The notes under the pieces were generated by a model, which did no database searches, was not told the DNA's origin, and saw nothing but the letters and a program-made list of their open reading frames with translations. Both the position numbers and the translations under genes were made by a program. This document shows positions 1 to 64,000 of a stretch of DNA of 64,000 nucleotides, piece by piece (positions within the stretch are counted from its first letter, which is position 1; each line of letters begins with the position of its first letter). The stretch comes from Cycloclasticus sp. 46_120_T64 (GTDB taxonomy: Bacteria; Pseudomonadota; Gammaproteobacteria; Methylococcales; Cycloclasticaceae). The DNA is taken from contig MAAM01000011.1 of NCBI GenBank assembly GCA_002162695.1, positions 1-64,000 on the forward strand. Direction: 5' to 3'.

Positions 1-225
1 ACGAGCCGAAGCAGAACGAGCCGAAGCAGAACGAGCCGAAGCAGAACGAGCCGAAGCAGAACGAGCCGAAGCAGAACGAGCCGAAGCAGAACGAGCCGAA
101 GCAGAACGAGCCGAAGCAGCACGTACCGAAGCAGCACGTACCGAAGCAGCACGTACCGAAGCAGCACGTACCGAAGCAGCACCTACCGAAGCAGCACCTA
201 CCGAAGCAGCACCTACCGAAGCAGC
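1..225 (+). repeat. 15-bp in-frame tandem repeat, 15 units visible
   Basis: Fifteen consecutive 15-bp units run from the first base of the window. Eight units begin ACGAGCC (1-120), four begin ACGTACC (121-180) and three begin ACCTACC (181-225); all share the core GAAGCAG. The period is a multiple of three, so the reading frame stays open. In the frame of the downstream CheW-like domain the units encode RAEAE, then RTEAA, then PTEAA. Like variants sit in blocks, which is the pattern left by recent unit duplication or slippage. The left end is cut by the window, so the true copy number is unknown. Confidence 0.97.
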
Positions 226-697
226 ACGAGTCGACGGTTCGGTTGAGGCTTTGGGGGTAAATATACCATCTTGGGCTGGGGAGCAGTTTAATGCCCTTAT
301 TGGGGTGGTCAATAAGATTAGCTTAGCCATTCCTTCTACTGCGGTTAGTGGTGAGCTTGAGTTCTGTAATGAACTTAAGAAGGTTAGTGGGCAACCAGAG
401 TGGGTCTTAGGCTTGAAAATGACCGGTAAGGATTTTGTAGCGGTTGTCGATCTGGGGCATTTGCTGCTGAATCAAGGGCCACGAGACATTGCAGCGCGGC
501 CGTATAAAAAAATTATATTATTAGCTAATAGTCGCTGGGGGATAGCGTTGGATTCGGTTTCAGCTGAAACTGAGATATTGTCTGCTACTATTAAGTGGCG
601 AGATAGTACTAGAATACAGCAGTGGTTGCGTGGTTTTGAGTCGTCAAGACAACTGGCAATAGTTGACCCAGCTAAAATGTTTGTTAAAGATAAATAA
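2..697 (+). CDS. ParP-like CheW-domain protein, 5'-partial
   Basis: The frame is open from the left edge to a TAA at 695-697, giving 231 visible residues; the real start lies outside the window. Residues 1-75 are the charged Ala/Glu-rich five-residue repeat. From about residue 83 a CheW-like beta domain follows (IPSWAGEQFNALIGVV, then VVDLGHLLL and WGIALDSV). A CheW-like domain behind a low-complexity linker, directly before cheW and a DUF2802 gene, matches the arrangement in Pseudomonas and Vibrio. There the equivalent protein, ParP, acts with ParC to place and stabilise polar chemoreceptor arrays. The ParP role is inferred from domain and neighbours. A plain CheW paralogue is the alternative. 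Confidence 0.75.
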   Translation, partial: RAEAERAEAERAEAERAEAERAEAERAEAERAEAERAEAARTEAARTEAARTEAARTEAAPTEAAPTEAAPTEAARVDGSVEALGVNIPSWAGEQFNALIGVVNKISLAIPSTAVSGELEFCNELKKVSGQPEWVLGLKMTGKDFVAVVDLGHLLLNQGPRDIAARPYKKIILLANSRWGIALDSVSAETEILSATIKWRDSTRIQQWLRGFESSRQLAIVDPAKMFVKDK

Positions 698-711
698 ATT
701 AAAGGCGTTTA

Positions 712-1218
712 ATGAAATCACAAAAAGAAAATGAAGTGAGTCTGAACCAGGAAGCCTATGAGGATGTGGTGCAGCCGGTTACCCAGTGGTTGACTTTCTT
801 ATTGGGCGAGCAGAAATATGCGGTCAAAGTCTTGCAAGTTCAAGAAGTGTTACGCCATACGCCGATTACTCCAGTACCTGGCGCGCCATTTGAGGTTATT
901 GGTATTGTTAATTTACGAGGCAATGTGGTGACGGTTGTTGATGTCCGGATGAAATTTGGTATGCCCGCTCAGGAAGTGAGCGATTTAACACGAATCATGA
1001 TGATGGACGTGCAAGGTTATATCATCGGCTGTATGGTTGACTCAGTAACTGAGGTGATAGACTTAAATGATAATGAGGTTGAGTCTGCTCCAGATGTGAG
1101 TAACTCGGGTAATTCAGTGTTTATTCAAGGCATTGCAAATATTGAGAATGAATTACATATATTGGTCAATTTGGATAAATTATTAACCGAGGAAGAGTTG
1201 GAGCTTCTGGTTAAGTAG
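712..1218 (+). CDS. cheW: CheW chemotaxis coupling protein
   Basis: This 168-residue protein is cytoplasmic and bridges chemoreceptors to the CheA kinase in the flagellar chemotaxis array. The CheW fold is clear: VTQWLTFLLGEQKYAVKV at about 23-40, then VLQVQEVLRHTPITPVPGAP, VIGIVNLRGNVVTVVDVR at about 62-79, and a second half ending in VFIQGIANIENELHILVNL. The IVNLRG stretch is the family's most conserved segment. It starts at ATG 712, 14 bp after the ParP-like gene with AAAGGCG upstream, so the two are co-transcribed. Length is typical. The order ParP-like, cheW, small gene, DUF2802 marks the end of a flagellar/chemotaxis cluster that continues upstream of the window. Confidence 0.95.
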   Translation: MKSQKENEVSLNQEAYEDVVQPVTQWLTFLLGEQKYAVKVLQVQEVLRHTPITPVPGAPFEVIGIVNLRGNVVTVVDVRMKFGMPAQEVSDLTRIMMMDVQGYIIGCMVDSVTEVIDLNDNEVESAPDVSNSGNSVFIQGIANIENELHILVNLDKLLTEEELELLVK

Positions 1219-1244
1219 TTTCTGCTTAGACGTATATTGTTGTC

Positions 1245-1409
1245 ATGCTCAAAGTTAATAAAATCATCCCAAGTACGGGCGCTCGCCGGCCTCAACCGAT
1301 GACAGGGCATGATAAAAAACCAGCAAGGCAGAATATACTCGAGGATCAGGGTGGAAAAGAACCTCGGCCCGATAAGTCTAAAATTAAACGCATAGATGAA
1401 AGGGTCTAA
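1245..1409 (+). CDS. Small gene, 54 codons, between cheW and DUF2802
   Basis: An ATG at 1245 opens 54 sense codons ending in TAA at 1407-1409. The stop shares its last base with the ATG of the next gene (TAATG), the layout of translationally coupled genes. The product is very basic and polar (starts MLKVNKIIPSTGARRPQ, ends KSKIKRIDERV) with no membrane segment or recognised domain; it looks disordered. No clear Shine-Dalgarno precedes the ATG, so the start is less secure than the stop. It fills what would otherwise be a 190-bp gap in a tight operon. Function unknown. Confidence 0.5.
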   Translation: MLKVNKIIPSTGARRPQPMTGHDKKPARQNILEDQGGKEPRPDKSKIKRIDERV

Positions 1410-1792
1410 TGGAATTCTTGGTGTATTTGTTGGTGATTTTTACATTGTTTGTGCTCGTTGGACTGTTGCTTAAGCAAACCCAGCGTATTGCGAGTCTTGA
1501 AGAGCGAGTTAATGAGGTTGGTAATAAGTTTTCTGTGATACAACACGATGTGTCGGCCCTGTGTGCAAGCGGTTTGGGTGTTGATGAGCGAGTTGGGGGA
1601 TCTGAGCGTCGAATCCGCGGATTAGTTGAGCGCTTGGAAGAACTGGAAGAAAGTGAAACCTTTGAGCACTTGCAAGAGTTTCAAGGCGCGATAGAGTTGG
1701 CCCAGCAAGGTGCAGAAGCCAGTGAAATTGTGGAAAAGTGTCACTTAACGCTGGATGAGGCGGCCCTTCTTATCCGCTTACATAAGAGCTAA
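1409..1792 (+). CDS. DUF2802 family membrane-anchored coiled-coil protein
   Basis: This 127-residue protein has one N-terminal membrane helix (residues 2-22, LVYLLVIFTLFVLVGLLL), a long charged coiled coil (about 28-90), and a C-terminal helical motif, SEIVEKCHLTLDEAALLIRLHKS, resembling the DUF2802 tail that reads like a small helix-turn-helix. DUF2802 genes commonly sit just after cheW in flagellar clusters of Gammaproteobacteria, as here. The biochemical role is not established. Its last 4 bp overlap the convergent FlhB-like gene. It is the final gene of the plus-strand chemotaxis transcript. Confidence 0.8.
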   Translation: MEFLVYLLVIFTLFVLVGLLLKQTQRIASLEERVNEVGNKFSVIQHDVSALCASGLGVDERVGGSERRIRGLVERLEELEESETFEHLQEFQGAIELAQQGAEASEIVEKCHLTLDEAALLIRLHKS

Positions 1793-2082
1793 GCTTTATC
1801 GGTATTAAAGTTTTCAGGTGTTTTCTCTGATAATACGTAGGCAAATGCAATAACTTCGGCGACGGCAATGTATAAAGCCTCGGGGATCTCATCACCTAAG
1901 GGGATGCTACTTAATATTTTTACTAGCTCTGGGTTTGCATCTAGAGGAATGTCGTTAGCCATGGCTAAATCAATAATTTCTTGAGCAAGTTCACCACTGC
2001 CTTTTGCGGTAATGGTCGGCGCGTTTTCTCCATCGTATTTTAAAGCGACGGCAATATTTGCTGGGTTGATAACATCAGTCAT
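1789..2082 (-). CDS. FlhB C-terminal-domain-like protein (FlhX/YlqH type)
   Basis: This 97-residue protein has no membrane segments. It corresponds to the cytoplasmic C-terminal domain of the type III export switch FlhB/YscU: AVALKYDGENAPTITAKGSGELAQEIIDLA near the start, then DIPLDANPELVKILSSIPLGDEIPEALYIAVAEVIAFAY. The NPTH cleavage motif of full FlhB is absent, as usual in these stand-alone versions. In flagellar clusters such proteins (FlhX, YlqH) are encoded with fliK and are thought to act in or substitute for the export specificity switch. Its ATG overlaps the fliK stop by one base (TGATG), indicating translational coupling. Confidence 0.85.
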   Translation of the reverse strand: MTDVINPANIAVALKYDGENAPTITAKGSGELAQEIIDLAMANDIPLDANPELVKILSSIPLGDEIPEALYIAVAEVIAFAYVLSEKTPENFNTDKA

Positions 2083-3443
2083 CAGGCTTGCTCGCTGATG
2101 ATATTATTGTGCTGCTTCATGTTTTGAAATTCTGGCCCCGCTCCTTGTTGAACTTTAATATGGTCGGTGTGCAAATTAGCGCGGCTAAAGCGTTTCCTGA
2201 GTAGTTCAATATGTTGTTGAATAAGGTCACGAGTATCACTGTTTTCAGCCCAGAAGTTGGAGCTAACGTGGTCGTTTAGCACGCGTAGTTGAGTGCGGAT
2301 CAAACCGAGTTTTGGTGGGCTCATTTCTAGAGAAATACGCCAGTGTTGTTCATTTTTTTGCGCTGTTTTTGAGTTAGCTTGCTCGCCTTCTATTTTTATA
2401 AAAATAGACTCAGCTTGTTTCGGGTTAAACAGGGGGATTTCTATCTGCCATGTTTGTCGTACGGTATTGTTTTCTGTGTTTGAGCTAGCTAATTGGTTGA
2501 GGGTTATTTTTGCTAATGCCCCCTCCGTTTTCCCCAGTAGCTCCTTGACTTGCTGATTGATATTGGTGAGTTCAGGCTTGTTGGCTTGCTCGCGGTTAGG
2601 CGTAGGCGGTTTGCCTCGTGCGAACTGCTGTAATTGTTGGCTAATGCCGATATTGATCGTTGTTTGTGCGGCAGTAGGGCTTATTGGGGTTTGCTGGGGC
2701 ACGCCTTGTGGCGGCTGAGCAGTTTGTTGTCCCGGCCAAGACCTGAGTAATTGAATGAGCTTACTTAGGTTGGCTTTTAGGTCATTGACGATTAAAGGGG
2801 GTGATGAATGATGAGTCAGCGGAGTGCTTGTTATACCTGTTGGTTTTAAGTTACTTTGTTGATTGACGTTTTTTTCCACAGATAACGATTGCAGTAACCT
2901 AGCCTCTAACAAGATTCCTGAGTTTTGTAGGGCGGTTTTTAACCCAGAGGCGGTGGTGATTTGTTGATTGAGGGTTAATGTCTGAAGAATAGCGCCGCTT
3001 AAGTGTTGTAGCTGTACCTGACGGTTTAAGTTTGTTGGTGGTGTGCTTGTTGGTGTGCTTGGTGGTGTACTTGATGGTTGTTGCAGGCTGCGGAGAGTTT
3101 TAATTAAAGGGGCTTGGAACTCAGCCACGGCGGTTTGTTTGGGTAATAGTTGGCGTAATGCAGTATTGATAATATGGCTGTTTTCTGCCTTAGCAGGTAG
3201 TTTTAAGGTGATTCCATCGGTTGATGTCTCAACAACTACTTTTAAGGTTTGTCCGGGTGTTAACGGGATGTTTGTTTTCACCGCTATCAGTTGTTGACCG
3301 ATGCGAAGAATGGTTGTTGTTTTGTTGGCTACTTGCTCAACTACATCGACATAAATCTGTTGCCCCGATTGTAGTTTATTAAGGCTTAAACTGGTTTTTG
3401 CTATATCAGCTAAAGGGGTGTTAAATTGGCTGGGGATATGCAA
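2082..3443 (-). CDS. fliK: Flagellar hook-length control protein FliK-like
   Basis: This 453-residue protein is rich in Gln, Thr, Pro and Ser, with a low-complexity middle (a Thr/Pro run near residue 125), as in FliK, the molecular ruler that is secreted during hook assembly and switches export specificity. The ordered C-terminal third (about 310-430) has the hook-length-control domain: WQIEIPLFNPKQAESIFIKIE, then WRISLEMSPPKLGLIRTQLRV and a terminal helix ending LLRKRFSRANLHTDHIKV. The only available start upstream of the conserved region is TTG at 3443; an in-frame stop lies just before it. It is coupled to the FlhB-like gene downstream and lies 17 bp after the HDOD gene, so the three form one minus-strand operon. 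Sequence identity in this family is low, so the symbol is a functional call. Confidence 0.8.
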   Translation of the reverse strand: MHIPSQFNTPLADIAKTSLSLNKLQSGQQIYVDVVEQVANKTTTILRIGQQLIAVKTNIPLTPGQTLKVVVETSTDGITLKLPAKAENSHIINTALRQLLPKQTAVAEFQAPLIKTLRSLQQPSSTPPSTPTSTPPTNLNRQVQLQHLSGAILQTLTLNQQITTASGLKTALQNSGILLEARLLQSLSVEKNVNQQSNLKPTGITSTPLTHHSSPPLIVNDLKANLSKLIQLLRSWPGQQTAQPPQGVPQQTPISPTAAQTTINIGISQQLQQFARGKPPTPNREQANKPELTNINQQVKELLGKTEGALAKITLNQLASSNTENNTVRQTWQIEIPLFNPKQAESIFIKIEGEQANSKTAQKNEQHWRISLEMSPPKLGLIRTQLRVLNDHVSSNFWAENSDTRDLIQQHIELLRKRFSRANLHTDHIKVQQGAGPEFQNMKQHNNIISEQA

Positions 3444-3460
3444 TGGCTTAATTTACAAGT

Positions 3461-4708
3461 TTAGTTGAACAGCTGCTTAATATTATTAAGTTCTTCTTGT
3501 GAGTTTTCAATGACGTCAAGGCTGTCATTTTGATCTCTTAGTAGCTTGCTTAGTCGTTCATAGGCGGGCACAGAAGAAGGTTCAGGGTATTTGCTTTGTA
3601 GCGGTGTGTTTCTATAGCTGAGTAACTGAGCAATAATAACTAAATCGGTATAGTTCGCCGGCTGATCGGTTTTTCGTTGCCAATGGTTAGCGTTGATTGC
3701 AGCGTCTGTAAAATCGTCGGTGAAATTCCACTTGTCTAATACCATTTTTCCAATGAGGGGTGTCAGTTTCTCCAGTGTATCCTTTACAGCCTGTATGTTT
3801 TCGGTCAAATTGGGGTGTTTATCGGCGTGAGTTAAGATAGGGATGGCACCAATATCATGCACTAGGCCGACGAGCATCGCTTTGTCGGGGTTAAAACCCT
3901 TAAGTTTTTTAGCGATAACGGCACATATTCCGGCAACGTCTCGACTGTGTAGCCATAGGATGGAAATCAAGCCTTTAATTTCGCTGGTTTTTGCGTTAAA
4001 AACCATGCGCATGGTAAAGCTGGTAATTAAATTGCTGACTGCTTGTAGCCCTAAGCGTGTAATCGCTAAGGGCAGTGCTTCAATTTTTTCTCGCCCTCTA
4101 AATAATGGGCTATTGGCTACTTTAATTAACTGCGCGGTGATAGCTGGGTCTTGTTGGGTTATGTTGGCAATTTTTTCGGATGTGATATGCGGGTCGGAGA
4201 TCGCGCTGCGAACCTTTACCGCTGTTTCTGGTATAGATGGTAGCAGCAACTTATCGGCTTGCATTTCTTGGGTAACTTCAAAATACAGTTGGTTGTATAA
4301 TAAGTTATCTTCACCGGCTTCAATGATGTCCATGCCCGAATCATGACTACTGACTTGTTGCTCATTCATTAGGTTGTCGATGAGGCTATTTTTGGCCGAA
4401 AAAACAATTAATGAGCTGAGTGCCGTTGCGGTTACTTTATGCGGGCTGTTGTGATCGATTGGAAAGCGAGCCTCAATTTGGCCGCCTTCAATAACCCGCT
4501 CGTTATCGCGCCCTAATTTTAGCTTGAGTTTTCCTTCTAAAAGAAAGGTGTGGCAGTCATTATCGCTGCCGGCAGAAAACAAAACAGTTCCGGCAGGGAT
4601 AAGCTCCGTTTTAATGCTTGTCTGCAGCTGGCTCTTGCTGTTATCAGAAAAATTCCTGATGGGAAATAAGCTGCTAATTTCTTCGTGAGATAAGTTTCTG
4701 ATCGACAT
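3461..4708 (-). CDS. HDOD-domain protein with N-terminal cyclic-nucleotide-binding domain
   Basis: I place the start at ATG 4708 (MSIRNLSHEEISS), giving 415 residues; a longer frame exists only from a TTG at 4753. Residues about 10-125 resemble a Crp-type nucleotide-binding beta barrel (LIPAGTVLFSAGSDNDCHTFLLEGKLKL). Residues about 150-350 form an HDOD domain: LPSIPETAVKVRSAISDP, ITAQLIKVANSPLFRG, ITRLGLQAVSNLI and GLVHDIGAIPIL. HDOD proteins are usually non-enzymatic signalling or scaffold modules in motility and c-di-GMP networks. The domain order barrel-HDOD recurs in Gammaproteobacteria. It lies first in the minus-strand operon with fliK and flhX, which suggests a flagellar or chemotaxis signalling role. 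The ligand of the barrel is unknown. Confidence 0.85.
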   Translation of the reverse strand: MSIRNLSHEEISSLFPIRNFSDNSKSQLQTSIKTELIPAGTVLFSAGSDNDCHTFLLEGKLKLKLGRDNERVIEGGQIEARFPIDHNSPHKVTATALSSLIVFSAKNSLIDNLMNEQQVSSHDSGMDIIEAGEDNLLYNQLYFEVTQEMQADKLLLPSIPETAVKVRSAISDPHITSEKIANITQQDPAITAQLIKVANSPLFRGREKIEALPLAITRLGLQAVSNLITSFTMRMVFNAKTSEIKGLISILWLHSRDVAGICAVIAKKLKGFNPDKAMLVGLVHDIGAIPILTHADKHPNLTENIQAVKDTLEKLTPLIGKMVLDKWNFTDDFTDAAINANHWQRKTDQPANYTDLVIIAQLLSYRNTPLQSKYPEPSSVPAYERLSKLLRDQNDSLDVIENSQEELNNIKQLFN

Positions 4709-4805
4709 CTTGAAAGGTGGGTTATAGGGTTTTAATTGGGTTAAAATTATCAATTACTAATTAATAATACATAGTGGCTTCAAATATAGCCCTTTATAGC
4801 GATTT

Positions 4806-5726
4806 ATGACAATTAAATTAAAAGAAATAAACACAGTTAATGAGCTTATTCACTATGGTGCTCATTTGTTTGATGCAGAGTCACTTTTTTTTGGTCATGG
4901 TACCGACAATTCAGCTGATGAAGCAGCCTATATCGTTTTAGCCGTTACGCGTCACTTGCCCTTGTTAGACGATAAAGTGTTGGACGCTGTGGTTGATGCC
5001 TTTGAGCAAAAAACGATTTTGCAGATGTTTGACCGTCGTGTATCAGAGAAAATCCCCGCGGCTTACCTGATTGGCGAGGCTTGGTTTTCGGGGCTTCCTT
5101 TCTATGTTAATGAACACGTGTTAGTGCCACGCTCGCCGTTTGCTGAGTTGATTGATGATCAATTTATGCCGTGGCTTGAGCCACAGAAAACCAAGCGAAT
5201 TCTGGATTTATGCACGGGCAGTGGTTGTATCGGGATCGCCTCTGCGGTGGCTTTTCCTACGGCCTCTGTTGATCTGGTGGATATTTCTGTTGAGGCTTTA
5301 TTGGTGGCTGACAAGAACATCGATAGGCATCAGCTTAGAAGCCGAGTTTCAGCCATCGAGTCTGACCTGTTTACTGCGCTAACATTGAATAGTTATGATC
5401 TGATCGTCAGTAATCCACCTTATGTCGGGCATGAGGAGTTAGCTCAATTACCGGATGAGTTTTATTGCGAACCGCAATTAGGCCTAGATGGTGGTGTGAG
5501 TGGTTTAGATCTGGTGCATAAAATCTTGGCTTCTGCGGCCGATTACCTGAATGATGGTGGGGTGCTATATGTGGAAGTTGGTAATACCGATGAAGCCTTG
5601 CAGCAATGTTACCCTGAGGTGCCTTTTTTATGGCAGGACTTCGAATATGGCGGGCATGGCGTGTTCATGCTGACGAAACAGCAATTACTGGAATATAAGA
5701 AATTATTTCAGGCTAAACTAACGTAA
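4806..5726 (+). CDS. prmB: 50S ribosomal protein L3 N5-glutamine methyltransferase PrmB
   Basis: This 306-residue cytoplasmic enzyme transfers a methyl group from S-adenosylmethionine to a glutamine of ribosomal protein L3. Visible signatures are the SAM-binding motif ILDLCTGSGCIGIA (about residues 135-148), VDLVDIS (acidic loop), and the catalytic NPPY in LIVSNPPYVG (about 200-209), which holds the substrate glutamine. The N-terminal helical substrate domain and the segment RVSEKIPAAYLIGEAWFSG are typical of PrmB. Location immediately upstream of aroC (22 bp) is the classic PrmB context and separates it from the release-factor methyltransferase PrmC, usually next to prfA. ATG start; length normal. 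Confidence 0.95.
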   Translation: MTIKLKEINTVNELIHYGAHLFDAESLFFGHGTDNSADEAAYIVLAVTRHLPLLDDKVLDAVVDAFEQKTILQMFDRRVSEKIPAAYLIGEAWFSGLPFYVNEHVLVPRSPFAELIDDQFMPWLEPQKTKRILDLCTGSGCIGIASAVAFPTASVDLVDISVEALLVADKNIDRHQLRSRVSAIESDLFTALTLNSYDLIVSNPPYVGHEELAQLPDEFYCEPQLGLDGGVSGLDLVHKILASAADYLNDGGVLYVEVGNTDEALQQCYPEVPFLWQDFEYGGHGVFMLTKQQLLEYKKLFQAKLT

Positions 5727-5748
5727 TTAAATAACTACAGATAGCGAT

Positions 5749-6849
5749 ATGTCAGGAAATACGATTGGGAAATTATTTAGTGTGACCGGTTTTGGTGAAA
5801 GTCATGGGCCAGCGATAGGCTGTACTGTCGACGGCTGCCCTCCGGGGTTGTCCTTATGCGAAGCTGATTTACAAGGTGATTTGGATTTGCGCAAACCAGG
5901 TACCTCTAGACACACTACGCAACGCCGTGAAGCAGATGTAGTGAAAATTTTATCGGGCGTGTTTGAAGGGAAAACTACCGGGACGCCGATTGCCTTGTTA
6001 ATTGAAAATACCGATCAGCGTTCGAAAGACTATTCAAACATTAAAGATACGTTTCGCCCAGGCCACGCCGATTACAGTTATCAGCAAAAATACGGCTTTC
6101 GTGATTACCGTGGCGGTGGGCGTTCATCGGCTCGTGAAACAGCGATGCGGGTGGCAGCAGGTGGTATTGCCAAAAAATATTTACAGGAAAAATTTGGCAT
6201 CGTCGTGAAGGGCTACCTGGCTCAACTAGGGCCAATAAAAATCGATGCGCTGGATATGTCAGAGGTGCACAATAACCCGTTTTTTTGCCCAGACTCTAGT
6301 AAGTTGCCTGAGCTTGAAGCGTATATGGATCGTTTAAGAAAGTCGGGTGACTCGGTCGGTGCTCGGGTTAATGTGAGCGCAACAGGGGTGCCTGTGGGCT
6401 TGGGTGAGCCCATTTTTGATCGAATTGATGCCGAATTGGCCCATGCATTAATGAGTATTAATGCGGTTAAAGGCGTTGAAATTGGCGGTGGTTTCTCCTG
6501 TATTGAAGCCTTGGGTACCGAATTTCGTGATGAAATAACCGCGGAGGGATTTCTCAGTAACCACGCGGGTGGCATATTGGGGGGTATTTCAACCGGACAA
6601 CGGATTTCGGCGAGCATAGCGCTTAAACCAACCTCCAGTTTACGTTTACCCGGACGTTCAATTGATACCAGCGGTCAATCGATTGAAGTGGTTACTAAAG
6701 GTCGGCACGACCCCTGTGTCGGTATTAGAGCAACCCCGATTGCGGAGGCTATGATGGCCATTGTATTGATGGATCACGTGTTACGGCATAGAGCGCAGAA
6801 TGCGGATGTTTTTTCGGCTGTGCCGATTATTCCAGCGGGCCAAGATTGA
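5749..6849 (+). CDS. aroC: Chorismate synthase
   Basis: This 366-residue enzyme catalyses the last step of the shikimate pathway, 5-enolpyruvylshikimate-3-phosphate to chorismate, using reduced FMN. Diagnostic motifs are all present: [18 protein letters not shown] at about 16-33, the [17 protein letters not shown]/substrate loop at about 103-116, [18 protein letters not shown] at about 121-138 and GRHDPCVG near residue 318. Length matches bacterial AroC. It starts at ATG 5749 and is probably co-transcribed with prmB. No sign of truncation. Confidence 0.98.
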
Positions 6850-6859
6850 GTCGGTTTTT

Positions 6860-6891
6860 CTCGCTGCTTACGGTTCAACATAGGCAGCGAG
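6860..6891 (+). repeat. 8-bp inverted repeat between aroC and the MFS gene
   Basis: CTCGCTGC at 6860-6867 is exactly complementary to GCAGCGAG at 6884-6891, with a 16-base loop. There is no T-run after the right arm, so a standard intrinsic terminator is unlikely. The right arm ends 7 bp before the TTG start of the MFS transporter, where it could cover the ribosome-binding region. A role is only inferred. Confidence 0.5.
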
Positions 6892-6898
6892 TTAACCA

Positions 6899-8089
6899 TT
6901 GAGTCAGCAAGGCTTGCCGTATTGGCGCCTAAGCGGGGTGTATTTTTTTTACTTCGCCTCTGTTGGCGCATTAATGCCCTATTTAGGTTTGTATCTTAGT
7001 TCGATTGGCTTGGTCGCCGCTCAAATTGGCGTTGTTTTTGCGGTTATGCAGGGGACTCGACTTGTTGCGCCGAGTGTTTTAGCTTATTTGTCAGGCCGTT
7101 TTAATGACCGTATGCGGTTGATACAACTGGTGTGCTTACTGACCGTGAGCTCATTCAGTTTAATGTTGCACGAGTATGACTTTATCAGCATATTAGTTTT
7201 AACCCTGCTGTTTAGTTTTTTCTGGAATGCCATCTTGTCGCAATTCGAAGCGATTACCTTAACCCTGCTGGCAAAAAAAACAGAGGCCTATAGTGGTATA
7301 CGTTTATGGGGTTCGGTCGGCTTTGTTGTTGCAGTTGCCGGTATTGGCCTTGTCCTTGAGTACGTGAGTTTAAATGACTGGCCTTTACTGGTCAGTCTAT
7401 GTTTGTTAGCAACCTTTGTTTGTAGTTTATTCTTGGCCGAAAAAGGTCGGCGTAAGCACATTAAAAAGAAATCATCCTTAGCCAGCATCATAAAACAAAA
7501 ACAAGTGATCGCCTTTTTAATGGTGGTGTTTTTGATCCAAGCATCGCACGGACCTTATTACGCATTTTTCTCCATTTTGCTGAGAGATTTAAATTATAAC
7601 GAGGCGCAAATTGGCCAGTTTTGGTCGCTCGGTGTGGTGGCTGAAATCCTGTTGTTTATGGCTATTCAGCGTGTGTTTACCCATGTTTCACTACGCTTTG
7701 TATTATTACTCAGCATCTTTTTAACAGCGGTTCGGTGGTTAATGGTTGCCTGGTTGGCAGATAATCTTATTGTTTTATTAGTTGCCCAGTTATTGCACGC
7801 GGCATCGTTTGGGGCTTTCCACGTCGTTTGTATTCAATTAACCCATCAGTATTTTTCGGGTATACACCAAGATCAAGGGCAAGCCTTGTACAGCAGTGTA
7901 GGTTTTGGCGCAGGCGGTATGCTCGGTGGCTTAATGGCTGGGTTTTTATGGTCTTATGGCGGCGAAGCCTGGGTTTTTACCTTAGCCTCATTATTGAGTG
8001 TGTTGGCTTTTATTATTGTTTGGTGCTTCTTAAGTCATGATCACTTCGAAGAATTACATGCTAGCGGAGACGGTGTGAGCTCGGTTTAA
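6899..8089 (+). CDS. MFS transporter, HcaT/LacY-like (MFS_1-like)
   Basis: This 396-residue inner-membrane protein has about twelve hydrophobic helices in two halves separated by a basic cytoplasmic loop (EKGRRKHIKKKSS, about 183-195). The N-terminus (YWRLSGVYFFYFASVGALMPYLGLYL) and the second-half start (LIQASHGPYYAFFSILL) match the branch of the major facilitator superfamily that includes the 3-phenylpropionate permease HcaT and nucleoside/sugar symporters. The start is TTG at 6899; there is no in-frame ATG before the first helix. The substrate cannot be deduced. Neighbours give no pathway. Confidence 0.8.
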   Translation: MSQQGLPYWRLSGVYFFYFASVGALMPYLGLYLSSIGLVAAQIGVVFAVMQGTRLVAPSVLAYLSGRFNDRMRLIQLVCLLTVSSFSLMLHEYDFISILVLTLLFSFFWNAILSQFEAITLTLLAKKTEAYSGIRLWGSVGFVVAVAGIGLVLEYVSLNDWPLLVSLCLLATFVCSLFLAEKGRRKHIKKKSSLASIIKQKQVIAFLMVVFLIQASHGPYYAFFSILLRDLNYNEAQIGQFWSLGVVAEILLFMAIQRVFTHVSLRFVLLLSIFLTAVRWLMVAWLADNLIVLLVAQLLHAASFGAFHVVCIQLTHQYFSGIHQDQGQALYSSVGFGAGGMLGGLMAGFLWSYGGEAWVFTLASLLSVLAFIIVWCFLSHDHFEELHASGDGVSSV

Positions 8090-8107
8090 TTTGCCTGTTT
8101 TAATGGC

Positions 8108-8121
8108 TTGATATATATCAA
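8108..8121 (+). promoter_or_regulatory. Perfect FNR/ANR-type palindrome
   Basis: TTGATATATATCAA is an exact match to the consensus TTGAT-N4-ATCAA bound by FNR and its Pseudomonas homologue ANR, the oxygen-sensing iron-sulfur regulators. Its centre is 82 bp upstream of the ATG at 8197, in the only sizeable gap before the exported-protein pair. AT-rich candidate -10 hexamers follow (TTTAAT at 8151-8156, AATAAT at 8165-8170). The second would place the site near -61.5, a class I position. Regulation is inferred from sequence alone. Confidence 0.65.
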
Positions 8122-8196
8122 AAAAGGTGTTTTTATTTACCTAGGTGAATTTTAATCACTGATAAATAATCATAATAATTAAATTGGGAGAAAGGC

Positions 8197-9168
8197 ATGT
8201 TACGAACTAGCCTGAAATTAATAACGGGAGCGTTGTTTCTTGGTTGCTCTGTGAGTGCGTTAGCGTATGAAACAGAAACAGACCTAGTCGCAGCAAAACT
8301 TAAAGCAACTGAGTCATTGAAGCTCGCTAATTACCGAAGCTCAGAATCGGTTAAAAGCACGCTTTATGTTAAAAATACAAACTTTAGGTTTGTTGATAAT
8401 GTGGGTTTTTATATTACGGATCTTATTGTTGACCTGAAACCCAACGATAGCAGTCAGCCAGGTATATTTGATGATCCGACATCATTTTCGCTAACACCCG
8501 TTAAAGGCACGGCTATTCTAGATAGTGCTAAGCTTGAGGCCTTGTTAAATAAACATGTTTTTGCTTTTAAAGGCGCAACGCTTCGAAACATTAAAGTGAA
8601 AACTGCAAAAAACCTCTTAGTGCTTGCAGGGGAAATGAACCGTAAAGGTGTATGGGTGCCGTTTGAGATGAAAGGCGACTTAACATTGAGTGAGGGGCAT
8701 ATTTTGAAATATGTACCTTGGTCAGTTGTAGTGGATAAGCAAGATGCGACGAAAGTTCTTGTAGCCGCGAATGTTGAGCTGGATGAATTACTAACGGTGA
8801 AAACAGCTGGGGCTAATTTAATTGGTAGCACGGTTGTTCTCGATACATTAAAACTATTCCCACCACCTAAACTGCATTTAAATATTGCAACCGCAGGTTT
8901 AGAAGATAGAGGCTTGGTTTTAACCTTTGATAACGAAGGTGCGGGGACGGACTCAGCAACATTCATCCCGAGCGATAGCTATATCTTAATAAAGGGTGGC
9001 GATACTAAGTTTATGAAAGCCGTGTCAACTAACTCGCAGTTACAGGTTATGAGTGGAAACGAAGGCAGTGAGCTTGATTTTTGTTTGTATGACTATCGAG
9101 ATCAGTTGACGGCTGGGCATCTAGAATTGACAAAGGAAGGTGCGATTTTGGCCTACTTCAAAAATTAA
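8197..9168 (+). CDS. Exported protein of unrecognised family, paralogue 1
   Basis: This 323-residue protein has an N-terminal signal peptide (MLRTSLKLITGALFLGCSVSALA, cleavage predicted near residue 23-25), so it is exported, probably periplasmic. GGGAG stands 6 bp before the ATG. I do not recognise the family. It aligns along its length with the next gene: NVGFYITDLIVDL against NIGFYVENLAASL, then PGIFDDPTSFSLTP, LFPPPKLHLNIATAGL, DSYILIKGGDTKFM and LYDYRDQLTAGHLELTKEG. The middle (TLRNIKVKTAKNLLVLAG, then WVPFEMKGDLTLSEGHIL) has the strand rhythm of DUF2993/TULIP lipid-binding proteins; this is a weak visual resemblance only. An FNR-type site lies upstream. Confidence 0.7.
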   Translation: MLRTSLKLITGALFLGCSVSALAYETETDLVAAKLKATESLKLANYRSSESVKSTLYVKNTNFRFVDNVGFYITDLIVDLKPNDSSQPGIFDDPTSFSLTPVKGTAILDSAKLEALLNKHVFAFKGATLRNIKVKTAKNLLVLAGEMNRKGVWVPFEMKGDLTLSEGHILKYVPWSVVVDKQDATKVLVAANVELDELLTVKTAGANLIGSTVVLDTLKLFPPPKLHLNIATAGLEDRGLVLTFDNEGAGTDSATFIPSDSYILIKGGDTKFMKAVSTNSQLQVMSGNEGSELDFCLYDYRDQLTAGHLELTKEGAILAYFKN

Positions 9169-9201
9169 TGATGGCTTATAACCCGATTAGGAGTGAACAC
9201 A

Positions 9202-10362
9202 ATGCAATATAATAATATTAAAAAATTGATGCTGGGGTTAGCTTTAACGGCAACCGTTTGTAGTAGCGCAATGGCCACTACCTTTATAGAGAAACAACAG
9301 CAAGAACTCAAAACATTAAGAAGCCAGTGGCAACAGAAAAGCATCCCTAGTGGTATGCAGTCTGCACCGCTAAGAGCGGTGACAGAACGTGACTCTGGTG
9401 CCGATAATGTATCTATTTACATACAAAATGTGAACTTTGATATTGTTGAAAATATTGGTTTTTATGTGGAAAATCTTGCCGCTAGCTTAGAACCGAAGGT
9501 GACTGGGCAGCCGGTTATTTTTGATGATGTGGAAAGTTTTACCATTAATGTGCATAGCGGGTCTGTTGTTTTAAGTGAGCAGGTTATTGCCGATCTATTT
9601 AACCAGCATATTCTCGATTACTGGCCTAGACCGATGAATGACCTGAAAGTAAAAGCAAGGGATGGTTACTTAGAGGTAGAGGCCGATATTAAGTTATGGA
9701 GTTGGTTCCCCGGTTTCTGGTTGCCGGCTGACCTAGGCGGCAAAATAGTGCTCTCAGATGATAATAAGCTTGTTTATGAAATTGATGATGTTCGCCTATT
9801 TGGAATTCCTTTATTTGGTTTATTAAATACCCTATATATTGACCTAGATCTTTTATTGTCAGTTGATCGCAAAGGTGCAACATTGGTCGATAGTGTGTTA
9901 ATTCTTGATCATACGGCTGTTTTCCCACCACCTTCTCTAATGGGCAAAATTGCGACGACCTTTATTGATAAAGATGGTTTGCATCTAACCTTTGCGGCTA
10001 ATGAGGCGGCTACGTTTAACCAGCCTACGGTTGAATCAGACAGTTATATTTGGATGCAGTCGGGTGATCCACGTTTGTTTGATATTGTTGTTAATAACGG
10101 CACTATTCAGGTGGTTGCTGATGATACGAGCAAGCCCTTACGTTTCAATCTTTATGACTATAGAACACAAGTGGCTGGCGGCAAGCTTAGAATGAATAAA
10201 GCGGGGGATATTATTGCAACGCTGCCTTCTTCTGCGGGACCTGATTATAAGCCTGTATTACCGGCTAAGGCCGCTTCAGCAAAACCTAAGCTCGGGCAGT
10301 CGTTGGCGAGTTTGCAAGTGAACTCTTGTATTAATAGCATAGGATTTAATATTTGTGAGTAA
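9202..10362 (+). CDS. Exported protein of unrecognised family, paralogue 2
   Basis: I choose ATG 9202 because GGAG at 9190-9193 sits 8 bp before it and overlaps the only earlier start (GTG 9193). The 386-residue product has a signal peptide (KLMLGLALTATVCSSAMA), then about 320 residues homologous to the preceding gene: VSIYIQNVNFDIVENIGFYVENL, PVIFDDVESFTINVHSG, AVFPPPSLMGKIATTF, DSYIWMQSGDPRLFD and FNLYDYRTQVAGGKLRMNKAG. It adds a Pro/Ala/Lys-rich tail ending in a cysteine pair (SCINSIGFNIC) that the first paralogue lacks. The gap to the first gene is short, so both are likely on one transcript ended by the terminator at 10385-10412. Family and function unknown. Confidence 0.7.
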   Translation: MQYNNIKKLMLGLALTATVCSSAMATTFIEKQQQELKTLRSQWQQKSIPSGMQSAPLRAVTERDSGADNVSIYIQNVNFDIVENIGFYVENLAASLEPKVTGQPVIFDDVESFTINVHSGSVVLSEQVIADLFNQHILDYWPRPMNDLKVKARDGYLEVEADIKLWSWFPGFWLPADLGGKIVLSDDNKLVYEIDDVRLFGIPLFGLLNTLYIDLDLLLSVDRKGATLVDSVLILDHTAVFPPPSLMGKIATTFIDKDGLHLTFAANEAATFNQPTVESDSYIWMQSGDPRLFDIVVNNGTIQVVADDTSKPLRFNLYDYRTQVAGGKLRMNKAGDIIATLPSSAGPDYKPVLPAKAASAKPKLGQSLASLQVNSCINSIGFNICE

Positions 10363-10384
10363 GCTGCTTTATTTATGACGATAG

Positions 10385-10412
10385 AAAATGCTCCAAATGG
10401 AGCATTTTTTTT
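10385..10412 (+). terminator. Intrinsic terminator after the exported-protein pair
   Basis: A perfect 10-bp stem, AAAATGCTCC (10385-10394) with GGAGCATTTT (10399-10408), closes a four-base loop, AAAT, and the run of T residues continues to 10412. It lies 22 bp after the second paralogue's stop. It overlaps the 5' end of the longest possible frame of the next gene, which is strong evidence that translation of that gene starts further on. Confidence 0.9.
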
Positions 10413-10461
10413 GCGTGGGTGTTTTAATGTTCTTCTTGAGGCTAATAAGGTGAACGATAGG

Positions 10462-11367
10462 ATGTCGCTGATAACAACTAAAAAGCTAACAATTGGGATT
10501 TCATCAATGGCCTTATTTGATTTGGTCGAGTCGAATAGGGTTTTTGAATCTGAAGGAAAGGAAGCATATTGTGCCTACCAAGTGGCGCGGGAGGATGAGC
10601 TGTTAAGCCCTGGTGTAGCCTACCCGCTAGTAAAAAAACTCTTGGGGCTGAATCTGCAGTTAGAGGAACCCCTGGTTGAAGTGATTTTATTGTCACGAAA
10701 TAGTGCGGACACGGGCCTTAGGGTCTTTAATTCTATTCGTGAACACGGCTTGGATATTAAGCGCGCTGTTTTTACCAGTGGTGAAACGCCGTTTAACTAT
10801 ATTGCTGCGTTTGAAATAGACTTGTTTTTATCGACCTCCCCGCAGGATGTGCGAAAAACGCTGGCCGCGGGCCATGCGGGGGCGACAATTTTGTCGGGTA
10901 AGGCGAATGGGGCTGGGAATGAGCAGCTACGGATCGCTTTTGATGGAGACGCGGTTGTTTTTTCGGATGAATCTGAGCGTATTTATAAGGAAAAAGGCCT
11001 AGAAGCATTTACCGAAAATGAACAACTATCCGCTAAACAGCCCATGTCAGGCGGACCATTTAAACCGTTTTTAGCGGCCCTTCACCACTTGCAAACGCAC
11101 TTCTCTGACGAGGTTTCACCGATTAGAACGGCATTGGTGACGGCGCGCTCGGCACCGGCTCATGAGCGTGTGGTGCGTACCTTACGTTCATGGGGGATTA
11201 GGATTGATGAAGCGCTATTTCTCGGTGGTTTACCAAAGGGAGAATTTCTTAAGGCCTTTGGTGCGGATATTTTCTTTGACGACCAAGCCATGCACTGTGA
11301 ATCAGCCAGCGAGCACGTGGCAACGGGCCACGTGCCGCATGGGGTTGCGAATGAGCTCAATGGTTAA
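10462..11367 (+). CDS. Cytosolic 5'-nucleotidase (PF06189-type)
   Basis: I start this at ATG 10462 (MSLITTKKLTIGISS), 301 residues. AAGGTGA stands 8 bp upstream, and the frame's earlier ATG at 10375 lies before the intrinsic terminator. The protein matches the bacterial cytosolic 5'-nucleotidase family, HAD-type phosphatases that release phosphate from nucleoside monophosphates. Supporting segments are GISSMALFDLVES (the DxD region is modified, as in this family), EVILLSRNSADTGLRVFNSI, IKRAVFTSGETPFNYI and the late acidic motif ADIFFDDQAMHCESA. Its 3' end overlaps the convergent fimX-like gene by 11 bp. No membrane segment or signal peptide. Confidence 0.85.
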   Translation: MSLITTKKLTIGISSMALFDLVESNRVFESEGKEAYCAYQVAREDELLSPGVAYPLVKKLLGLNLQLEEPLVEVILLSRNSADTGLRVFNSIREHGLDIKRAVFTSGETPFNYIAAFEIDLFLSTSPQDVRKTLAAGHAGATILSGKANGAGNEQLRIAFDGDAVVFSDESERIYKEKGLEAFTENEQLSAKQPMSGGPFKPFLAALHHLQTHFSDEVSPIRTALVTARSAPAHERVVRTLRSWGIRIDEALFLGGLPKGEFLKAFGADIFFDDQAMHCESASEHVATGHVPHGVANELNG

Positions 11368-13435
11368 GGTCAAAGTCAAAACGCATATTGTCGGAAGGTT
11401 TTTGTAGGAAGTAGCCTTGCACCGCGTCGATGCCTATATTCCATAACAGAGCGAGTGTATTGGCGCTCTCTACCGATTTGGCGATGGTCTTAACATTATG
11501 CCGCTGGGTGACGCTTAAAATATTGCGGATTATTTGTTGTGACTCTTCGTTATTCAGTAGATTTTGGCTAAATGAGCCATCAATCTTTAAATAATCGACA
11601 CGGTATTCTTTAATCATCGTATCGGTTATTTCGCTGAAACCGATTTGGTCGAATGCTAATTGACAGCCACATTCATTTTTCACAACGCTGATGAACCTTT
11701 TTAGTGGTGATGGATCTGTTTGAATATCAGAAAAATTAATTTGGAAAACTAATAGGCTAGAGTCGATATTATAGAACTTGAGTAAGCTGATTAGGCTTTC
11801 TATAAAACTGGTGTTGCGGTAAGTAACGCTGGACAAAGAGATAAAGAACTTTCTTTTTAAGCCTTGGCGAGACGCTTCTCTGATTTGTTCAATGGTGCTT
11901 TTTAACACCCATTCATCTAAGCAGCTGATTAGCCCTGTTTTCTCGGCGGTTAGAATAAAGTTGCTAGGCGGAATGTGGCTATTATCTTTATCTACGATAC
12001 GCAATAAAACGGCGTAATTCTCAGTCTTTTTTTCAGATAAGTCGACGATTGGCTGGTATAAGAGGTGTAGTCTTTCTTGTTCCAGTGCGGACTGTATTAA
12101 CGCCTTATTCTCTTCCTCATCCACAATAACGGATAATGGTGTGCTGACGGAGTCAAAAACCTGTATTTGATTGCCTCCCTGTGAAGATGCCTTATCGCAG
12201 GCCTTATTGGCTTGCGAGATGAGTTGTCTAGAATTGCTGATTCGGTTATCTATATAGGTAACACCAATACTGACGGTGAGTTTTATGTACTGAGCATTGC
12301 TACCAAATAAGTTGTTATTGACGTCAATGAGTAATTGTTGGCAGTTCAACAAAAGTTGATTGTGGTTCGCTCGGTTGGAGAACAGGGTGAAGGTCTCGTC
12401 ACTGTATCGAGCTAATATGTCGCCTGCAGAACTTGTTTTTTGAATTAGGTCGGCGACAGATCGAAGAACCTCGTCAATATTAGTACTATGTTGTTCACGA
12501 AACTGCTGGAAGTTATCAACAAAAATAAATGCGAGTGTGCCAAACGGTTGTGCTGCCTCAAGCTGTTTATCGATGTACTCAAGGATGAAGCGTTTGTTAT
12601 AGAACCCGGTTTCGTAATCAAATGTACGTAAATCGGTGAAACCTTTATTTAGGTTGCTCCAAGCGTCAGGGTTGTGAATCAATATCTGGGTGCACAGCTG
12701 TCCCTTAACAAAACAATGGGTCTTGTATAGGGTGGTGATAAATGTCTCTTCAGTACGTGTTTGAATACGTGCTGCTAACACGGTTTCATCGGGTAATGAC
12801 TCGAGTGAGGTATTGTGCTCGTAAGGTATGCCCAGTTCGCTGTTAGGTAGCTCTGTTTTTGAACTGAACTCAAGCACTGGGCTGTTGATGATGTTTTCCT
12901 CATCGGGGATATTGAAAAGGCGTTTATAAGCTTTGTTGACGGACCAATATCGCCCATTATGTATTAATGCAAAACCATCTTCGGTATGTTTTAAAAATGC
13001 GTCGAAGCGGTAGGTTTCATTTTTAAATTGAGAGCTCAGTAAGTGTGATGAATAGGTGCATAACTGCGACTTAATTTCTCGAGCAATGGATTTTGCGACT
13101 AAAAAAGTAGGGGCTAATGGGCGAATATCGAGGATATTAGCTAGATTGTAGTGCTCATATTCTTCAGGAGTGGGCGCTTGTTCTGATATTAGAATAATGG
13201 GGAAGCGGGTGAATTGGCTAGTAACCTGCTGCAACAGCTCGGTGTTTTCCGAATGGTTATTTTCAATTTTGAGTAATACCAAGTTAATCCCGGCTAGGTT
13301 TTCTTGCTCGGATTTTACCTGCTGCAGTGAGTTAGACTTAATAACAACATCCACGTTGACTTCATCTAAGGCACTGATTATTTGTTTATATTCACTATTT
13401 GGAAAGTTAATTAAGAGTAGGCTGCGTTTTTCCAT
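11357..13435 (-). CDS. fimX: FimX-like degenerate GGDEF-EAL protein
   Basis: This 692-residue protein shows four modules: REC-like (1-125), PAS (about 140-250), GGDEF (about 268-428) and EAL (about 440-690). Every catalytic site is degraded. The REC has no usual Asp/Lys set, GGDEF reads YSDET (344-348), EAL reads AVL (475-477), and the DDFGTG loop is FDQIGF (595-600). Size, order and degeneration match Pseudomonas FimX, a high-affinity c-di-GMP receptor that drives type IV pilus assembly and twitching. In Pseudomonas fimX also lies near psd, with a hypothetical gene next to it, as here. So a c-di-GMP effector rather than an enzyme is likely. The pilus connection is inferred, as no pilus genes are in the window. 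Confidence 0.85.
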   Translation of the reverse strand: MEKRSLLLINFPNSEYKQIISALDEVNVDVVIKSNSLQQVKSEQENLAGINLVLLKIENNHSENTELLQQVTSQFTRFPIILISEQAPTPEEYEHYNLANILDIRPLAPTFLVAKSIAREIKSQLCTYSSHLLSSQFKNETYRFDAFLKHTEDGFALIHNGRYWSVNKAYKRLFNIPDEENIINSPVLEFSSKTELPNSELGIPYEHNTSLESLPDETVLAARIQTRTEETFITTLYKTHCFVKGQLCTQILIHNPDAWSNLNKGFTDLRTFDYETGFYNKRFILEYIDKQLEAAQPFGTLAFIFVDNFQQFREQHSTNIDEVLRSVADLIQKTSSAGDILARYSDETFTLFSNRANHNQLLLNCQQLLIDVNNNLFGSNAQYIKLTVSIGVTYIDNRISNSRQLISQANKACDKASSQGGNQIQVFDSVSTPLSVIVDEEENKALIQSALEQERLHLLYQPIVDLSEKKTENYAVLLRIVDKDNSHIPPSNFILTAEKTGLISCLDEWVLKSTIEQIREASRQGLKRKFFISLSSVTYRNTSFIESLISLLKFYNIDSSLLVFQINFSDIQTDPSPLKRFISVVKNECGCQLAFDQIGFSEITDTMIKEYRVDYLKIDGSFSQNLLNNEESQQIIRNILSVTQRHNVKTIAKSVESANTLALLWNIGIDAVQGYFLQKPSDNMRFDFDLNH

Positions 13436-13469
13436 GAATTAAGTGTTTATTGTCTTTGTTAGACTAACT

Positions 13470-15230
13470 CTAATCTACTTCGGTTTTTTTTAACACCGTG
13501 TAATGACTAAAAACGCGGTTTGTTTCTAATGTCTTATCAATTTTGAAATGACTCGTTTGCTTGTTAACTTTGAGCATCAGTTCGGTATCTTTATCATCTA
13601 TTATCATCGGGCAGATGATGGCATCCGCTTGATTGATGCTAGGGATTCCCTGTAAAAATATCACAGATCTGGCTTCCGTTGCATTCTTAGTCGATCGGAG
13701 ACTGGCGATTTTTAGGTCGGGCGAGATCATTTCAACACCAACCGATACGTGTCCGCCGTCGAGTCTGTTTAAACGACGGATGACGGCGAGTTGCAGCGCC
13801 TTGTTGTTTGTTGCCTGAATAGCGATTAGGTCAGTCACCCTTAAGATAGGACGATTGTCAGCGGTGACGGTGAATTGTAAGCCTTGCAGGCTAGCATCAC
13901 TAATCTCTGCGCTGACTTTATTACTTTTCCCCGTTTGTTGTTTCTGACGGTTTTTTGCCCAGATACCTGAGCCGCTATTTGCTAGGAGGCCACTTTTAAG
14001 TTGAGCGTTAATGACCGTTGAACTGCGCGAGTTTCGCTGGCGCAGAGAATCATGACTAATAGGCACTAATTCGATCTCTGATAAGCTAAATGTTGAGGCA
14101 CTAACTTTCTTTTTGGGCTGGTCAGGGTTGGCTCTTAACACCAGCGCATTGATAATACTATCGAAGCCTGGGTGAACTAGGACTTCTTCAGATTGTAAGT
14201 GCCTGGGAGATTGCCGGCTTCGTGGGCTACTCCAATTGGGGATTAATTGTTGAATGACTTTTTTGATCAGCCTAGGTTTAGTTGAGGCTAATGATACTGC
14301 GCCGTGTTGTTCACGAATAATGGCGTCTTCACTTGACATGAACTCGATGAGTTTTTTGGGGTTTAAAAAGCGGAGGCTATCGCTGTCATCAGCTGGCTCA
14401 GGCGTGTAACGAATGGCTGAGTGAGACGCTAGATCAATGGATAATGTTGAGTTACCACTTATACTGCTACTACTTGTTATGCCGTTGACCTGTTGGCTTA
14501 ATATTTGATCTATGCTTGCAATATCACCGCGCCTGAATCGATTGACGCCAGCGAGGTGAAAAAAGTGAATTTTCTTAAATTCAGCTTCGATTGACATATG
14601 TTTTTTTTTGTCGAATGTGAGTTGCTCAGCCTGCTGTAGGCCCAAACTTTCACTTAGTTGGTAGAGTGCATTGACGGTGTTCCAAAAATTGCCCTGGGGT
14701 GTTTGATAAACAAGGGACATTAATAGTTGTTTGCTGGCAAGTAACTCCATTGACTTGTAGAGTGCGAGGCTCGTTATGGTGAACGCCGACGTGGAATCTT
14801 GTTGTTCTTGCTGGGGCAAGTTTGAGGGGGCAGTACTACAGACGGCTTGTATATGTACTTGGGCGAAATGTGTTAACGCCTTCAGCAGCGCATCGCTTAG
14901 TTCGGCTTGCTGTCTACGCAGGGGCAGATTAGCTCCCTTTAAGTTGGTTTTACAGTTACTGATCAAGGTGTATAAACAGTTTTCTGCTGCTGCGATGAGT
15001 TCTAGCTTTTGGTTGGAACCGATTTGTTCGCTGAGCAGAGCTTGGGCAAGAAGAGACAAGGCGTTGCTGCAACTGTAAGTGTCTAGGATCGGTAATTCGC
15101 TTTCCCATTGCTTATAGGCATCTATTGTTGGCTTAAAGGGTAGCTGTATTGCTGGCTCTATCTGCGGGGGGGTAACTCTGTCCGTGAATTTTTTATATAT
15201 GTCCATATCCATATCCATAACGTTCATCAT
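13470..15230 (-). CDS. PilZ-like-domain protein adjacent to fimX
   Basis: About 586 residues if started at ATG 15230; a TTG ten codons earlier and several downstream Met codons (a Met-Asp run) leave the start open. Residues 1-380 are helical, leucine- and glutamine-rich, with no recognised motif. The C-terminal 120 residues resemble a PilZ barrel: AEISDASLQGLQFTV fits the D/NxSxxG signature, followed by ALQLAVIRRLNRLDGGHVSVGVEMIS. The upstream RxxxR motif is only loosely matched (SLRQRNSRSS). A protein of this kind separates fimX from psd in Pseudomonas (PA4958 region). It probably works with the FimX-like protein in c-di-GMP signalling. Function is inferred. Confidence 0.7.
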   Translation of the reverse strand: MMNVMDMDMDIYKKFTDRVTPPQIEPAIQLPFKPTIDAYKQWESELPILDTYSCSNALSLLAQALLSEQIGSNQKLELIAAAENCLYTLISNCKTNLKGANLPLRRQQAELSDALLKALTHFAQVHIQAVCSTAPSNLPQQEQQDSTSAFTITSLALYKSMELLASKQLLMSLVYQTPQGNFWNTVNALYQLSESLGLQQAEQLTFDKKKHMSIEAEFKKIHFFHLAGVNRFRRGDIASIDQILSQQVNGITSSSSISGNSTLSIDLASHSAIRYTPEPADDSDSLRFLNPKKLIEFMSSEDAIIREQHGAVSLASTKPRLIKKVIQQLIPNWSSPRSRQSPRHLQSEEVLVHPGFDSIINALVLRANPDQPKKKVSASTFSLSEIELVPISHDSLRQRNSRSSTVINAQLKSGLLANSGSGIWAKNRQKQQTGKSNKVSAEISDASLQGLQFTVTADNRPILRVTDLIAIQATNNKALQLAVIRRLNRLDGGHVSVGVEMISPDLKIASLRSTKNATEARSVIFLQGIPSINQADAIICPMIIDDKDTELMLKVNKQTSHFKIDKTLETNRVFSHYTVLKKTEVD

Positions 15231-15302
15231 TGTGACCAGTGGCGGAAGATAGTTCTTCAACCTTATAACTTAGGAGGATTATGCACGCTAAGCGGTGAAA
15301 AG

Positions 15303-16334
15303 TTAATGATTTTGAGGTGAATGTGCTAAAAGAGTTTTATAGGGTTTTCCGCTTTCTTCACGAACAAGCTTGGGCACTAAGTAACCGGGCAGACGTTGTT
15401 GTAGCTTCTCGTAGAGCTTAAGACTATCCTCTTCGTTCTTATCGAAGTGCATAGCACCGGCTACTTTATCCAACACGTGTAAATAATACGGCAGGGTGTG
15501 GCAGTTAAATAAGCGTAGGCTCAGCTGCTCAAGGCTGTCTAGATCGTCATTGATGCCTTTTAGTAAGACGGTTTGGTTGAGTAGCGTTACCCCATGGTCC
15601 TTAAGCTTCAATAGAACATCGGCGACCTCATCACTGAGCTCGTTAGCGTGGTTCGCGTGAATAACCATCACCACTTTTTTATTCGATGCACGGAGGGTGC
15701 TTAATAACAGAGTGTTGATGCGGCTTGGCAAAACGATAGGCAACCGGGTGTGAATTCTGATACGTTCTATTTGCTCGATATTTGATAAAGCGTCAAATAA
15801 GTGGCTGAACTTTGAGTCGCCGAGGGTCAAGGGGTCGCCACCACTTAGAATGATTTCATTTATCTCATTGTTTGCAGCGAGGTACTGTTTAATCGATGTC
15901 AGCTGTGAACGGTTGGCGCTGTTATTGGAATAAGGGAATTCACGGCGAAAGCAGTAGCGGCAATGGATGGCGCAGGCACCGGTTGCAATTAATAGGGCTC
16001 GCCCGTGGTATTTATGTAATAGACCGGGGGATACACTCGCTAGACCATCACCAACGGGATCACTTAGGTAGGCCGGACTGCTGAGTAACTCATCGGGATG
16101 GGGCAGTACTTGACGCAGCAGAGGATCAGACCAGCTGGATTTTTTCATCCGCTGGGCATAACTGTGGGTGACTAATAGCGGGAACTTTTCTGCGGCTTCG
16201 TGAAAAAGGCTCATATCGTCAACGTGGAGCCCTAAATACGCTAATAACTCAGCGGGGTTGCTGTAGGCAGCGCTAAGTTCCTGTTGCCAGTTTGGAATGG
16301 GTGAATTTTTTGCTACCTTACTCATGATAGTCAT
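15303..16334 (-). CDS. epmB: EF-P beta-lysylation protein EpmB (lysine 2,3-aminomutase)
   Basis: This 343-residue radical-SAM, PLP-dependent enzyme converts L-lysine to (R)-beta-lysine for attachment to elongation factor P. The cluster motif CAIHCRYCFRR gives the three cysteines (CxxxCxxC, about residues 119-126), followed by EIILSGGDPLTLGD, RIRIHTRLPIVLPSRI and LPYYLHVLDKVAGAMHF. It is shorter than the catabolic clostridial aminomutases, as expected for EpmB. It is divergent from efp with only 56 bp between starts, so the two share one promoter region. ATG at 16334, with a second ATG three codons later as an alternative. Confidence 0.96.
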   Translation of the reverse strand: MTIMSKVAKNSPIPNWQQELSAAYSNPAELLAYLGLHVDDMSLFHEAAEKFPLLVTHSYAQRMKKSSWSDPLLRQVLPHPDELLSSPAYLSDPVGDGLASVSPGLLHKYHGRALLIATGACAIHCRYCFRREFPYSNNSANRSQLTSIKQYLAANNEINEIILSGGDPLTLGDSKFSHLFDALSNIEQIERIRIHTRLPIVLPSRINTLLLSTLRASNKKVVMVIHANHANELSDEVADVLLKLKDHGVTLLNQTVLLKGINDDLDSLEQLSLRLFNCHTLPYYLHVLDKVAGAMHFDKNEEDSLKLYEKLQQRLPGYLVPKLVREESGKPYKTLLAHSPQNH

Positions 16335-16390
16335 TATAATGGTGGGCTAAGCGTTAAGCTTCAATAAATTAACTATATAACGAGAGTGAC

Positions 16391-16960
16391 ATGGCAACAT
16401 ACAGCACAAACGACTTTAAAGGTGGCTTGAAAATCATGATGGATAACGACCCTTGTTCAATCGTCGAGAATGAATTTGTTAGGCCTGGCAAGGGGCCAGC
16501 TTTTAGCCGGGTTAAATATCGTAACTTAAAAACGGGTCGAGTGATTGACCGTACATTTAAGTCAGGTGAAACGGTTGAGGCTGCCGATGTGATGGAGACA
16601 GAAATGTCTTATCTCTATAACGATGGTGATTTTTGGCACTTTATGGACGATGAAACATTTGAGCAGGTGTCGGGTGATGCGATTGCTGTGGGTGAGGCGG
16701 CTAAATGGTTAAAAGAACAAGATAAGTGCACGATTACCTTATGGAATGGTTCACCCTTGAGTGTTGCTGCGCCAAATTTTGTTGAATTATCGATCACCGA
16801 TACCGACCCTGGTTTGAAAGGTGATACCTCGGGTGGTGGCGGTAAACCGGCAACACTGGAAACCGGCGCAGTGGTTAGAGTGCCTCTTTTTGTGCAAATT
16901 GGTGAGATTATTAAGGTTGATACGCGTACTGGTGAATACTCCGCCCGCGTGAAGAGCTAA
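16391..16960 (+). CDS. efp: Elongation factor P
   Basis: This 189-residue translation factor relieves ribosome stalling at polyproline stretches. The modification loop is intact: [19 protein letters not shown], with lysine at residue 34, the position beta-lysylated in E. coli. Three beta domains are evident: KOW-like (1-64), EF-P central (65-128), and the OB domain ending in [23 protein letters not shown]. Length is standard. It is flanked by both modification enzymes, epmB divergent and epmA 6 bp downstream. Confidence 0.98.
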
Positions 16961-16966
16961 AAGCCC

Positions 16967-17953
16967 TTGTCAGTACTAGAAAACACATCATGGCCGCCGA
17001 CTTGTTCGGCGGCCTTATTACATCGACGCGCAGAGTTGTATCAAACCATTAGGGACTTCTTTGCGCAGCGGGCGGTGCTCGAAGTGGACACACCAATACT
17101 CTCTAACGCGGCCAGTTGTGACCTGAACCTCGATAGTTTTTCTACTCAGTTAACAAACGATGCGCTGAACCAACGGCTGTTGTACCTGCAAACATCGCCT
17201 GAATTTTCGATGAAACGTTTGATCGCCTCGGGGTCTGGCTGTATTTACCAAATTGCCAAGTCATTCCGTCAGGCTGAAAGTGGTCGCTTTCATAACCCAG
17301 AATTTACCTTGTTGGAATGGTACCGAATGGGCTTTAGCTTGGCGGATTTAATGCAGGAAATGTTAGAGCTGTTGAGCCTCTGCTTTAATCAAAACCTCGC
17401 GAGCATAACACTGACCTATGCAAGCCTGTTTAAGCAGCAGACGGGGATTAACCCGCATGAGACATCGCTTACTCAGTTGCTGGCGTATGCTGCCGAGCAG
17501 GGTAACCCCGAAGCGGCGCAGATTTGTGGCGACAGCCTCGCTAATGGCCTAGATTATGTTTTTAGTCAGTATATCCAGCCACGCCTCAAACCTGAGCTGC
17601 TGTATTTTGTTACCGATTACCCCGCGTGTATGGCGATGTTGGCGAAGCTTAGTGAGGATCAGCCCATAACGGCGAAGCGTTTTGAGGTGTATTTTAATAA
17701 TCTTGAACTGGCGAACGGCTATGAAGAGCTCAGTGATGCGCAGTTGCAACAGCAACGTTTTCAAGAAGAATTAGCCGAACGAGAAAAACAGGGTGCTAAC
17801 AAGGTGCCGATGGATAAAAACTTAGTGGCGGCTCTACAGCACGGCTTGCCTGATTGCGCGGGTGTTGCCTTAGGGCTGGATCGTTTGTTGATGGTAATCA
17901 GCGGTGTTTATTCGATTGATGAGGTCTTAAGCTTCCCGATTGAACGCGCTTAA
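16967..17953 (+). CDS. epmA: EF-P lysine ligase EpmA (GenX/PoxA)
   Basis: This 328-residue paralogue of the class II lysyl-tRNA synthetase catalytic core lacks the anticodon-binding domain. It activates (R)-beta-lysine and attaches it to Lys34 of EF-P. Class II motifs are visible: motif 1 around VLEVDTPILS, motif 2 in FRQAESGRFHNPEFTLLEWYR, and motif 3 in GVALGLDRLLMVISG near the C-terminus. The start is TTG at 16967, six bases after the efp stop; no in-frame ATG precedes the conserved helix ALLHRRAELYQTIRDFF. The hydroxylase gene epmC is not in the window. Confidence 0.95.
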   Translation: MSVLENTSWPPTCSAALLHRRAELYQTIRDFFAQRAVLEVDTPILSNAASCDLNLDSFSTQLTNDALNQRLLYLQTSPEFSMKRLIASGSGCIYQIAKSFRQAESGRFHNPEFTLLEWYRMGFSLADLMQEMLELLSLCFNQNLASITLTYASLFKQQTGINPHETSLTQLLAYAAEQGNPEAAQICGDSLANGLDYVFSQYIQPRLKPELLYFVTDYPACMAMLAKLSEDQPITAKRFEVYFNNLELANGYEELSDAQLQQQRFQEELAEREKQGANKVPMDKNLVAALQHGLPDCAGVALGLDRLLMVISGVYSIDEVLSFPIERA

Positions 17954-18091
17954 GGACGCTTTGATTAAGTCTGTTTTAATTTAGGTGGAGAGAAAATGGT
18001 TCCAAACTTTTGTGAAGTGAGGGATATAAAATTTATTCTATTGCTGTGACCTTTGCAGGATGTTGGGGTTATTACTGCCAAGATGATTTAA

Positions 18092-18706
18092 TCAGAAGCT
18101 CCTTAACTGCTGATCGTGATATTTTGCTAACGAGCTTAGGGCGCAGATAGTGCCGATTAGCGTTAATGCCATATCTGATTGGCTATCCCATATATAGCTT
18201 TGGGTACCAAGAAAAGCCTCGGCATCTTCGCCAGATGCCAGCGCGAGCCACCATTCTATGAGTTCGTAGAAAGCGCTAAAAACTAAGCAGAAACAGAGGA
18301 TTAAGAAGTTCATCCAGCGCCGTGTTTTGACGACGTGTTGGCGGAGGAAAATTTCTCTAGCGATGATTGCTAGCACAAAACCTTGGGCAAAGTGTCCGAG
18401 CTTGTCGTAGTTGTTTCTATCGGAACCTAGCCATTGTGCAATATCATCAAATAGCGGCACCTCGGCATAGGTGTCATGCCCGCCAACCATCAAAATAATG
18501 CAATGTATGAGAATTAAGGTGTGGCTCAATGTGCTCAAGGGGAACGAGCGGGAACTATAGGCTAGAGCCAGTAGCGCAATAATGGCGGGCAATACTTCTA
18601 ATAATCAGCTGAGTTGATCTTTTGGTTCGATAGCCGAGCAAATGAACATAGTAGAAAAAGCGCTTAGCCAAGCATAAAACCACGACGATTTTATGAGGCT
18701 AAGCAC
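18092..18706 (-). pseudogene. YjdF-like (DUF2238) membrane protein with in-frame TGA
   Basis: From 18592 to 18092 the product is clearly a DUF2238/YjdF inner-membrane protein (FPLSTLSHTLILIHCIILMVGG, then DTYAEVPLFDDIAQWLG, NYDKLGHFAQGFVLAIIAREI, SAFYELIEWW). The family's N-terminal part lies upstream in the same frame. From GTG 18706 it reads LIKSSWFYAWLSAF and CSAIEPKDQLS, then TGA at 18605-18607, then LLEVLPAIIAL. The TGA sits where relatives, as I remember the family, have tryptophan, one base from TGG. Without it the product would be 204 residues, the usual family size. Either the gene is broken by one nonsense change, TGA is read through, a shorter form starts at a non-ATG codon, or the base is an error. 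It follows psd by 6 bp. Family function unknown. Confidence 0.75.
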
Positions 18707-18712
18707 CTGGAT

Positions 18713-19561
18713 TTATTTTACTTTGCCGATAACTTGGCCTAGGCGAACGGTTTGCCCAGCGACGAGTTCTTCCGCCCAAGACATATTATCCTTGCCGTAT
18801 AACAAGACGATGGTCGACCCCATATTAAAACGCGCCATTTCGTCGTTTTTATTGAAGCTATGTTCATTCTCTTTATAGCTCCAGCTGCGGACTTGATTAT
18901 GACGGGGAGGGGTCACCTCGCCGTGCCAGATGGTTTCAATGCTGGACACAAAAATTGCGCCGACCATCACCATCGCCATTGGCCCTGCTGGGGTATCAAA
19001 GAAGGCGACCACGCGTTCATTTCTAGCGAATAATTCGTCGATATTATCGGCGGTTGTTGGGTTAACGCTAAATAAATCCCCGGGTACGTGCAGCATCTTT
19101 GTTAATGTTGCATCGTTAGGGAAGTGAATTCGGTGGTAGTCCTTGGGTGATAGATAAATAGTGGTGAAGTGACCGTCTTCAAAATTAGCGGTCATCGGGT
19201 CAGCACCTAACAGAGCCGATAAATTAAAGTACTTACCCTTGGCTTGGAAGAGCTGGCTATTACGAATATCGCCAATTTGACTAATGCAGCCATCAACGGG
19301 GCAGGAAATATTTGTCGGGTCCGACTCTAAGGTACGTGCGTGTCCGTTTAGGCTGCGGGTGAAGAAGGCGTTAAAACTTTCATACTTTCTTGGATTGGGT
19401 TCAGTCGCTTCAGCCATATTGACCTGAAAATACTGCACAAACCGGCTGATAATAAAGTTCTTAAACCACGGTTTTGTACAGCGCGCTATCCGGTGCATAG
19501 CCGCGGATAGTGCGTGTTGGGGCAAGATATGCTGGAGAATAATAAAGAGTTTATCTTTCAT
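18713..19561 (-). CDS. psd: Phosphatidylserine decarboxylase proenzyme
   Basis: This 282-residue inner-membrane-associated enzyme converts phosphatidylserine to phosphatidylethanolamine, the last step of PE synthesis. The self-cleavage and pyruvoyl-forming site is present as MGST in ARFNMGSTIVLLYG (LGST in E. coli), near residue 250. Other signatures are FNAFFTRSL, CPVDGCISQIG, YLSPKDYHRIHFP and VSSIETIWHGEVTPP. Length matches bacterial Psd. The gene follows the aminotransferase by 12 bp and precedes the yjdF-like gene by 6 bp, in one minus-strand run beginning at ppsA. Confidence 0.97.
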   Translation of the reverse strand: MKDKLFIILQHILPQHALSAAMHRIARCTKPWFKNFIISRFVQYFQVNMAEATEPNPRKYESFNAFFTRSLNGHARTLESDPTNISCPVDGCISQIGDIRNSQLFQAKGKYFNLSALLGADPMTANFEDGHFTTIYLSPKDYHRIHFPNDATLTKMLHVPGDLFSVNPTTADNIDELFARNERVVAFFDTPAGPMAMVMVGAIFVSSIETIWHGEVTPPRHNQVRSWSYKENEHSFNKNDEMARFNMGSTIVLLYGKDNMSWAEELVAGQTVRLGQVIGKVK

Positions 19562-19573
19562 CGATTTGCCAGC

Positions 19574-20755
19574 CTAAGAAAAGGAGTGTTTTTGCGCAGC
19601 TGGCAGAGCAACACCGCTATTGATATCGGCTCCCATGTCACTTAAAACGGACTCCAGCGCAGATAGGCAAAACATCACGTTGCTTGGGGTTGCTGATTGC
19701 CCCATTAGGCCAATTCGCCAAACTTTTCCGGCTAACGAGCCTAAGCCAGCACCAATTTCTAGGCTGTATTCCTCTAAGAGACGCTTTCTAACAAGGGCTT
19801 CGTCGACGCCTTGAGGAATCGTCACCGCATTGAGTTGGGGTAAACGTGATTCTTCAGGAACAATGAAACTCAGTCCCATCGCTTCCAGACCCGCTTTTAA
19901 TGCATTATGAAGGTCTGAGTGGCGCTTCCACGAATTTTCAAGGCCTTCTTCTTGTAACATTAATAGAGATTCGTGCAGCGCGTATAAACTATTAACCGGT
20001 GCGGTATGGTGGTAAGAACGGCCACCATCGCTACCCCAGTAACCCATCACGAGGTTCAAGTCTAAAAACCAGCTCTGAACTTTTTGTTTACGCTGTTTAA
20101 TGCGTTGCTGTGCGCGTTCACTAAAACTAACCGGTGATAAGCCCGGAACACACGATAAACACTTTTGGGTGCCTGAATAAATGGCATCAATGCCCCAGTC
20201 GTCTACGCGTAATTCGGAACCGCCGAGTGAAGTCACTGCGTCAACGAGTGATAGGCAATCGTATTGGCGAGCTAAAGCGCAGAGTGTTTTAGCATCAGAT
20301 AGTGCGCCGGTTGATGTTTCAGCGTGTACAAAAGCTAATAGACTGGCTTCAGGGTTAGCTTTTAATGCCTCTTCAACTTTTTTAGGATCGACAGGTTTGC
20401 CCCAGTCGTCTTTTACGATAATGGCTTTGGCGCCACAGCGTTCAACGTTTTCTTGCATACGCATGCCAAATACACCGTTTTGGCAAACGATGACGGTATC
20501 GCCCGGTTCTAATAAATTGGCAAAACAGGTTTCCATACCGGCAGAACCAGGAGCCGATACTGGAAACGTTAGCTCGTTTTTGGTTTGAAAAGCGTACTGC
20601 AGCATGGTTTTTACTTCATCCATCATGCGGCCAAAGCTAGGGTCAAGGTGACCGATGGTTGGGCGTGCTAAGGCAGACAGTATGCGGGGGTGTACGTCTG
20701 ATGGGCCTGGGCCCATTAAGGTACGAACAGGCGGGTTGAATGTTGTAATTGTCAT
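19574..20755 (-). CDS. Alanine/serine--glyoxylate aminotransferase family protein
   Basis: This 393-residue class V PLP aminotransferase resembles alanine-glyoxylate and serine-glyoxylate/pyruvate transaminases. MGPGPSDVHPRILSALA opens the fold, SAPGSAGMETCFANLL is the cofactor phosphate region, and the PLP lysine is K198 in YSGTQKCLSCVPG. WRIGLMGQSATPSNV closes it. It lies 6 bp after ppsA and 12 bp before psd, an unusual functional mix that could link glyoxylate, glycine and serine to PEP and phosphatidylserine metabolism. The amino donor (alanine or serine) cannot be settled by eye. Confidence 0.88.
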   Translation of the reverse strand: MTITTFNPPVRTLMGPGPSDVHPRILSALARPTIGHLDPSFGRMMDEVKTMLQYAFQTKNELTFPVSAPGSAGMETCFANLLEPGDTVIVCQNGVFGMRMQENVERCGAKAIIVKDDWGKPVDPKKVEEALKANPEASLLAFVHAETSTGALSDAKTLCALARQYDCLSLVDAVTSLGGSELRVDDWGIDAIYSGTQKCLSCVPGLSPVSFSERAQQRIKQRKQKVQSWFLDLNLVMGYWGSDGGRSYHHTAPVNSLYALHESLLMLQEEGLENSWKRHSDLHNALKAGLEAMGLSFIVPEESRLPQLNAVTIPQGVDEALVRKRLLEEYSLEIGAGLGSLAGKVWRIGLMGQSATPSNVMFCLSALESVLSDMGADINSGVALPAAQKHSFS

Positions 20756-20761
20756 TATTAA

Positions 20762-23137
20762 TTATCCTTCGATTTTTTGGCCAGCCATAAACATCCACGT
20801 TTCAATAACCGTGTCTGGGTTAAGGGACACGCTCTCGATGCCTTCTTCCATTAACCATTTTGCTAAGTCTGGGTGATCGGATGGGCCTTGGCCACAGATA
20901 CCGATGTATTTGCCTTGTTTGCGACACGCTTGGATCGCCATAGAGAGTAATTTTTTAATCGCTGGGTCGCGCTCATCAAATAAATGAGCAATTAAAGCAG
21001 AGTCACGATCTAGTCCAAGCGTTAGCTGGGTTAAGTCATTTGAGCCAATTGAGAAACCATCGAAATACTCTAAGAACTCATCGGCCATTAGCGCATTAGA
21101 CGGTAATTCGCACATCATAATGAGCTTCAAACCATTTTTACCACGCTCAATACCATTTTCTTTCAGTAGCTCGGTCACTTGACGGGCTTCATCCAGTGTT
21201 CTAACAAATGGAATCATGATCGATACGTTGCTCAAACCCATTTTGTCACGAACATATTTCAGTGCTTCACACTCCATATCGAAGCATTCACGGAATGAGT
21301 CGGAAATATAACGAGATGCACCGCGGAAGCCAATCATTGGGTTTTCTTCTTCGGGTTCGTAGCGATCCCCACCAATTAAATTGGCATATTCGTTAGATTT
21401 GAAATCAGACATACGAACAATCACATTTTTTGGTGAAAAGGCGGCTGCGATGGTGGCAATGCCTTCTACCAAGCGTTGAATGTAGTAGTCCTTTGGGCTT
21501 TTGTAGCAAGAAATACGCTGACTGATTGTTTCTTTTAAATCAGCCGGTAATTTATCAAAGTCCAATAATGCCTTCGGGTGAATACCAATCATTCGGTTGA
21601 TGATAAATTCAAGACGTGCCAAACCAACACCTTCGTGGGGTAATGACGCAAAGTCGAATGCACGGTCGGGATTACCCACGTTCATCATGATTTTTACCGG
21701 AATTTCAGGCATTGAATCAAGGTTGATTTTTTTGATTTCAAAATCAAGAATGCCTTCATAAATAAAGCCAGTATCACCTTCAGCACAGGAAACGGTAATT
21801 TCTGTACCGGCTGAAATATGATCGGTCGCATCACCGCAACCTACAACCGCAGGAATGCCTAGTTCACGCGCAATAATAGCGGCATGGCAAGTTCTTCCGC
21901 CTCGGTTAGTCACAATGGCTGAAGCACGTTTCATAATCGGCTCCCAGTCAGGGTCAGTCATATCGGTGACCAGTACATCACCTTCTTTAACCTGATCCAT
22001 TTGCGCAATACTGCTGATGACGCGAGCAGGGCCGGCACCAATTTTTTGTCCAATACTGCGGCCTTCAACTAATACGTTGGAGGTTTGGCTGAGTGCGTAG
22101 CGCTCAATTTCTTTGCCCGCGCGACTTTGAACAGTTTCAGGGCGTGCTTGTACGATATATAACTGACCGTCTAAACCATCTTTTGCCCACTCAATATCCA
22201 TCGGACGCTGATAGTGTTTTTCAATGGTGATGGCGATTTCTGATAATTTTTCAACTTCAGCATCTGTTAACGAGTAAACAAGGCGGCTCGCAGGCTCGGT
22301 ATCAATGATTTTTACAGGTTCTTTGGCGTCTGCGTCGTCGTTGTAAACCATCTTGATCATCTTGCTGCCAAGATTACGACGTAGAATGGCGGGTCTGCCA
22401 GCTTCTAGTGTTGGTTTATGTACATAAAATTCATCGGGGTTTACCGCACCCTGTACCACCATTTCACCTAGGCCGTAGCTTGAGGTAATGAAGACGGCAT
22501 CGCGGAAACCTGATTCGGTATCTAAGGTGAATAATACGCCAGAGGCGCTGATATCACTACGAACCATGCGTTGAATACCGGCAGATAGTGCAACGCCGCG
22601 GTGTTCAAAACCTTGGTGTACGCGGTATGAGATAGCACGATCATTAAATAAAGAAGCGAACACTTCTTTAATGGAGTGCATCACGTTTTCAATTCCATCA
22701 ACGTTCAAAAAGGTTTCTTGTTGACCGGCAAAAGATGCATCGGGTAAATCTTCGGCGGTGGCTGATGAGCGCACGGCAACAGAGAACTCACTTTTTGCAT
22801 CGGCTTGCATTTTTGCATAAGCCGCTTCAATGGCAGAAGTAAGCTCAGGCTGAAAAGGGGTGTCGATAACCCACTGTCTAATTTCTTTGCCCGCAGCAGC
22901 TAGAGCGTTGACATCATCAACATCAAGTTTTATAAGCTTTTCATTGATCCGGTCATCAATGCCGCTTTGTGATAAAAAGTCTCTAAATGCGGAGGCGGTC
23001 GTGGCAAATCCACCGGGTACATCAACACCTACTGATGCTAAATTACTGATCATTTCACCTAAAGAAGCATTTTTGCCGCCAACATGTTCTACGTCATCCA
23101 TGCCTGTTGAGTCGAGCCAAACGATGTATTCTTTCAA
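20762..23137 (-). CDS. ppsA: Phosphoenolpyruvate synthase
   Basis: I set the start at TTG 23137 (reads [28 protein letters not shown]), with AGGGGA 7 bp upstream; this gives 791 residues, the size of Pseudomonas PpsA. The extra 18 codons of the longer frame are AT-rich leader. The enzyme converts pyruvate and ATP to PEP, AMP and phosphate for gluconeogenesis. Domains in order: ATP-grasp ([25 protein letters not shown]), swivelling phosphohistidine domain ([21 protein letters not shown], catalytic His), and PEP-utilising barrel ([18 protein letters not shown], then [20 protein letters not shown]). ppsR is divergent across 74 bp. It heads a run with the aminotransferase, psd and yjdF-like genes. 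Confidence 0.97.
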
Positions 23138-23144
23138 CTTAGAG

Positions 23145-23150
23145 TCCCCT
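23145..23150 (-). promoter_or_regulatory. Ribosome-binding site deciding the ppsA TTG start
   Basis: On the minus strand AGGGGA lies 7 bases before the TTG at 23137. No comparable site serves the codon that opens the longer frame at 23191. This is the main reason for the 791-residue ppsA start. Confidence 0.75.
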
Positions 23151-23211
23151 GATTGGTTTAAAATTTTAAAAACAATTAAACATTTTAACAAAAAAATAAC
23201 AGTTATATTAA

Positions 23212-24033
23212 ATGAAAAACAGAATAATCTTTTTTGTATCGGATAGAACGGCGATTACTGCCGAAACCTTGGGAAATAGCCTATTAACCCAGTTTGAAGG
23301 GGTGGAGAGGGAGCGGCACGTCATTCCTTTCATCGATACCGAAGCTAGGGCTGCTTCGGTACGAGATCGAATCAATGATTCTTATACCGTTAATGAAGGG
23401 CGGCCGATTGTTTTCAGTACGTTCACCAATGATGATTTACGAGCGATTGTGGCGGAGAGTAATTGTATTTTTTATGATTTGTTCAACGATTATATTTCCA
23501 GAATGGAAAATGATTTGCGCCAAGAATCGTCACATATCGTGGGCAAGAGTCACGGTTTGGTGGATAAAAGTTCGTATGAGTCGCGCATTCGAGCGGTTAA
23601 TTATGCCTTGGTCAATGATGATGGGGCGCGGCTTGATCATTATGATCAAGCTGATGTTATTTTGGTCGGGGTGTCACGAACAGGGAAAACTCCAACCTCC
23701 TTATATCTGGCTTTGCAGTACGGAATTTTCACCGCTAACTTCCCGATCACTGATGCCGATTTAGAAAATTCGATGTTGCCTCGGGCTCTTAAAGCCTATA
23801 AGAAAAAGTTGTTTGGGCTGACCATTGGCGCAGATCAGTTGAGTCGTATTCGTGAAGAGCGTCGACCGGGTAGCCCGTATGCTTCGTTGCGCACCTGTCA
23901 ACGTGAAGTTTCTCAGGTCGAGGAGTTATTTCATATGGCGAATATACCGTTTTTAAATGTGACGGCTATTTCGATTGAGGAAATCGCCGCGCAGATTCGT
24001 TTAACCCGTGAACTGGATGTGAAGCAGTTTTAA
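23212..24033 (+). CDS. ppsR: PEP synthase regulatory protein (kinase/pyrophosphorylase)
   Basis: This 273-residue DUF299-family bifunctional protein inactivates PEP synthase by ADP-dependent threonine phosphorylation and reactivates it by phosphate-dependent dephosphorylation. The P-loop-like motif is [15 protein letters not shown] (about residues 152-166), preceded by YDQADVILV. The start ([24 protein letters not shown]) and [20 protein letters not shown] are typical. It is divergent from its target gene ppsA with 74 bp between starts, the standard arrangement. Confidence 0.97.
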
Positions 24034-24055
24034 TGCACATAGGCTGAATTTTTTA

Positions 24056-24114
24056 CCGCTGTTTATTGTCATAACGAATGCGCTGAGCAAGGGCTTTTTT
24101 GACAATAACAGCGG
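24056..24114 (+). repeat. Long imperfect inverted repeat after ppsR
   Basis: The left arm at 24056-24071 and right arm at 24100-24114 (TGACAATAACAGCGG) are complementary over 15 pairs with a single bulged T in the left arm. The 28-base loop contains GCGCTGAGCAAGGGC and a T-run. No uridine tract follows the right arm. It sits 23 bp after the ppsR stop in the 211-bp gap before rapA. It could be a 3'-end protecting hairpin, a weak terminator or a palindromic repeat element; the sequence does not decide. Confidence 0.6.
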
Positions 24115-24244
24115 ATCTCTTATTTGCGGGGTAAATCAGCTTAATGATAAGGAAATGAGAGTGGGTGGGTTTTAATGATTGCCAGCGTGGGAGATACCTT
24201 TTATCATCCACGTTTTTTAAATCTAGCGATGGAGTAATAAATCG

Positions 24245-27097
24245 ATGAGCCAGCCAAATTTTCATCAGGGGCAACGTTGGATTAGTCATTCTGAGACCGA
24301 ACTCGGTCTAGGTACTGTAGATGTTATCGAGGGGCGGCAAGTCACCTTGTTTTTCCCCGCCGTTGAAGAAACTCGGGTGTACGCGCTAGACAATGCACCG
24401 TTAAGCCGTGTGCTGTACAACGTTGGTGATACCGTGCGACATGATGGTGGTGTTAGCCTGAACGTTGAACAGACCCAAGAACATAATAGCTGCATGATTT
24501 ACCTGTGCCTTAATGAACACGGTGAGCAGGTGGTTCTGCATGAAATGGACTTGGATAGTGTGGGAGCGTTTAATAAACCGCAAAGTCGTTTATTTACCGG
24601 CCAGATCGATAAAAATAAGACCTTCGACTTGCGTTTACAAACCTTAGAGTTTCAGCGTAAACTCGATCAGTTTTCAAGCTTTGGTTTGTCGGGCCCGCGG
24701 GTTCAACTATTACCCCATCAGTTCTATATCGCTAACCGAGTGACCCAGCGCAGTGCGCCGAGGGTATTGTTAGCCGATGAAGTCGGCTTGGGGAAAACCA
24801 TCGAAGCGGGTTTGATTTTACATCAACAACTATTGACCGGTGCTATCGAACGGGTGCTGATCGTGGTGCCGGATACCTTGATTCACCAGTGGTTAGTCGA
24901 GCTATTACGCCGATTTAATTTGTCATTCACCATCATGGATCATGAACGTTGTGAGGCGATTTGTGAGGAAGGCGATCTTAATCCCTTCGAAACGGCGCAG
25001 TTAGTCCTTTGCCCCTTGTCATTCCTGACGAAACAAAAACAACATCATACGCAGGCTGTGGCGGCAGGTTGGGACTTGATGATCGTTGATGAGGCGCATC
25101 ACTTATTCTGGAATGAAGACCGAGTAAGTGAGGAATATCGTTGCATAGATGAGCTAGCTCAGCGTATTCCAGGTTTATTATTATTGACTGCGACGCCTGA
25201 ACAGCTGGGTGTTACCAGTCATTTTGCTCGATTACGTTTATTAGATCCAGACCGTTATTATGAGTTGGCGGCTTTTCGTGAAGAGCAAGCGGGTTATCAA
25301 CAAATTAATACGTTGATTAAACAATTACTCGACAAAACATTAGAAGAGGTACTGGCTGATAGTCAACTAGTTAGTCAGTTAAGCGACTTGTTGGGCGCTG
25401 AAACCTTGGCGGCCGAGGGTTTGAGTCTACAGAACTTGATCGATGCATTACTGGATCGGCATGGCACAGGGCGGGTGCTATTTAGAAATACCCGTGACAA
25501 TATCGATGTGTTTTCATCACGCCAATTGCACGCCTATGAATTAGCAGAAATGCCGGAAGACGATGAGGAAGAGGAGCTGGTACTCAGTGTTGATGACAGC
25601 TTAATGCAAGCCTTGTTACCCGAGGAAGTTTTAGGTTTTAGTTGGATGCTCTTTGACCCAAGGGTGGAATGGTTAACCCAATGGTTAGAAGAGCATAAGT
25701 CAGAAAAAGTATTATTGATCTGTGCGCAGCAGCAAACAGCGCAAGACCTGCATGATATGTTGAAAATGGAAACGCCCTTTAAATCGGCGGTTTTCCATGA
25801 GGGCATGAGCTTGATTGCGCGTGATCGTGGAGCGGCATACTTTGCCGACGTGGACGACGGTGCGCAAATTCTAGTTTGTTCGGAAATTGGCAGTGAAGGG
25901 CGTAACTTCCAGTTTGCCCATCATTTGGTGCTGTTTGACTTACCGCTAAATCCTGATCTATTAGAACAGCGTATTGGCCGTTTGGACCGTATTGGGCAAA
26001 CGGATACGGTGCATATTCACGTGCCGTATATGCAAGGCTCGGCACAAGAAAAACTGATGCATTGGTACGATAAAGGACTGAATGCGTTTGGCCATGTTTG
26101 TGCAACAGGCCATCACGTGTATGCGGAAGTGAAATCAGAACTCAAAGCGCTACTGCTGGAAGACGATGCGGAACAACAGTTAACGGACCTTGTTAGTAAA
26201 ACCAAACAACTGATGGATCAAAGCATTCAAGAAATGCACGATGGGCGAGATTTAATGTTGGAGCTAAACTCTTGCCGTAAAGAGGAGGCGCAGGCGATTG
26301 TCGATGAGGTGAGTTTGTCATCGAGTCACTTGGAACTATCGGACTATATGGAGAAGGTGTTTGAGTGTTTCGGGGTCGAACAGCAGCAGCATAGTGAGGA
26401 CAGCATCGTCCTGAAACCTACCGGGCATATGCAGAATGACTGTTTTCCGGGGTTAACGGAGGATGGCTTAACGGCAACCTATAATAGGAAAGTGGCCTTA
26501 TCGCGTGAGGACTTTCACTTCCTCACGTGGGAGCACCCGATGGTTACGGCGGCAATGGAACAAATCATTAATACCGAGTTTGGTAACTCGACCTTTTGTA
26601 CGATGGCGTTACCACCGGTGCCGGCTGGGACGTTAATTTTAGAGGCTATTTTTACCACTCATTGTCCTGCGCCAAAACGTCTGCAATTACACCGTTATTT
26701 GCCAAAAACTATCCAGCGGATCGTGGTGGGTAGCAATGGCTTGGATATGACAAATTTGTTGAAACCTGAACATATCGAGGCGCGTTTATCATTTGTGAAG
26801 AAAGCGGTGGCGCATAATATTATTGAGCACGGCAAAGGAGTGATTAAGGGTTTAATTACTAAGGCCGAAGGCTTGGTGGTCGACCCTCAAAAAAGTTTGG
26901 TGGCCGAGAGTATTGAGAAAATGCAGTTGCAAGAGTCGCGTAATTTGGATCGGCTGGTGGCCTTAGCCAAAGTGAACCCGAACATTCGTGACTCTGAAAT
27001 TGACCAGCAACGAGAAACGATTGCGGATTTGCAGTCTCACCTTGAGCGTGCCAGCTTTAAGCTAGACGCCATTCGGGTTATTTTATTAACCGATTAG
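24245..27097 (+). CDS. rapA: RNA polymerase-associated Snf2-type ATPase RapA (HepA)
   Basis: This 950-residue Swi2/Snf2 ATPase binds RNA polymerase and promotes its recycling after transcription. The order is typical: N-terminal Tudor-like region (QRWISHSETELGLGTVDVIEG, 9-29), Walker A in LLADEVGLGKTIEAGLIL (about 175-192), DEAH box in IVDEAHHLFW (about 280-289), LLLLTATPEQLG (motif III), and the C-terminal helicase lobe with LVCSEIGSEGRNFQFA and QRIGRLDRIGQ (motif VI). A long RapA-specific C-terminal domain follows. Full length. An intrinsic terminator follows at 27104-27135. Confidence 0.97.
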   Translation: MSQPNFHQGQRWISHSETELGLGTVDVIEGRQVTLFFPAVEETRVYALDNAPLSRVLYNVGDTVRHDGGVSLNVEQTQEHNSCMIYLCLNEHGEQVVLHEMDLDSVGAFNKPQSRLFTGQIDKNKTFDLRLQTLEFQRKLDQFSSFGLSGPRVQLLPHQFYIANRVTQRSAPRVLLADEVGLGKTIEAGLILHQQLLTGAIERVLIVVPDTLIHQWLVELLRRFNLSFTIMDHERCEAICEEGDLNPFETAQLVLCPLSFLTKQKQHHTQAVAAGWDLMIVDEAHHLFWNEDRVSEEYRCIDELAQRIPGLLLLTATPEQLGVTSHFARLRLLDPDRYYELAAFREEQAGYQQINTLIKQLLDKTLEEVLADSQLVSQLSDLLGAETLAAEGLSLQNLIDALLDRHGTGRVLFRNTRDNIDVFSSRQLHAYELAEMPEDDEEEELVLSVDDSLMQALLPEEVLGFSWMLFDPRVEWLTQWLEEHKSEKVLLICAQQQTAQDLHDMLKMETPFKSAVFHEGMSLIARDRGAAYFADVDDGAQILVCSEIGSEGRNFQFAHHLVLFDLPLNPDLLEQRIGRLDRIGQTDTVHIHVPYMQGSAQEKLMHWYDKGLNAFGHVCATGHHVYAEVKSELKALLLEDDAEQQLTDLVSKTKQLMDQSIQEMHDGRDLMLELNSCRKEEAQAIVDEVSLSSSHLELSDYMEKVFECFGVEQQQHSEDSIVLKPTGHMQNDCFPGLTEDGLTATYNRKVALSREDFHFLTWEHPMVTAAMEQIINTEFGNSTFCTMALPPVPAGTLILEAIFTTHCPAPKRLQLHRYLPKTIQRIVVGSNGLDMTNLLKPEHIEARLSFVKKAVAHNIIEHGKGVIKGLITKAEGLVVDPQKSLVAESIEKMQLQESRNLDRLVALAKVNPNIRDSEIDQQRETIADLQSHLERASFKLDAIRVILLTD

Positions 27098-27103
27098 TGC
27101 GTT

Positions 27104-27135
27104 GCGGGCATTGTTAGCAATGCCCGCTTATCTTT
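27104..27135 (+). terminator. Intrinsic terminator of rapA
   Basis: A perfect 10-bp stem, GCGGGCATTG (27104-27113) with CAATGCCCGC (27118-27127), has a TTAG loop and is followed by TTATCTTT. It lies 6 bp after the rapA stop, in the 53-bp gap between convergent rapA and yaaA. The U-rich side favours the plus strand. Confidence 0.85.
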
Positions 27136-27150
27136 AACTCGCTAGCGGAC

Positions 27151-27927
27151 TTAGACATCCTGTTTGCGCAGAAATACCCAGTTGTTATTGCTGGATTGCT
27201 CGGCGGAAAAAGCGTAACCCGCGCTATCAAATTGTTTGATTTTCTCAGGGTCTTGGATGCGGTTTTTAATAATATAGGCACTCATCATGCCACGTGCTTT
27301 TTTTGCGTAAAAGCTGATGATCTTGTATTTATCGTTTTTCCAGTCTTTAAAAACAGGGGTAATGATCTCGGCGTTTAATAACTTAGGTTTGACGGATTTG
27401 AAGTATTCGTTGGAGGCGAGGTTGATCAAGCTGTTACTCTGTTGTTCGAGCAGTTGTTGATTGATTCTATCGGTTATTTTATTGCCCCAAAATTCATACA
27501 GGTTTTTCCCTGTTAGATTGCTAAAGCGGGTGCCCATTTCTAGGCGGTAGGCTTGGATTAAGTCTAAAGGCCGCAGCAAACCATATAGGCCCGATAAAAT
27601 TCGTAAGTGCTGGTTGGCCCAGTTTAAGTCTTCTGACGAAAAACTGCTGACATCGATGCCTTCGTAGACGTCGCCCTTGAAGGCGAGTAACGCTTGTTTA
27701 CTATTTTCTAGGTCAAAGGGTAAGCGCCATTGTAAAAATCGGTTGCTATTCAAGGTGCCTAGTTTTTCGCTGATGCCCATTAAGGAGGATAGATCGCTGG
27801 GCGATAACACCTTTAATTGTTCAATCAGTTGGCTTGATTCAGCGAGAAAGTCCGCTTGAGAGTGTTGCTGTGTTAGCGGGGGCGTTGCAAAATCGAGCGT
27901 TTTGGCTGGGGAGATCAGTAGTAACAT
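27151..27927 (-). CDS. yaaA: Peroxide stress protein YaaA (UPF0246)
   Basis: This 258-residue cytoplasmic protein, in E. coli part of the OxyR-regulated peroxide response, limits free iron and oxidative DNA damage and binds DNA. The family opening LLLISPAKTLDF is intact, as are GDVYEGIDVSSFSSEDL, LRILSGLYGLLRPLDLIQAYRLEMGT, NLYEFWGNKIT and IISFYAKKARGMM. Length is normal. It stands alone, converging with rapA; no OxyR site is evident by eye. Confidence 0.95.
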   Translation of the reverse strand: MLLLISPAKTLDFATPPLTQQHSQADFLAESSQLIEQLKVLSPSDLSSLMGISEKLGTLNSNRFLQWRLPFDLENSKQALLAFKGDVYEGIDVSSFSSEDLNWANQHLRILSGLYGLLRPLDLIQAYRLEMGTRFSNLTGKNLYEFWGNKITDRINQQLLEQQSNSLINLASNEYFKSVKPKLLNAEIITPVFKDWKNDKYKIISFYAKKARGMMSAYIIKNRIQDPEKIKQFDSAGYAFSAEQSSNNNWVFLRKQDV

Positions 27928-28103
27928 GGGGTTTATGAGTCATGAATATTAAGCCTCATTATACGGTGATAATAATTTTAATGGTTAGCCGACATTTTAA
28001 CAGCTTGAATGTAAGGTGGGGCTGGATTTGATCGTGTTGTGGCTGATAAATAGGAAGTGTGTTTGTTCTCTAATCCATTGATATTATTGTTTATTATATA
28101 TTG

Positions 28104-28132
28104 TTGACGGGTGATATTTAAATCATTATACT
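28104..28132 (+). promoter_or_regulatory. Sigma-70-type promoter of phaB
   Basis: TTGACG (28104-28109) and TATACT (28127-28132) are separated by exactly 17 bp, each hexamer one base off consensus. The expected transcription start is near 28139, about 66 bp before the phaB ATG. The surrounding 277-bp gap contains no gene. Confidence 0.8.
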
Positions 28133-28141
28133 GCGGTGCAG
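28131..28141 (+). promoter_or_regulatory. CTGC-N3-GCAG dyad, candidate PHA-regulator operator
   Basis: CTGCGGTGCAG overlaps the last two bases of the phaB -10 hexamer and the predicted start point. PhaR of Paracoccus denitrificans, a repressor that senses PHA granules, is described as binding TGC-rich dyads of the form CTGC-N3-4-GCAG. The match and the blocking position suggest repression of phaB. No phaR gene is in the window, so this is inference. Confidence 0.5.
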
Positions 28142-28204
28142 CAATCACTATTGTTGTTTAAAACTGACACGTGTTTAGTGCTTTAATTATTGGAGATTAT
28201 ATTT

Positions 28205-28951
28205 ATGAGTCATTCTGTAGCCCTAGTAACGGGTGGTTTAGGTGGTATTGGTACGGAAATTTGCAGAAAACTATCTGACCATGGGTATACGGTTGTTGCC
28301 ACGACCTTTGATAAAGACCTTGAAAAAGCGGAGCAATGGATTACGGAGCAAAAAGTAGCGGGTTTTGAGTTTTTGGTTGAAGAGGCTGATGTCACCAGTT
28401 TTTCTGCTTGTGGTGAGCTGGTTGAGCGGGTTGAAGACAATATTGGGCCTATCCAGGTACTGGTGAATTGTGCGGGAATTACTCGGGATAGTTTCCTGAA
28501 AAATATGGCTAAGTCCGATTGGGATGCGGTGCTGTCTACTAACTTAGATGGTGTTTTTAATATGACAAAGAGCGTATTGGACTTCATGTTAATTAGGAAG
28601 TTTGGCCGTATTATCAATATATCTTCGGTTAATGGTCAGCGTGGGCAGTTTGGTCAGACAAATTACTCGGCGGCGAAAGCAGGCATGCATGGTTTTACGA
28701 TGGCTTTAGCACAAGAGGTTGCGCGTAAGGGCATTACGGTTAATTCGGTGAGCCCCGGTTACGTTGCAACGCAGATGGTGATGAAAATTGATGAGGATAT
28801 TCGCAATGAGCTGATTTCACAGATCCCGATGCAGCGTTTGGGTAAACCTGTTGAGATTGCGAATACTGTCGGCTTTTTAGCCTCTAGTGATGCTAGTTAC
28901 ATTACCGGGGCTAATATACCGGTTAATGGAGGTCTGTTTACCAGCTTTTAG
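28205..28951 (+). CDS. phaB: Acetoacetyl-CoA reductase
   Basis: I use ATG 28205 (MSHSVALVTGGLGGIG), with GGAG 9 bp upstream, giving 248 residues; a TTG 15 bp earlier only lengthens the frame. This short-chain dehydrogenase makes (R)-3-hydroxybutyryl-CoA for polyhydroxyalkanoate synthesis. The cofactor motif is TGGLGGIGTEIC (9-20), the NAG-type motif NCAGITRDSF is present, and the catalytic residues are the Ser of NISSVNGQRGQFG with Tyr and Lys in YSAAK. SPGYVATQMV is typical of PhaB. A strong promoter and a phasin gene flank it. Confidence 0.93.
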   Translation: MSHSVALVTGGLGGIGTEICRKLSDHGYTVVATTFDKDLEKAEQWITEQKVAGFEFLVEEADVTSFSACGELVERVEDNIGPIQVLVNCAGITRDSFLKNMAKSDWDAVLSTNLDGVFNMTKSVLDFMLIRKFGRIINISSVNGQRGQFGQTNYSAAKAGMHGFTMALAQEVARKGITVNSVSPGYVATQMVMKIDEDIRNELISQIPMQRLGKPVEIANTVGFLASSDASYITGANIPVNGGLFTSF

Positions 28952-28999
28952 TGGGACGCTAATTGTTGGGATCATAGCTAAAAATAATGATTTATTTGC

Positions 29000-29028
29000 T
29001 TGACATATTGCTGGCTAAGGTCTATTAG
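29000..29028 (+). promoter_or_regulatory. Sigma-70-type promoter of the phasin gene
   Basis: TTGACA (29000-29005, consensus) and TATTAG (29023-29028) have a 17-bp spacer. The start point would be near 29035, 34 bp before the GTG start at 29069. The phasin gene thus has its own promoter besides read-through from phaB. Confidence 0.7.
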
Positions 29029-29068
29029 TATATCGGGTTTTTTATGTTGTGATTGCAAGGAGTATTTC

Positions 29069-29644
29069 GTGGAAAATAGTATTGTAGATCAATGGTTTAT
29101 GGTTCCTGCTCAGGCGGGTGATTCATCTCAGAAAATTGCTGAGTTATATGTGGATTCTTTCCAGCAATTAAGTCAGATGCAGGCAGATGTCGTGTCTAGC
29201 TGTTGCGGAGCTTATATGGAGCAGCTTGGGCACGTTGCTGAACTTGGAATGGCGTCAGAGTTGTTATCTTTACAGTCAAACTGGTATCTGAAATGTACTC
29301 AAAAAATATTAGATAGTACACAGGATACTTTTGACGTAGCAATGGAAAGCAAGCAAGTGGTAAATACCTTGCTTAATGAAGTCAGCTCGGCCGTTACGCT
29401 ATCGACAGAAGACGTATTGATGAAGCCTGTTGTTAGCCCAATTAAAAGCAAACAAACTGTTCGCGCAGAAGTAACAAAACCTAGGCGTAAGCGTGCGGCT
29501 GCAAAACCGATAGCGAAGAAGCTCAGTGTTGGGGCGCTACCTCAAAATTTAGCTAAGAGCTTAACTACGCAACCGGTGATAGAGCACGAGAAACAGGGCG
29601 AATCACCCGCGTTGCCCCTTGCCGAGCTTAGTGGCGATAAGTAG
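29069..29644 (+). CDS. Phasin-family PHA granule protein
   Basis: AAGGAG at 29057-29062, six bases before GTG 29069, fixes the start (reads ENSIVDQWFMVPAQAGD); 191 residues. Residues about 15-110 are amphipathic helices of phasin type (AELYVDSFQQLSQMQADVVSSCCGAYMEQLGHVAEL). From about 125 there is a basic Lys/Ala/Pro tail (KPRRKRAAAKPIAKK) and a charged end. Phasins coat polyhydroxyalkanoate granules and set their size. Family identity rests on length, helical pattern and position between phaB and the PHA synthase genes. The basic tail, reminiscent of DNA-binding PHA proteins, could attach granules to the nucleoid (inference). Confidence 0.78.
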   Translation: MENSIVDQWFMVPAQAGDSSQKIAELYVDSFQQLSQMQADVVSSCCGAYMEQLGHVAELGMASELLSLQSNWYLKCTQKILDSTQDTFDVAMESKQVVNTLLNEVSSAVTLSTEDVLMKPVVSPIKSKQTVRAEVTKPRRKRAAAKPIAKKLSVGALPQNLAKSLTTQPVIEHEKQGESPALPLAELSGDK

Positions 29645-29656
29645 ACTTTAATGCTG

Positions 29657-29679
29657 CTGCCCCTGAGGAAGAGGGGCAG
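29657..29679. terminator. Hairpin between convergent phasin and phaC genes
   Basis: CTGCCCCT (29657-29664) pairs with AGGGGCAG (29672-29679) around a seven-base loop, centred in the 57-bp gap between the two convergent stops. Neither side has a good T-run, so it is only a weak candidate for a two-way terminator. Confidence 0.45.
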
Positions 29680-29701
29680 TGAATTAAGCTGAGCAAGCGC
29701 T

Positions 29702-30730
29702 CTACTGGAGCCACGCGTTCAGTTCATGGATGAGAGCCTGTTGTGCTTTTTGGCTGGTAAATGCGCCAATATGTCCACCGGCTAAGGCGACTTCACGATA
29801 CTGGGGTTCATCAATATGCTGGCTCAGCGCCTGCGCGGAAGTCGCGGGCACAATATGGTCTCGAGTTGCGTAGAAATTTAACACAGGGCACTGTATTTTG
29901 CTCAATAACACGGGTTTGTTAGCTAGCTGTAGCTTATTGTTGTGTAAGCTATTTTGCTGATAAAAATAGCGCAGGAACTCATTTGCCGCCAAGCCAGCCA
30001 GATCGGGCTGATCATTTAACCATCGCTCCATGTGCAAGAAAGTATCAAGTTTTTCTTTTGCCGCCACTAACTTAGCTGGTTGGCGGTATTTGTCACGATT
30101 TAGCTGGAACGGTTTGAGGCTGTTGAATAGCTGGCTAATCTGTTTTCCTGCTATGTTTCTGTTGGCGCGGTTTAATGAACCAGCGGTGTTTTTTATCGAT
30201 AAGCCTAGTGGACTGTTGTGGAAGTCAATCGGGCTGACGATGGTTATCAACTTTCTCACCTGTGACGGGTGCAAGGCCGCGTAACATAATGAGAAAACGC
30301 CTCCTTGGCAGATGCCTAATAGATCAAGCTGTTGGCTATTTGCGTGTCGTTTGGTTTGTTGTACGCAGCGGTGTAATAGGCCATTGATGTAATCGTTTAA
30401 GCTGGTGAAACAATCACTACTATCGGGGTAGCCCCAATCAATTAAATAAACAGGAAAGCCTTTTTCGAGCAGCCTGAGTACCAGCGAGCGCTTGGGTTCT
30501 AGGTCGACAATGTCTGGGCGGTTGATTAGTGCGTATGTTATTAAAATGGGTGTCTTGCTTTGCGCAATATTGAGAGCTTGGTAACGAAATAACCGCAATT
30601 TATTCTCAGCGTAAATAAGCTCTTTGTGACAGCCGGTAAGCTGGGTAGTTGGACGTTGCTCGAGTTGCTCCATGAGCAATAGAAGGCTTTTTTCCCAGTT
30701 AGCGGTATATGCTTCGGTGCTCAAGGCCAT
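29702..30730 (-). CDS. phaC: Class III polyhydroxyalkanoate synthase subunit PhaC
   Basis: This 342-residue alpha/beta-hydrolase-type polymerase joins 3-hydroxyacyl-CoA units into PHA on the granule surface. The catalytic triad is complete: Cys141 in the lipase-like box GICQGG, Asp291 in YATRDHIVP and His320 in AGGHIGAF. VYLIDWGYPDSSD and the short N-terminus are typical of class III PhaC, which is about 40 kDa and needs PhaE. Its ATG abuts the phaE stop, so synthesis is coupled. It runs opposite to phaB and the phasin gene. Confidence 0.95.
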   Translation of the reverse strand: MALSTEAYTANWEKSLLLLMEQLEQRPTTQLTGCHKELIYAENKLRLFRYQALNIAQSKTPILITYALINRPDIVDLEPKRSLVLRLLEKGFPVYLIDWGYPDSSDCFTSLNDYINGLLHRCVQQTKRHANSQQLDLLGICQGGVFSLCYAALHPSQVRKLITIVSPIDFHNSPLGLSIKNTAGSLNRANRNIAGKQISQLFNSLKPFQLNRDKYRQPAKLVAAKEKLDTFLHMERWLNDQPDLAGLAANEFLRYFYQQNSLHNNKLQLANKPVLLSKIQCPVLNFYATRDHIVPATSAQALSQHIDEPQYREVALAGGHIGAFTSQKAQQALIHELNAWLQ

Positions 30731-31414
30731 CTATTCAACGGGCTGTTGGGTATATTGCTGCAAGCTTGTGCTCAGTTGTTTGATGGTGGCCTCGCTGTGT
30801 TCCTTATATTCTGCAAAGTCATTGCGTAATTGATGTAGGCCTTTTTGTAGATCGCTGATCGACTGTTGTGAGGGGAGCCCTAGATAGCTGCTGCATTGTG
30901 CGTAGAGTTGCTGCTGGGCACGGCCTAATCGCTTGATGGATTCGAATAGTCGTTGTTGGGCCTGCTGATACTCCTGACTTTGGCTAAGTTCGCTAAAAGC
31001 TTGTTCGCCGGCTTGTAACCAGTGCTGGCAAACCTGCTCACTTGAGCTGTCCGTGCCGGCTTTCTGTAAGGATTGAAAAATTCTCGCGGCGCGTTGGCTA
31101 AGGGTAGTTTGTAGCGCGGTCATTTTTATTAGGCTGGTTTGTACGTCGTTGAGCGCCTTCAGTAGGGTGTTTGGAGTTTGTTCTTGTTCGCTAGTTTTTG
31201 AATCGTTACATGACTTAAAGCCGAGTGTGTCGGCTAAGTTCCAAAAAGGTGCTAATTCCTTATTATTGTGGTTCTGCTGAATGAACTCTGTGTAGAAGAG
31301 ACCCTGTTGTTGGAAGTTCCGCAAAATGGCTTTGTATTCTTCGGGCATATTACCGTTTAGCAATATATCGAGTTGTTCAGCAATACTATCCGGTTTACGC
31401 TCTGAGCTGCTCAT
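30731..31414 (-). CDS. phaE: Class III PHA synthase subunit PhaE, short
   Basis: This 227-residue helical, glutamine-rich protein lies directly upstream of phaC and partners it in the PhaEC enzyme. The central part (about 85-190, LLKALNDVQTSLIKMTALQ and WLQAGEQAFSELSQSQEYQQAQQRLFESIKRL) and the small motif CSSYLGLPSQQSISDLQKGLHQLRNDF match the conserved end of PhaE, where a PSR/PSQ-type motif precedes the final helix. Most PhaE proteins I know are clearly longer (above 300 residues), so this one is compact, mainly at the N-terminal and middle regions. No frameshift is visible. Confidence 0.85.
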   Translation of the reverse strand: MSSSERKPDSIAEQLDILLNGNMPEEYKAILRNFQQQGLFYTEFIQQNHNNKELAPFWNLADTLGFKSCNDSKTSEQEQTPNTLLKALNDVQTSLIKMTALQTTLSQRAARIFQSLQKAGTDSSSEQVCQHWLQAGEQAFSELSQSQEYQQAQQRLFESIKRLGRAQQQLYAQCSSYLGLPSQQSISDLQKGLHQLRNDFAEYKEHSEATIKQLSTSLQQYTQQPVE

Positions 31415-31496
31415 TCATGCCACATTTAATAGTTCGATAAGGTTGTCATTTCAAGGTAGCTTAATAGGGTACAGTAATATCAAACGAGGCATCAGC

Positions 31497-32390
31497 CTAA
31501 AATAAAATCGAAGTCTCTGGTTTTATTTTATCAATGGACCATCGCGGTATTGCCCAGTTTAAAATTTCGCTGGGTTCTAAGTCGAGTAGCTCCTTAGGTG
31601 GCTGTAAATTTAAATAGCCCAGCACTTGAATAAGAGTTTCTCTGACGGGAGATAATGCGACGTCGGCGGCGAAGGTTTGTTTGCTGAGTTTCGCGCCGTA
31701 GGCATCGTTAATAGTCGGTATATGTGCGTAAAGAGGTGTCTCTATAGATAACAGTTGTTGCAGTAAGATCTGTCGAAAACTGCTATCGAGTAGATCAGAC
31801 CCCCTCAGGACCTCGCTGACGCCTTGCTCATCGTCATCGATAATGGCTGCGAGGTGGTAGGCGTAAACTTGATCTTTACGAAAAATCACAAAATCGCCGA
31901 CTTGTCGTGCTAAGTCTTGTCGTTGTAAGCCCTGTACCCGATCCTTGAAGCTGATCTGTTCCGCGTTTAACCTTAGGCGCAGCGCGCAGGTTTGATTGGC
32001 TGACGGTCGTTGTGTTAAGCAGTGTCTGTCGTAAACCGTATTTGCTGACTGCCGGTTGGCGAGGTCTTTTCTGGAACACTGACAGGGATATAAGCGGCCT
32101 TGTTGTTGTAAGGTCTGTAATGCAGCGCGGTAGCTGTGGTGGCGCTCACTTTGATAGGCAATGGGTTCATCCCAATGGAGGTTGTAACGCTCTAATGTAC
32201 TAATGATTTGTTGGCTGTATTGGGCTTTACAGCGAAAGGGGTCTAAGTCGTCGATACGTAGTAACCACTGGCCTTGCTGGCTACGGGCTTGCAGAAAGCT
32301 GGCGACAGCCGTGTACAGCGAACCTATATGTAATGGGCCGGTGGGTGAGGGGGCAAAGCGCCCCCGGTATAGCGGTTTTTTAGCGCTCAA
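31497..32390 (-). CDS. gluQ: Glutamyl-Q tRNA(Asp) synthetase
   Basis: This 297-residue truncated glutamyl-tRNA synthetase paralogue loads glutamate onto queuosine at the wobble base of tRNA-Asp. The class I signatures are HIGS in GRFAPSPTGPLHIGSLYTA (about 10-28) and KLSKQ (about residues 235-239). The zinc-type cysteines are in YPCQCSRKDL with a later Tyr and Cys (VYDRHC). There is no anticodon-binding domain. The start is TTG 32390; no ATG is available before the conserved PLYRGRFAPSPTG. It lies just after dksA (25 bp), the conserved dksA-gluQ pair of Gammaproteobacteria. Confidence 0.96.
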   Translation of the reverse strand: MSAKKPLYRGRFAPSPTGPLHIGSLYTAVASFLQARSQQGQWLLRIDDLDPFRCKAQYSQQIISTLERYNLHWDEPIAYQSERHHSYRAALQTLQQQGRLYPCQCSRKDLANRQSANTVYDRHCLTQRPSANQTCALRLRLNAEQISFKDRVQGLQRQDLARQVGDFVIFRKDQVYAYHLAAIIDDDEQGVSEVLRGSDLLDSSFRQILLQQLLSIETPLYAHIPTINDAYGAKLSKQTFAADVALSPVRETLIQVLGYLNLQPPKELLDLEPSEILNWAIPRWSIDKIKPETSILF

Positions 32391-32415
32391 ATCGGTGCAA
32401 CACGCCGAGAAGAGT

Positions 32416-32856
32416 TTAGATTTTTTGTTTTTCTCTAATTTCGTCTAGCGATTTGCAGTCGATGCACTGTGAAGCAGTAGGGCGTGCTTCGAGGCGTTTG
32501 ATCGCAATTTCAATGCCGCAAGTTTCACAAAATCCGTAGTCACCCGATTCAAGCATGGTGAGTGATTCGTCAATTTTTTTGATTAGCTTACGCTCGCGGT
32601 CGCGGGTGCGTAATTCGAGACTAAAGTCAGATTCTTGTGAAGCTCTATCGGTCGGATCAGGGAAGTTAGAAGCCTCATCTTGCATATGATGAACGGTTCT
32701 GTCTACTTCAGTCATCAGGCTATCTTTCCATTGAGAAAGGATGCCTTTGAAGTGCGTCACTTGAGCATCGCTCATGTGTTCTTCGCCTTTTTTAGCTTTA
32801 TAAGGTTTAAAGTCGAGGTGGCTAGCGTCTAAGTTTTTATTTTCTGATGTAGGCAT
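32416..32856 (-). CDS. dksA: RNA polymerase-binding transcription factor DksA
   Basis: This 146-residue protein binds in the secondary channel of RNA polymerase and, with ppGpp, sets the stringent response. It shows a long coiled coil (about 25-105) with [12 protein letters not shown] at the tip (the catalytic acidic pair), and a four-cysteine zinc finger: CETCG and CIDC at about 115-137. Length is typical. A good promoter stands upstream at 32898-32926. gluQ follows in the same direction. Confidence 0.98.
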
Positions 32857-32897
32857 TTTTTTCTTATTACAAACGGTTTAAAAAATTGGAGCGCGAA

Positions 32898-32926
32898 TAA
32901 ATATCAGATATAGAGGGAATGTGCAA
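32898..32926 (-). promoter_or_regulatory. Sigma-70-type promoter of dksA
   Basis: Read on the minus strand, TTGCAC (32921-32926) and TATTTA (32898-32903) are 17 bp apart. The start point would fall near 32891, about 35 bp before the dksA ATG. Confidence 0.6.
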
Positions 32927-33013
32927 TGTTTTTTGTTAATTGATGACTCGTGCGCGATCCGGTCTTGCTTTAAAATATAGTCTTTATTGGTCGTTTCTAC
33001 AAAGGTTTTTTTG

Positions 33014-34192
33014 ATGAATGATGGAAAAGTATCGCGGCGCGCAGCTAAGGTTTTGCCATTTTATGTGATGGATTTGATGGCGAAGGCGAAGGCGCTAGAG
33101 GCACAGGGGCGTGATGTTGTGCATATGGAGGTTGGAGAACCCGATTTTGCTACCCCGGAACCGATTCTGCAAGCGGCCATTGAGTTTTTGGCGCAGGGTG
33201 ATGTACATTACACTCAGGCTCAAGGCTTATTGGCCTTGCGTGAAAAAATTGCGCAGTTTTATCACACAACTTATCGGGTATCAGTTCCTGCAGAGCGAAT
33301 TTTTATTACCCCGGGAGCATCGGGTGCGTTGACCGTAGCACTGGCGATTTTACTGGATGAAGGTGATGAAGTGCTGACCCCAGCCCCAGGTTATCCCTGT
33401 AATAATAATTTAATTGCTCTGTTATCGGCAAAAGCGAAAGCGGTGGACGTGTTTGCCGAAGATAATTTCCAATTGACCGCCAGCGCGATTGCTGAGGCCT
33501 GGGGAGATGCCACGCGTGGGGTGATGATCGCCTCACCATCGAATCCTACGGGGATGATGATCGCCCGTGAGCAGTTAGCGGTGTTGATTGAACAGGTTCA
33601 ACAACGAAAAGGTTTTTTTATTTCCGATGAAATTTACCATGGCTTGAGTTATGCGGAGCCTGCGGTATCGGCGCTAGAATTGTCGGATGATGTATTCGTG
33701 TTGAATAGCTTTTCAAAGTACTTTGGCATGACGGGGTGGCGCTTAGGCTGGTTAATTGTGCCGGAGTACGCGGTCTCGGCGGCGAACCGTTTGATGCAAA
33801 ACTTGTATATATCATCGGCGACTCACTCGCAATACGCTGCGTTAGCTGCGTTTGATGGGGTGACGCTGGATATCCTTCAGCAGCGGCGTGATGAGTTCAA
33901 GCGGCGTAGAGATGTGTTATATGATGGTTTGGAGGCCTTGGGTTTTAAAATGAACGCGCGACCACAGGGAGCATTTTACATTTACGTAGATTGCAGTGCT
34001 TTTTGCGAAGACAGCTATAGTTTTGCGATGGAATTGCTCGAGCACAGCGCATTGGCGATCACCCCAGGCTTAGATTTTGGCGCTAATCAGCCTGAGTCTT
34101 ATCTGCGGTTTGCTTATACCACCTCGGTTGAGCGTATCGAACTTGGTTTGCAGCGGTTAAAAGAGTTCCTCGTGGTGAAGCAGGCAGTTTGA
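33014..34192 (+). CDS. Class I/II pyridoxal-phosphate aminotransferase
   Basis: I start at ATG 33014 (MNDGKVSRRAAKVLPFYVMDLM), with AAAGG 8 bp upstream, giving 392 residues; an upstream TTG adds nine codons. This fold-type I aminotransferase is of the aspartate-aminotransferase group. EVGEPDFATPEP binds substrate, ASPSNPTGMMI holds the conserved Asn, and the PLP lysine is in NSFSKYFGMTGWRLGW. The C-terminal arginine is in YLRFAYTTS. The substrate is not defined; position beside dksA gives no pathway. Confidence 0.88.
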   Translation: MNDGKVSRRAAKVLPFYVMDLMAKAKALEAQGRDVVHMEVGEPDFATPEPILQAAIEFLAQGDVHYTQAQGLLALREKIAQFYHTTYRVSVPAERIFITPGASGALTVALAILLDEGDEVLTPAPGYPCNNNLIALLSAKAKAVDVFAEDNFQLTASAIAEAWGDATRGVMIASPSNPTGMMIAREQLAVLIEQVQQRKGFFISDEIYHGLSYAEPAVSALELSDDVFVLNSFSKYFGMTGWRLGWLIVPEYAVSAANRLMQNLYISSATHSQYAALAAFDGVTLDILQQRRDEFKRRRDVLYDGLEALGFKMNARPQGAFYIYVDCSAFCEDSYSFAMELLEHSALAITPGLDFGANQPESYLRFAYTTSVERIELGLQRLKEFLVVKQAV

Positions 34193-34229
34193 GTATTAGT
34201 GACAGGGTTAGAAATAAGGTATGTGTAAA

Positions 34230-34376
34230 ATGAGAAGTTTGTTTTTAGTATTAATGTTTGTTTTTTTGAGTGGCTGTTCGTTGATTTCGCTGGTGGATAC
34301 GGCGGTTGATGTGGCTTTGTTGCCGGTGAAAATTGGGGTGGCGACCGTAGAAGCGGTGATTCCCGATGATGATTAA
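34230..34376 (+). CDS. Small lipoprotein, 48 residues
   Basis: ATG 34230 has AAGG 10 bp upstream and opens 48 codons: a hydrophobic signal MRSLFLVLMFVFLSGC with a lipobox (LSGC, Cys16), then a short helix-forming body (SLISLVDTAVDVALLPVKIG) and an acidic end IPDDD. An ATG three codons earlier is too close to the AAGG to be used. Such tiny lipoproteins with repeated Val/Ala-rich bodies are common in Gammaproteobacteria; no function is known to me. It is convergent with moeA, six bases away. Confidence 0.75.
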   Translation: MRSLFLVLMFVFLSGCSLISLVDTAVDVALLPVKIGVATVEAVIPDDD

Positions 34377-34382
34377 AGCGGC

Positions 34383-35612
34383 TTATAGATGTTTGTCGAG
34401 TAATTGAATATTGACGCTCTGGCCTTTTTTTACCCCAGTATTTTCGCGCGGCAAAATAATCAGACAGTTCGCCTGAGACATTGAGCTGAGCATGTGTGAC
34501 GCTTGCCCACCGGTTAGGCTAACGCTTAGTTCATCGCCAGTCTTTCTGGCTACCCCTCGCTGAAACTCCAAACGGCCGGGCTGCTTATCTATATCTTCAG
34601 CGGCGATTGCGGGTAGTGTGAGTGCAGGCTGGTCGGTCGTTAGGCCCATCATCTTATGCAGTGCAGGCAAGACGATTTGCTGGAAGGTGACCATCACCGA
34701 TACGGGGTTGCCGGGTAAACCAAAAAATACGCTATTGTTGATACTGGCAAAGAGTAGCGGCTTGCCAGGTTTGATAGCCATTTTCCAGAGTTTTATTTGG
34801 CCTATTTTAGCGAGTACATCGCTCATAAAGTCGGCTTCGCCGACGGAGACACCACCACTGGTAATGATGAGGTCACAGTGTTTTGTTGCTGACAATAGCG
34901 CGGCTTCAACGGCTTCAGGGGTATCCGCTATCACCCCCATGTCGAGTGGCTTGATACCCGCTTCTTCGAGTAGAGCGTGAATGGTGTAACGGTTACTATC
35001 GTAGATTTGTCCTAACTCTGGCTGTGAGCCAATGGAGATGAGTTCATCGCCGGTTGAGAAAAAACCGACGGTTATCGGGTTGAATACGGCAATATCGGCG
35101 ATCCCGCAGGCGGCCAGTAGGCCGATGTCGGCGGCTTTAAGTCGGTGTCCTTGGGCAAGAAGCCGTTGCCCTTGTTGAATGTCACTACCAATCGAGCGGA
35201 TGTTTTCAAACCGCTTAGGCCAGTGCGTTAACCTAATGCTTTCATTGGTGCGGCGGGTGTTTTCTTGCATCACCACGCAGTCGCAACTATCTGGCACATA
35301 AGCACCGGTAAATACCCTGATGCATTCTCCAGCTAGTACTTCGCCGCGATAAGGTTTTCCAGCCCATGAGCAGCCTATTACGATCAGTGCTAGGTCTTGG
35401 TCTGAGTGGTGTTGGAAGGCGTAGCCATCCATTGCTGAATTCCTAAAGCTGGGTAGATCAATAGCGGCATGAATATCCTGATAGACAATGCGCTGCAAGG
35501 CTTTTTTAAGCCCTAGGCGTTGGTAGCCGTTGGGTTTGGGGAGGTCGTCTAAGATCTGCTCGAGTGCCTGTTCAAGTGAGGGCAGGCTGGGGGTGTTGCA
35601 GTAGTCAGTCAC
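34383..35612 (-). CDS. moeA: Molybdopterin molybdenumtransferase MoeA
   Basis: This 409-residue cytoplasmic enzyme inserts molybdate into adenylylated molybdopterin. Motifs run in order: the opening LEQALEQILDD, DLPSFRNSAMDGYAF (about 59-73), RVFTGAYVPDSCDCVVMQENT, the MoCF-type motif DLIITSGGVSVGEADF (about 247-262), KPLLFASINNSVFFGLPGNPVSV, and the C-terminal beta domain ending GVKKGQSVNIQLL. The start is GTG 35612, overlapping the mobB stop by 8 bp. Length is normal. Confidence 0.96.
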   Translation of the reverse strand: MTDYCNTPSLPSLEQALEQILDDLPKPNGYQRLGLKKALQRIVYQDIHAAIDLPSFRNSAMDGYAFQHHSDQDLALIVIGCSWAGKPYRGEVLAGECIRVFTGAYVPDSCDCVVMQENTRRTNESIRLTHWPKRFENIRSIGSDIQQGQRLLAQGHRLKAADIGLLAACGIADIAVFNPITVGFFSTGDELISIGSQPELGQIYDSNRYTIHALLEEAGIKPLDMGVIADTPEAVEAALLSATKHCDLIITSGGVSVGEADFMSDVLAKIGQIKLWKMAIKPGKPLLFASINNSVFFGLPGNPVSVMVTFQQIVLPALHKMMGLTTDQPALTLPAIAAEDIDKQPGRLEFQRGVARKTGDELSVSLTGGQASHMLSSMSQANCLIILPRENTGVKKGQSVNIQLLDKHL

Positions 35613-36132
35613 GGTGATGCTCGTTTAAAAAGTGATTGATGATGAAGTCTGCGAGCTGTTGTGGAGCATTGAGCTCGATGTAAGGAATATCAAAGGAACG
35701 ATTAACATTGCTAGCGATCGCAATAATGGAGTCATCAGTCGGGTGTAATAAGGGGTGGTTGAGTTCGGCCCGGTGTAACTCGATTTTGGGGAATTGTTCA
35801 TGCCTAAAACCTTCGACAATCACTAAATCGATGGGCTCATTGTTGAAGCAGAATAATTGATCTGACAGGCGTGGTTCCCCGGCGGATAGTTCGCTAATAA
35901 TGGCGCGGCGATGACTGGATACCAGCACTACGGGAGAGGCACCTGCTTTGCGTAAGCGGTAACTATCTTTTCCTGGGTGGTCGATTTCAAAGTCGTGATG
36001 GCTGTGTTTTATTAAGCCAACTTTAAGGCCGCGCTCATTCAATAGCGGAATGAGGCGGCTGATTAAGGTGGTTTTTCCGGTGCCGCTACTCGCGGCAAAC
36101 CCGAGTACGGGTAGGGCACAGGAATTACTCAT
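35605..36132 (-). CDS. mobB: Molybdopterin-guanine dinucleotide biosynthesis protein MobB
   Basis: This 175-residue P-loop GTPase assists MobA in making the guanine dinucleotide form of the molybdenum cofactor. Walker A is GFAASSGTGKTTLISRL (about 11-27), followed by GLKVGLIKHSHHDFEIDHPGKDSYRLRKAGA, the family hallmark, and LVIVEGFRHEQFPKIELHR (about 108-126). It overlaps moeA by 8 bp in one operon. mobA is not in the window. Confidence 0.95.
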   Translation of the reverse strand: MSNSCALPVLGFAASSGTGKTTLISRLIPLLNERGLKVGLIKHSHHDFEIDHPGKDSYRLRKAGASPVVLVSSHRRAIISELSAGEPRLSDQLFCFNNEPIDLVIVEGFRHEQFPKIELHRAELNHPLLHPTDDSIIAIASNVNRSFDIPYIELNAPQQLADFIINHFLNEHHRD

Positions 36133-36151
36133 CTAGTTTTAATGAGAGCGA

Positions 36152-37597
36152 CTAGAATAATTCAGCATTGACCCATAGGTGAGTATAAATGCTGGCAGCA
36201 TAGCCAAGGGCAATAACCGGTGCCCACTTAAGGTGTGAAGCGAAGGTGTAAATACCACGTGCTTGTCCCATAAGTGCAACACCCGCAGCAGAACCAACCG
36301 ATAGTAAACTACCGCCAACACCTGCCGTTAAGGTAACCAGTAACCATTGTCCATGGGACATATCAGGTTGCATGGTCAATACCGCAAACATAACCGGAAT
36401 GTTATCAACGATGGCCGATAGTACACCCACAATAATATTGGCGTATGTTGGCCCTAATTGGCCGTACATAGTTTCAGATACCATGCCTAGGTAGCCGATA
36501 AAACCAAGGCCACCAACGGCCATGATAACGCCATAGAAGAAGAATAAGGTATCCCACTCTGCGCCGGCAACTTTGGAAAAAACGTCAAAACCTTTGCTGT
36601 CGTGTGGACCGTGCTCTGAGGCTTCGCCCGCTATTTCGCCGGTTAAAGGGTTTTCTGTAGCGCTTTCTTCCAGGTGGTAGGTTCTTTTCAGGTAATAGCC
36701 AAAGAATTTTAAATAAGCTAGGCCGGTCATCATACCAATGGCTGGTGGTAGGTGTAGGAAGTTGTGGAAGCTAACCGCGGTTACGATGGTTAATAAGAAT
36801 AAAACAACAATCATTATGCCGCCACGTTTCATGACTAGGTCTTCACCTTCAACCGCATCGGGAGTGCCGTCGGGGATAAAGAAATGCATGATAGCGGCAG
36901 GAATAAGGTAGTTAACGACTGATGGAATAAATAGCGCGAAGAACTCAGTAAATTGAACAATGCCTTTTTGCCAGACCATTAAGGTGGTGATGTCACCAAA
37001 TGGGCTGAATGCCCCGCCTGCGTTTGCACCAACAACGATGGCTACACAAGATATCGAGACGAATTTTGGGGACTTAGAGCCAACCGTTAACGCAACGGTA
37101 CACATGATTAAGGCGGTGGTTAGGTTATCGGCTACTGGAGAGATGAAGAACGCAAGGATGCCGAGTAACCAAAATAAGGCCTTGTAACTGAAGCCTTTTT
37201 TAACTAACCAGCCCCTTAGCGCGTCAAATACGCCGCGTTCAATCATCGCGTTGATGTAAGTCATCGCCACGAGTAGGAAGAAGAACAGTTCTGAGTACTC
37301 TAAGAAGTTATGTCTGATGGCAACTTCGGCAGCGTGATCAAAGCCATGTTGTTGATACACAATGGCGATCATGATCCAGATAATACCTGCGGCGAGTAGC
37401 ACCGGCTTGGATTTGCGCAAATGCAATTGCTCTTCAAAAATGACCAGTGTGTAGGCGAATACGAAAACCGCAAGCGCTAAATAACCCACCGTGTGGTCAG
37501 TTAAGTCTAAGGTCGTGTGTTCTCCAGTACTGGCCGAGAACGCCAGAGTCGGTAAAAAAAGAAAGAGTAGGCAGCTAAAGCGGCTTATGAAATTCAT
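36152..37597 (-). CDS. nhaD: NhaD-type sodium/proton antiporter
   Basis: This 481-residue inner-membrane protein has a cleavable-looking N-terminal segment (ISRFSCLLFLFLPTLAFSAS) and about 12 further helices. It belongs to the ion-transporter (ArsB/NhaD) superfamily. Typical segments are WLLGILAFFISPVADNLTTALIM, VGANAGGAFSPFGDITTLMVWQ (half-helix substrate site) and its second-half counterpart SAIVDNIPVMFAVLTM. The long loop with Glu/His-rich residues (about 305-335) is also seen in NhaD. It exports sodium in exchange for protons and is common in marine and halotolerant bacteria. A TATAAT on the minus strand at 37651-37656 may be its -10. Confidence 0.93.
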   Translation of the reverse strand: MNFISRFSCLLFLFLPTLAFSASTGEHTTLDLTDHTVGYLALAVFVFAYTLVIFEEQLHLRKSKPVLLAAGIIWIMIAIVYQQHGFDHAAEVAIRHNFLEYSELFFFLLVAMTYINAMIERGVFDALRGWLVKKGFSYKALFWLLGILAFFISPVADNLTTALIMCTVALTVGSKSPKFVSISCVAIVVGANAGGAFSPFGDITTLMVWQKGIVQFTEFFALFIPSVVNYLIPAAIMHFFIPDGTPDAVEGEDLVMKRGGIMIVVLFLLTIVTAVSFHNFLHLPPAIGMMTGLAYLKFFGYYLKRTYHLEESATENPLTGEIAGEASEHGPHDSKGFDVFSKVAGAEWDTLFFFYGVIMAVGGLGFIGYLGMVSETMYGQLGPTYANIIVGVLSAIVDNIPVMFAVLTMQPDMSHGQWLLVTLTAGVGGSLLSVGSAAGVALMGQARGIYTFASHLKWAPVIALGYAASIYTHLWVNAELF

Positions 37598-38147
37598 CTA
37601 AAGTCCTTATGTTTTTAGAAGTGGTGAATAGATAATAGTGCAAATCCGGCATTATATAGGGTCTGCTGGGGTACTTGGGCATAAATTCCAGTCTTCGGTG
37701 GATAAAATTATCGAGCTATTGAACGTTATTTAAACTTTTGAAATAAAAAATATTGAACTATTTGTTGTCAACTTAGGCTAAGTAAACAGAGCGAAAATAA
37801 AAATATGTTTTGTGAGTTGCTGGTGGCTGGGAACATGACTGGATGCGGTTAGGCGTTTGTTGTTCACGGCTAGCGTATGCTCGGGCCGATTAGCTGTCAG
37901 TTTATCAGTGGTTTGTGTCTAAGTGAGTTGTTTTTCTGAGCAAACAGGATTTTGTTATACCAAGCTAGCTTGTTGTTTGTGGGAATTGGAGTTGAAGAGA
38001 GGCTTGCGGTATTTGACCTAGTGAATTAGCTACTTCATGTTTGCAATCATGGCTTTGCTGCCTATGGTTGTTCTTGTTGTTCGTTGGAACTGCTTGTTTC
38101 TTTTATACGCAAAGTATTGGTTTTGAGTAGTGTTATTGGGTGCTTCT
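37598..38147. other. Gene-free region of 550 bp
   Basis: Between divergent nhaD and the unknown gene at 38148 I find no reading frame with a ribosome-binding site, no tRNA-like fold, no repeat and no clear terminator. A possible -10 for nhaD (TATAAT on the minus strand at 37651-37656) is the only motif I would mark. It is the longest empty stretch in the window; an unannotated small RNA cannot be excluded by eye. Confidence 0.6.
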
Positions 38148-38918
38148 ATGGATGTCACTAAAATTCAACTTTATGATGAAAAAAAGGAAGCAATTACTCG
38201 CATTCTGGATGCTGCGGTTAAGACGATGGATTTTGAGCAAAAAAACTATCTGACTACAAAGGCTCAGCTGATGCGTATTGTCGAAAAACCTGGTTATGAA
38301 AGTTTGGGCCTGCCAGAGGTCGTTGCGGTCAGTAATAAGTTGTTGAGTAAGGTGGCTGAACATAGTGGTTATGTCGTCCCTGACAAGGGTAAGAAGGCCG
38401 TTGGTTTTGGGCGAATTAAAGCCTTTTTTTCTCCTGCGGGTCTAACTCTTGCTGATACTGATCGGCAGGGTGAAGTAAAAAAACAGGGCCTTAAAGGGCA
38501 AAAAAAGCTGCTGCAATTAATTCGTTTATTACCGCCGTATATTTCCTCAACTGACTTAGAGCTTTATTCGGCAAAAATACGCTCAGCCCCTTTAGGGGTG
38601 GCGACCTCATCTAAGGTGGCGCGTACTACAGGTGACTTTGATCAGCTAATTGCCGAGCAAGTGTTGGATGCGTACGCTGTTGAATTTGATGCCTTAGTTA
38701 AGGATGAGCCCGACGCATTTATGGAAGCGATTGTGATGGCGAGTGGTGCCGAACGGATGGTTGATATTCGTGTTAAGTTACGTAAACAACTTGTTGCGGT
38801 GGCTTCGGTGGGGGAGTTCTTGAGTATGAAGGACCTCGTCGATCGTCATCTTCGAGACCACCGGCAGCCCGAGAAGACGAGTAATAAGAATAAGATGTTT
38901 TTTTGGCGGAAAAAATAA
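38148..38918 (+). CDS. Conserved-looking hypothetical cytoplasmic protein
   Basis: I use ATG 38148 (MDVTKIQLYDEKKEAITR), 256 residues; an earlier TTG adds six codons with no better ribosome-binding site. No signal peptide or membrane helix. It looks mostly helical: ITRILDAAVKTMDFEQKNYLTTKAQLMRIV at the N-terminus, a basic middle (KKQGLKGQKKLLQLIRLLPPYIS), an acidic helix QLIAEQVLDAYAVEFDALVKDEPDAFMEAIVM, and a strongly basic C-terminus (NKNKMFFWRKK). I do not recognise the family. It converges with the ylqF-type gene 9 bp away. Codon use looks like its neighbours. Confidence 0.65.
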   Translation: MDVTKIQLYDEKKEAITRILDAAVKTMDFEQKNYLTTKAQLMRIVEKPGYESLGLPEVVAVSNKLLSKVAEHSGYVVPDKGKKAVGFGRIKAFFSPAGLTLADTDRQGEVKKQGLKGQKKLLQLIRLLPPYISSTDLELYSAKIRSAPLGVATSSKVARTTGDFDQLIAEQVLDAYAVEFDALVKDEPDAFMEAIVMASGAERMVDIRVKLRKQLVAVASVGEFLSMKDLVDRHLRDHRQPEKTSNKNKMFFWRKK

Positions 38919-38927
38919 GCTTTTTAC

Positions 38928-39848
38928 TCAGCGCTTATTTTTCCAATTCTTTTTTCGACTCACTTTTAATGCCGCTTTTTCGGCGATTATTTGCTCTGTT
39001 TTAGCGATTTCTTTTTCAATAACGCTAGGTGTTTCTAGGCTGATGCTGCCAAACGTTCCGCTACGGTAATCATGAATAAAAATAGCCGATGCTTTATTTA
39101 AATTGATACGCCCACCACTGACTAAAGCGCCTCGTTTACGCCCAACAGCTTCAAGTAACGCGGTGGCATCTCTTGGTTTTTCTTCTAGTTCATAACGCTC
39201 CATAATGGCGTTCGGGTGGTGTTCTAGAAAAAAATCAGCGGCGTAATACGCAATATCGTCATACTCTATGGCGGTATCTTTAATTGCACCGGTAATGGCT
39301 AAGCGGTAGCCACTGTCTTCATTTTCAACCTTTGGCCAAAGTAGTCCAGGTGTGTCAAACAAAATAATATTATTGCCTAAATCAATGCGTTGCTGAGTTT
39401 TAGTAACAGCCGGTTCATTACCGGTTTTAGCAATGGTTCTACCAGCTAAGGTATTGATTAGGGTGGATTTCCCTACGTTTGGAATACCGGTTATTAAGCA
39501 GGTAATGGGGGTTGTTATAGTGCCTTTGTTGGGTACTAGCTTGTGACACAGCGAGAATATTTGTTCACTTTTGTTGGGTTGTTGGAGGTTCAGCGCTAAG
39601 GTTTTGGTATTCTTTGTTTGTTCTAAGTAACGTTGCCACTCATGAGTGATATCGTCTTGAGCAAGGTCGGTTTTATTGAGAATTTTTAAACAAGGTTTGT
39701 CGCCACGAATATTAGCCAGCATCGGGTTTTCACTGCTATACGGAATTCTCGCATCAACAATTTCGATGAACATATCAACTTCTGGAAGGCGTTCTTTGAT
39801 CTCTTTTTGGGCCTTGTGCATATGGCCCGGATACCAATTTATACTCAT
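38928..39848 (-). CDS. ylqF: Circularly permuted ribosome-biogenesis GTPase, YlqF/RbgA type
   Basis: In this 306-residue GTPase the motif order is permuted: G4 (LNKTDLA, about 57-63) precedes G1 (GIPNVGKSTLINTLAG, about 123-138) and G3 (LFDTPGLLWP, about 167-176). The opening INWYPGHMHKAQKEIKERL and DARIPYSSENPML are YlqF hallmarks. In Bacillus RbgA drives late 50S subunit assembly; the gammaproteobacterial version presumably binds ribosomes too. The C-terminus is lysine- and arginine-rich. It is followed on the same strand only by intergenic DNA and preceded by slyX. Confidence 0.92.
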   Translation of the reverse strand: MSINWYPGHMHKAQKEIKERLPEVDMFIEIVDARIPYSSENPMLANIRGDKPCLKILNKTDLAQDDITHEWQRYLEQTKNTKTLALNLQQPNKSEQIFSLCHKLVPNKGTITTPITCLITGIPNVGKSTLINTLAGRTIAKTGNEPAVTKTQQRIDLGNNIILFDTPGLLWPKVENEDSGYRLAITGAIKDTAIEYDDIAYYAADFFLEHHPNAIMERYELEEKPRDATALLEAVGRKRGALVSGGRINLNKASAIFIHDYRSGTFGSISLETPSVIEKEIAKTEQIIAEKAALKVSRKKNWKNKR

Positions 39849-39886
39849 GATGATATGTGTCGTTAATTAGTTAATAAAAAGTAGGT

Positions 39887-40093
39887 TTAATAATGGGGTG
39901 GTAACTCATCAAATAAAGACGGTGCCGCCTTGCCGCCATCGTCTGGGGACTCCATCGCTTGCGTGAGTTGTTTGAACTGTCGCTGAAGCTTATCGATTTG
40001 TTCCTGTTGTCGGCAAACGACACTATCCAATTGCTGGATAGTGTCTTCTTGATACGCGACTTTTATTTCAAGTTCTGTAATGCGTTTGTCCAT
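39887..40093 (-). CDS. slyX: SlyX family protein
   Basis: This 68-residue protein is almost entirely coiled coil: MDKRITELEIKVAYQEDTIQQLDSVVCRQQEQIDKLQRQFKQL, followed by a proline-rich acidic end (PSLFDELPPHY). Both the opening ELEIKxAYQExTIQxLN-like stretch and the final PPHY are SlyX hallmarks. Function is not established. It starts 4 bp after the helicase gene stop, so it is on that transcript. Confidence 0.93.
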   Translation of the reverse strand: MDKRITELEIKVAYQEDTIQQLDSVVCRQQEQIDKLQRQFKQLTQAMESPDDGGKAAPSLFDELPPHY

Positions 40094-40096
40094 TAT

Positions 40097-41893
40097 TTAT
40101 AGGGCTGGTTTGTTTTTCTTCTTTTTTGGCTTTTTGGTATAAGTTTTTTTCTTACCGTTTGCCGGTTTAGCCGAGGTAGCTGCTGCTTTTGCAACGTGAT
40201 CGGTCTGCTCAATGTTTAATGGCTGATTGCGCACACGGAGTTTTTTAAGGCTTTCAAAAACGACTTTTGGCATGCCTACCGGTAATTCGATATAGCTGTG
40301 ATCGCCCTTTAGCTCGATGTGGCCGATATTTCTAGGTTCTACGTCGGCTTCGTTAGCGATAGCCCCAACGATATCGCCAGGCATGATGTTATGGTCTTTA
40401 CCCACCGCAATGCGATAGTTTTCCATCGGAGGCCTATCAACATTGCCACGCTTCTCTTTTCTTTTGCCTTCGCGCTCAGGTCGGAATGATTGACTGTCTC
40501 TTGATGGGCGGTCAGAGTGGTTTCCTCTGTCTTCTCCACGAGAACGACTCGCCTTAGAGCCTTTGGCAGGTTTTTCGTCAAGAATAAGTGGTTTGTCTTT
40601 TTGTGCCAAATGAGCAAGAGCAGCAGCCAGTTGCATTGGGTCAGTTTCGTTTTCCTCAAGGTATGATTGAACGACTTGCTGGAAAAATGCAAGATCTGTA
40701 TTGGCCAGTGTGCTGGTGATTTTCTCTTTAAATTGGTTCGCCCGGCTCTCGTTAACTTGTTGACGAGTAGGTAGCTCAATAGGAGTGATTTTCTGCCTAG
40801 TTGCGTTTTCAATTGCGCGTAATAAACGACGTTCACGTGGCGCTACAAACAAAATAGCTTTACCGGTTCTACCAGCGCGACCTGTACGACCGATACGATG
40901 CACGTAGGCTTCGGTATCGTATGGGATATCGTAGTTAATAACGTGGCTAATACGAGCAACATCAATACCACGAGCGGCTACATCAGTAGCAACTAAGATA
41001 TCAATTTTACCTGACTTTAATTGTGCGATAGTGCGTTCACGCAAGGCTTGTGTCATATCACCATTAATAGCTGCCGCAGTATAACCGCGAGCCTCTAGTT
41101 TGTCAGCGAGCTCAACGGTCAGTACCTTGGTGCGTACAAACATGATGATGCCGTCAAAATCTTCAACTTCTAATATGCGGGTGAGTGCATCCAGTTTGTG
41201 CAAACCGCTAACCAGCCAAAACTGCTGCTGAATTCTTTCAACCGTTGACGTTTTTGAAACAATTTTAACAACTTTAGGTGAATTCAGATATTTGTCAGCT
41301 ACGCGACGAATCGGCGCTGGCATAGTTGCAGAGAACAGGGCAACCTGACGTTGTTTAGGCGTTTGCTCTAGAATCCACTCAACGTCATCGATAAAACCCA
41401 TTCTTAACATCTCATCGCCTTCATCGAGCACGATAGTCTTAAGATTTTCTAGCTTTAATGTTTTACGGCGTAAATGATCCATCACTCGGCCTGGGGTGCC
41501 GACGACTACGTGTGCGCCACGTCGTAATTGGCGTAATTGGGTATCCATGCTCTGACCGCCGTAAATGGGCAATACATTGAAACCTTTCATTGCGCTGGCG
41601 TAGGTTTTGAATGCTTCGGCAACTTGAATAGCTAGTTCGCGGGTCGGTGCTAAAACGAGTACCTGTGTTTCAGATTTTTGAATATCAATTTTTGATAACA
41701 GTGGTAAGGCGAATGCGGCGGTTTTGCCGGTGCCAGTTTGCGCGGTGCCAATTAAATCAGAACCGTCTATGAGGTGAGGTATTGCCTCAGCTTGAATCGG
41801 CGAAGGTTGTTCGTAACCGATACGTTTTAGGGCGTCCATTACGGGCGCAGACAACGCTAAATCAGCGAAGCTTATAGTTGCTTGGGATGTCAT
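40097..41893 (-). CDS. deaD: DEAD-box ATP-dependent RNA helicase DeaD/CsdA
   Basis: This 598-residue helicase works in ribosome assembly and RNA decay, often in the cold. Motifs are complete: Q motif (PSPIQAEAIPHL), AQTGTGKTAAF (Walker A, about 55-65), PTRELAIQ, TPGRVMDHL, DEGDEML in the DEAD position (Walker B reads DEGD rather than DEAD), SATMP, ARGIDVARI and HRIGRTGRAG. DEGD is also what I recall for many DeaD-group proteins' Walker B variants. A basic linker rich in Arg, Lys and Ser (about 440-485) precedes a DbpA-type RNA-binding domain (NYRIAVGKDHNIMPGDIVGAIANEADV) and a Lys-rich tail. slyX follows 4 bp later. Confidence 0.93.
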   Translation of the reverse strand: MTSQATISFADLALSAPVMDALKRIGYEQPSPIQAEAIPHLIDGSDLIGTAQTGTGKTAAFALPLLSKIDIQKSETQVLVLAPTRELAIQVAEAFKTYASAMKGFNVLPIYGGQSMDTQLRQLRRGAHVVVGTPGRVMDHLRRKTLKLENLKTIVLDEGDEMLRMGFIDDVEWILEQTPKQRQVALFSATMPAPIRRVADKYLNSPKVVKIVSKTSTVERIQQQFWLVSGLHKLDALTRILEVEDFDGIIMFVRTKVLTVELADKLEARGYTAAAINGDMTQALRERTIAQLKSGKIDILVATDVAARGIDVARISHVINYDIPYDTEAYVHRIGRTGRAGRTGKAILFVAPRERRLLRAIENATRQKITPIELPTRQQVNESRANQFKEKITSTLANTDLAFFQQVVQSYLEENETDPMQLAAALAHLAQKDKPLILDEKPAKGSKASRSRGEDRGNHSDRPSRDSQSFRPEREGKRKEKRGNVDRPPMENYRIAVGKDHNIMPGDIVGAIANEADVEPRNIGHIELKGDHSYIELPVGMPKVVFESLKKLRVRNQPLNIEQTDHVAKAAATSAKPANGKKKTYTKKPKKKKNKPAL

Positions 41894-42190
41894 TTTTTTG
41901 AGCCTTAACTTAGGGATAGTGGCGACTTAACTGGAAGTATTAAGCCCTCTATCTGAGGTGTGAAAAGCGCATTATACGCCTTTATCAATAGGTTTTGTTG
42001 AATTACCTATGGATAAATGCTGTGTTGCAAAAAACTACCGTTTGGCAGATTTTAGGAGAGAAAATACAAGGAATAATTTTTTGACTGGGCTATGCTTTGA
42101 ATACAGCTGTGGCTAGTCAGTGTTCCTGCTTGAATTGTTGGTTAGGTATAGCGATGCTCGTATGCGCGGTTATTAAATAGGAAGCTCAAT

Positions 42191-42793
42191 ATGTTGTTAA
42201 AGAATATGGCTGGAAATAGATTGATCGTCGGGGCTGTTCTGCTGCTCCTTCTGCCTCTATTATCGGCCTGCAGTAGCCCTCTACCTAAAACAGAGGATGA
42301 GACAAAGTCGCCTTGGGATAGTTTTTCCGAAGCGATCGCCGCCTATGACAAAATTGAGTTGAATAAAACAACGGTAAGAGATTTGCGGAAACTGGGTTTT
42401 GATCCTTACACCACGCCTAACGTAAAAATATTATCTTATTTAGATGTGATTCGGAAATTCGTGCCGAATAACTCGATTAAACACGAACAACTACCATTAA
42501 GCGTACGAACCTGTCTGGCCAAACAGGGGCGTTGTATGGCTTATGAAGCCCACCCCGGTACGGTTAAGAGAAAGAGGGTGGGTAGCGCATTCTTAGATTT
42601 ATTGAGGTTTAAACGTAAGACGATTGAAACTGGTTGGCGCTTTAATGCCTTGATTGTGTTGGATGATGGTGTGGCAGTTTATAAAGTCTGGAGTGGTGAG
42701 CCGATTATTGATTCCGAGAAAACGAGAAAAAACCCATTGGGGCCGCTGCAAGGAGCGGGTGGTTCTCTGGCTCGGGATGCTGCAGGGATATAG
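42191..42793 (+). CDS. Lipoprotein of unknown function
   Basis: This 200-residue protein has a signal peptide ending in a lipobox (LLPLLSAC, Cys27), so it is a lipoprotein. The body has a conserved-looking helix-strand pattern: SFSEAIAAYDKIELNKTTVRDLRKLGFDPYTTPNVKIL, then RTCLAKQGRCMAYEAHPGTVKRKRVGSAFLDLLRFKRKT and WRFNALIVLDDGVAVYKVWSGEP. The TTVRDLRKLGFDP part resembles SmpA/BamE-like repeats only distantly. A GGAAG-type site stands 8 bp before ATG 42191; a second ATG five codons later is possible. The C-terminus is Gly-rich. Family not recognised. Confidence 0.72.
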   Translation: MLLKNMAGNRLIVGAVLLLLLPLLSACSSPLPKTEDETKSPWDSFSEAIAAYDKIELNKTTVRDLRKLGFDPYTTPNVKILSYLDVIRKFVPNNSIKHEQLPLSVRTCLAKQGRCMAYEAHPGTVKRKRVGSAFLDLLRFKRKTIETGWRFNALIVLDDGVAVYKVWSGEPIIDSEKTRKNPLGPLQGAGGSLARDAAGI

Positions 42794-42909
42794 CGTTTAC
42801 TTGAATGCGGGCGCCCTGCTCAGCGTACCGAGGATATTAAACTATACTCATATTACTTATTTAAAGGTATCAGCTCGATGAGCCAAAATGCATTAATCTT
42901 TGAAGATTT

Positions 42910-44061
42910 ATGGATGCGATTAAAAAAATAAAAGCTGACGAGGTCACTATTGGGCAGTCTCTGCCTTGGCCGGTGTACGATAGTGAAAAATCCTTATTAC
43001 TCAAGGAAGGAACGGTCGTACGCTCAGAAAAGCAGCTGGCGGTGATTTTAGAAAAAGGAGTTTACCGAGGCTTGTCGAATGATGAGTGTGTTGCAGAGGC
43101 TGCGCAATTAGCTGAGCGCAGGAAAAAACCTAGCAACCCCTTTCAAATGAAAAACATTTGTGCCAAAAAATTGCAGCAATTGGTGGCTAAACTACTATCG
43201 GGCGAAGAGGTTAACGTGCAGGAAGCGGTGGGGTTTGTCACCGAGCAAGTAAAAGAAGGTTGTGCTAATCATGCTAATGCAACCTTGGCGGCGGTTCACT
43301 TAGCGGACGAGCAAAGTTATGTGACTCTTCACCCCTTGCATACCGCTATTTTATGCCAGTTACTGATGCGTCGGTTAAAATTTACCGAGGCGCAGCAGGA
43401 TACGGTCATTGCCGCTGCGCTATTGATGAATATCGGTATGTATGAATTGCAGGACCGGTTGTTTTCGCAGGCGGAGCCCTTAACCGAAGCTCAAAGTAGG
43501 GAAATTCAGCAACACCCAGAGAAGAGCGCCGAGTTGTTAAAACAAGCGGGAATGGATGACCCTCACTTATTAAGTATTATTTTACAGCACCACGAACGTA
43601 TTGATGGTACGGGTTATCCGGCTAAATTGGCTGGGGCTAATATTCATCAAGGCGCGAAACTGTTGTGCCTAGCTGATATGTATGCCGCAATGGTAACGCC
43701 TCGTGCTTACCGTGAGCCAATTCGGGCGCAAACCGCGTTGAAAGATATTTTCACCGACAGGGGGAAATCGGTGGATAGTCACTTAAGCCAAATCTTGATT
43801 CGTGAAATTGGAGTATACCCGCCAGGCTCGTTTGTAAAGCTGGTTAACGGTGATACCGCGATTGTCTTAAAACGGGCTATCGTTAAAAAAGGGCGAAATG
43901 CTACCGCACCGGTAGTGGCTTGTGTTGTGAGCCCACGAGGCGGTCTGTATGAGAAACCGGCGGTCCGCGACTCGAACTTAGACATGTATAAGATTACCGG
44001 GATGGTTGAGCCGGACTTTGATGAGCCGATGGATTTTTCTAACTTATGGAAAACTAGCTAG
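42910..44061 (+). CDS. HD-GYP-type protein with degenerate metal site
   Basis: This 383-residue cytoplasmic protein begins with a small beta module seen before HD-GYP domains (IGQSLPWPVYDSEKSLLLKEGTVV, 14-37). Residues about 125-290 form an HD-GYP domain: HPLHTAIL (141-148), LLMNIGMYELQDRL (171-184), HPEKSAELL, then HHERIDGTGYP (227-237) and LADMYAAMVTPRAYR. The HD pair that binds metal is replaced by Met173-Asn174, so c-di-GMP hydrolysis is probably lost or altered although the GYP motif is intact. The C-terminal 80 residues form a beta domain (GSFVKLVNGDTAIVLKRA). It may be a c-di-GMP sensor. It stands alone. Confidence 0.85.
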   Translation: MDAIKKIKADEVTIGQSLPWPVYDSEKSLLLKEGTVVRSEKQLAVILEKGVYRGLSNDECVAEAAQLAERRKKPSNPFQMKNICAKKLQQLVAKLLSGEEVNVQEAVGFVTEQVKEGCANHANATLAAVHLADEQSYVTLHPLHTAILCQLLMRRLKFTEAQQDTVIAAALLMNIGMYELQDRLFSQAEPLTEAQSREIQQHPEKSAELLKQAGMDDPHLLSIILQHHERIDGTGYPAKLAGANIHQGAKLLCLADMYAAMVTPRAYREPIRAQTALKDIFTDRGKSVDSHLSQILIREIGVYPPGSFVKLVNGDTAIVLKRAIVKKGRNATAPVVACVVSPRGGLYEKPAVRDSNLDMYKITGMVEPDFDEPMDFSNLWKTS

Positions 44062-44490
44062 GGAGTTTATTTTCCGTGTTTCAATGACATATGCCGCGAT
44101 TGGCTGGAGTAGCGATTAGTTTAAGCGATGGTTGTTTTATCGTTTTTTATCGCCTATAGTTTGCGATTTCTTGGTGGGGCTGCGGTGTAAGCTTATCGCT
44201 TTTTTGCGGACTCCTGGGCGGCTATCAGCCGTTCTTTCTTGTTCATTTGCGCGCTGTGTTCGTCATGTACACAGCAGCTTTTGCCCCGTGTTTTCTGCAA
44301 ACTAATTCGCCTAAGTGCGCTGGCTGTTAACAGATTTTCAGCGGTGCTTCTTGGTGGTTGTAATTAGTAGGCTGCGGTTTATAGCTGGCTAAGCCTAGCG
44401 GGCTAACCGAACATATAATTAAGTTTTATAACAATAGATTAAACGACTTAGCTCAGAACACTTAGTCGTAGATAATGAGGTAACAATACA
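44062..44490. other. Gene-free region of 429 bp before the efflux operon
   Basis: No frame with a ribosome-binding site and no convincing hairpin terminator is seen between the HD-GYP gene and the efflux operon. AT-rich sequence near 44410-44455 is the likeliest place for the efflux promoter, but no clear hexamer pair stands out. No adjacent TetR or MarR regulator exists, so control of the pump must come from elsewhere. Confidence 0.55.
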
Positions 44491-45585
44491 GTGATAGCGA
44501 AAAAGTACCCTGCAATTTTTTTAGTTCAAATAACCTTGTCGATACTCCTTGTGGCTTGTAATGGCGAGCCAGAACAACTACCAGCAGAACCCCAGCGTGA
44601 AGTGCTAGCGTTTGCTCAAAGTGTCGTTCAGCAACAGACCTTGGCGGTGAATTATGCAACCACGGGCACCATTGTGTCGGATCAACGCATTGATGTGGCG
44701 TCTCGATCAAGTGCTTATATCGAAAAAATTCTCGTGCGCGAAGGCGATACGGTGGTCAAAGGGCAGGCGCTCATCCAGTTGGATAGTGTCGATGTGGACG
44801 CTGCGATACAGCGGGTTCAAGCGTCGGTTAATAAGGCGAGTTTGGCATTAAACGATGCACAAACCGATTTACAGCGTTTTGACGAACTCTTTAAACGCGG
44901 CAGTGTGTCGGAGAATAAATTAAGAAAAGTTAGGTTGCAACGTGATGTCGCGCAAGACAGTTTGCATGAAGCGCGAGCCGTCTTACAAAGTACACGCTCG
45001 CAACGGCAATATACTCAAATTAGTAGCCCGATAGCGGGTGTGGTGGTAGCTCGTCATAAGCGAGAAGGGGACTTGGCGGCACCGGCTATGCCGTTATTAA
45101 CGCTCGAGTCTAGCAGCGGTTTGTTATTTGAAACCTATGTGTCGGAAGGCAATATTCACCAGATTGAACAGGGTGATAAGGTCAATGTTAAGGTCGATGC
45201 TTTAGCAGCGAGTCTAGTAGGAACGGTGGTGCGTATTGTTCCCTCCGGTGATCCTGTGACGAGGAAAGCACGGGTGAAAATTTCCTTGCCTGAACACGAG
45301 CGGATATTGCCAGGCATGTTTGGGCGTACCAGCTTCAAGTTAGGCAGTCGCTTAGCTGTCGTGATAGCCCCGCAATCATTGGTAACACGGGCAGGTTTAG
45401 AAGGGGTTTTTGTGCTTGATGAGGCCAATCGCATACACTTTCGTTGGTTGCGTTTGGGTAAAGAAAATGCGGATGAAATCGAGGTGCTTGTTGGCCTGAG
45501 TATGGGTGAACGTATTGTTTTACAGCCAGATGAACGCCTAAATGACGGCGACTTGACACAACAGCCTGGTGCGGTGAATGAGTGA
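44491..45585 (+). CDS. RND efflux periplasmic adaptor (membrane fusion protein), lipoprotein
   Basis: This 364-residue protein is anchored by a lipobox (LLVAC, Cys23). It has the adaptor layout: barrel-sandwich half (RIDVASRSSAYIEKILVREGDTVVKGQALIQLDS, about 68-101), alpha hairpin (NKASLALNDAQTDLQRFDELFKRGSVSENKLRKVRLQ), second sandwich half (YTQISSPIAGVVVARHKREGDLAAPAMPLLTL), beta barrel and membrane-proximal domain. GTG start, preceded by GAGG at a good distance. It joins the inner-membrane pump to the outer-membrane channel. Its end overlaps the pump gene by 8 bp. Confidence 0.93.
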   Translation: MIAKKYPAIFLVQITLSILLVACNGEPEQLPAEPQREVLAFAQSVVQQQTLAVNYATTGTIVSDQRIDVASRSSAYIEKILVREGDTVVKGQALIQLDSVDVDAAIQRVQASVNKASLALNDAQTDLQRFDELFKRGSVSENKLRKVRLQRDVAQDSLHEARAVLQSTRSQRQYTQISSPIAGVVVARHKREGDLAAPAMPLLTLESSSGLLFETYVSEGNIHQIEQGDKVNVKVDALAASLVGTVVRIVPSGDPVTRKARVKISLPEHERILPGMFGRTSFKLGSRLAVVIAPQSLVTRAGLEGVFVLDEANRIHFRWLRLGKENADEIEVLVGLSMGERIVLQPDERLNDGDLTQQPGAVNE

Positions 45586-48500
45586 TATGAAAATGAACTC
45601 TGCGGGGACGCTTGCGCAGGCCTTTATCAGCTCAAAGCTCACAATATTGTTTATGTTGAGCTGCGTATTGCTGGGTGTGATGGCGGTGCTATTAACCCCA
45701 AGGGAAGAGAACCCGCAAATTATTATTCCAGGGGCTGAAATATTTGTTAGTTTGCCCGGCGCGAGCGCTGAAGAAGTTGAGCAACTCGTGGTTAACCCAC
45801 TAGAGGGAATGATCCGAGAGATCTCCGCAGTGGATCACACTTACGCGGTGGCGATGAATTCGGCGGCCTTATTAAGTGTGCAATTTGAAGTGGGTGAGGA
45901 TAAAGAGCAATCGCTGATCAAATTGTACGATCGAATACTGGGCAAACGTAATTTATTGCCAGCGGATGCATCGACCCCATTGATTAAAAGTGTGGATGTC
46001 GATGACGTGCCGATCTTGGCAATAACCTTAGCTTCAGAGGAATATGACGATTATGCCTTGAAGCGCTTAGCCGACCATATGATGGATCGCCTGCGTAGTT
46101 TGGAGGCGGTGTCAGTGGTGGCGGTGAAGGGCGGGCGCGACCGTGAAATTCGTGTCGACCTAGACCCCGAACGTCTATTGGCTTTTGGCATTAGCCTAGG
46201 GCAAATGCAGCGTAGCCTGCAAGCTGCTAATGTGGCTGCCCCCATAGGCTTGCAAGCTCGCCAAGGGACGGTCAGTAGTCTTTACCTAGATGGTTTTTTG
46301 ACGTCTATTGAAGAGGTCCAAAAAATTATTATTGGCCGTCATCAGGCTCAAGTTATTTATATGCAAGACGTCGCTGAAATCAGTGACGGCCCAAGGAAGG
46401 AACGGGACAAGCTTTCACGTTTTTCTTATGGCCCTGCTGATCCTAAGTTTGCTTCGACCCGTAGCGCCGAAATGGCGGCGGTGACGATTGCTATTGCTAA
46501 AAAACCAGGTACTAATGCGGTCGTGGTAGCGAATGATGTCCTGGCTCGTATTGAGCGAATGAAAAAGAACATTGTGCCGACTGGGGTGGATGTTGTGGTC
46601 ACCCGGAATGACGGAAAGAAGGCCGATGCTGCGGTGAATAACCTGATTGAGCATATGGGAATTGCAGTTCTATCTGTTTTTATCGTGGTGATATTTTTCC
46701 TAGGATTGAAAGAAGCGCTGATCGTGGGTATTACGGTGCCCTTTATTTTGGCGTTAACCCTAGGAGCCGATTATCTATTTGGGCCAACCATCAACCGAGT
46801 GACCTTATTTGCCTTAATTCTGTCCTTAGGTTTATTGGTGGATTCGGCGATTGTGGTTATTGAGAATATTCACCGGCACTATAAAAATCTCAAGCCGGGT
46901 GAAAAAATTAATGTCACGGTGTTGGCGACCAATGAAATTGGTAACCCAACTAACTTGGCTACGCTGGCGGTGATGCTGGTGTTTGGCTCGTTATTAGTGA
47001 TCAGCGATATGTCGGGGCAATACTTTTTCCCGATCGCTTTTAATGTACCGATTGCGATGTTTGCTTCTTTAATTGTTGCTTATATCGTGACGCCTTGGGC
47101 AGCCAACCGTTGGTTACACGCGGGGGAGGGGCATGAGCTAGAGAACGATGAGGATAAATTACATACATTTTATTATTGGTTGATTACCCCTTTACTTGAT
47201 AAACGTCGTTTGCGTTATATTTGCATGTTAGTGGTGGTATTGCTGATTGTTTTGTCGATGTTACAGCCTGCGTGGCAGTTTATCCGCCCGGGCGGTGTGG
47301 GTGGGCCCACGTCGGTGGGTGGGGTGCCTTTGGTGATGTTACCAAAAGATAATAAAAATACTTTTAATGTCACCATCGATATGGCGGAATACACCCCGGT
47401 CGAAGTGACCGACCAAGTCGTGCGTCAGGTGGGTGTCCTATTACGGGAAAATGCTAATGTAGTTAACTACCAAAGCTGGGTTGGGCAGACTGGGGTGATC
47501 GACTTTAATGGCCTGCTAAAAGGCGCCAATAATAAACGCGGTGGTTATGTGGCGGAAGTTCGAGTTAACCTTAGCGATAAAAAAACGCGAGACATCAGCT
47601 CTATTGATATTGTGAGGCAGTTACGCCCGCAGTTGGTTGAGATTCAGCAGCGCTTTGCTGGTAGTGTTATCCAATTAGCCGAAGACCTACCTGGGCCACC
47701 AGTGCGTGCGACTGTCTTGGCTGAGATTTATGGTAAGGACCTGCTTAAGCTTCGTGAAATTTCGGCCTTGGTGACAGAGGAATTTCGCCAAACCTATGGC
47801 ATGGTTGAAGTGCACAATTCCGAAGTAGCGGATGTGCGGCGTTATAATATTGTTGTTGATAAAGAAAAAGCGGCCTTATCGGGCGTATCGGTAACGCAAA
47901 TTGCGCAAGCACTGCGGGGTATCGTCGATGGTGGCGATATGGGGCGGATGCATATCGCTGGTGAAAAGAAAACGGTGCCGATTCGTTTATACATACCGCA
48001 TAAATTGCAGGTTGATCCGGTGTTGTTATCTAGTATTTATCTAACGAATACACAGGGTAAAAGAGTGCCGTTGTCGGCGCTGACGCAAGTCACCGAAACG
48101 CTGCAGGATAGGCCTATTATGCATAAGGATTTCGAACGAGTGACCTATGTCGGTGGTGAACTGGTCGATACCGCGCCGGCGTATGCGGTGATGGATCTTG
48201 ATCAGCGTTTAGATAACCTAGCCTTGGGCAATGGCGCGCACTTATCAACCGCTAATCTACGGCTACAATCGGTAACCGCCGATACGATTGATGGTTATCA
48301 GCTGTTATGGGATGGTGAAATTCGCCTAACCTTGGATATTTTTAGAGATATGCTGGCCGCTTTGGGCTTGGCCCTAGTTTGTATCTATTTATTACTGGTG
48401 GCTTATTACGGTTCGTTTACCCTGTCATTGGTGGCGATGTCGGCTATTCCATTAGCCTTGATTGGGGTGTTCCCCGGGCATTGGCTTATTAATGAACCCT

Positions 48501-48847
48501 TTACTGCGACCTCGATGATTGGGGTGATTGCCTTGGCCGGTGTGGTGGTACGTAATTCATTGTTAATTATAGATTTTGTGCAAGATAATATGAAACAAGG
48601 TTTATCGGTGCGTGATGCGGTGAGAGATGCGGGAGCGATCCGTTTACGACCCATTTTATTAACTGCGTTGGCGATCATTTTAGGGTCTGCGGTGATGTTG
48701 TCAGATCCGGTATTTGGTGGTTTAGCTATTTCCTTGATTTTTGGCACCTTGGTCTCAACTGTCTTAACCGTGGTGGTAATCCCTATGTTGCTGTATTCAA
48801 ACCTCTGTCGTCAGGCAAAAAAACGTCCGTTGGGAGAAAATACATGA
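45578..48847 (+). CDS. RND-family efflux permease
   Basis: This 1089-residue inner-membrane proton-driven pump has the expected twelve helices with two large periplasmic loops. It opens with LTILFMLSCVLLGVMAVLLTPREENPQI and PGASAEEVEQLVVNPLEGMI. The proton-relay helix 4 reads LGLLVDSAIVVIENIHR, keeping the first acidic residue of the usual DD pair but with Ser at the second. The C-terminal half has LVCIYLLLVAYYGSF and ALAGVVVRNSLLIIDFVQ. The group is HAE1-like, with substrates that are not inferable. It shares overlaps with both neighbours, so the three pump genes form one operon. Confidence 0.94.
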   Translation: MSDMKMNSAGTLAQAFISSKLTILFMLSCVLLGVMAVLLTPREENPQIIIPGAEIFVSLPGASAEEVEQLVVNPLEGMIREISAVDHTYAVAMNSAALLSVQFEVGEDKEQSLIKLYDRILGKRNLLPADASTPLIKSVDVDDVPILAITLASEEYDDYALKRLADHMMDRLRSLEAVSVVAVKGGRDREIRVDLDPERLLAFGISLGQMQRSLQAANVAAPIGLQARQGTVSSLYLDGFLTSIEEVQKIIIGRHQAQVIYMQDVAEISDGPRKERDKLSRFSYGPADPKFASTRSAEMAAVTIAIAKKPGTNAVVVANDVLARIERMKKNIVPTGVDVVVTRNDGKKADAAVNNLIEHMGIAVLSVFIVVIFFLGLKEALIVGITVPFILALTLGADYLFGPTINRVTLFALILSLGLLVDSAIVVIENIHRHYKNLKPGEKINVTVLATNEIGNPTNLATLAVMLVFGSLLVISDMSGQYFFPIAFNVPIAMFASLIVAYIVTPWAANRWLHAGEGHELENDEDKLHTFYYWLITPLLDKRRLRYICMLVVVLLIVLSMLQPAWQFIRPGGVGGPTSVGGVPLVMLPKDNKNTFNVTIDMAEYTPVEVTDQVVRQVGVLLRENANVVNYQSWVGQTGVIDFNGLLKGANNKRGGYVAEVRVNLSDKKTRDISSIDIVRQLRPQLVEIQQRFAGSVIQLAEDLPGPPVRATVLAEIYGKDLLKLREISALVTEEFRQTYGMVEVHNSEVADVRRYNIVVDKEKAALSGVSVTQIAQALRGIVDGGDMGRMHIAGEKKTVPIRLYIPHKLQVDPVLLSSIYLTNTQGKRVPLSALTQVTETLQDRPIMHKDFERVTYVGGELVDTAPAYAVMDLDQRLDNLALGNGAHLSTANLRLQSVTADTIDGYQLLWDGEIRLTLDIFRDMLAALGLALVCIYLLLVAYYGSFTLSLVAMSAIPLALIGVFPGHWLINEPFTATSMIGVIALAGVVVRNSLLIIDFVQDNMKQGLSVRDAVRDAGAIRLRPILLTALAIILGSAVMLSDPVFGGLAISLIFGTLVSTVLTVVVIPMLLYSNLCRQAKKRPLGENT

Positions 48848-50133
48848 GCCATCATAAATTAACCACTGTGGTACTGGCTGTTATCGTTGCTTGGGCGGTT
48901 CCACATGTGGTATTAGCAGAAACGTTAGAACAAGCTTGGGTTGAGGCGTTGGTAGAGGATCATGGTTTGCAAGCGGTACGAGAAAATACCCTAGCCAGTG
49001 AGTACCAATTGCAAGCGGCAAAAGCTGCGCGCTTACCGAACGTGAGTATTTCGAGTGCTTATTCAGTGTTGGAAAAAGAACCGCTAATTAAGGCCGCTAT
49101 CGGTGGTAATGCGGTGACCATTGCAACGAGTGAAAAAGAAACGCTATCGTATCAAGCGATCACGAGCATTCCGCTTTATACCAGTGGGCAAATCAGCGGG
49201 AAAATTGATGCGGCTACCGCTGGTTTACAAGCCTCGAAGTTTTTCGAAGCCGGTAAGGTTTTGGACCTTAAGTTGGCCGTTGCCGAAGCATTCGTCACGG
49301 TACTACGAACCAATAAAGCCTTAGATGTTGTTAATAGCCACGTTGCTAGCCTGCACGCCCACGTGGCCGATGTAGTGAATTTACATGAGCAGGGAATGGT
49401 ATCACGCAACGACTTATTAGCCGCGCAGGTGGCGTTAGCGGATGCGGTGCAGCTATCGATTAAGGTGGCTAACGGGTCGGATATTGCGACAGCAGCGTAT
49501 AACCGCTTGTTGGGCCGTCCCTTGCAACAAAGTATTTCCTTAGATGAGTTAAAGCCGGTACCTGCTAGCGAGTCCTTAGCTGAGCTAACCACGCGCGCGC
49601 TAGATGGGCGTTATGAACTGCAAGTTTTGCAGCAGCAAAGCAAGGCTTTAAAATACCAAGCAGGCGCGATTCGTGCGCAAAGTGGCCCCCAGCTCGCGTT
49701 GAGTGGCGGTTACGTTTATCGTGAGAATAACTACCAATTGCCTGAAGGGCAATGGATGGTGAACCTAGGTATGCAGTGGAAGGTCTTTGATGCAGGTTTA
49801 ACGCACCACCAAGCGCAAGCTAGCGAGCGTCAGGCGCGAGCGCTGCAGCAGCAGTATGATGATGTGTCGAGTCGGGTGTCTTTGCAGGTGCGGCAGTATT
49901 GGTTGGCGACACAGGAAACAGCGAAAAGAATCAAGGTGAGCGAAAAGTCGATTAATCAAGCGGAGGAAAACCTCAGGGTGAACAGAGATCGTTATGAACA
50001 TGGCTTATCAACTAATACCGAGGTGTTGGCAGCGGAAGCATTACGTGTACGTAGTCTAGATAACCACGCTAATGCTATTTACGATGCGGTATTGGCTGGG
50101 CTGAGGCTGAAACGGGCCGTTAGTGAGTTATAG
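48844..50133 (+). CDS. TolC-family outer-membrane efflux channel
   Basis: This 429-residue protein has a signal peptide (VVLAVIVAWAVPHVVLAE) and two homologous halves of long helices and strands, as in TolC/OprM. Signs are ETLEQAWVEALVEDHGLQAVREN, AKAARLPNVSISSAY, SYQAITSIPLYTSGQISGKIDAA, and the second-half copy GQWMVNLGMQWKVFDAGLTHHQAQ. The ATG overlaps the pump gene stop (ATGA, 4 bp). It completes a tripartite efflux system. No lipobox is visible. Confidence 0.93.
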   Translation: MSHHKLTTVVLAVIVAWAVPHVVLAETLEQAWVEALVEDHGLQAVRENTLASEYQLQAAKAARLPNVSISSAYSVLEKEPLIKAAIGGNAVTIATSEKETLSYQAITSIPLYTSGQISGKIDAATAGLQASKFFEAGKVLDLKLAVAEAFVTVLRTNKALDVVNSHVASLHAHVADVVNLHEQGMVSRNDLLAAQVALADAVQLSIKVANGSDIATAAYNRLLGRPLQQSISLDELKPVPASESLAELTTRALDGRYELQVLQQQSKALKYQAGAIRAQSGPQLALSGGYVYRENNYQLPEGQWMVNLGMQWKVFDAGLTHHQAQASERQARALQQQYDDVSSRVSLQVRQYWLATQETAKRIKVSEKSINQAEENLRVNRDRYEHGLSTNTEVLAAEALRVRSLDNHANAIYDAVLAGLRLKRAVSEL

Positions 50134-50239
50134 CTCACTGTACTGTTATCGTCGAAGGAATTTGTAGCCATTTTTCTCAGCCTAAATTTAATTCGAGTGA
50201 GTCAGCGCCTTCCTAAGTATTAACTATTGGATGCTGAAG

Positions 50240-50283
50240 AACTGATCTGGATCAGTTTTCTTACGAGCTGCAATGGGTATAGT
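50240..50283 (+). promoter_or_regulatory. Class II FNR/CRP-type promoter before the DUF3149 gene
   Basis: AACTGATC-TG-GATCAGTT (50240-50257) is an exact dyad. Its core CTGAT-N4-ATCAG differs from the FNR/ANR consensus only at the outermost base on each side. TATAGT follows at 50278-50283, which implies a start near 50290, placing the dyad centre at about -41.5, the standard class II activator position. The two facts agree independently. Which CRP/FNR family member binds is not known. Confidence 0.65.
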
Positions 50284-50319
50284 TAAACCGTTATTTAAAT
50301 TATAAATGCGGGGAATTCT

Positions 50320-50439
50320 ATGGGTCTTTGGGCAGAGTTGTTAGGCAGTTGGGGCGGTATTTTATCGCTGGGGATTATATTATTTATGTTTGGGATGGCT
50401 GCTTATATTGCTTGGTTTATTAGCAGGGGTCACGACTAA
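50320..50439 (+). CDS. DUF3149 family small membrane protein
   Basis: ATG 50320, preceded by GGGGA 6 bp upstream, opens 39 codons: MGLWAELLGSWGGILSLGI followed by one hydrophobic helix (ILFMFGMAAYIAWFI) and a short basic end. The pattern LxG-x-x-G-x-x-S-L-x-I-x-x-x-M-x-G-M matches the tiny DUF3149 membrane proteins found in Gammaproteobacteria. Function unknown. It is 186 bp after the efflux operon and converges with the hybrid kinase gene 11 bp away. A probable regulator-dependent promoter lies upstream. Confidence 0.82.
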   Translation: MGLWAELLGSWGGILSLGIILFMFGMAAYIAWFISRGHD

Positions 50440-50450
50440 GTCACTCGTTA

Positions 50451-53400
50451 TCATGCGGCGGCTGTTAATTGCTCTATCAGCTTTGGATAAGTGTTCAATG
50501 TTTGTTTAATCGCCGCAATATCAAAATTGTCGATAGCTTGGTCTAATTGGGCAGAGAAGTCGGCGAAAATAACAATGGGGTGCTGATCAGAGGCCAAACT
50601 AATAGCTTCTGAGAAACGTTGTATTTCGCTAAGATTATTATTTTTTATGCTCGCTTCATATAATAAGGAATGCTCGGCCAAGGCGAGTAATAGTGGTGCT
50701 AGCTTAGCCTCATCCTCGCTCGATAAAACAGCAGGCTTACTTTTTCCCTCCAAACCTTTCGCTTGGCTAAATGGCAAAAACTGACTGAGTTCTTCGAATA
50801 AACCGGCTTTCAGTACGGGTTTACGTAAATATCCATCGAAGTGTTTATTTCTTACCCGTTCAAAGTCATCGCTCATTACCGATGCGGTTAAGGCGATAAT
50901 GGGGGTGTCGATAAAAGATTTTATTTCTTTTGCCGCCTGATAACCGTTCATAACCGGCATACGAATGTCCATGATGATGAGGTCAAACTCTTGCTGCTTG
51001 GCGGCGTTTACCGCTTCTAAGCCGTTTTTTGCGGTGCTCACTTGTAAGTCAGTATTTTCGAAATTGGCTAATAAAAGGTCTAGGTTGTCTTGTATATCAT
51101 CCACCAGCAAAATGCTCGCTGCTTGAAAGTTGATTTTGCGGTGAGGCTCTGTCGGCGCGACAATGCTTTCTTCCGTAAACGAGGCGACATCAACCGCATT
51201 TAAATCAACACTAAAGGTGGAGCCTAATGCTAATTTACTTTGTAAGCTGAGTTCGCCCCCCATCATTTCAACGAGGCGTTTGCTGATGGATAGGCCTAAG
51301 CCAGTGCCGCCGTGCTTGGCAATACTTTGGTTACTGGATTGTTCAAATTCTTGGAAGATAATGTCCTGCTGATCATCGGCAATGCCAATACCACTATCTT
51401 TAATATCGATAATTAAATCGACTTTGCTGCGTATATTGTCTTCATTATCACTACGCACCTTGATATGAACGAAGCCTTTTTCGGTAAACTTAACCGCATT
51501 ACCGATTAAATTAAACATCACTTGGCGTAATCGAGTGGCATCTAGGTATAAGCTACTAGGGATGTTCGGCTCAACCTCAATAATAAAATCAATGTCTTTT
51601 TCACGCATTTTTAACATGAATATATTACCCAGTTCGGTAAATATACGGTGAGGGTTACAGGGCGTTTTTTCGATCTTCAATTTCCCTGCTTCAATTTTAG
51701 AGAGGTCTAATACATCATTAATTAAGGTCAGTAAATTATTACCGGCTGATTGAATGGTGTTGACAAAAGATTTTAATTTTTGATCTTTCAGTTGTTCACT
51801 GAGTAGCTCGGTGAAACCAATAATAGCATTCATCGGGGTTCGAATTTCATGGCTCATATTGGCGAGAAATTCTGACTTTGCTCGGCTTGCGGCGTGTAAT
51901 TTTTCTTCTATTTCTAAGCGCTCGGTTATATCAACGGCAACCGTTAATAAAGCGTTTTGTTGATGGTATTGAATGGAGATGATAGACACCATCATTGATC
52001 GAGCCGGTTTATTGGTGCGTTGGAACGGGATGATTTTTTGTTCTACCGTTGTGGAGTGACTCAGCTGCTCAATAACTTCTAAACGCTGTTGTTTATCGGG
52101 GTAAAAGCTGGAGATATGGTAGTGTTCGAGATCATTGTTATTAATATTGAAATCCGCTAGGGCTTTCGGGTTAGCGGATAAAATATTCCCCTTTTCAGAG
52201 AGGATCATGATTTGCAGCGGAATTGAGTCGATAATGGCTAAGGTTTGGGCCTCAGCCTTGGCCCTTAAGGCCATTTCTTTTGCTAGTTTTCTGTTCCAGA
52301 TAAACATCAATAGCATGAATAAAACGAGCGCAGCGACTATTTTAGCGAGCCATTTATAATCAGTTTTTTCGACAAACTTTTCTTTTCCCCATTTATCGAA
52401 AATGGCTTGTTTCTCAAGTGGAGTCACAGACGCTAGGGCGCGATTAAATAGTGGAACTAAGGGGCTGTATTGCTGACTTATACCGAAGGCCAGCCTTGTG
52501 GTGAAGGCGGTTTTACCGACGATGCGAATATTATTAATACCTAGTTCAGAGATGTGGAAGCTGGCTTGCGCCAAGGTCGCTAACAAGGCATCGGCTTTAC
52601 CGGTCGACACGTTGGTGAGCCCTTGTTGAATAGAAGCGACGTAGTTCAGTGATAACTCAGGGTGTTGTTGGGTGATTTGAGATATATAGCCGTAACCATC
52701 AATGGCCGCTATTTTGAGGTGGTTTATTTGCTCAATATTTTCCACATAATCGGCGTTATTTCGCATGATAATGACGATCGGGCTAGAAATGTAAGAATCG
52801 GTGAATATTAAGTGGGATATTAAGTCTGAATCAGTTGTTTCGGATAGGATATCAACCTCGGCTTGTTTTACCTTCTGCACAGACTCCTTCCAGCTTTTTG
52901 TTGGAATTATCTCGAGGGTGATACCGAGCTTTTTCTCGATGATTCTGAGGTGGTCGGCAACGATGCCGATATAGCTTCCCTGCGGGTCGAATGCTTCGTA
53001 GGGTAACCAGTTAGGGTCACCGGTGAAACGGATGGTTTTATGTTGCTCAAGCCACTGTTTTTCACTGTTATTGAGAGGGATAAGGCTGGAACCGGGTTTA
53101 GCGGATAACCATTTTTTTTGTAGTGTGTTTTTATGGTTTTTTGGTATCGTTTGTAATGCCTTATCCAGAATACCAGCTAGCACGCTGTTTTCTTTGTTAA
53201 CGGCCATGGCGAGTTGCTGATTTTTACTGGATTGTGCTTTAAATGCTCGTATATTGCTAATACCTTGTTTTTGTAAGGTGTAATGAATAACTGAGTGAGC
53301 TCCAAACAAAATGTCGGCCTTTCTTTCGATCACGCTTTCTATCGCCATCGTTAGGTTGTCGACCTTTAGTACCTTTAATTGTGGGTAGTGTTTATGAAGA

Positions 53401-54650
53401 ATGCTGATGTTGGCGTAACCTTCTGGCACGGCAACAGTTTTACCGTGTAACTGTTGCATATTGTCTGCAACGACGTCGTCTCGAATAAAAAAATATTCCA
53501 AAATGGACTGGTAAGGCTGAGTGAAACGTAAAAATTTGCTGCGAGACTTGGTGTAATATATCGCGGGCAGTAGGTCGAGTTGGTTGAGTTTGGTTTGCTG
53601 TAGCAGGCTAGGCCAGTCATCAATGGTCGCGGAAAATTTCAAACCGGTTAATACGCTGATTTGTTGTAAGTAATCCGCGGCTAAACCAATATGTCGCCCC
53701 TCGGCATTGACAAAATCAAAGGGGGGCCAATCTTTTTCTGCCCCATAGCGAATAACAGGGTGAGCTTCAATCCACAGACGTTCTTGGCTACTTAGCTGCA
53801 AAGCGGGGGTATTATTTGTTTGGCTAAGCCATCGATTAAATATCTGCTGTTTTTCTTGTTCAGATATGGCATTAATGGCTTTTTTAATGATGGATGATAG
53901 GGTTGTCGCCTCTTTTTGACTAACAAAATGAATCGAGTTTTTACCTAGGTGTCGAGTGGATTTAAACGGGACAATGGTATTGATGCCTTCTTGTTTTAAG
54001 GTGTAAGTGAGTGATGCATAAGTGTCATATAAAACATCAGCGCGGTTTTCTAAGACCGCCTCTATGGCCTTGGTAAAGCTGTCGACATGAATGATGATCA
54101 ACTTCGGGAAGTGTTTTTTTATTAGCTCTTCATGCGCGTAACCGTTGGGGATGGCAACGCGTTTACCCGCTAAATCTTCAAGCGTGTTGATGTTGAGGTC
54201 GTCACGGATAAAAAAATAGTCGAGCATTTCAAAATAAGCGGGAGAGAACGATAAATAGCGCTCTCGCTCTTCGGTGAAATAAACTGCCGGTAATAGGTCT
54301 ATTTCCTTATTTTTTATCTTTTCTAAATTACGGCTCCATTGATCAATACTAACGTCAAACTTTAAACCTGTTTTTTGCGCAATTAAGGTCATATAGTCGT
54401 TGGCGATACCGCTATATTGGCCGTCTTTTGTTATGAAGTTAAACGGTCTCCAGTCTTGACTACCGCCGACTGAGACCTCAGGGTTGTTTTTAATCCACCG
54501 GCGTTCAGTCTGAGTCAGTTCGAGCTCATGCGGCTCAGCCTGTAAACTGAGCGAGTAACCGCTGATGAGGATGAGAATAAAGCTTTGTACGAGGAGGAGT
54601 ATAAAGCGGCGAAGCTCATTAACCCTTAGCGTATTTAGGATGGCTAGCAT
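50451..54650 (-). CDS. BvgS-like hybrid sensor kinase with three periplasmic solute-binding domains
   Basis: This 1399-residue inner-membrane protein has an N-terminal anchor (about 15-37), three SBP_bac_3-type domains in tandem (about 45-285, 287-520 and 526-760), a membrane helix (about 767-786), PAS (about 805-915), HisKA with His934 in NMSHEIRTPM, HATPase with Asn1051, DSGIGIADD and GGTGLGLSISK, and a receiver with Asp1228 (IIMDIRMP) and Lys1277. The last 90 residues are helical but show no HPt histidine. Domains 1 and 2 are closely alike and domain 3 is more diverged. Sensing probably involves small ligands in the periplasm, and the phosphorelay target is likely the REC-HD-GYP protein encoded 21 bp upstream. 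Confidence 0.93.
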   Translation of the reverse strand: MLAILNTLRVNELRRFILLLVQSFILILISGYSLSLQAEPHELELTQTERRWIKNNPEVSVGGSQDWRPFNFITKDGQYSGIANDYMTLIAQKTGLKFDVSIDQWSRNLEKIKNKEIDLLPAVYFTEERERYLSFSPAYFEMLDYFFIRDDLNINTLEDLAGKRVAIPNGYAHEELIKKHFPKLIIIHVDSFTKAIEAVLENRADVLYDTYASLTYTLKQEGINTIVPFKSTRHLGKNSIHFVSQKEATTLSSIIKKAINAISEQEKQQIFNRWLSQTNNTPALQLSSQERLWIEAHPVIRYGAEKDWPPFDFVNAEGRHIGLAADYLQQISVLTGLKFSATIDDWPSLLQQTKLNQLDLLPAIYYTKSRSKFLRFTQPYQSILEYFFIRDDVVADNMQQLHGKTVAVPEGYANISILHKHYPQLKVLKVDNLTMAIESVIERKADILFGAHSVIHYTLQKQGISNIRAFKAQSSKNQQLAMAVNKENSVLAGILDKALQTIPKNHKNTLQKKWLSAKPGSSLIPLNNSEKQWLEQHKTIRFTGDPNWLPYEAFDPQGSYIGIVADHLRIIEKKLGITLEIIPTKSWKESVQKVKQAEVDILSETTDSDLISHLIFTDSYISSPIVIIMRNNADYVENIEQINHLKIAAIDGYGYISQITQQHPELSLNYVASIQQGLTNVSTGKADALLATLAQASFHISELGINNIRIVGKTAFTTRLAFGISQQYSPLVPLFNRALASVTPLEKQAIFDKWGKEKFVEKTDYKWLAKIVAALVLFMLLMFIWNRKLAKEMALRAKAEAQTLAIIDSIPLQIMILSEKGNILSANPKALADFNINNNDLEHYHISSFYPDKQQRLEVIEQLSHSTTVEQKIIPFQRTNKPARSMMVSIISIQYHQQNALLTVAVDITERLEIEEKLHAASRAKSEFLANMSHEIRTPMNAIIGFTELLSEQLKDQKLKSFVNTIQSAGNNLLTLINDVLDLSKIEAGKLKIEKTPCNPHRIFTELGNIFMLKMREKDIDFIIEVEPNIPSSLYLDATRLRQVMFNLIGNAVKFTEKGFVHIKVRSDNEDNIRSKVDLIIDIKDSGIGIADDQQDIIFQEFEQSSNQSIAKHGGTGLGLSISKRLVEMMGGELSLQSKLALGSTFSVDLNAVDVASFTEESIVAPTEPHRKINFQAASILLVDDIQDNLDLLLANFENTDLQVSTAKNGLEAVNAAKQQEFDLIIMDIRMPVMNGYQAAKEIKSFIDTPIIALTASVMSDDFERVRNKHFDGYLRKPVLKAGLFEELSQFLPFSQAKGLEGKSKPAVLSSEDEAKLAPLLLALAEHSLLYEASIKNNNLSEIQRFSEAISLASDQHPIVIFADFSAQLDQAIDNFDIAAIKQTLNTYPKLIEQLTAAA

Positions 54651-54671
54651 CTGACTTTTAACTCAGGCCAG

Positions 54672-55727
54672 CTAGGCTTGTAATGCGATTTCTTTGAAGT
54701 CATCGATATGTTGGGTAAATATATCGACGAGTGCTGGGTCAAACTGGCTGCCGCTATGCTCAACAATATAGTTAATGACCTCATCCATCTCCCAAGCTTT
54801 TTTGTAACAACGCGGGTGGCTTAGTGCGTCAAACACATCGGCTAGGGCAACAATTCGCCCATAGATATGAATCTCCTCACCTTTTAATTGCCGAGGGTAG
54901 CCTTTACCATTCCACTTTTCATGGTGTTGATGGGCAATAATGGCGGCTGCTTTGATGAGTTTACGTTTTGATGAACGCAATAAGTTATAAGCATTACTGG
55001 TATGGCTTTGCATGACGATAAACTCTTCTTCGGTATAACGCCCGGGTTTGTGTAATATTTCATGCGGTACGGTCATTTTGCCGATGTCGTGCATCGGTGA
55101 GGCATGAAATAAGGTATCGACGTCTTCTTCGCTGAGTGTCGGGTGGTGCTGAGCCAATAAAGCAGATATTTCCGCCACCCGTTTAATATGTTTGCCGGTT
55201 TCATCCGAGGTGGCTTCCATGAGCTCGGTTAACATCCAAATGATCTCTTTTTGGTTTTCTTCGAGCTCAGTAAGGAGTCGTTGGTGCTGGGTCTTAATTT
55301 TAGTTTCTAGGCTTATATTGTTCGCTTGCAAGAGTTTCTTGGCGCGGTGTAGTTGCAGGTGTGTCTGTACTCGAGCTATCAGCTCTTCGGCATGAAAAGG
55401 CTTGCTGATGTAATCGACCGCACCGACCGAAAAGCCTTTGGAGATAGAGTCAATATCTACTTTAGCGGTTAAAAATATAATGGGAATATCTTTCGTTTTC
55501 GGGTTTGCTTTGAGTTTTTTACAGACGGTGAAACCGTCGATGCCGGGCATCATAATGTCGAGTAAGATTAAATCAAATGCCACGGGTGACTGTTCTATCA
55601 AACTCAGTGCTTCAGCCCCCCGTGTTGAAAACGAGAAGTTATAGCTGCACTCTTTCATGAGATTCATTGCAACTTGAATATTGTCGACCACGTCATCAAT
55701 GATCAAAATATGGGCGTTTAAGTCCAT
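54672..55727 (-). CDS. Response regulator with HD-GYP c-di-GMP phosphodiesterase domain
   Basis: This 351-residue protein has a receiver (5-122) with the phospho-acceptor Asp57 in LLDIMMPG and Lys109, a short helical linker, and an HD-GYP domain (about 165-345). All catalytic motifs are present: HIKRVAEIS, HDIGK (213-217), HHEKWNGKGYP (268-278) and RIVALADVFDALSHPRCYK. It should hydrolyse c-di-GMP when phosphorylated. It lies just upstream of the hybrid kinase gene on the same strand, so the two are one operon and probably a cognate pair. Confidence 0.95.
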   Translation of the reverse strand: MDLNAHILIIDDVVDNIQVAMNLMKECSYNFSFSTRGAEALSLIEQSPVAFDLILLDIMMPGIDGFTVCKKLKANPKTKDIPIIFLTAKVDIDSISKGFSVGAVDYISKPFHAEELIARVQTHLQLHRAKKLLQANNISLETKIKTQHQRLLTELEENQKEIIWMLTELMEATSDETGKHIKRVAEISALLAQHHPTLSEEDVDTLFHASPMHDIGKMTVPHEILHKPGRYTEEEFIVMQSHTSNAYNLLRSSKRKLIKAAAIIAHQHHEKWNGKGYPRQLKGEEIHIYGRIVALADVFDALSHPRCYKKAWEMDEVINYIVEHSGSQFDPALVDIFTQHIDDFKEIALQA

Positions 55728-55820
55728 TTATATACCTTAACTAATCCATTAGTAGAGTTAGCATTCCTCATTACTAGCATGGAGTCAATAATTTATCGTT
55801 ATTTGATATGAGGGATATTT

Positions 55821-56819
55821 ATGCCGTTGGCTGATGCGGTGTTTATCGAGTACATTGACGATAGTCAGCCTGAGTTATATTGCGATAAAATATCGAGCTT
55901 CTTTATTGGTTTTAGTGCATATACATTAATGATTGAGTCTCCCTTATTACAGCGCTTACCTGTCGGTGCGCGTTATATGATTATGAGTGCCTTGGCATTT
56001 AGTGTCATGTCGCTATTTGTTAAATTGCTGGGCGAAGGTATACCGGTGCTGGAAATTGTGGCGGCTCGATCAGTGGTGTCGCTGTTGATCAGCTATGTGT
56101 CGCTTAAACGTTTGCGTTTAGGGCTTTTCGGGCAGCGTAAGGGCTTATTATTTGCACGTGGTTTGGTCGGGTTTATGGCGTTAAATTGTGTGTTTTATGC
56201 ACTCACCAAGCTACCGTTGGCCGAGGCCACGGTGCTGCAATATATGCACCCGATGTTTACCGCTGGGTTGGCGTTGATTTTTCTTAAGGAGCGTTTTTCG
56301 CTAGCGACCCTCGCTTGTATTGCCTTGAGTTTTATTGGACTGTTGTTTGTTGTGCGTGCAGAACTGGTCTTTTCTACGGTAGTACAAGACTTCGATGATT
56401 TCGCGGTTTGGGTAGCGGTGGCGGGAGCTTTGGGTAGTGCGGTAGCCTACGTGTTGGTTAGAGCGCTGGCTAAAACCGAGCACCCATTGGTAATCGTGTT
56501 CTATTTTCCGTTAGTTTCTTTGCCCTGTAGTGTCTTCCTGTTATGGGATGATTTTGTCATGCCAGAAGGGATGAGCTGGCTGTATTTGCTGGCCGTTGGT
56601 GTGTTTACCCAAGTGGGGCAGGTTGCTCTTACTCGGGCGATGCAAACAGAGACGGCTAGCCGGGCGACCAGCTTTGCCTATTTGCAAGTGGTGTTCGCGA
56701 TGTTATTAGGGGCTGTTTTTTATCAAGAAATACCCCCTATCGGCACCGTTATTGGTGCTGGTCTGATTATTGCAGCGGCTTATCTGAATGTTGTATGGCA
56801 AAAGAAAACCACTAGTTAA
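55821..56819 (+). CDS. DMT-superfamily transporter (EamA domains)
   Basis: This 332-residue inner-membrane protein has two EamA repeats of five helices each. ARYMIMSALAFSVMSLFVKLL begins the first (residues about 50-70), with KLPLAEATVLQYMHPMFTAGLALIFLKERFS at its end. The second ends QTETASRATSFAYLQVVFAMLLGAVFYQEIP. The start ATG 55821 has GAGG 8 bp upstream, though it gives an unusual 45-residue polar extension before the first helix. A shorter form from a downstream Met is possible. The substrate is unknown. Confidence 0.87.
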   Translation: MPLADAVFIEYIDDSQPELYCDKISSFFIGFSAYTLMIESPLLQRLPVGARYMIMSALAFSVMSLFVKLLGEGIPVLEIVAARSVVSLLISYVSLKRLRLGLFGQRKGLLFARGLVGFMALNCVFYALTKLPLAEATVLQYMHPMFTAGLALIFLKERFSLATLACIALSFIGLLFVVRAELVFSTVVQDFDDFAVWVAVAGALGSAVAYVLVRALAKTEHPLVIVFYFPLVSLPCSVFLLWDDFVMPEGMSWLYLLAVGVFTQVGQVALTRAMQTETASRATSFAYLQVVFAMLLGAVFYQEIPPIGTVIGAGLIIAAAYLNVVWQKKTTS

Positions 56820-56897
56820 TTTTGGATATGGTAGTAAACCTTCTGTTAACGGGCTTGCTGAGTCTATTACTTGAATTTTATTGAGGGGAGGGTCTCG

Positions 56898-57497
56898 ATG
56901 GCTAAGTACTTACCTATAAGCTTGTTTGCATTATCCATTGTGCTTTTAGTGCCGGGTTTAACCCAGCCATTGATGAGTATCGAAGCGACGGTTGATCGGC
57001 GTGATGTACTGATTATGACGGCGGAGGCGTTGACGGGGCAGCAGCAAAGTCATCAACTGATTCACACGGTATTGCAATCACTCTTGCAGCAACTCGATAT
57101 TGAGGGCAGGGTGACGGTGTTTAAGTCAAGCCGCAGCTTGATGGGGACGGTGAGCGAACTGGTGTCGCAGGGTCATGTGTTGGTGGGCTTGCTTATTGGT
57201 TTGTTTGGGGTGCTTATCCCGGTGTTTAAAATATTGCTGTTGAGTGGGTCTTGTTGTGTGAAAAACGGTGCTATTAAACAGACCTTGTTGACATTGAATA
57301 GCCGTCTCAGTAAGTGGTCAATGTCGGATGTGTTTATAATGGCCTTGGTGGTGACGTTTTTAACGATCAACGCCAATGAGTACTCAATTAATACTGTGCA
57401 AATGACTGCAACACTGGGCAGCGGTTTCTATTTTTTTGCCGCATACTGCCTATTGGCCATCGCAGCGGCTCAATTAATGGAACGGCAAGCGAGATAA
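56898..57497 (+). CDS. PqiA-domain (paraquat-inducible protein A-like) membrane protein
   Basis: ATG 56898 is chosen because GGGGAGG stands 6 bp upstream; the 199-residue protein starts MAKYLPISLFALS. Four membrane helices are visible, at about 6-24, 95-120, 140-165 and 175-190. LSKWSMSDVFIMALVVTFLTI matches the KWSMLDVFxxALLV signature of the PqiA domain, followed by GSGFYFFAAYCLL. PqiA proteins take part in lipid transport between membranes with PqiB-type MCE partners, none of which is nearby. This is a single-domain, short member. Confidence 0.8.
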   Translation: MAKYLPISLFALSIVLLVPGLTQPLMSIEATVDRRDVLIMTAEALTGQQQSHQLIHTVLQSLLQQLDIEGRVTVFKSSRSLMGTVSELVSQGHVLVGLLIGLFGVLIPVFKILLLSGSCCVKNGAIKQTLLTLNSRLSKWSMSDVFIMALVVTFLTINANEYSINTVQMTATLGSGFYFFAAYCLLAIAAAQLMERQAR

Positions 57498-57560
57498 AAG
57501 CTGGGTATTGTTGTCAGTCGTATTGAAGAAAGATCTAGGTAATTTTTAGCAGGAGGAATA

Positions 57561-57839
57561 ATGGCAAAGGCGTGTGCACGACATATATTGGTTAAAAGTA
57601 AAGAAGAAGCCGAAAAGCTTAAAAAACAACTCGCCTCGGGAGCAGACTTCGCTCAATTGGCGAAAAAACACTCGGTATGTAATTCGGCCAAGAAAGGTGG
57701 GGATCTCGGTGAATTCTCGCCGGGTACAATGCTCAAGGCATTCGATAATATTGTCTTCAAAAAAGCACTGTTAACGGTGCATGGGCCGTTGAAGACTAAG
57801 TTTGGTTATCACCTGATAGAGACTATTTACCGAAGCTAG
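57561..57839 (+). CDS. ppiC: Parvulin-type peptidyl-prolyl isomerase PpiC
   Basis: This 92-residue cytoplasmic isomerase is the size of E. coli PpiC. It covers one whole parvulin domain: CARHILVKSKEEAEKLKKQLASGADFAQLAKKHSVCNSAKKGGDLGEFSPG and ending GPLKTKFGYHLIETIYRS. It has no signal peptide. AGGAGGAATA gives a strong ribosome-binding site 6 bases before the ATG. Confidence 0.95.
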   Translation: MAKACARHILVKSKEEAEKLKKQLASGADFAQLAKKHSVCNSAKKGGDLGEFSPGTMLKAFDNIVFKKALLTVHGPLKTKFGYHLIETIYRS

Positions 57840-57853
57840 ATCTTAGCTGGGGC

Positions 57854-58744
57854 TTAAGCTAACGATAAGTTTTTGTTACAGCTAAATGATCGAATGTGTT
57901 GATTGACGGGGTCGATGAAGTTGATGCTTTTTGCCAGTAATTGCAGCGGTTGTGAGTAATTATCGTCTTGTTTGCCGGCTAATACCGGGTAATAACGGTC
58001 ATGCAAAATCGGTATGCCCAGCGACTGCATATGTACGCGTAGTTGGTGGGTTTTACCGCTAATCGGGCTTAGTTCAAAGAGCGCTTTATTGGCAGATAAC
58101 CGTACACACTTAATGCTTGAATGGCTGTTGGCTGGGCCGTCGGTTATTTTCATGAGGAAGCTCGGGGTTGATTTAACTAAGCGGTTTTTTAGCTGCCAGT
58201 GCTGCCCGACGTATACGCTATCTGCTTGGACCTGTGCAATGGCTTGGTAGGTTTTTTGTATTTTCCGGCTGGCAAATAAATGGTGGTACAACTGCCGGTT
58301 TTTGGGCTGAATGGAAAATAACACCAAGCCGGCGGTATCTCTATCGAGTCGGTGCAAGGCTTGTAGATCGCTGATGCCCGTTTTGTCGCGTAACCTGTTT
58401 TGTAGGCATTCATTGATATAAGCGCCACCGGGGGTTACCGGTAAAAAATGGGGTTTATACGCAACCAATAATTGTTCGTCTTGAAATAGTATTTCTTCGT
58501 CAAATGGAATGCAGGGTTCCTGATTCACTTCACGGTAATAATACACACGTTGTTGTGGCTGATAGGCGGTTGTTGGAGTGATTAAACGGCCATCGTGCCA
58601 ATGCACTTTGCCATCGTCCATTCGTTGCCGCCAAACGCTGATGGGGATGCTGGGAAACTTGCGGGCAAGGTACTGTAGTACGCTACTAACCCCAGGGTTT
58701 ATCTGCGGTAGGCTGAGTTTTGACGGTTGTTTGGCAATGCTCAC
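57854..58744 (-). CDS. RluA-family pseudouridine synthase
   Basis: This 296-residue enzyme isomerises uridine in structured RNA. The catalytic motif is HRLDRDTAGLVLFS (about 131-144, Asp). It opens with an S4-like N-terminal part (VLQYLARKFPSIPISVWRQRMDDGKVHWHDG), then LVAYKPHFLPVTPGG, and closes with ELSPISGKTHQLRVHMQSLGIPILHDRYY. GTG start. The exact target (23S rRNA or tRNA position) cannot be fixed. It converges with ppiC 14 bp away. Confidence 0.92.
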   Translation of the reverse strand: MSIAKQPSKLSLPQINPGVSSVLQYLARKFPSIPISVWRQRMDDGKVHWHDGRLITPTTAYQPQQRVYYYREVNQEPCIPFDEEILFQDEQLLVAYKPHFLPVTPGGAYINECLQNRLRDKTGISDLQALHRLDRDTAGLVLFSIQPKNRQLYHHLFASRKIQKTYQAIAQVQADSVYVGQHWQLKNRLVKSTPSFLMKITDGPANSHSSIKCVRLSANKALFELSPISGKTHQLRVHMQSLGIPILHDRYYPVLAGKQDDNYSQPLQLLAKSINFIDPVNQHIRSFSCNKNLSLA

Positions 58745-58870
58745 GTCGGTTTTAAAGTTGTTGTTTATGCTGAAAGCCTATTCTAGCGTAGCAGCCAGTC
58801 GTTGAGGTTTTATGTTTGTTTATTATTGAGTGCTAAAATGCACGGTATTTTTAGTTTACAGTGATTGAGC

Positions 58871-59632
58871 ATGCTTGCTACCGAGTTGACACCGTTAATG
58901 ATTTTAAGCCTCAGTGTAGTCGCCTTTGTGGCGGGTTATATTTCCTCGATAGCGGGTGCGGGCGGTTTGATAACTCTGCCTATTCTGCTCTGGTTTGGTC
59001 TGCCGCCGATTAATGCCTTGGCAACCAATAAGGTGCAAAGCGCTTTAGGCACGCTTTCGTCGAGCTGGAATTTTTTCCGTAAAGGGTATATTAATTTAAC
59101 AGAGATTCGTTATTCCATCGTATTGGCTGTGCTTGGCTCGGTATGTGGAACCTTGCTCGCGCAGCGTATGGGAAATGAATTGTTGTTACGGCTGACCCCA
59201 GTGCTGCTGATAATGGTTGCGCTGTATTTTTTATTCTCACCACGGGTGTCGGATAAAAGCTCGGTGGCGCGTTTGTCGGCGCTGTCGTTTAGCTTGTTTG
59301 CGGCTTTCCCGATTGGTTTATATGGCGGTTTTTTTGGCCCGGGGATGGGCTCAGTCTTACCGTTCTTATTCGTTTGCCTGAGTGGTTATAATTTATCGAA
59401 AGCGACGGCACAAACCAAGGTGTTGATCTTAGCAATCAACGGTGTATCGGCGATATTGTTTGCCTTGCACGGTGATGTGATATGGGAGCTGGCGCTGTAC
59501 ATGTCGGTCGCACAAATTATCGGTGCGCGTTTGGGGTCAAATAGGGTCATGAGTCAGGGCACCAGTTTGGTTCAACCGTTGATTGTTTGTATTACATTGT
59601 TAATGGCGCTGAAACTGTTGTTTTTTCCCTAG
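58871..59632 (+). CDS. TSUP (TauE/SafE) family membrane permease
   Basis: This is about 253 residues from ATG 58871; a TTG two codons earlier is equally open. Eight hydrophobic segments are present, with the family opening VAFVAGYISSIAGAGGLITLPILLWFGLPPINALATNKVQSALGTLSSS and the second repeat PIGLYGGFFGPGMGSVLPFLFVCLSGYNLSKATAQTKVLIL. These proteins move sulfur compounds or organic anions. The substrate is not inferable. It overlaps the convergent dsbB gene by 4 bp. Confidence 0.9.
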   Translation: MLATELTPLMILSLSVVAFVAGYISSIAGAGGLITLPILLWFGLPPINALATNKVQSALGTLSSSWNFFRKGYINLTEIRYSIVLAVLGSVCGTLLAQRMGNELLLRLTPVLLIMVALYFLFSPRVSDKSSVARLSALSFSLFAAFPIGLYGGFFGPGMGSVLPFLFVCLSGYNLSKATAQTKVLILAINGVSAILFALHGDVIWELALYMSVAQIIGARLGSNRVMSQGTSLVQPLIVCITLLMALKLLFFP

Positions 59633-60153
59633 CAGCGGCTGTTTTTTATGCCGTGAAACTCGCGGTAAAGCAAGCCGAGAATAACGCTGAACATCAAACA
59701 GAATGAAACGAATAATGCTTCTGCCATGCTGATGCCAAAGGCCATTTCTGGGGTGTAACCGCAGGTGCTATGTACTCTGAATATGAGCGGGAACCATTGG
59801 TCGAGAGCGAACCATTTCGGCAAACCAATGTCGAAGCTGCAGCTGCCCATGATGAAACCACGCTCGGTACCTAATAATTCCCATGATCGTTCGATTAATA
59901 CGCTGTAATTGGCCAGCATCAGTACCAGGACCATGCTTCTAGCGGCGCGGTGGCCGCGAAAGAAAAACCCCATTAACGATAGCATCAAGCCGCTGGCTAA
60001 TAAAATGCGTACGTGGATACAGACTACGCAGGGTGGAAAGTCCAGTACGTATTGGTAATAAAGGGCGATACTTTCAAAGGAAAGGCCGCTGCTGACCCAG
60101 AGGAACCAGAGTGTACTCGAGTGATTTTTGGGTAAAGCGTTAAGTATATTCAT
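59629..60153 (-). CDS. dsbB: Disulfide bond formation protein B
   Basis: This 174-residue four-helix inner-membrane quinone reductase reoxidises DsbA. The first active-site pair is CVVC in PPCVVCIHVRILL (about 38-50, periplasmic edge), and the second pair is the cysteine of GSCSFDIGLPKWF together with that of HSTCGYTPEMAFG, in the second periplasmic loop. FGISMAEALFVSFCLMFSVILG is the final helix. The length matches DsbB. It is convergent with the TSUP gene. Confidence 0.92.
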   Translation of the reverse strand: MNILNALPKNHSSTLWFLWVSSGLSFESIALYYQYVLDFPPCVVCIHVRILLASGLMLSLMGFFFRGHRAARSMVLVLMLANYSVLIERSWELLGTERGFIMGSCSFDIGLPKWFALDQWFPLIFRVHSTCGYTPEMAFGISMAEALFVSFCLMFSVILGLLYREFHGIKNSRC

Positions 60154-60402
60154 AAGGGTGGGGGAGGATTTGTAATGAGCGTATTCTACGTTAGTAGGGA
60201 TATTTAATTGTCAGCTCTTCCAAGATCGATTATTCCTTAAAGTTATACTGTGTTTGTTTTTTAGAACAAAAAGAGATTAATAATTTCATCAAACGGTAGT
60301 ATTTAGCCAATATTTAACTAAGCTCACTCTATAGAGAGTTACTAAACGATTGTTTAACTCTGGCTTAGCTCTGTTGTTATTAAATTCAAGCGTATAAATA
60401 AT

Positions 60403-61602
60403 ATGAAAAATAAAGCGTTTTTTTATCTGTTTCCAGTTGGCATTGGTTTGTTGCTGGGAATCGGTTTTTCTTGGTTGATTGACCTTGAGCTGGTTAATGG
60501 CATTATTCTGCTAGGTTTGTTGTCGCTTAGCGGTGTCGTGGTGGGGGCCGTCTTGTATAGCAGTTTAGATAGCTGCCTAAATGATCGTCAACAAGAGCAG
60601 CAGGGTGTTATCGAGAATCAAACGGGGCTTGATAGTGCCGAGCGTTATGTCGCTGCGTTTGAAGCATTGTTGAGCGATGTACTGCCTATTTTGATAAAAC
60701 AAATTGCCGCGTCAAGGAACCTCACAGAAGCTGAGGTATCCAATTTAAGCGAGCGTTTTGCTGGGATGACTGCCTCTATCAGCGAATTGCAAGTCAGTCA
60801 GCAAGCAGGTGGTGGTGATTTAGTGGAAAACCTGTTGGCGAAATCTAAAACGGTTTTACACGGTGTTATTGATGAGTTGAATGTGCTGAATGAGGCTAAG
60901 GTGTCGATGTTGGCACAGGTTCAACAGCTGTCGTCACATACCGAACAGCTCGATGGTATGGCCAAAGAAGTTCGCGATATTGCGGATAACATTAACCTGC
61001 TCTCGTTAAATGCAGCCATTGAAGCCGCTAGGGCGGGTGAGCATGGACGGGGGTTTGCGGTTGTTGCCGATGAGGTGCGACGCTTAGCACAAACCTCCTC
61101 CGATGCGGGGATCCGGATTAGTCAAACAACTGAATCTATCACCTCTTCGATTGCAAGCACGCTCAGTGCGGCTGAATTGAGCGGTGATAGCTACTCCGAT
61201 AGCATCAATGCTTCAGAAGGTTATATCGATACGGTATTGAATGACATCGAAGGGACGCTTAATGCCTTTAAAGAGAAAACAGATGCGCTCTCTGAAGGTA
61301 ATGAACGAGTGCAGACGGAAATCTTTTCGGTGATTACCGCTTTGCAATTTCAAGATCGAGTCACCCAAATACTGGAACACGCCGAGCTTAATATAGGTGA
61401 TATTAAGGCAATGATTGAAAGTCATAAGTGCCTGAGCTTGAAGGATCGGAGCGCTCAGTTAGTGACTGATGAAAACCTGCTAGACAGCATGGCGCAGCGT
61501 TATACCATGCCCGAAGAACTGGAACACCATAATGCAACCGTAGGTGGTGATCTCGAAATTCAGACGGCGAAAACGGAAGAAGATGATTTAACGTTTTTTT
61601 AA
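60403..61602 (+). CDS. Short methyl-accepting chemotaxis protein without periplasmic sensor
   Basis: This 399-residue receptor has two adjacent N-terminal membrane helices (about 5-24 and 28-50) joined by a very short loop. There is no periplasmic domain and no clear HAMP. The signalling hairpin is intact: [44 protein letters not shown] (about 198-242). A second conserved element, [20 protein letters not shown] (about 308-327), is typical of receptors of this short type. It opens a chemosensory operon with a CheY, STAS and CheA. The input is likely internal or membrane-linked. Confidence 0.88.
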
Positions 61603-61645
61603 CTGATTGAATAATTGAAATTAAATGAGTAGAAGGAAATAGACA

Positions 61646-62014
61646 ATGGCAAAAACTATCATGATCGTCGATGATTCGGCCTCTATCAGACAGGTCGTTG
61701 GGCTAACCTTAAAAGGCGCAGGTTTTGATGTGATCGATGCGGTTGACGGGGTCGATGCGCTGAAAAAGCTGGATGGGGTGAAAATTCATTTGCTGATAAC
61801 TGACGTTAATATGCCGAATATGGATGGTATTACCTTGGTGCAAGAGGCTAAAAAATTGCCGGCCTATAAGTTTACCCCGATGATGATGTTAACCACTGAA
61901 GCGTCGGATGAGAAAAAACAAGCTGGGCGCGCGGCGGGTGCAAAGGCGTGGTTGGTTAAACCCTTCCAGCCACCCATGCTATTGGCTGCGGTATCAAAAC
62001 TGATTTTACCGTAA
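61646..62014 (+). CDS. CheY-like single-domain response regulator
   Basis: This 122-residue receiver shows MIVDDSASIRQVVGLTLKGAGF, the phospho-acceptor Asp in LLITDVNMPNMDG (about residue 53), TTEASDEKKQAGRAAGAKAW and the conserved Lys of VKPFQPPML. It has no output domain, as in CheY. It follows the receptor gene by 43 bp and precedes the STAS gene. It is more like the CheY of second chemosensory systems than the flagellar CheY, judged by neighbours. Confidence 0.92.
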   Translation: MAKTIMIVDDSASIRQVVGLTLKGAGFDVIDAVDGVDALKKLDGVKIHLLITDVNMPNMDGITLVQEAKKLPAYKFTPMMMLTTEASDEKKQAGRAAGAKAWLVKPFQPPMLLAAVSKLILP

Positions 62015-62034
62015 GCCTTATTCGGGAGCGAACG

Positions 62035-62367
62035 ATGGCGATTAAGATAACTGAGCAAAGCGATACGCTAACGCATATTTCGATAGCGGATGAAATGACT
62101 ATTTATACCGTCTTGGAGCAAAAAAATGAATTATTAGCGCAGCTGAAGCCAGGTCAACAATTACAACTTGATTTATCGGCGGTGCCTGAGATTGACAGTG
62201 CGGGGATGCAATTACTTATCCATTTGAAAAAAAAAGCGAAGCAATTGGATAATGAGTTTAGTTTAACCAATCACAGCCAGACCGTTGTCGAAGTGATCGG
62301 ACTGTTTAATTTAACCTCTTTTTTTGGCGACCCTATCGTGATAACCGCCGACAGGAGTGCGTCATGA
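62035..62367 (+). CDS. STAS-domain protein (anti-sigma factor antagonist-like)
   Basis: This 110-residue single STAS domain reads MTIYTVLEQKNELLAQLKPGQQLQLDLSAVPEIDSAGMQLLIHLKKKAKQL. The phosphorylatable serine in the DSAG loop lies near residue 59. ATG 62035 lies 20 bp after the CheY-like gene. Its stop overlaps the cheA start (ATGA, 4 bp). STAS genes between a CheY and a CheA occur in several chemosensory operons; the partner kinase or target is unknown. Confidence 0.9.
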   Translation: MAIKITEQSDTLTHISIADEMTIYTVLEQKNELLAQLKPGQQLQLDLSAVPEIDSAGMQLLIHLKKKAKQLDNEFSLTNHSQTVVEVIGLFNLTSFFGDPIVITADRSAS

Positions 62368-64000
62368 CGGGAATAGATTTAGGCCCAGCGCTTATTATTT
62401 TCACCCAAGAAGCGAAAGATCTGCTGGAAGAAATGGAGTCCTCATTATTATCATTAGAAGATGAACCTGATGATAGTGAAACGGTTAATAGCGTTTTTAG
62501 GGCGATGCACACCATTAAAGGTTCAGCGGGTTTATTTGGTTTTAATCCCGTGGTGTCTTTTACCCACGAGGCTGAAACGGTGTTGGACCATGTGCGAAAT
62601 GGCGAGCGAGACATCGATGCGGCATTAATTTCGGTGTTACTCGATTGCAAGGACCATACGGCTGTGCTGCTGGAATTTTGTTTGGAGTCCCCAGATGCTG
62701 AGCTGACTGATGAGTTGTCTGCGGCTGGAGATGAATTAGTGAAACAACTGGGCGGAAATGAAACGGCCAGTGAGATACAAACCGTAGACGATGTGAATGA
62801 AGGGAATGCCAGCATTGACAGCGAAGGTGATGCGAAGGATATAGCGGATAGTTGGTTGATTTCTTTAGCCTTCAAAAGCGATGCTTTTAGGATGGGGGTG
62901 GACCCGCTATCATTTTTCCGTTATTTAAAAACGCTGGGGCAGATTCAGCGGGTGTTATTGATTACCTCTGATATCCCGGAGGGCGATGAATTCGACCCAG
63001 AAAGCTGTTATATACACTGTAAGTTAGCATTTAAGAGTGATGCGGATAAACAAACCATTGAAGATGTATTCGAGTTTGCTGCCGATGATTGTGATATTAA
63101 TATTTTGCCGCCAAACTCAAAGATAGAAACCTACTATTCCTTATTGGATGATTTATCTGAAAGTCATATTCAGCGCTTGGGCGATATTCTTGTTGAGGTG
63201 GGGGCTTTAACGCAAAACGATATTGATAAAGCCATCCAAACCCAGGCTGATGGCGAGCTAAGGGCTGACCAAGATAAAAAACCCTTAGGGGAAATCTTGG
63301 TTGAACAGCAGGTTGTACAAGCAGCGGTTGTTGATAAGGCGCTTGAAAAACAGCAGCAAGTGAAACAAAAAGCGGCGGCTGAAGCCAGTTTTATCCGCGT
63401 CGATTCGAATAAGCTGGGGCAGTTAATCGACCTAGTTGGCGAGTTGGTTATTTCTGGTGCCGCGATGGACTTGATGGTCGGAAAACACGGCTTAGCCGAT
63501 GTTGAAGAAGTGGCTGAAACGATGAATAGTTTGGTCAGCGGTATTCGCGATACCGCACTAGACTTACGTATGGTGCCCATCGGCGAAACATTTTCACGTT
63601 TTAGGCGGGTGGTTCGAGATGTGAGCAAGGATCTAGGTAAAAATATTGAGTTGAAAATTAGTGGAGGCGAAACGGAGCTCGATAAAACGGTCGTCGAAAA
63701 GATTAATGACCCGTTAACCCACCTTATTCGTAATTCACTTGACCATGGTATAGAAACCCCGGAGCAACGGTTGCAAGCGGGTAAATCAGAAAAAGGCCAT
63801 ATAAAGCTCACCGCTAGACACCAATCCGGCCACGTGATTATTCAAATAATTGATGATGGCGCTGGCTTGAATAAAGAACGGATCGTTGCGAAGGCGGTTG
63901 CCAACGGTATTGTGGAAGAAAACCACAATTTAACCGACCAAGAAATTTATAACCTTATTTTTGCTGCCGGCCTCAGTACCAAGGATGAGGCTAGTGATTT
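62364..64000 (+). CDS. cheA: CheA chemotaxis histidine kinase, 3'-partial
   Basis: ATG 62364 opens 545 codons and the frame runs off the window. Order: P1 phosphotransfer domain with His49 (AMHTIKGSAGLFGF), a diverged linker/P2-like region (about 165-250), a tandem LGxILVE-type module (272-294 and 308-331), P3 dimerisation (about 345-410), and the start of the P4 ATPase with NPLTHLIRNSLDHGIE-type N box (reads NDPLTHLIRNSLDHGIE) and IIDDGAGLN. The repeated LGDILVEVGALTQNDIDKAIQTQ motif resembles MshEN c-di-GMP-binding modules. It is translationally coupled to the STAS gene. Confidence 0.93.
   Translation, partial: MTGIDLGPALIIFTQEAKDLLEEMESSLLSLEDEPDDSETVNSVFRAMHTIKGSAGLFGFNPVVSFTHEAETVLDHVRNGERDIDAALISVLLDCKDHTAVLLEFCLESPDAELTDELSAAGDELVKQLGGNETASEIQTVDDVNEGNASIDSEGDAKDIADSWLISLAFKSDAFRMGVDPLSFFRYLKTLGQIQRVLLITSDIPEGDEFDPESCYIHCKLAFKSDADKQTIEDVFEFAADDCDINILPPNSKIETYYSLLDDLSESHIQRLGDILVEVGALTQNDIDKAIQTQADGELRADQDKKPLGEILVEQQVVQAAVVDKALEKQQQVKQKAAAEASFIRVDSNKLGQLIDLVGELVISGAAMDLMVGKHGLADVEEVAETMNSLVSGIRDTALDLRMVPIGETFSRFRRVVRDVSKDLGKNIELKISGGETELDKTVVEKINDPLTHLIRNSLDHGIETPEQRLQAGKSEKGHIKLTARHQSGHVIIQIIDDGAGLNKERIVAKAVANGIVEENHNLTDQEIYNLIFAAGLSTKDEASD

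Follow-up and report, generated by a model that had tools for sequence, protein, structure and literature searches.

The closest described relatives of the gene considered here belong to the DUF2238, or YjdF, family, which partly covers the proposed 'Wok' family of the Lipocone superfamily, according to the accessible portion of PMC12419801. In that portion, Wok proteins are described as having an N-terminal extension of two transmembrane (2-TM) helices before a four-helix core, their predicted activity is on lipid head groups, and some members are proposed to be cardiolipin synthases. The excerpted text of PMC11109279 names DUF2238 as a neighbour of heliorhodopsin genes. In-frame stop codons in bacterial genes have been described in two further sources. 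The sections consulted of PMC7918605 report many such stops in genes with a dN/dS below 1 and argue that many of these genes are not pseudogenes, in an analysis that centred on stops common to two or more species. The available passages of PMC13092985 (2026) describe UGA readthrough by a CCA tRNA-Trp whose anticodon stem has 4 bp, and give A9C and G24A as further changes with this effect. The excerpts of the Cycloclasticus genome and pseudogene literature retrieved from PMC contain nothing on the DUF2238 gene described here.

This gene lies in a 64,000-nt stretch of DNA from Cycloclasticus sp. 46_120_T64 (contig MAAM01000011.1, positions 1 to 64,000; hereafter the window). Judged from sequence comparison, a gammaproteobacterium of the Cycloclasticus group carries here a chromosomal gene for a DUF2238/YjdF-like membrane protein that has very probably become a nonsense pseudogene. 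The gene looks like an ordinary, moderately decayed pseudogene and not like a case of a novel genetic code.

A single in-frame TGA interrupts a DUF2238 gene beside psd

The DUF2238 frame (18092..18706, minus strand) runs from a GTG start at 18706-18704 to a terminal TGA at 18094-18092, and its sole interruption is a premature TGA at 18607-18605 (18605..18607, minus strand), around which the translation reads ...CSAIEPKDQLS-stop-LLEVLPAIIAL... There are no frameshifts and there is no second stop. The piece upstream of the TGA (18608..18706, minus strand) comprises 33 codons including the GTG and matches the first of the predicted membrane helices, while the open frame downstream (18092..18592, minus strand) encodes 166 aa from a TTG, keeps the Pfam domain and lacks helix 1. 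The sequence downstream of the TGA matches DUF2238 (PF09997) at 3.7e-54, with 182.8 bits over a curated cut-off of 26.4 and coverage of profile positions 1-139 of 140, which makes the gene a member of the DUF2238/YjdF family, as had been predicted from the DNA alone. When a sister protein was used as a tblastn query, a single high-scoring segment pair (HSP) spanning residues 10-201 of 206 crossed the stop in the same frame; the continuity of the frame across the TGA is therefore not a matter of chance, and the original prediction of an in-frame TGA within a YjdF-like gene holds. Profile searches of the host genome (2.21 Mb, 15 contigs, given as 99.97% complete) returned only one PF09997 match, which speaks against a second copy.

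Both neighbours of the DUF2238 gene are uninterrupted. On one side lies psd, encoding phosphatidylserine decarboxylase (18713..19561, minus strand), a neighbour conserved in the genus whose stop is 6 nt ahead of the DUF2238 GTG. On the other side is a convergent epmA-like gene (16967..17953, plus strand), which we take to be epmA from its sequence and place. A scan for promoters and terminators around the DUF2238 gene found sites no more numerous than in shuffled sequences.

Alignment of the family shows that tryptophan occupies the stop column in 99 of 100 aligned homologue loci, which is every row that reaches that column, the hundredth row being the window's own locus, ending at the TGA. 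Removal of that locus and of three known duplicate loci left a set of 96 rows, all of which carry tryptophan at this column (96/96), in keeping with the predicted tryptophan position; the premature TGA is shared by none of them. In the intact orthologue from genome G008 the column corresponds to Trp35. Six long helices make up the AlphaFold2 model of this protein (pLDDT 91.1); the first spans residues 9-26 and the second 32-55, with Trp35 close to the beginning of the latter.

Conserved residues have changed on both sides of the stop

Besides the stop, ten residues that at least 90% of the 96 rows have in common are changed in the window copy, namely W24C, T34S, T52S, T59S, Y63H, Y79D, P113L, G171S, T176S and A183T (G008 numbering). 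W24C and T34S fall upstream of the TGA and the other eight downstream. Four of the ten are conservative T-to-S changes; P113 and G171 are invariant (96/96 rows each) and Y79 is present in 95/96. With a TGA at W35 and changes at both invariant residues, the window copy is a broken member of its family. The original prediction had described the C-terminal frame as undamaged, which is true of the reading frame and not of the residues that it encodes. Its leading idea, a nonsense mutation, is strengthened by the unanimous tryptophan column and by the decay at these further conserved positions.

Departures are not peculiar to the window copy: where conservation was judged with the congeners included, 11-16 of them were counted in a few rows from distant members of the family. 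In another count, conservation was judged from the 87 rows outside the genus only. Of the 77 columns then taken as conserved, the window copy has a missense departure at 11, and the nine congeners have 0-2 each (Fisher test against the pool of nine, 7.3e-6), and the difference persists at conservation thresholds of 85% (2.8e-4), 95% (3.0e-5) and 98% (8.5e-3). Departures at the remaining columns are similar, with 50 in the window copy versus 31-58 in the congeners, although these were counted from the nine-congener majority and so lean slightly against the window copy. The overall divergence of the window copy is not unusual: its DUF2238-to-psd mean distance ratio of 1.28 is the lowest of ten, the highest being 1.86. 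The copy from G003, the partner of the window genome on both trees, has a single departure although its divergence is greater (mean identity of 0.61, against 0.64 for the window copy).

Simulated neutral mutation of three uninterrupted sister genes required approximately 0.07 substitutions per nucleotide to reach ten conserved changes, at which point the genes had acquired a mean of 1.5-1.7 stops, and 28-33% of the 2000 runs made for each gene ended with exactly one. A single stop thus fits the amount of decay seen in the window copy.

A separate observation concerns the DUF2238 copy of G001 (locus L018), in which the frame is open and four conserved residues (consensus D-T-Q-S) are missing through an in-frame gap; this copy may also be on its way out.

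Only the DUF2238 gene is accepted as interrupted among the sister-matched genes of the window

For 42 open reading frames (ORFs) of the window there are homologues in two sister regions. We searched these genes by stop-tolerant tblastn, in which 23 HSPs held a stop; two of these are the DUF2238 gene and the other 21 were put aside by hand, unscripted, from their coordinates against the window gene list, being sister ORFs read antisense or out of frame, alignments overrunning gene ends, or weak paralogous matches. No other interruption was accepted among the 42; the check for TGA in other genes, as proposed in the original prediction, thus gave no further case in this set.

These results bear on the possibility that the TGA is an assembly or sequencing error and that the gene is free of stops in the organism. 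A single affected codon, which is also the sole accepted interruption among the 42 genes, would fit such an error. We nonetheless regard this explanation as improbable, since the ten further conserved changes, set against the few in the congeners, would need ten more errors within one gene, and since no other window gene looks broken, so that errors must be infrequent. Real decay with an added error at the TGA is nevertheless possible.

Two other features of the window were observed. At positions 1-234 a 15-bp tandem repeat of 15.6 copies lies in frame with an ORF ending at 697 and encodes a repeat rich in Ala, Glu and Arg. From approximately 42800 to 64000, only three ORFs have a counterpart in the two 100-kb sister stretches, at 21-31% identity, in contrast to the first 42 kb; this part may be a variable or acquired region.

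Selection persisted over most of the branch

A branch codon model covering 196 codons and ten genomes gave a dN/dS of 0.148 on the terminal branch leading to the window copy, versus a background of 0.0995, a rise that is not significant (2 delta lnL 0.62). A dN/dS of 1 was rejected for the whole terminal branch (2 delta lnL 6.3; lnL -4711.07 versus -4714.24). Taken alone, the branch dN/dS shows no relaxation for the window copy; as it is significantly below 1, selection acted over most of the branch, and a weakly functional product is possible. The absence of frameshifts is likewise in mild tension with a pseudogene. At the conserved columns constraint has nevertheless been lost beyond the stop, even though the dN/dS of the branch shows no significant rise, and the data suggest long selection followed by a relaxation of constraint late in the lineage. 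The loss had originally been called recent. This is apt in the wider sense of a late loss, for which the terminal-branch value speaks, and does not apply if it means a new hit on a gene still intact, given the ten other conserved changes and the excess of departures over the congeners.

We propose that selection on the DUF2238 gene relaxed in the later part of the lineage, and that missense changes would then have piled up with one nonsense change among them. Ribosomes would now end on a 33-residue peptide holding just the first membrane helix, and presumably no working DUF2238 protein is made.

An open downstream frame and a branch dN/dS below 1 could also be expected of a truncated but functional protein, translated by restart at the TTG at 18592-18590, a start-type codon 12 nt after the TGA, to give 166 aa that contain the Pfam domain and lack helix 1. 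Such a product is highly improbable in light of the eight conserved residues changed downstream, which include the invariant P113 and G171. Moreover, helix 1 (9-26) is separate from helix 2 (32-55) in the sister model, so its loss would be expected to disturb the topology of the rest. A similarly slight chance attaches to the idea that the TGA was fixed as a regulatory or structural device, either with restart at 18592 giving a protein that lacks helix 1 or with readthrough giving a trace of full-length product, and that the ten changes are adaptation to the altered form of the protein and not decay.

The gene is retained at the same place in some congeners and absent from others

Among the congeners, nine carry the gene in the same place between psd and epmA and five lack it. 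The order psd-DUF2238-epmA is thus found in ten genomes of the genus, comprising the window genome and nine others, with agxt and efp flanking the three genes on the outside where the contig reaches; the premature stop in the window copy stands against uninterrupted orthologues at the same place. G004, G006, G007, G010 and G011 (5/18 genus genomes) have no PF09997 match, and their psd-epmA gap, measured between protein matches, is 26-130 nt. The corresponding loci without DUF2238 between psd and epmA are L104, L105, L106, L110 and L112. In G002, G009 and G016 (3/18) neither psd nor DUF2238 was found, making these genomes uninformative on loss. When only losses are allowed on a tree of psd, epmA and agxt, the distribution implies five separate losses with FastTree or four with IQ-TREE, which joins G004 and G006 (support 42). 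G003 has a second PF09997 copy away from psd (contig C204, 4867-5277, 178.4 bits).

For annotators, the 166-aa DUF2238 frame at this locus is the remnant of a broken gene. Its inactivation by one stop adds to the five congeners without the gene at this place, and together these cases suggest that part of the Cycloclasticus group can do without this proposed lipid-head-group protein. The locus by itself matters little.

With psd as its neighbour, the gene has a suggestive link to lipids, yet psd was found beside DUF2238 in only 3 of 80 family loci, all three congeneric, for flanks of up to 3 kb that are in some cases cut by contig ends. As the adjacency was seen only in congeners, gene order gives no general clue to a functional link between DUF2238 and psd.

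TGA is an ordinary stop codon in this genome

Several features of the genome show that TGA works as an ordinary stop. Release factor RF2 is present (496.5 bits by profile search), and in its gene the RF2 frame is preceded by a short frame that starts with ATG and closes with CTT TGA C. The CTT-TGA-C site in the RF2 gene is an autoregulatory frameshift, which one survey reportedly covers. There are 39 tRNA matches, all read by ARAGORN, with one tRNA-Trp, of anticodon CCA, and no UCA anticodon among the 39. The tRNA-Trp has a 5-bp anticodon stem and carries A9 and G24 in our own numbering. TGA ends 8 of the 42 sister-matched ORFs, the DUF2238 frame included, and of the 14 gene-sister pairs with a TGA end, 13 have ends that lie no more than 15 residues apart. 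A tryptophan tally from the 42 ORFs was left unused, such ORFs being stop-free by construction.

A change of the genetic code was rejected on the strength of RF2 with its TGA frameshift signal, the CCA tRNA-Trp and the TGA-ended genes. A selenoprotein was rejected because no tRNA-Sec scored above the family cut-off: the best match reached 41.8 bits, below the gathering score of 47, and ARAGORN calls it a tRNA-Ser. The tRNA search also showed a Pro-Arg-His tRNA triplet present twice in tandem at L141 (G000 contig C3, 37164-37928).

Of all the explanations considered, the least probable is that UGA is read as tryptophan, genome-wide or by readthrough at this site: the stop does sit at a tryptophan column on a branch with dN/dS below 1, tolerated in-frame stops are frequent in bacteria according to the consulted sections of PMC7918605, and a CCA tRNA-Trp with a 4-bp stem reads UGA in the available passages of PMC13092985, but the tRNA-Trp here lacks every readthrough feature that those passages name, RF2 and the conserved TGA gene ends imply termination, TGA interrupts none of the other sister-matched genes, and other conserved residues have decayed too. 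The readthrough that the original prediction had offered beside mutation, like recoding, found no support.

Comparison with known systems

The locus resembles the Wok/DUF2238 proteins in its downstream sequence, and the six long helices modelled for the intact sister protein would fit a 2-TM extension followed by a four-helix core. A Foldseek search with this model gave no match at E <= 0.001, the best VIA-align Z score was 6.5, and no Lipocone protein was recognised among the 50 matches listed per fold search, an absence that is no counter-evidence; a sequence search of the PDB up to E 1 gave no match. Unlike the described family members, the window copy is stopped by a TGA at an invariant tryptophan and has ten other conserved residues changed.

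A UGA at a tryptophan position and a single in-frame stop are shared with the readthrough cases in the portions of PMC7918605 and PMC13092985 consulted. The 5-bp anticodon stem of the tRNA-Trp sets this genome apart from the 4-bp-stem case as described in the passages of PMC13092985, and, in contrast to the shared stops treated in the sections of PMC7918605, the window stop occurs in none of the 96 rows and is accompanied by decay of conserved residues.

The third comparison is with nonsense pseudogenes of free-living bacteria. The window copy differs from these in having as yet no frameshift or deletion, its frame being otherwise open. It is like them in its one stop, its relaxed conservation, the uninterrupted syntenic copies in relatives and the clean absence of the gene in others.
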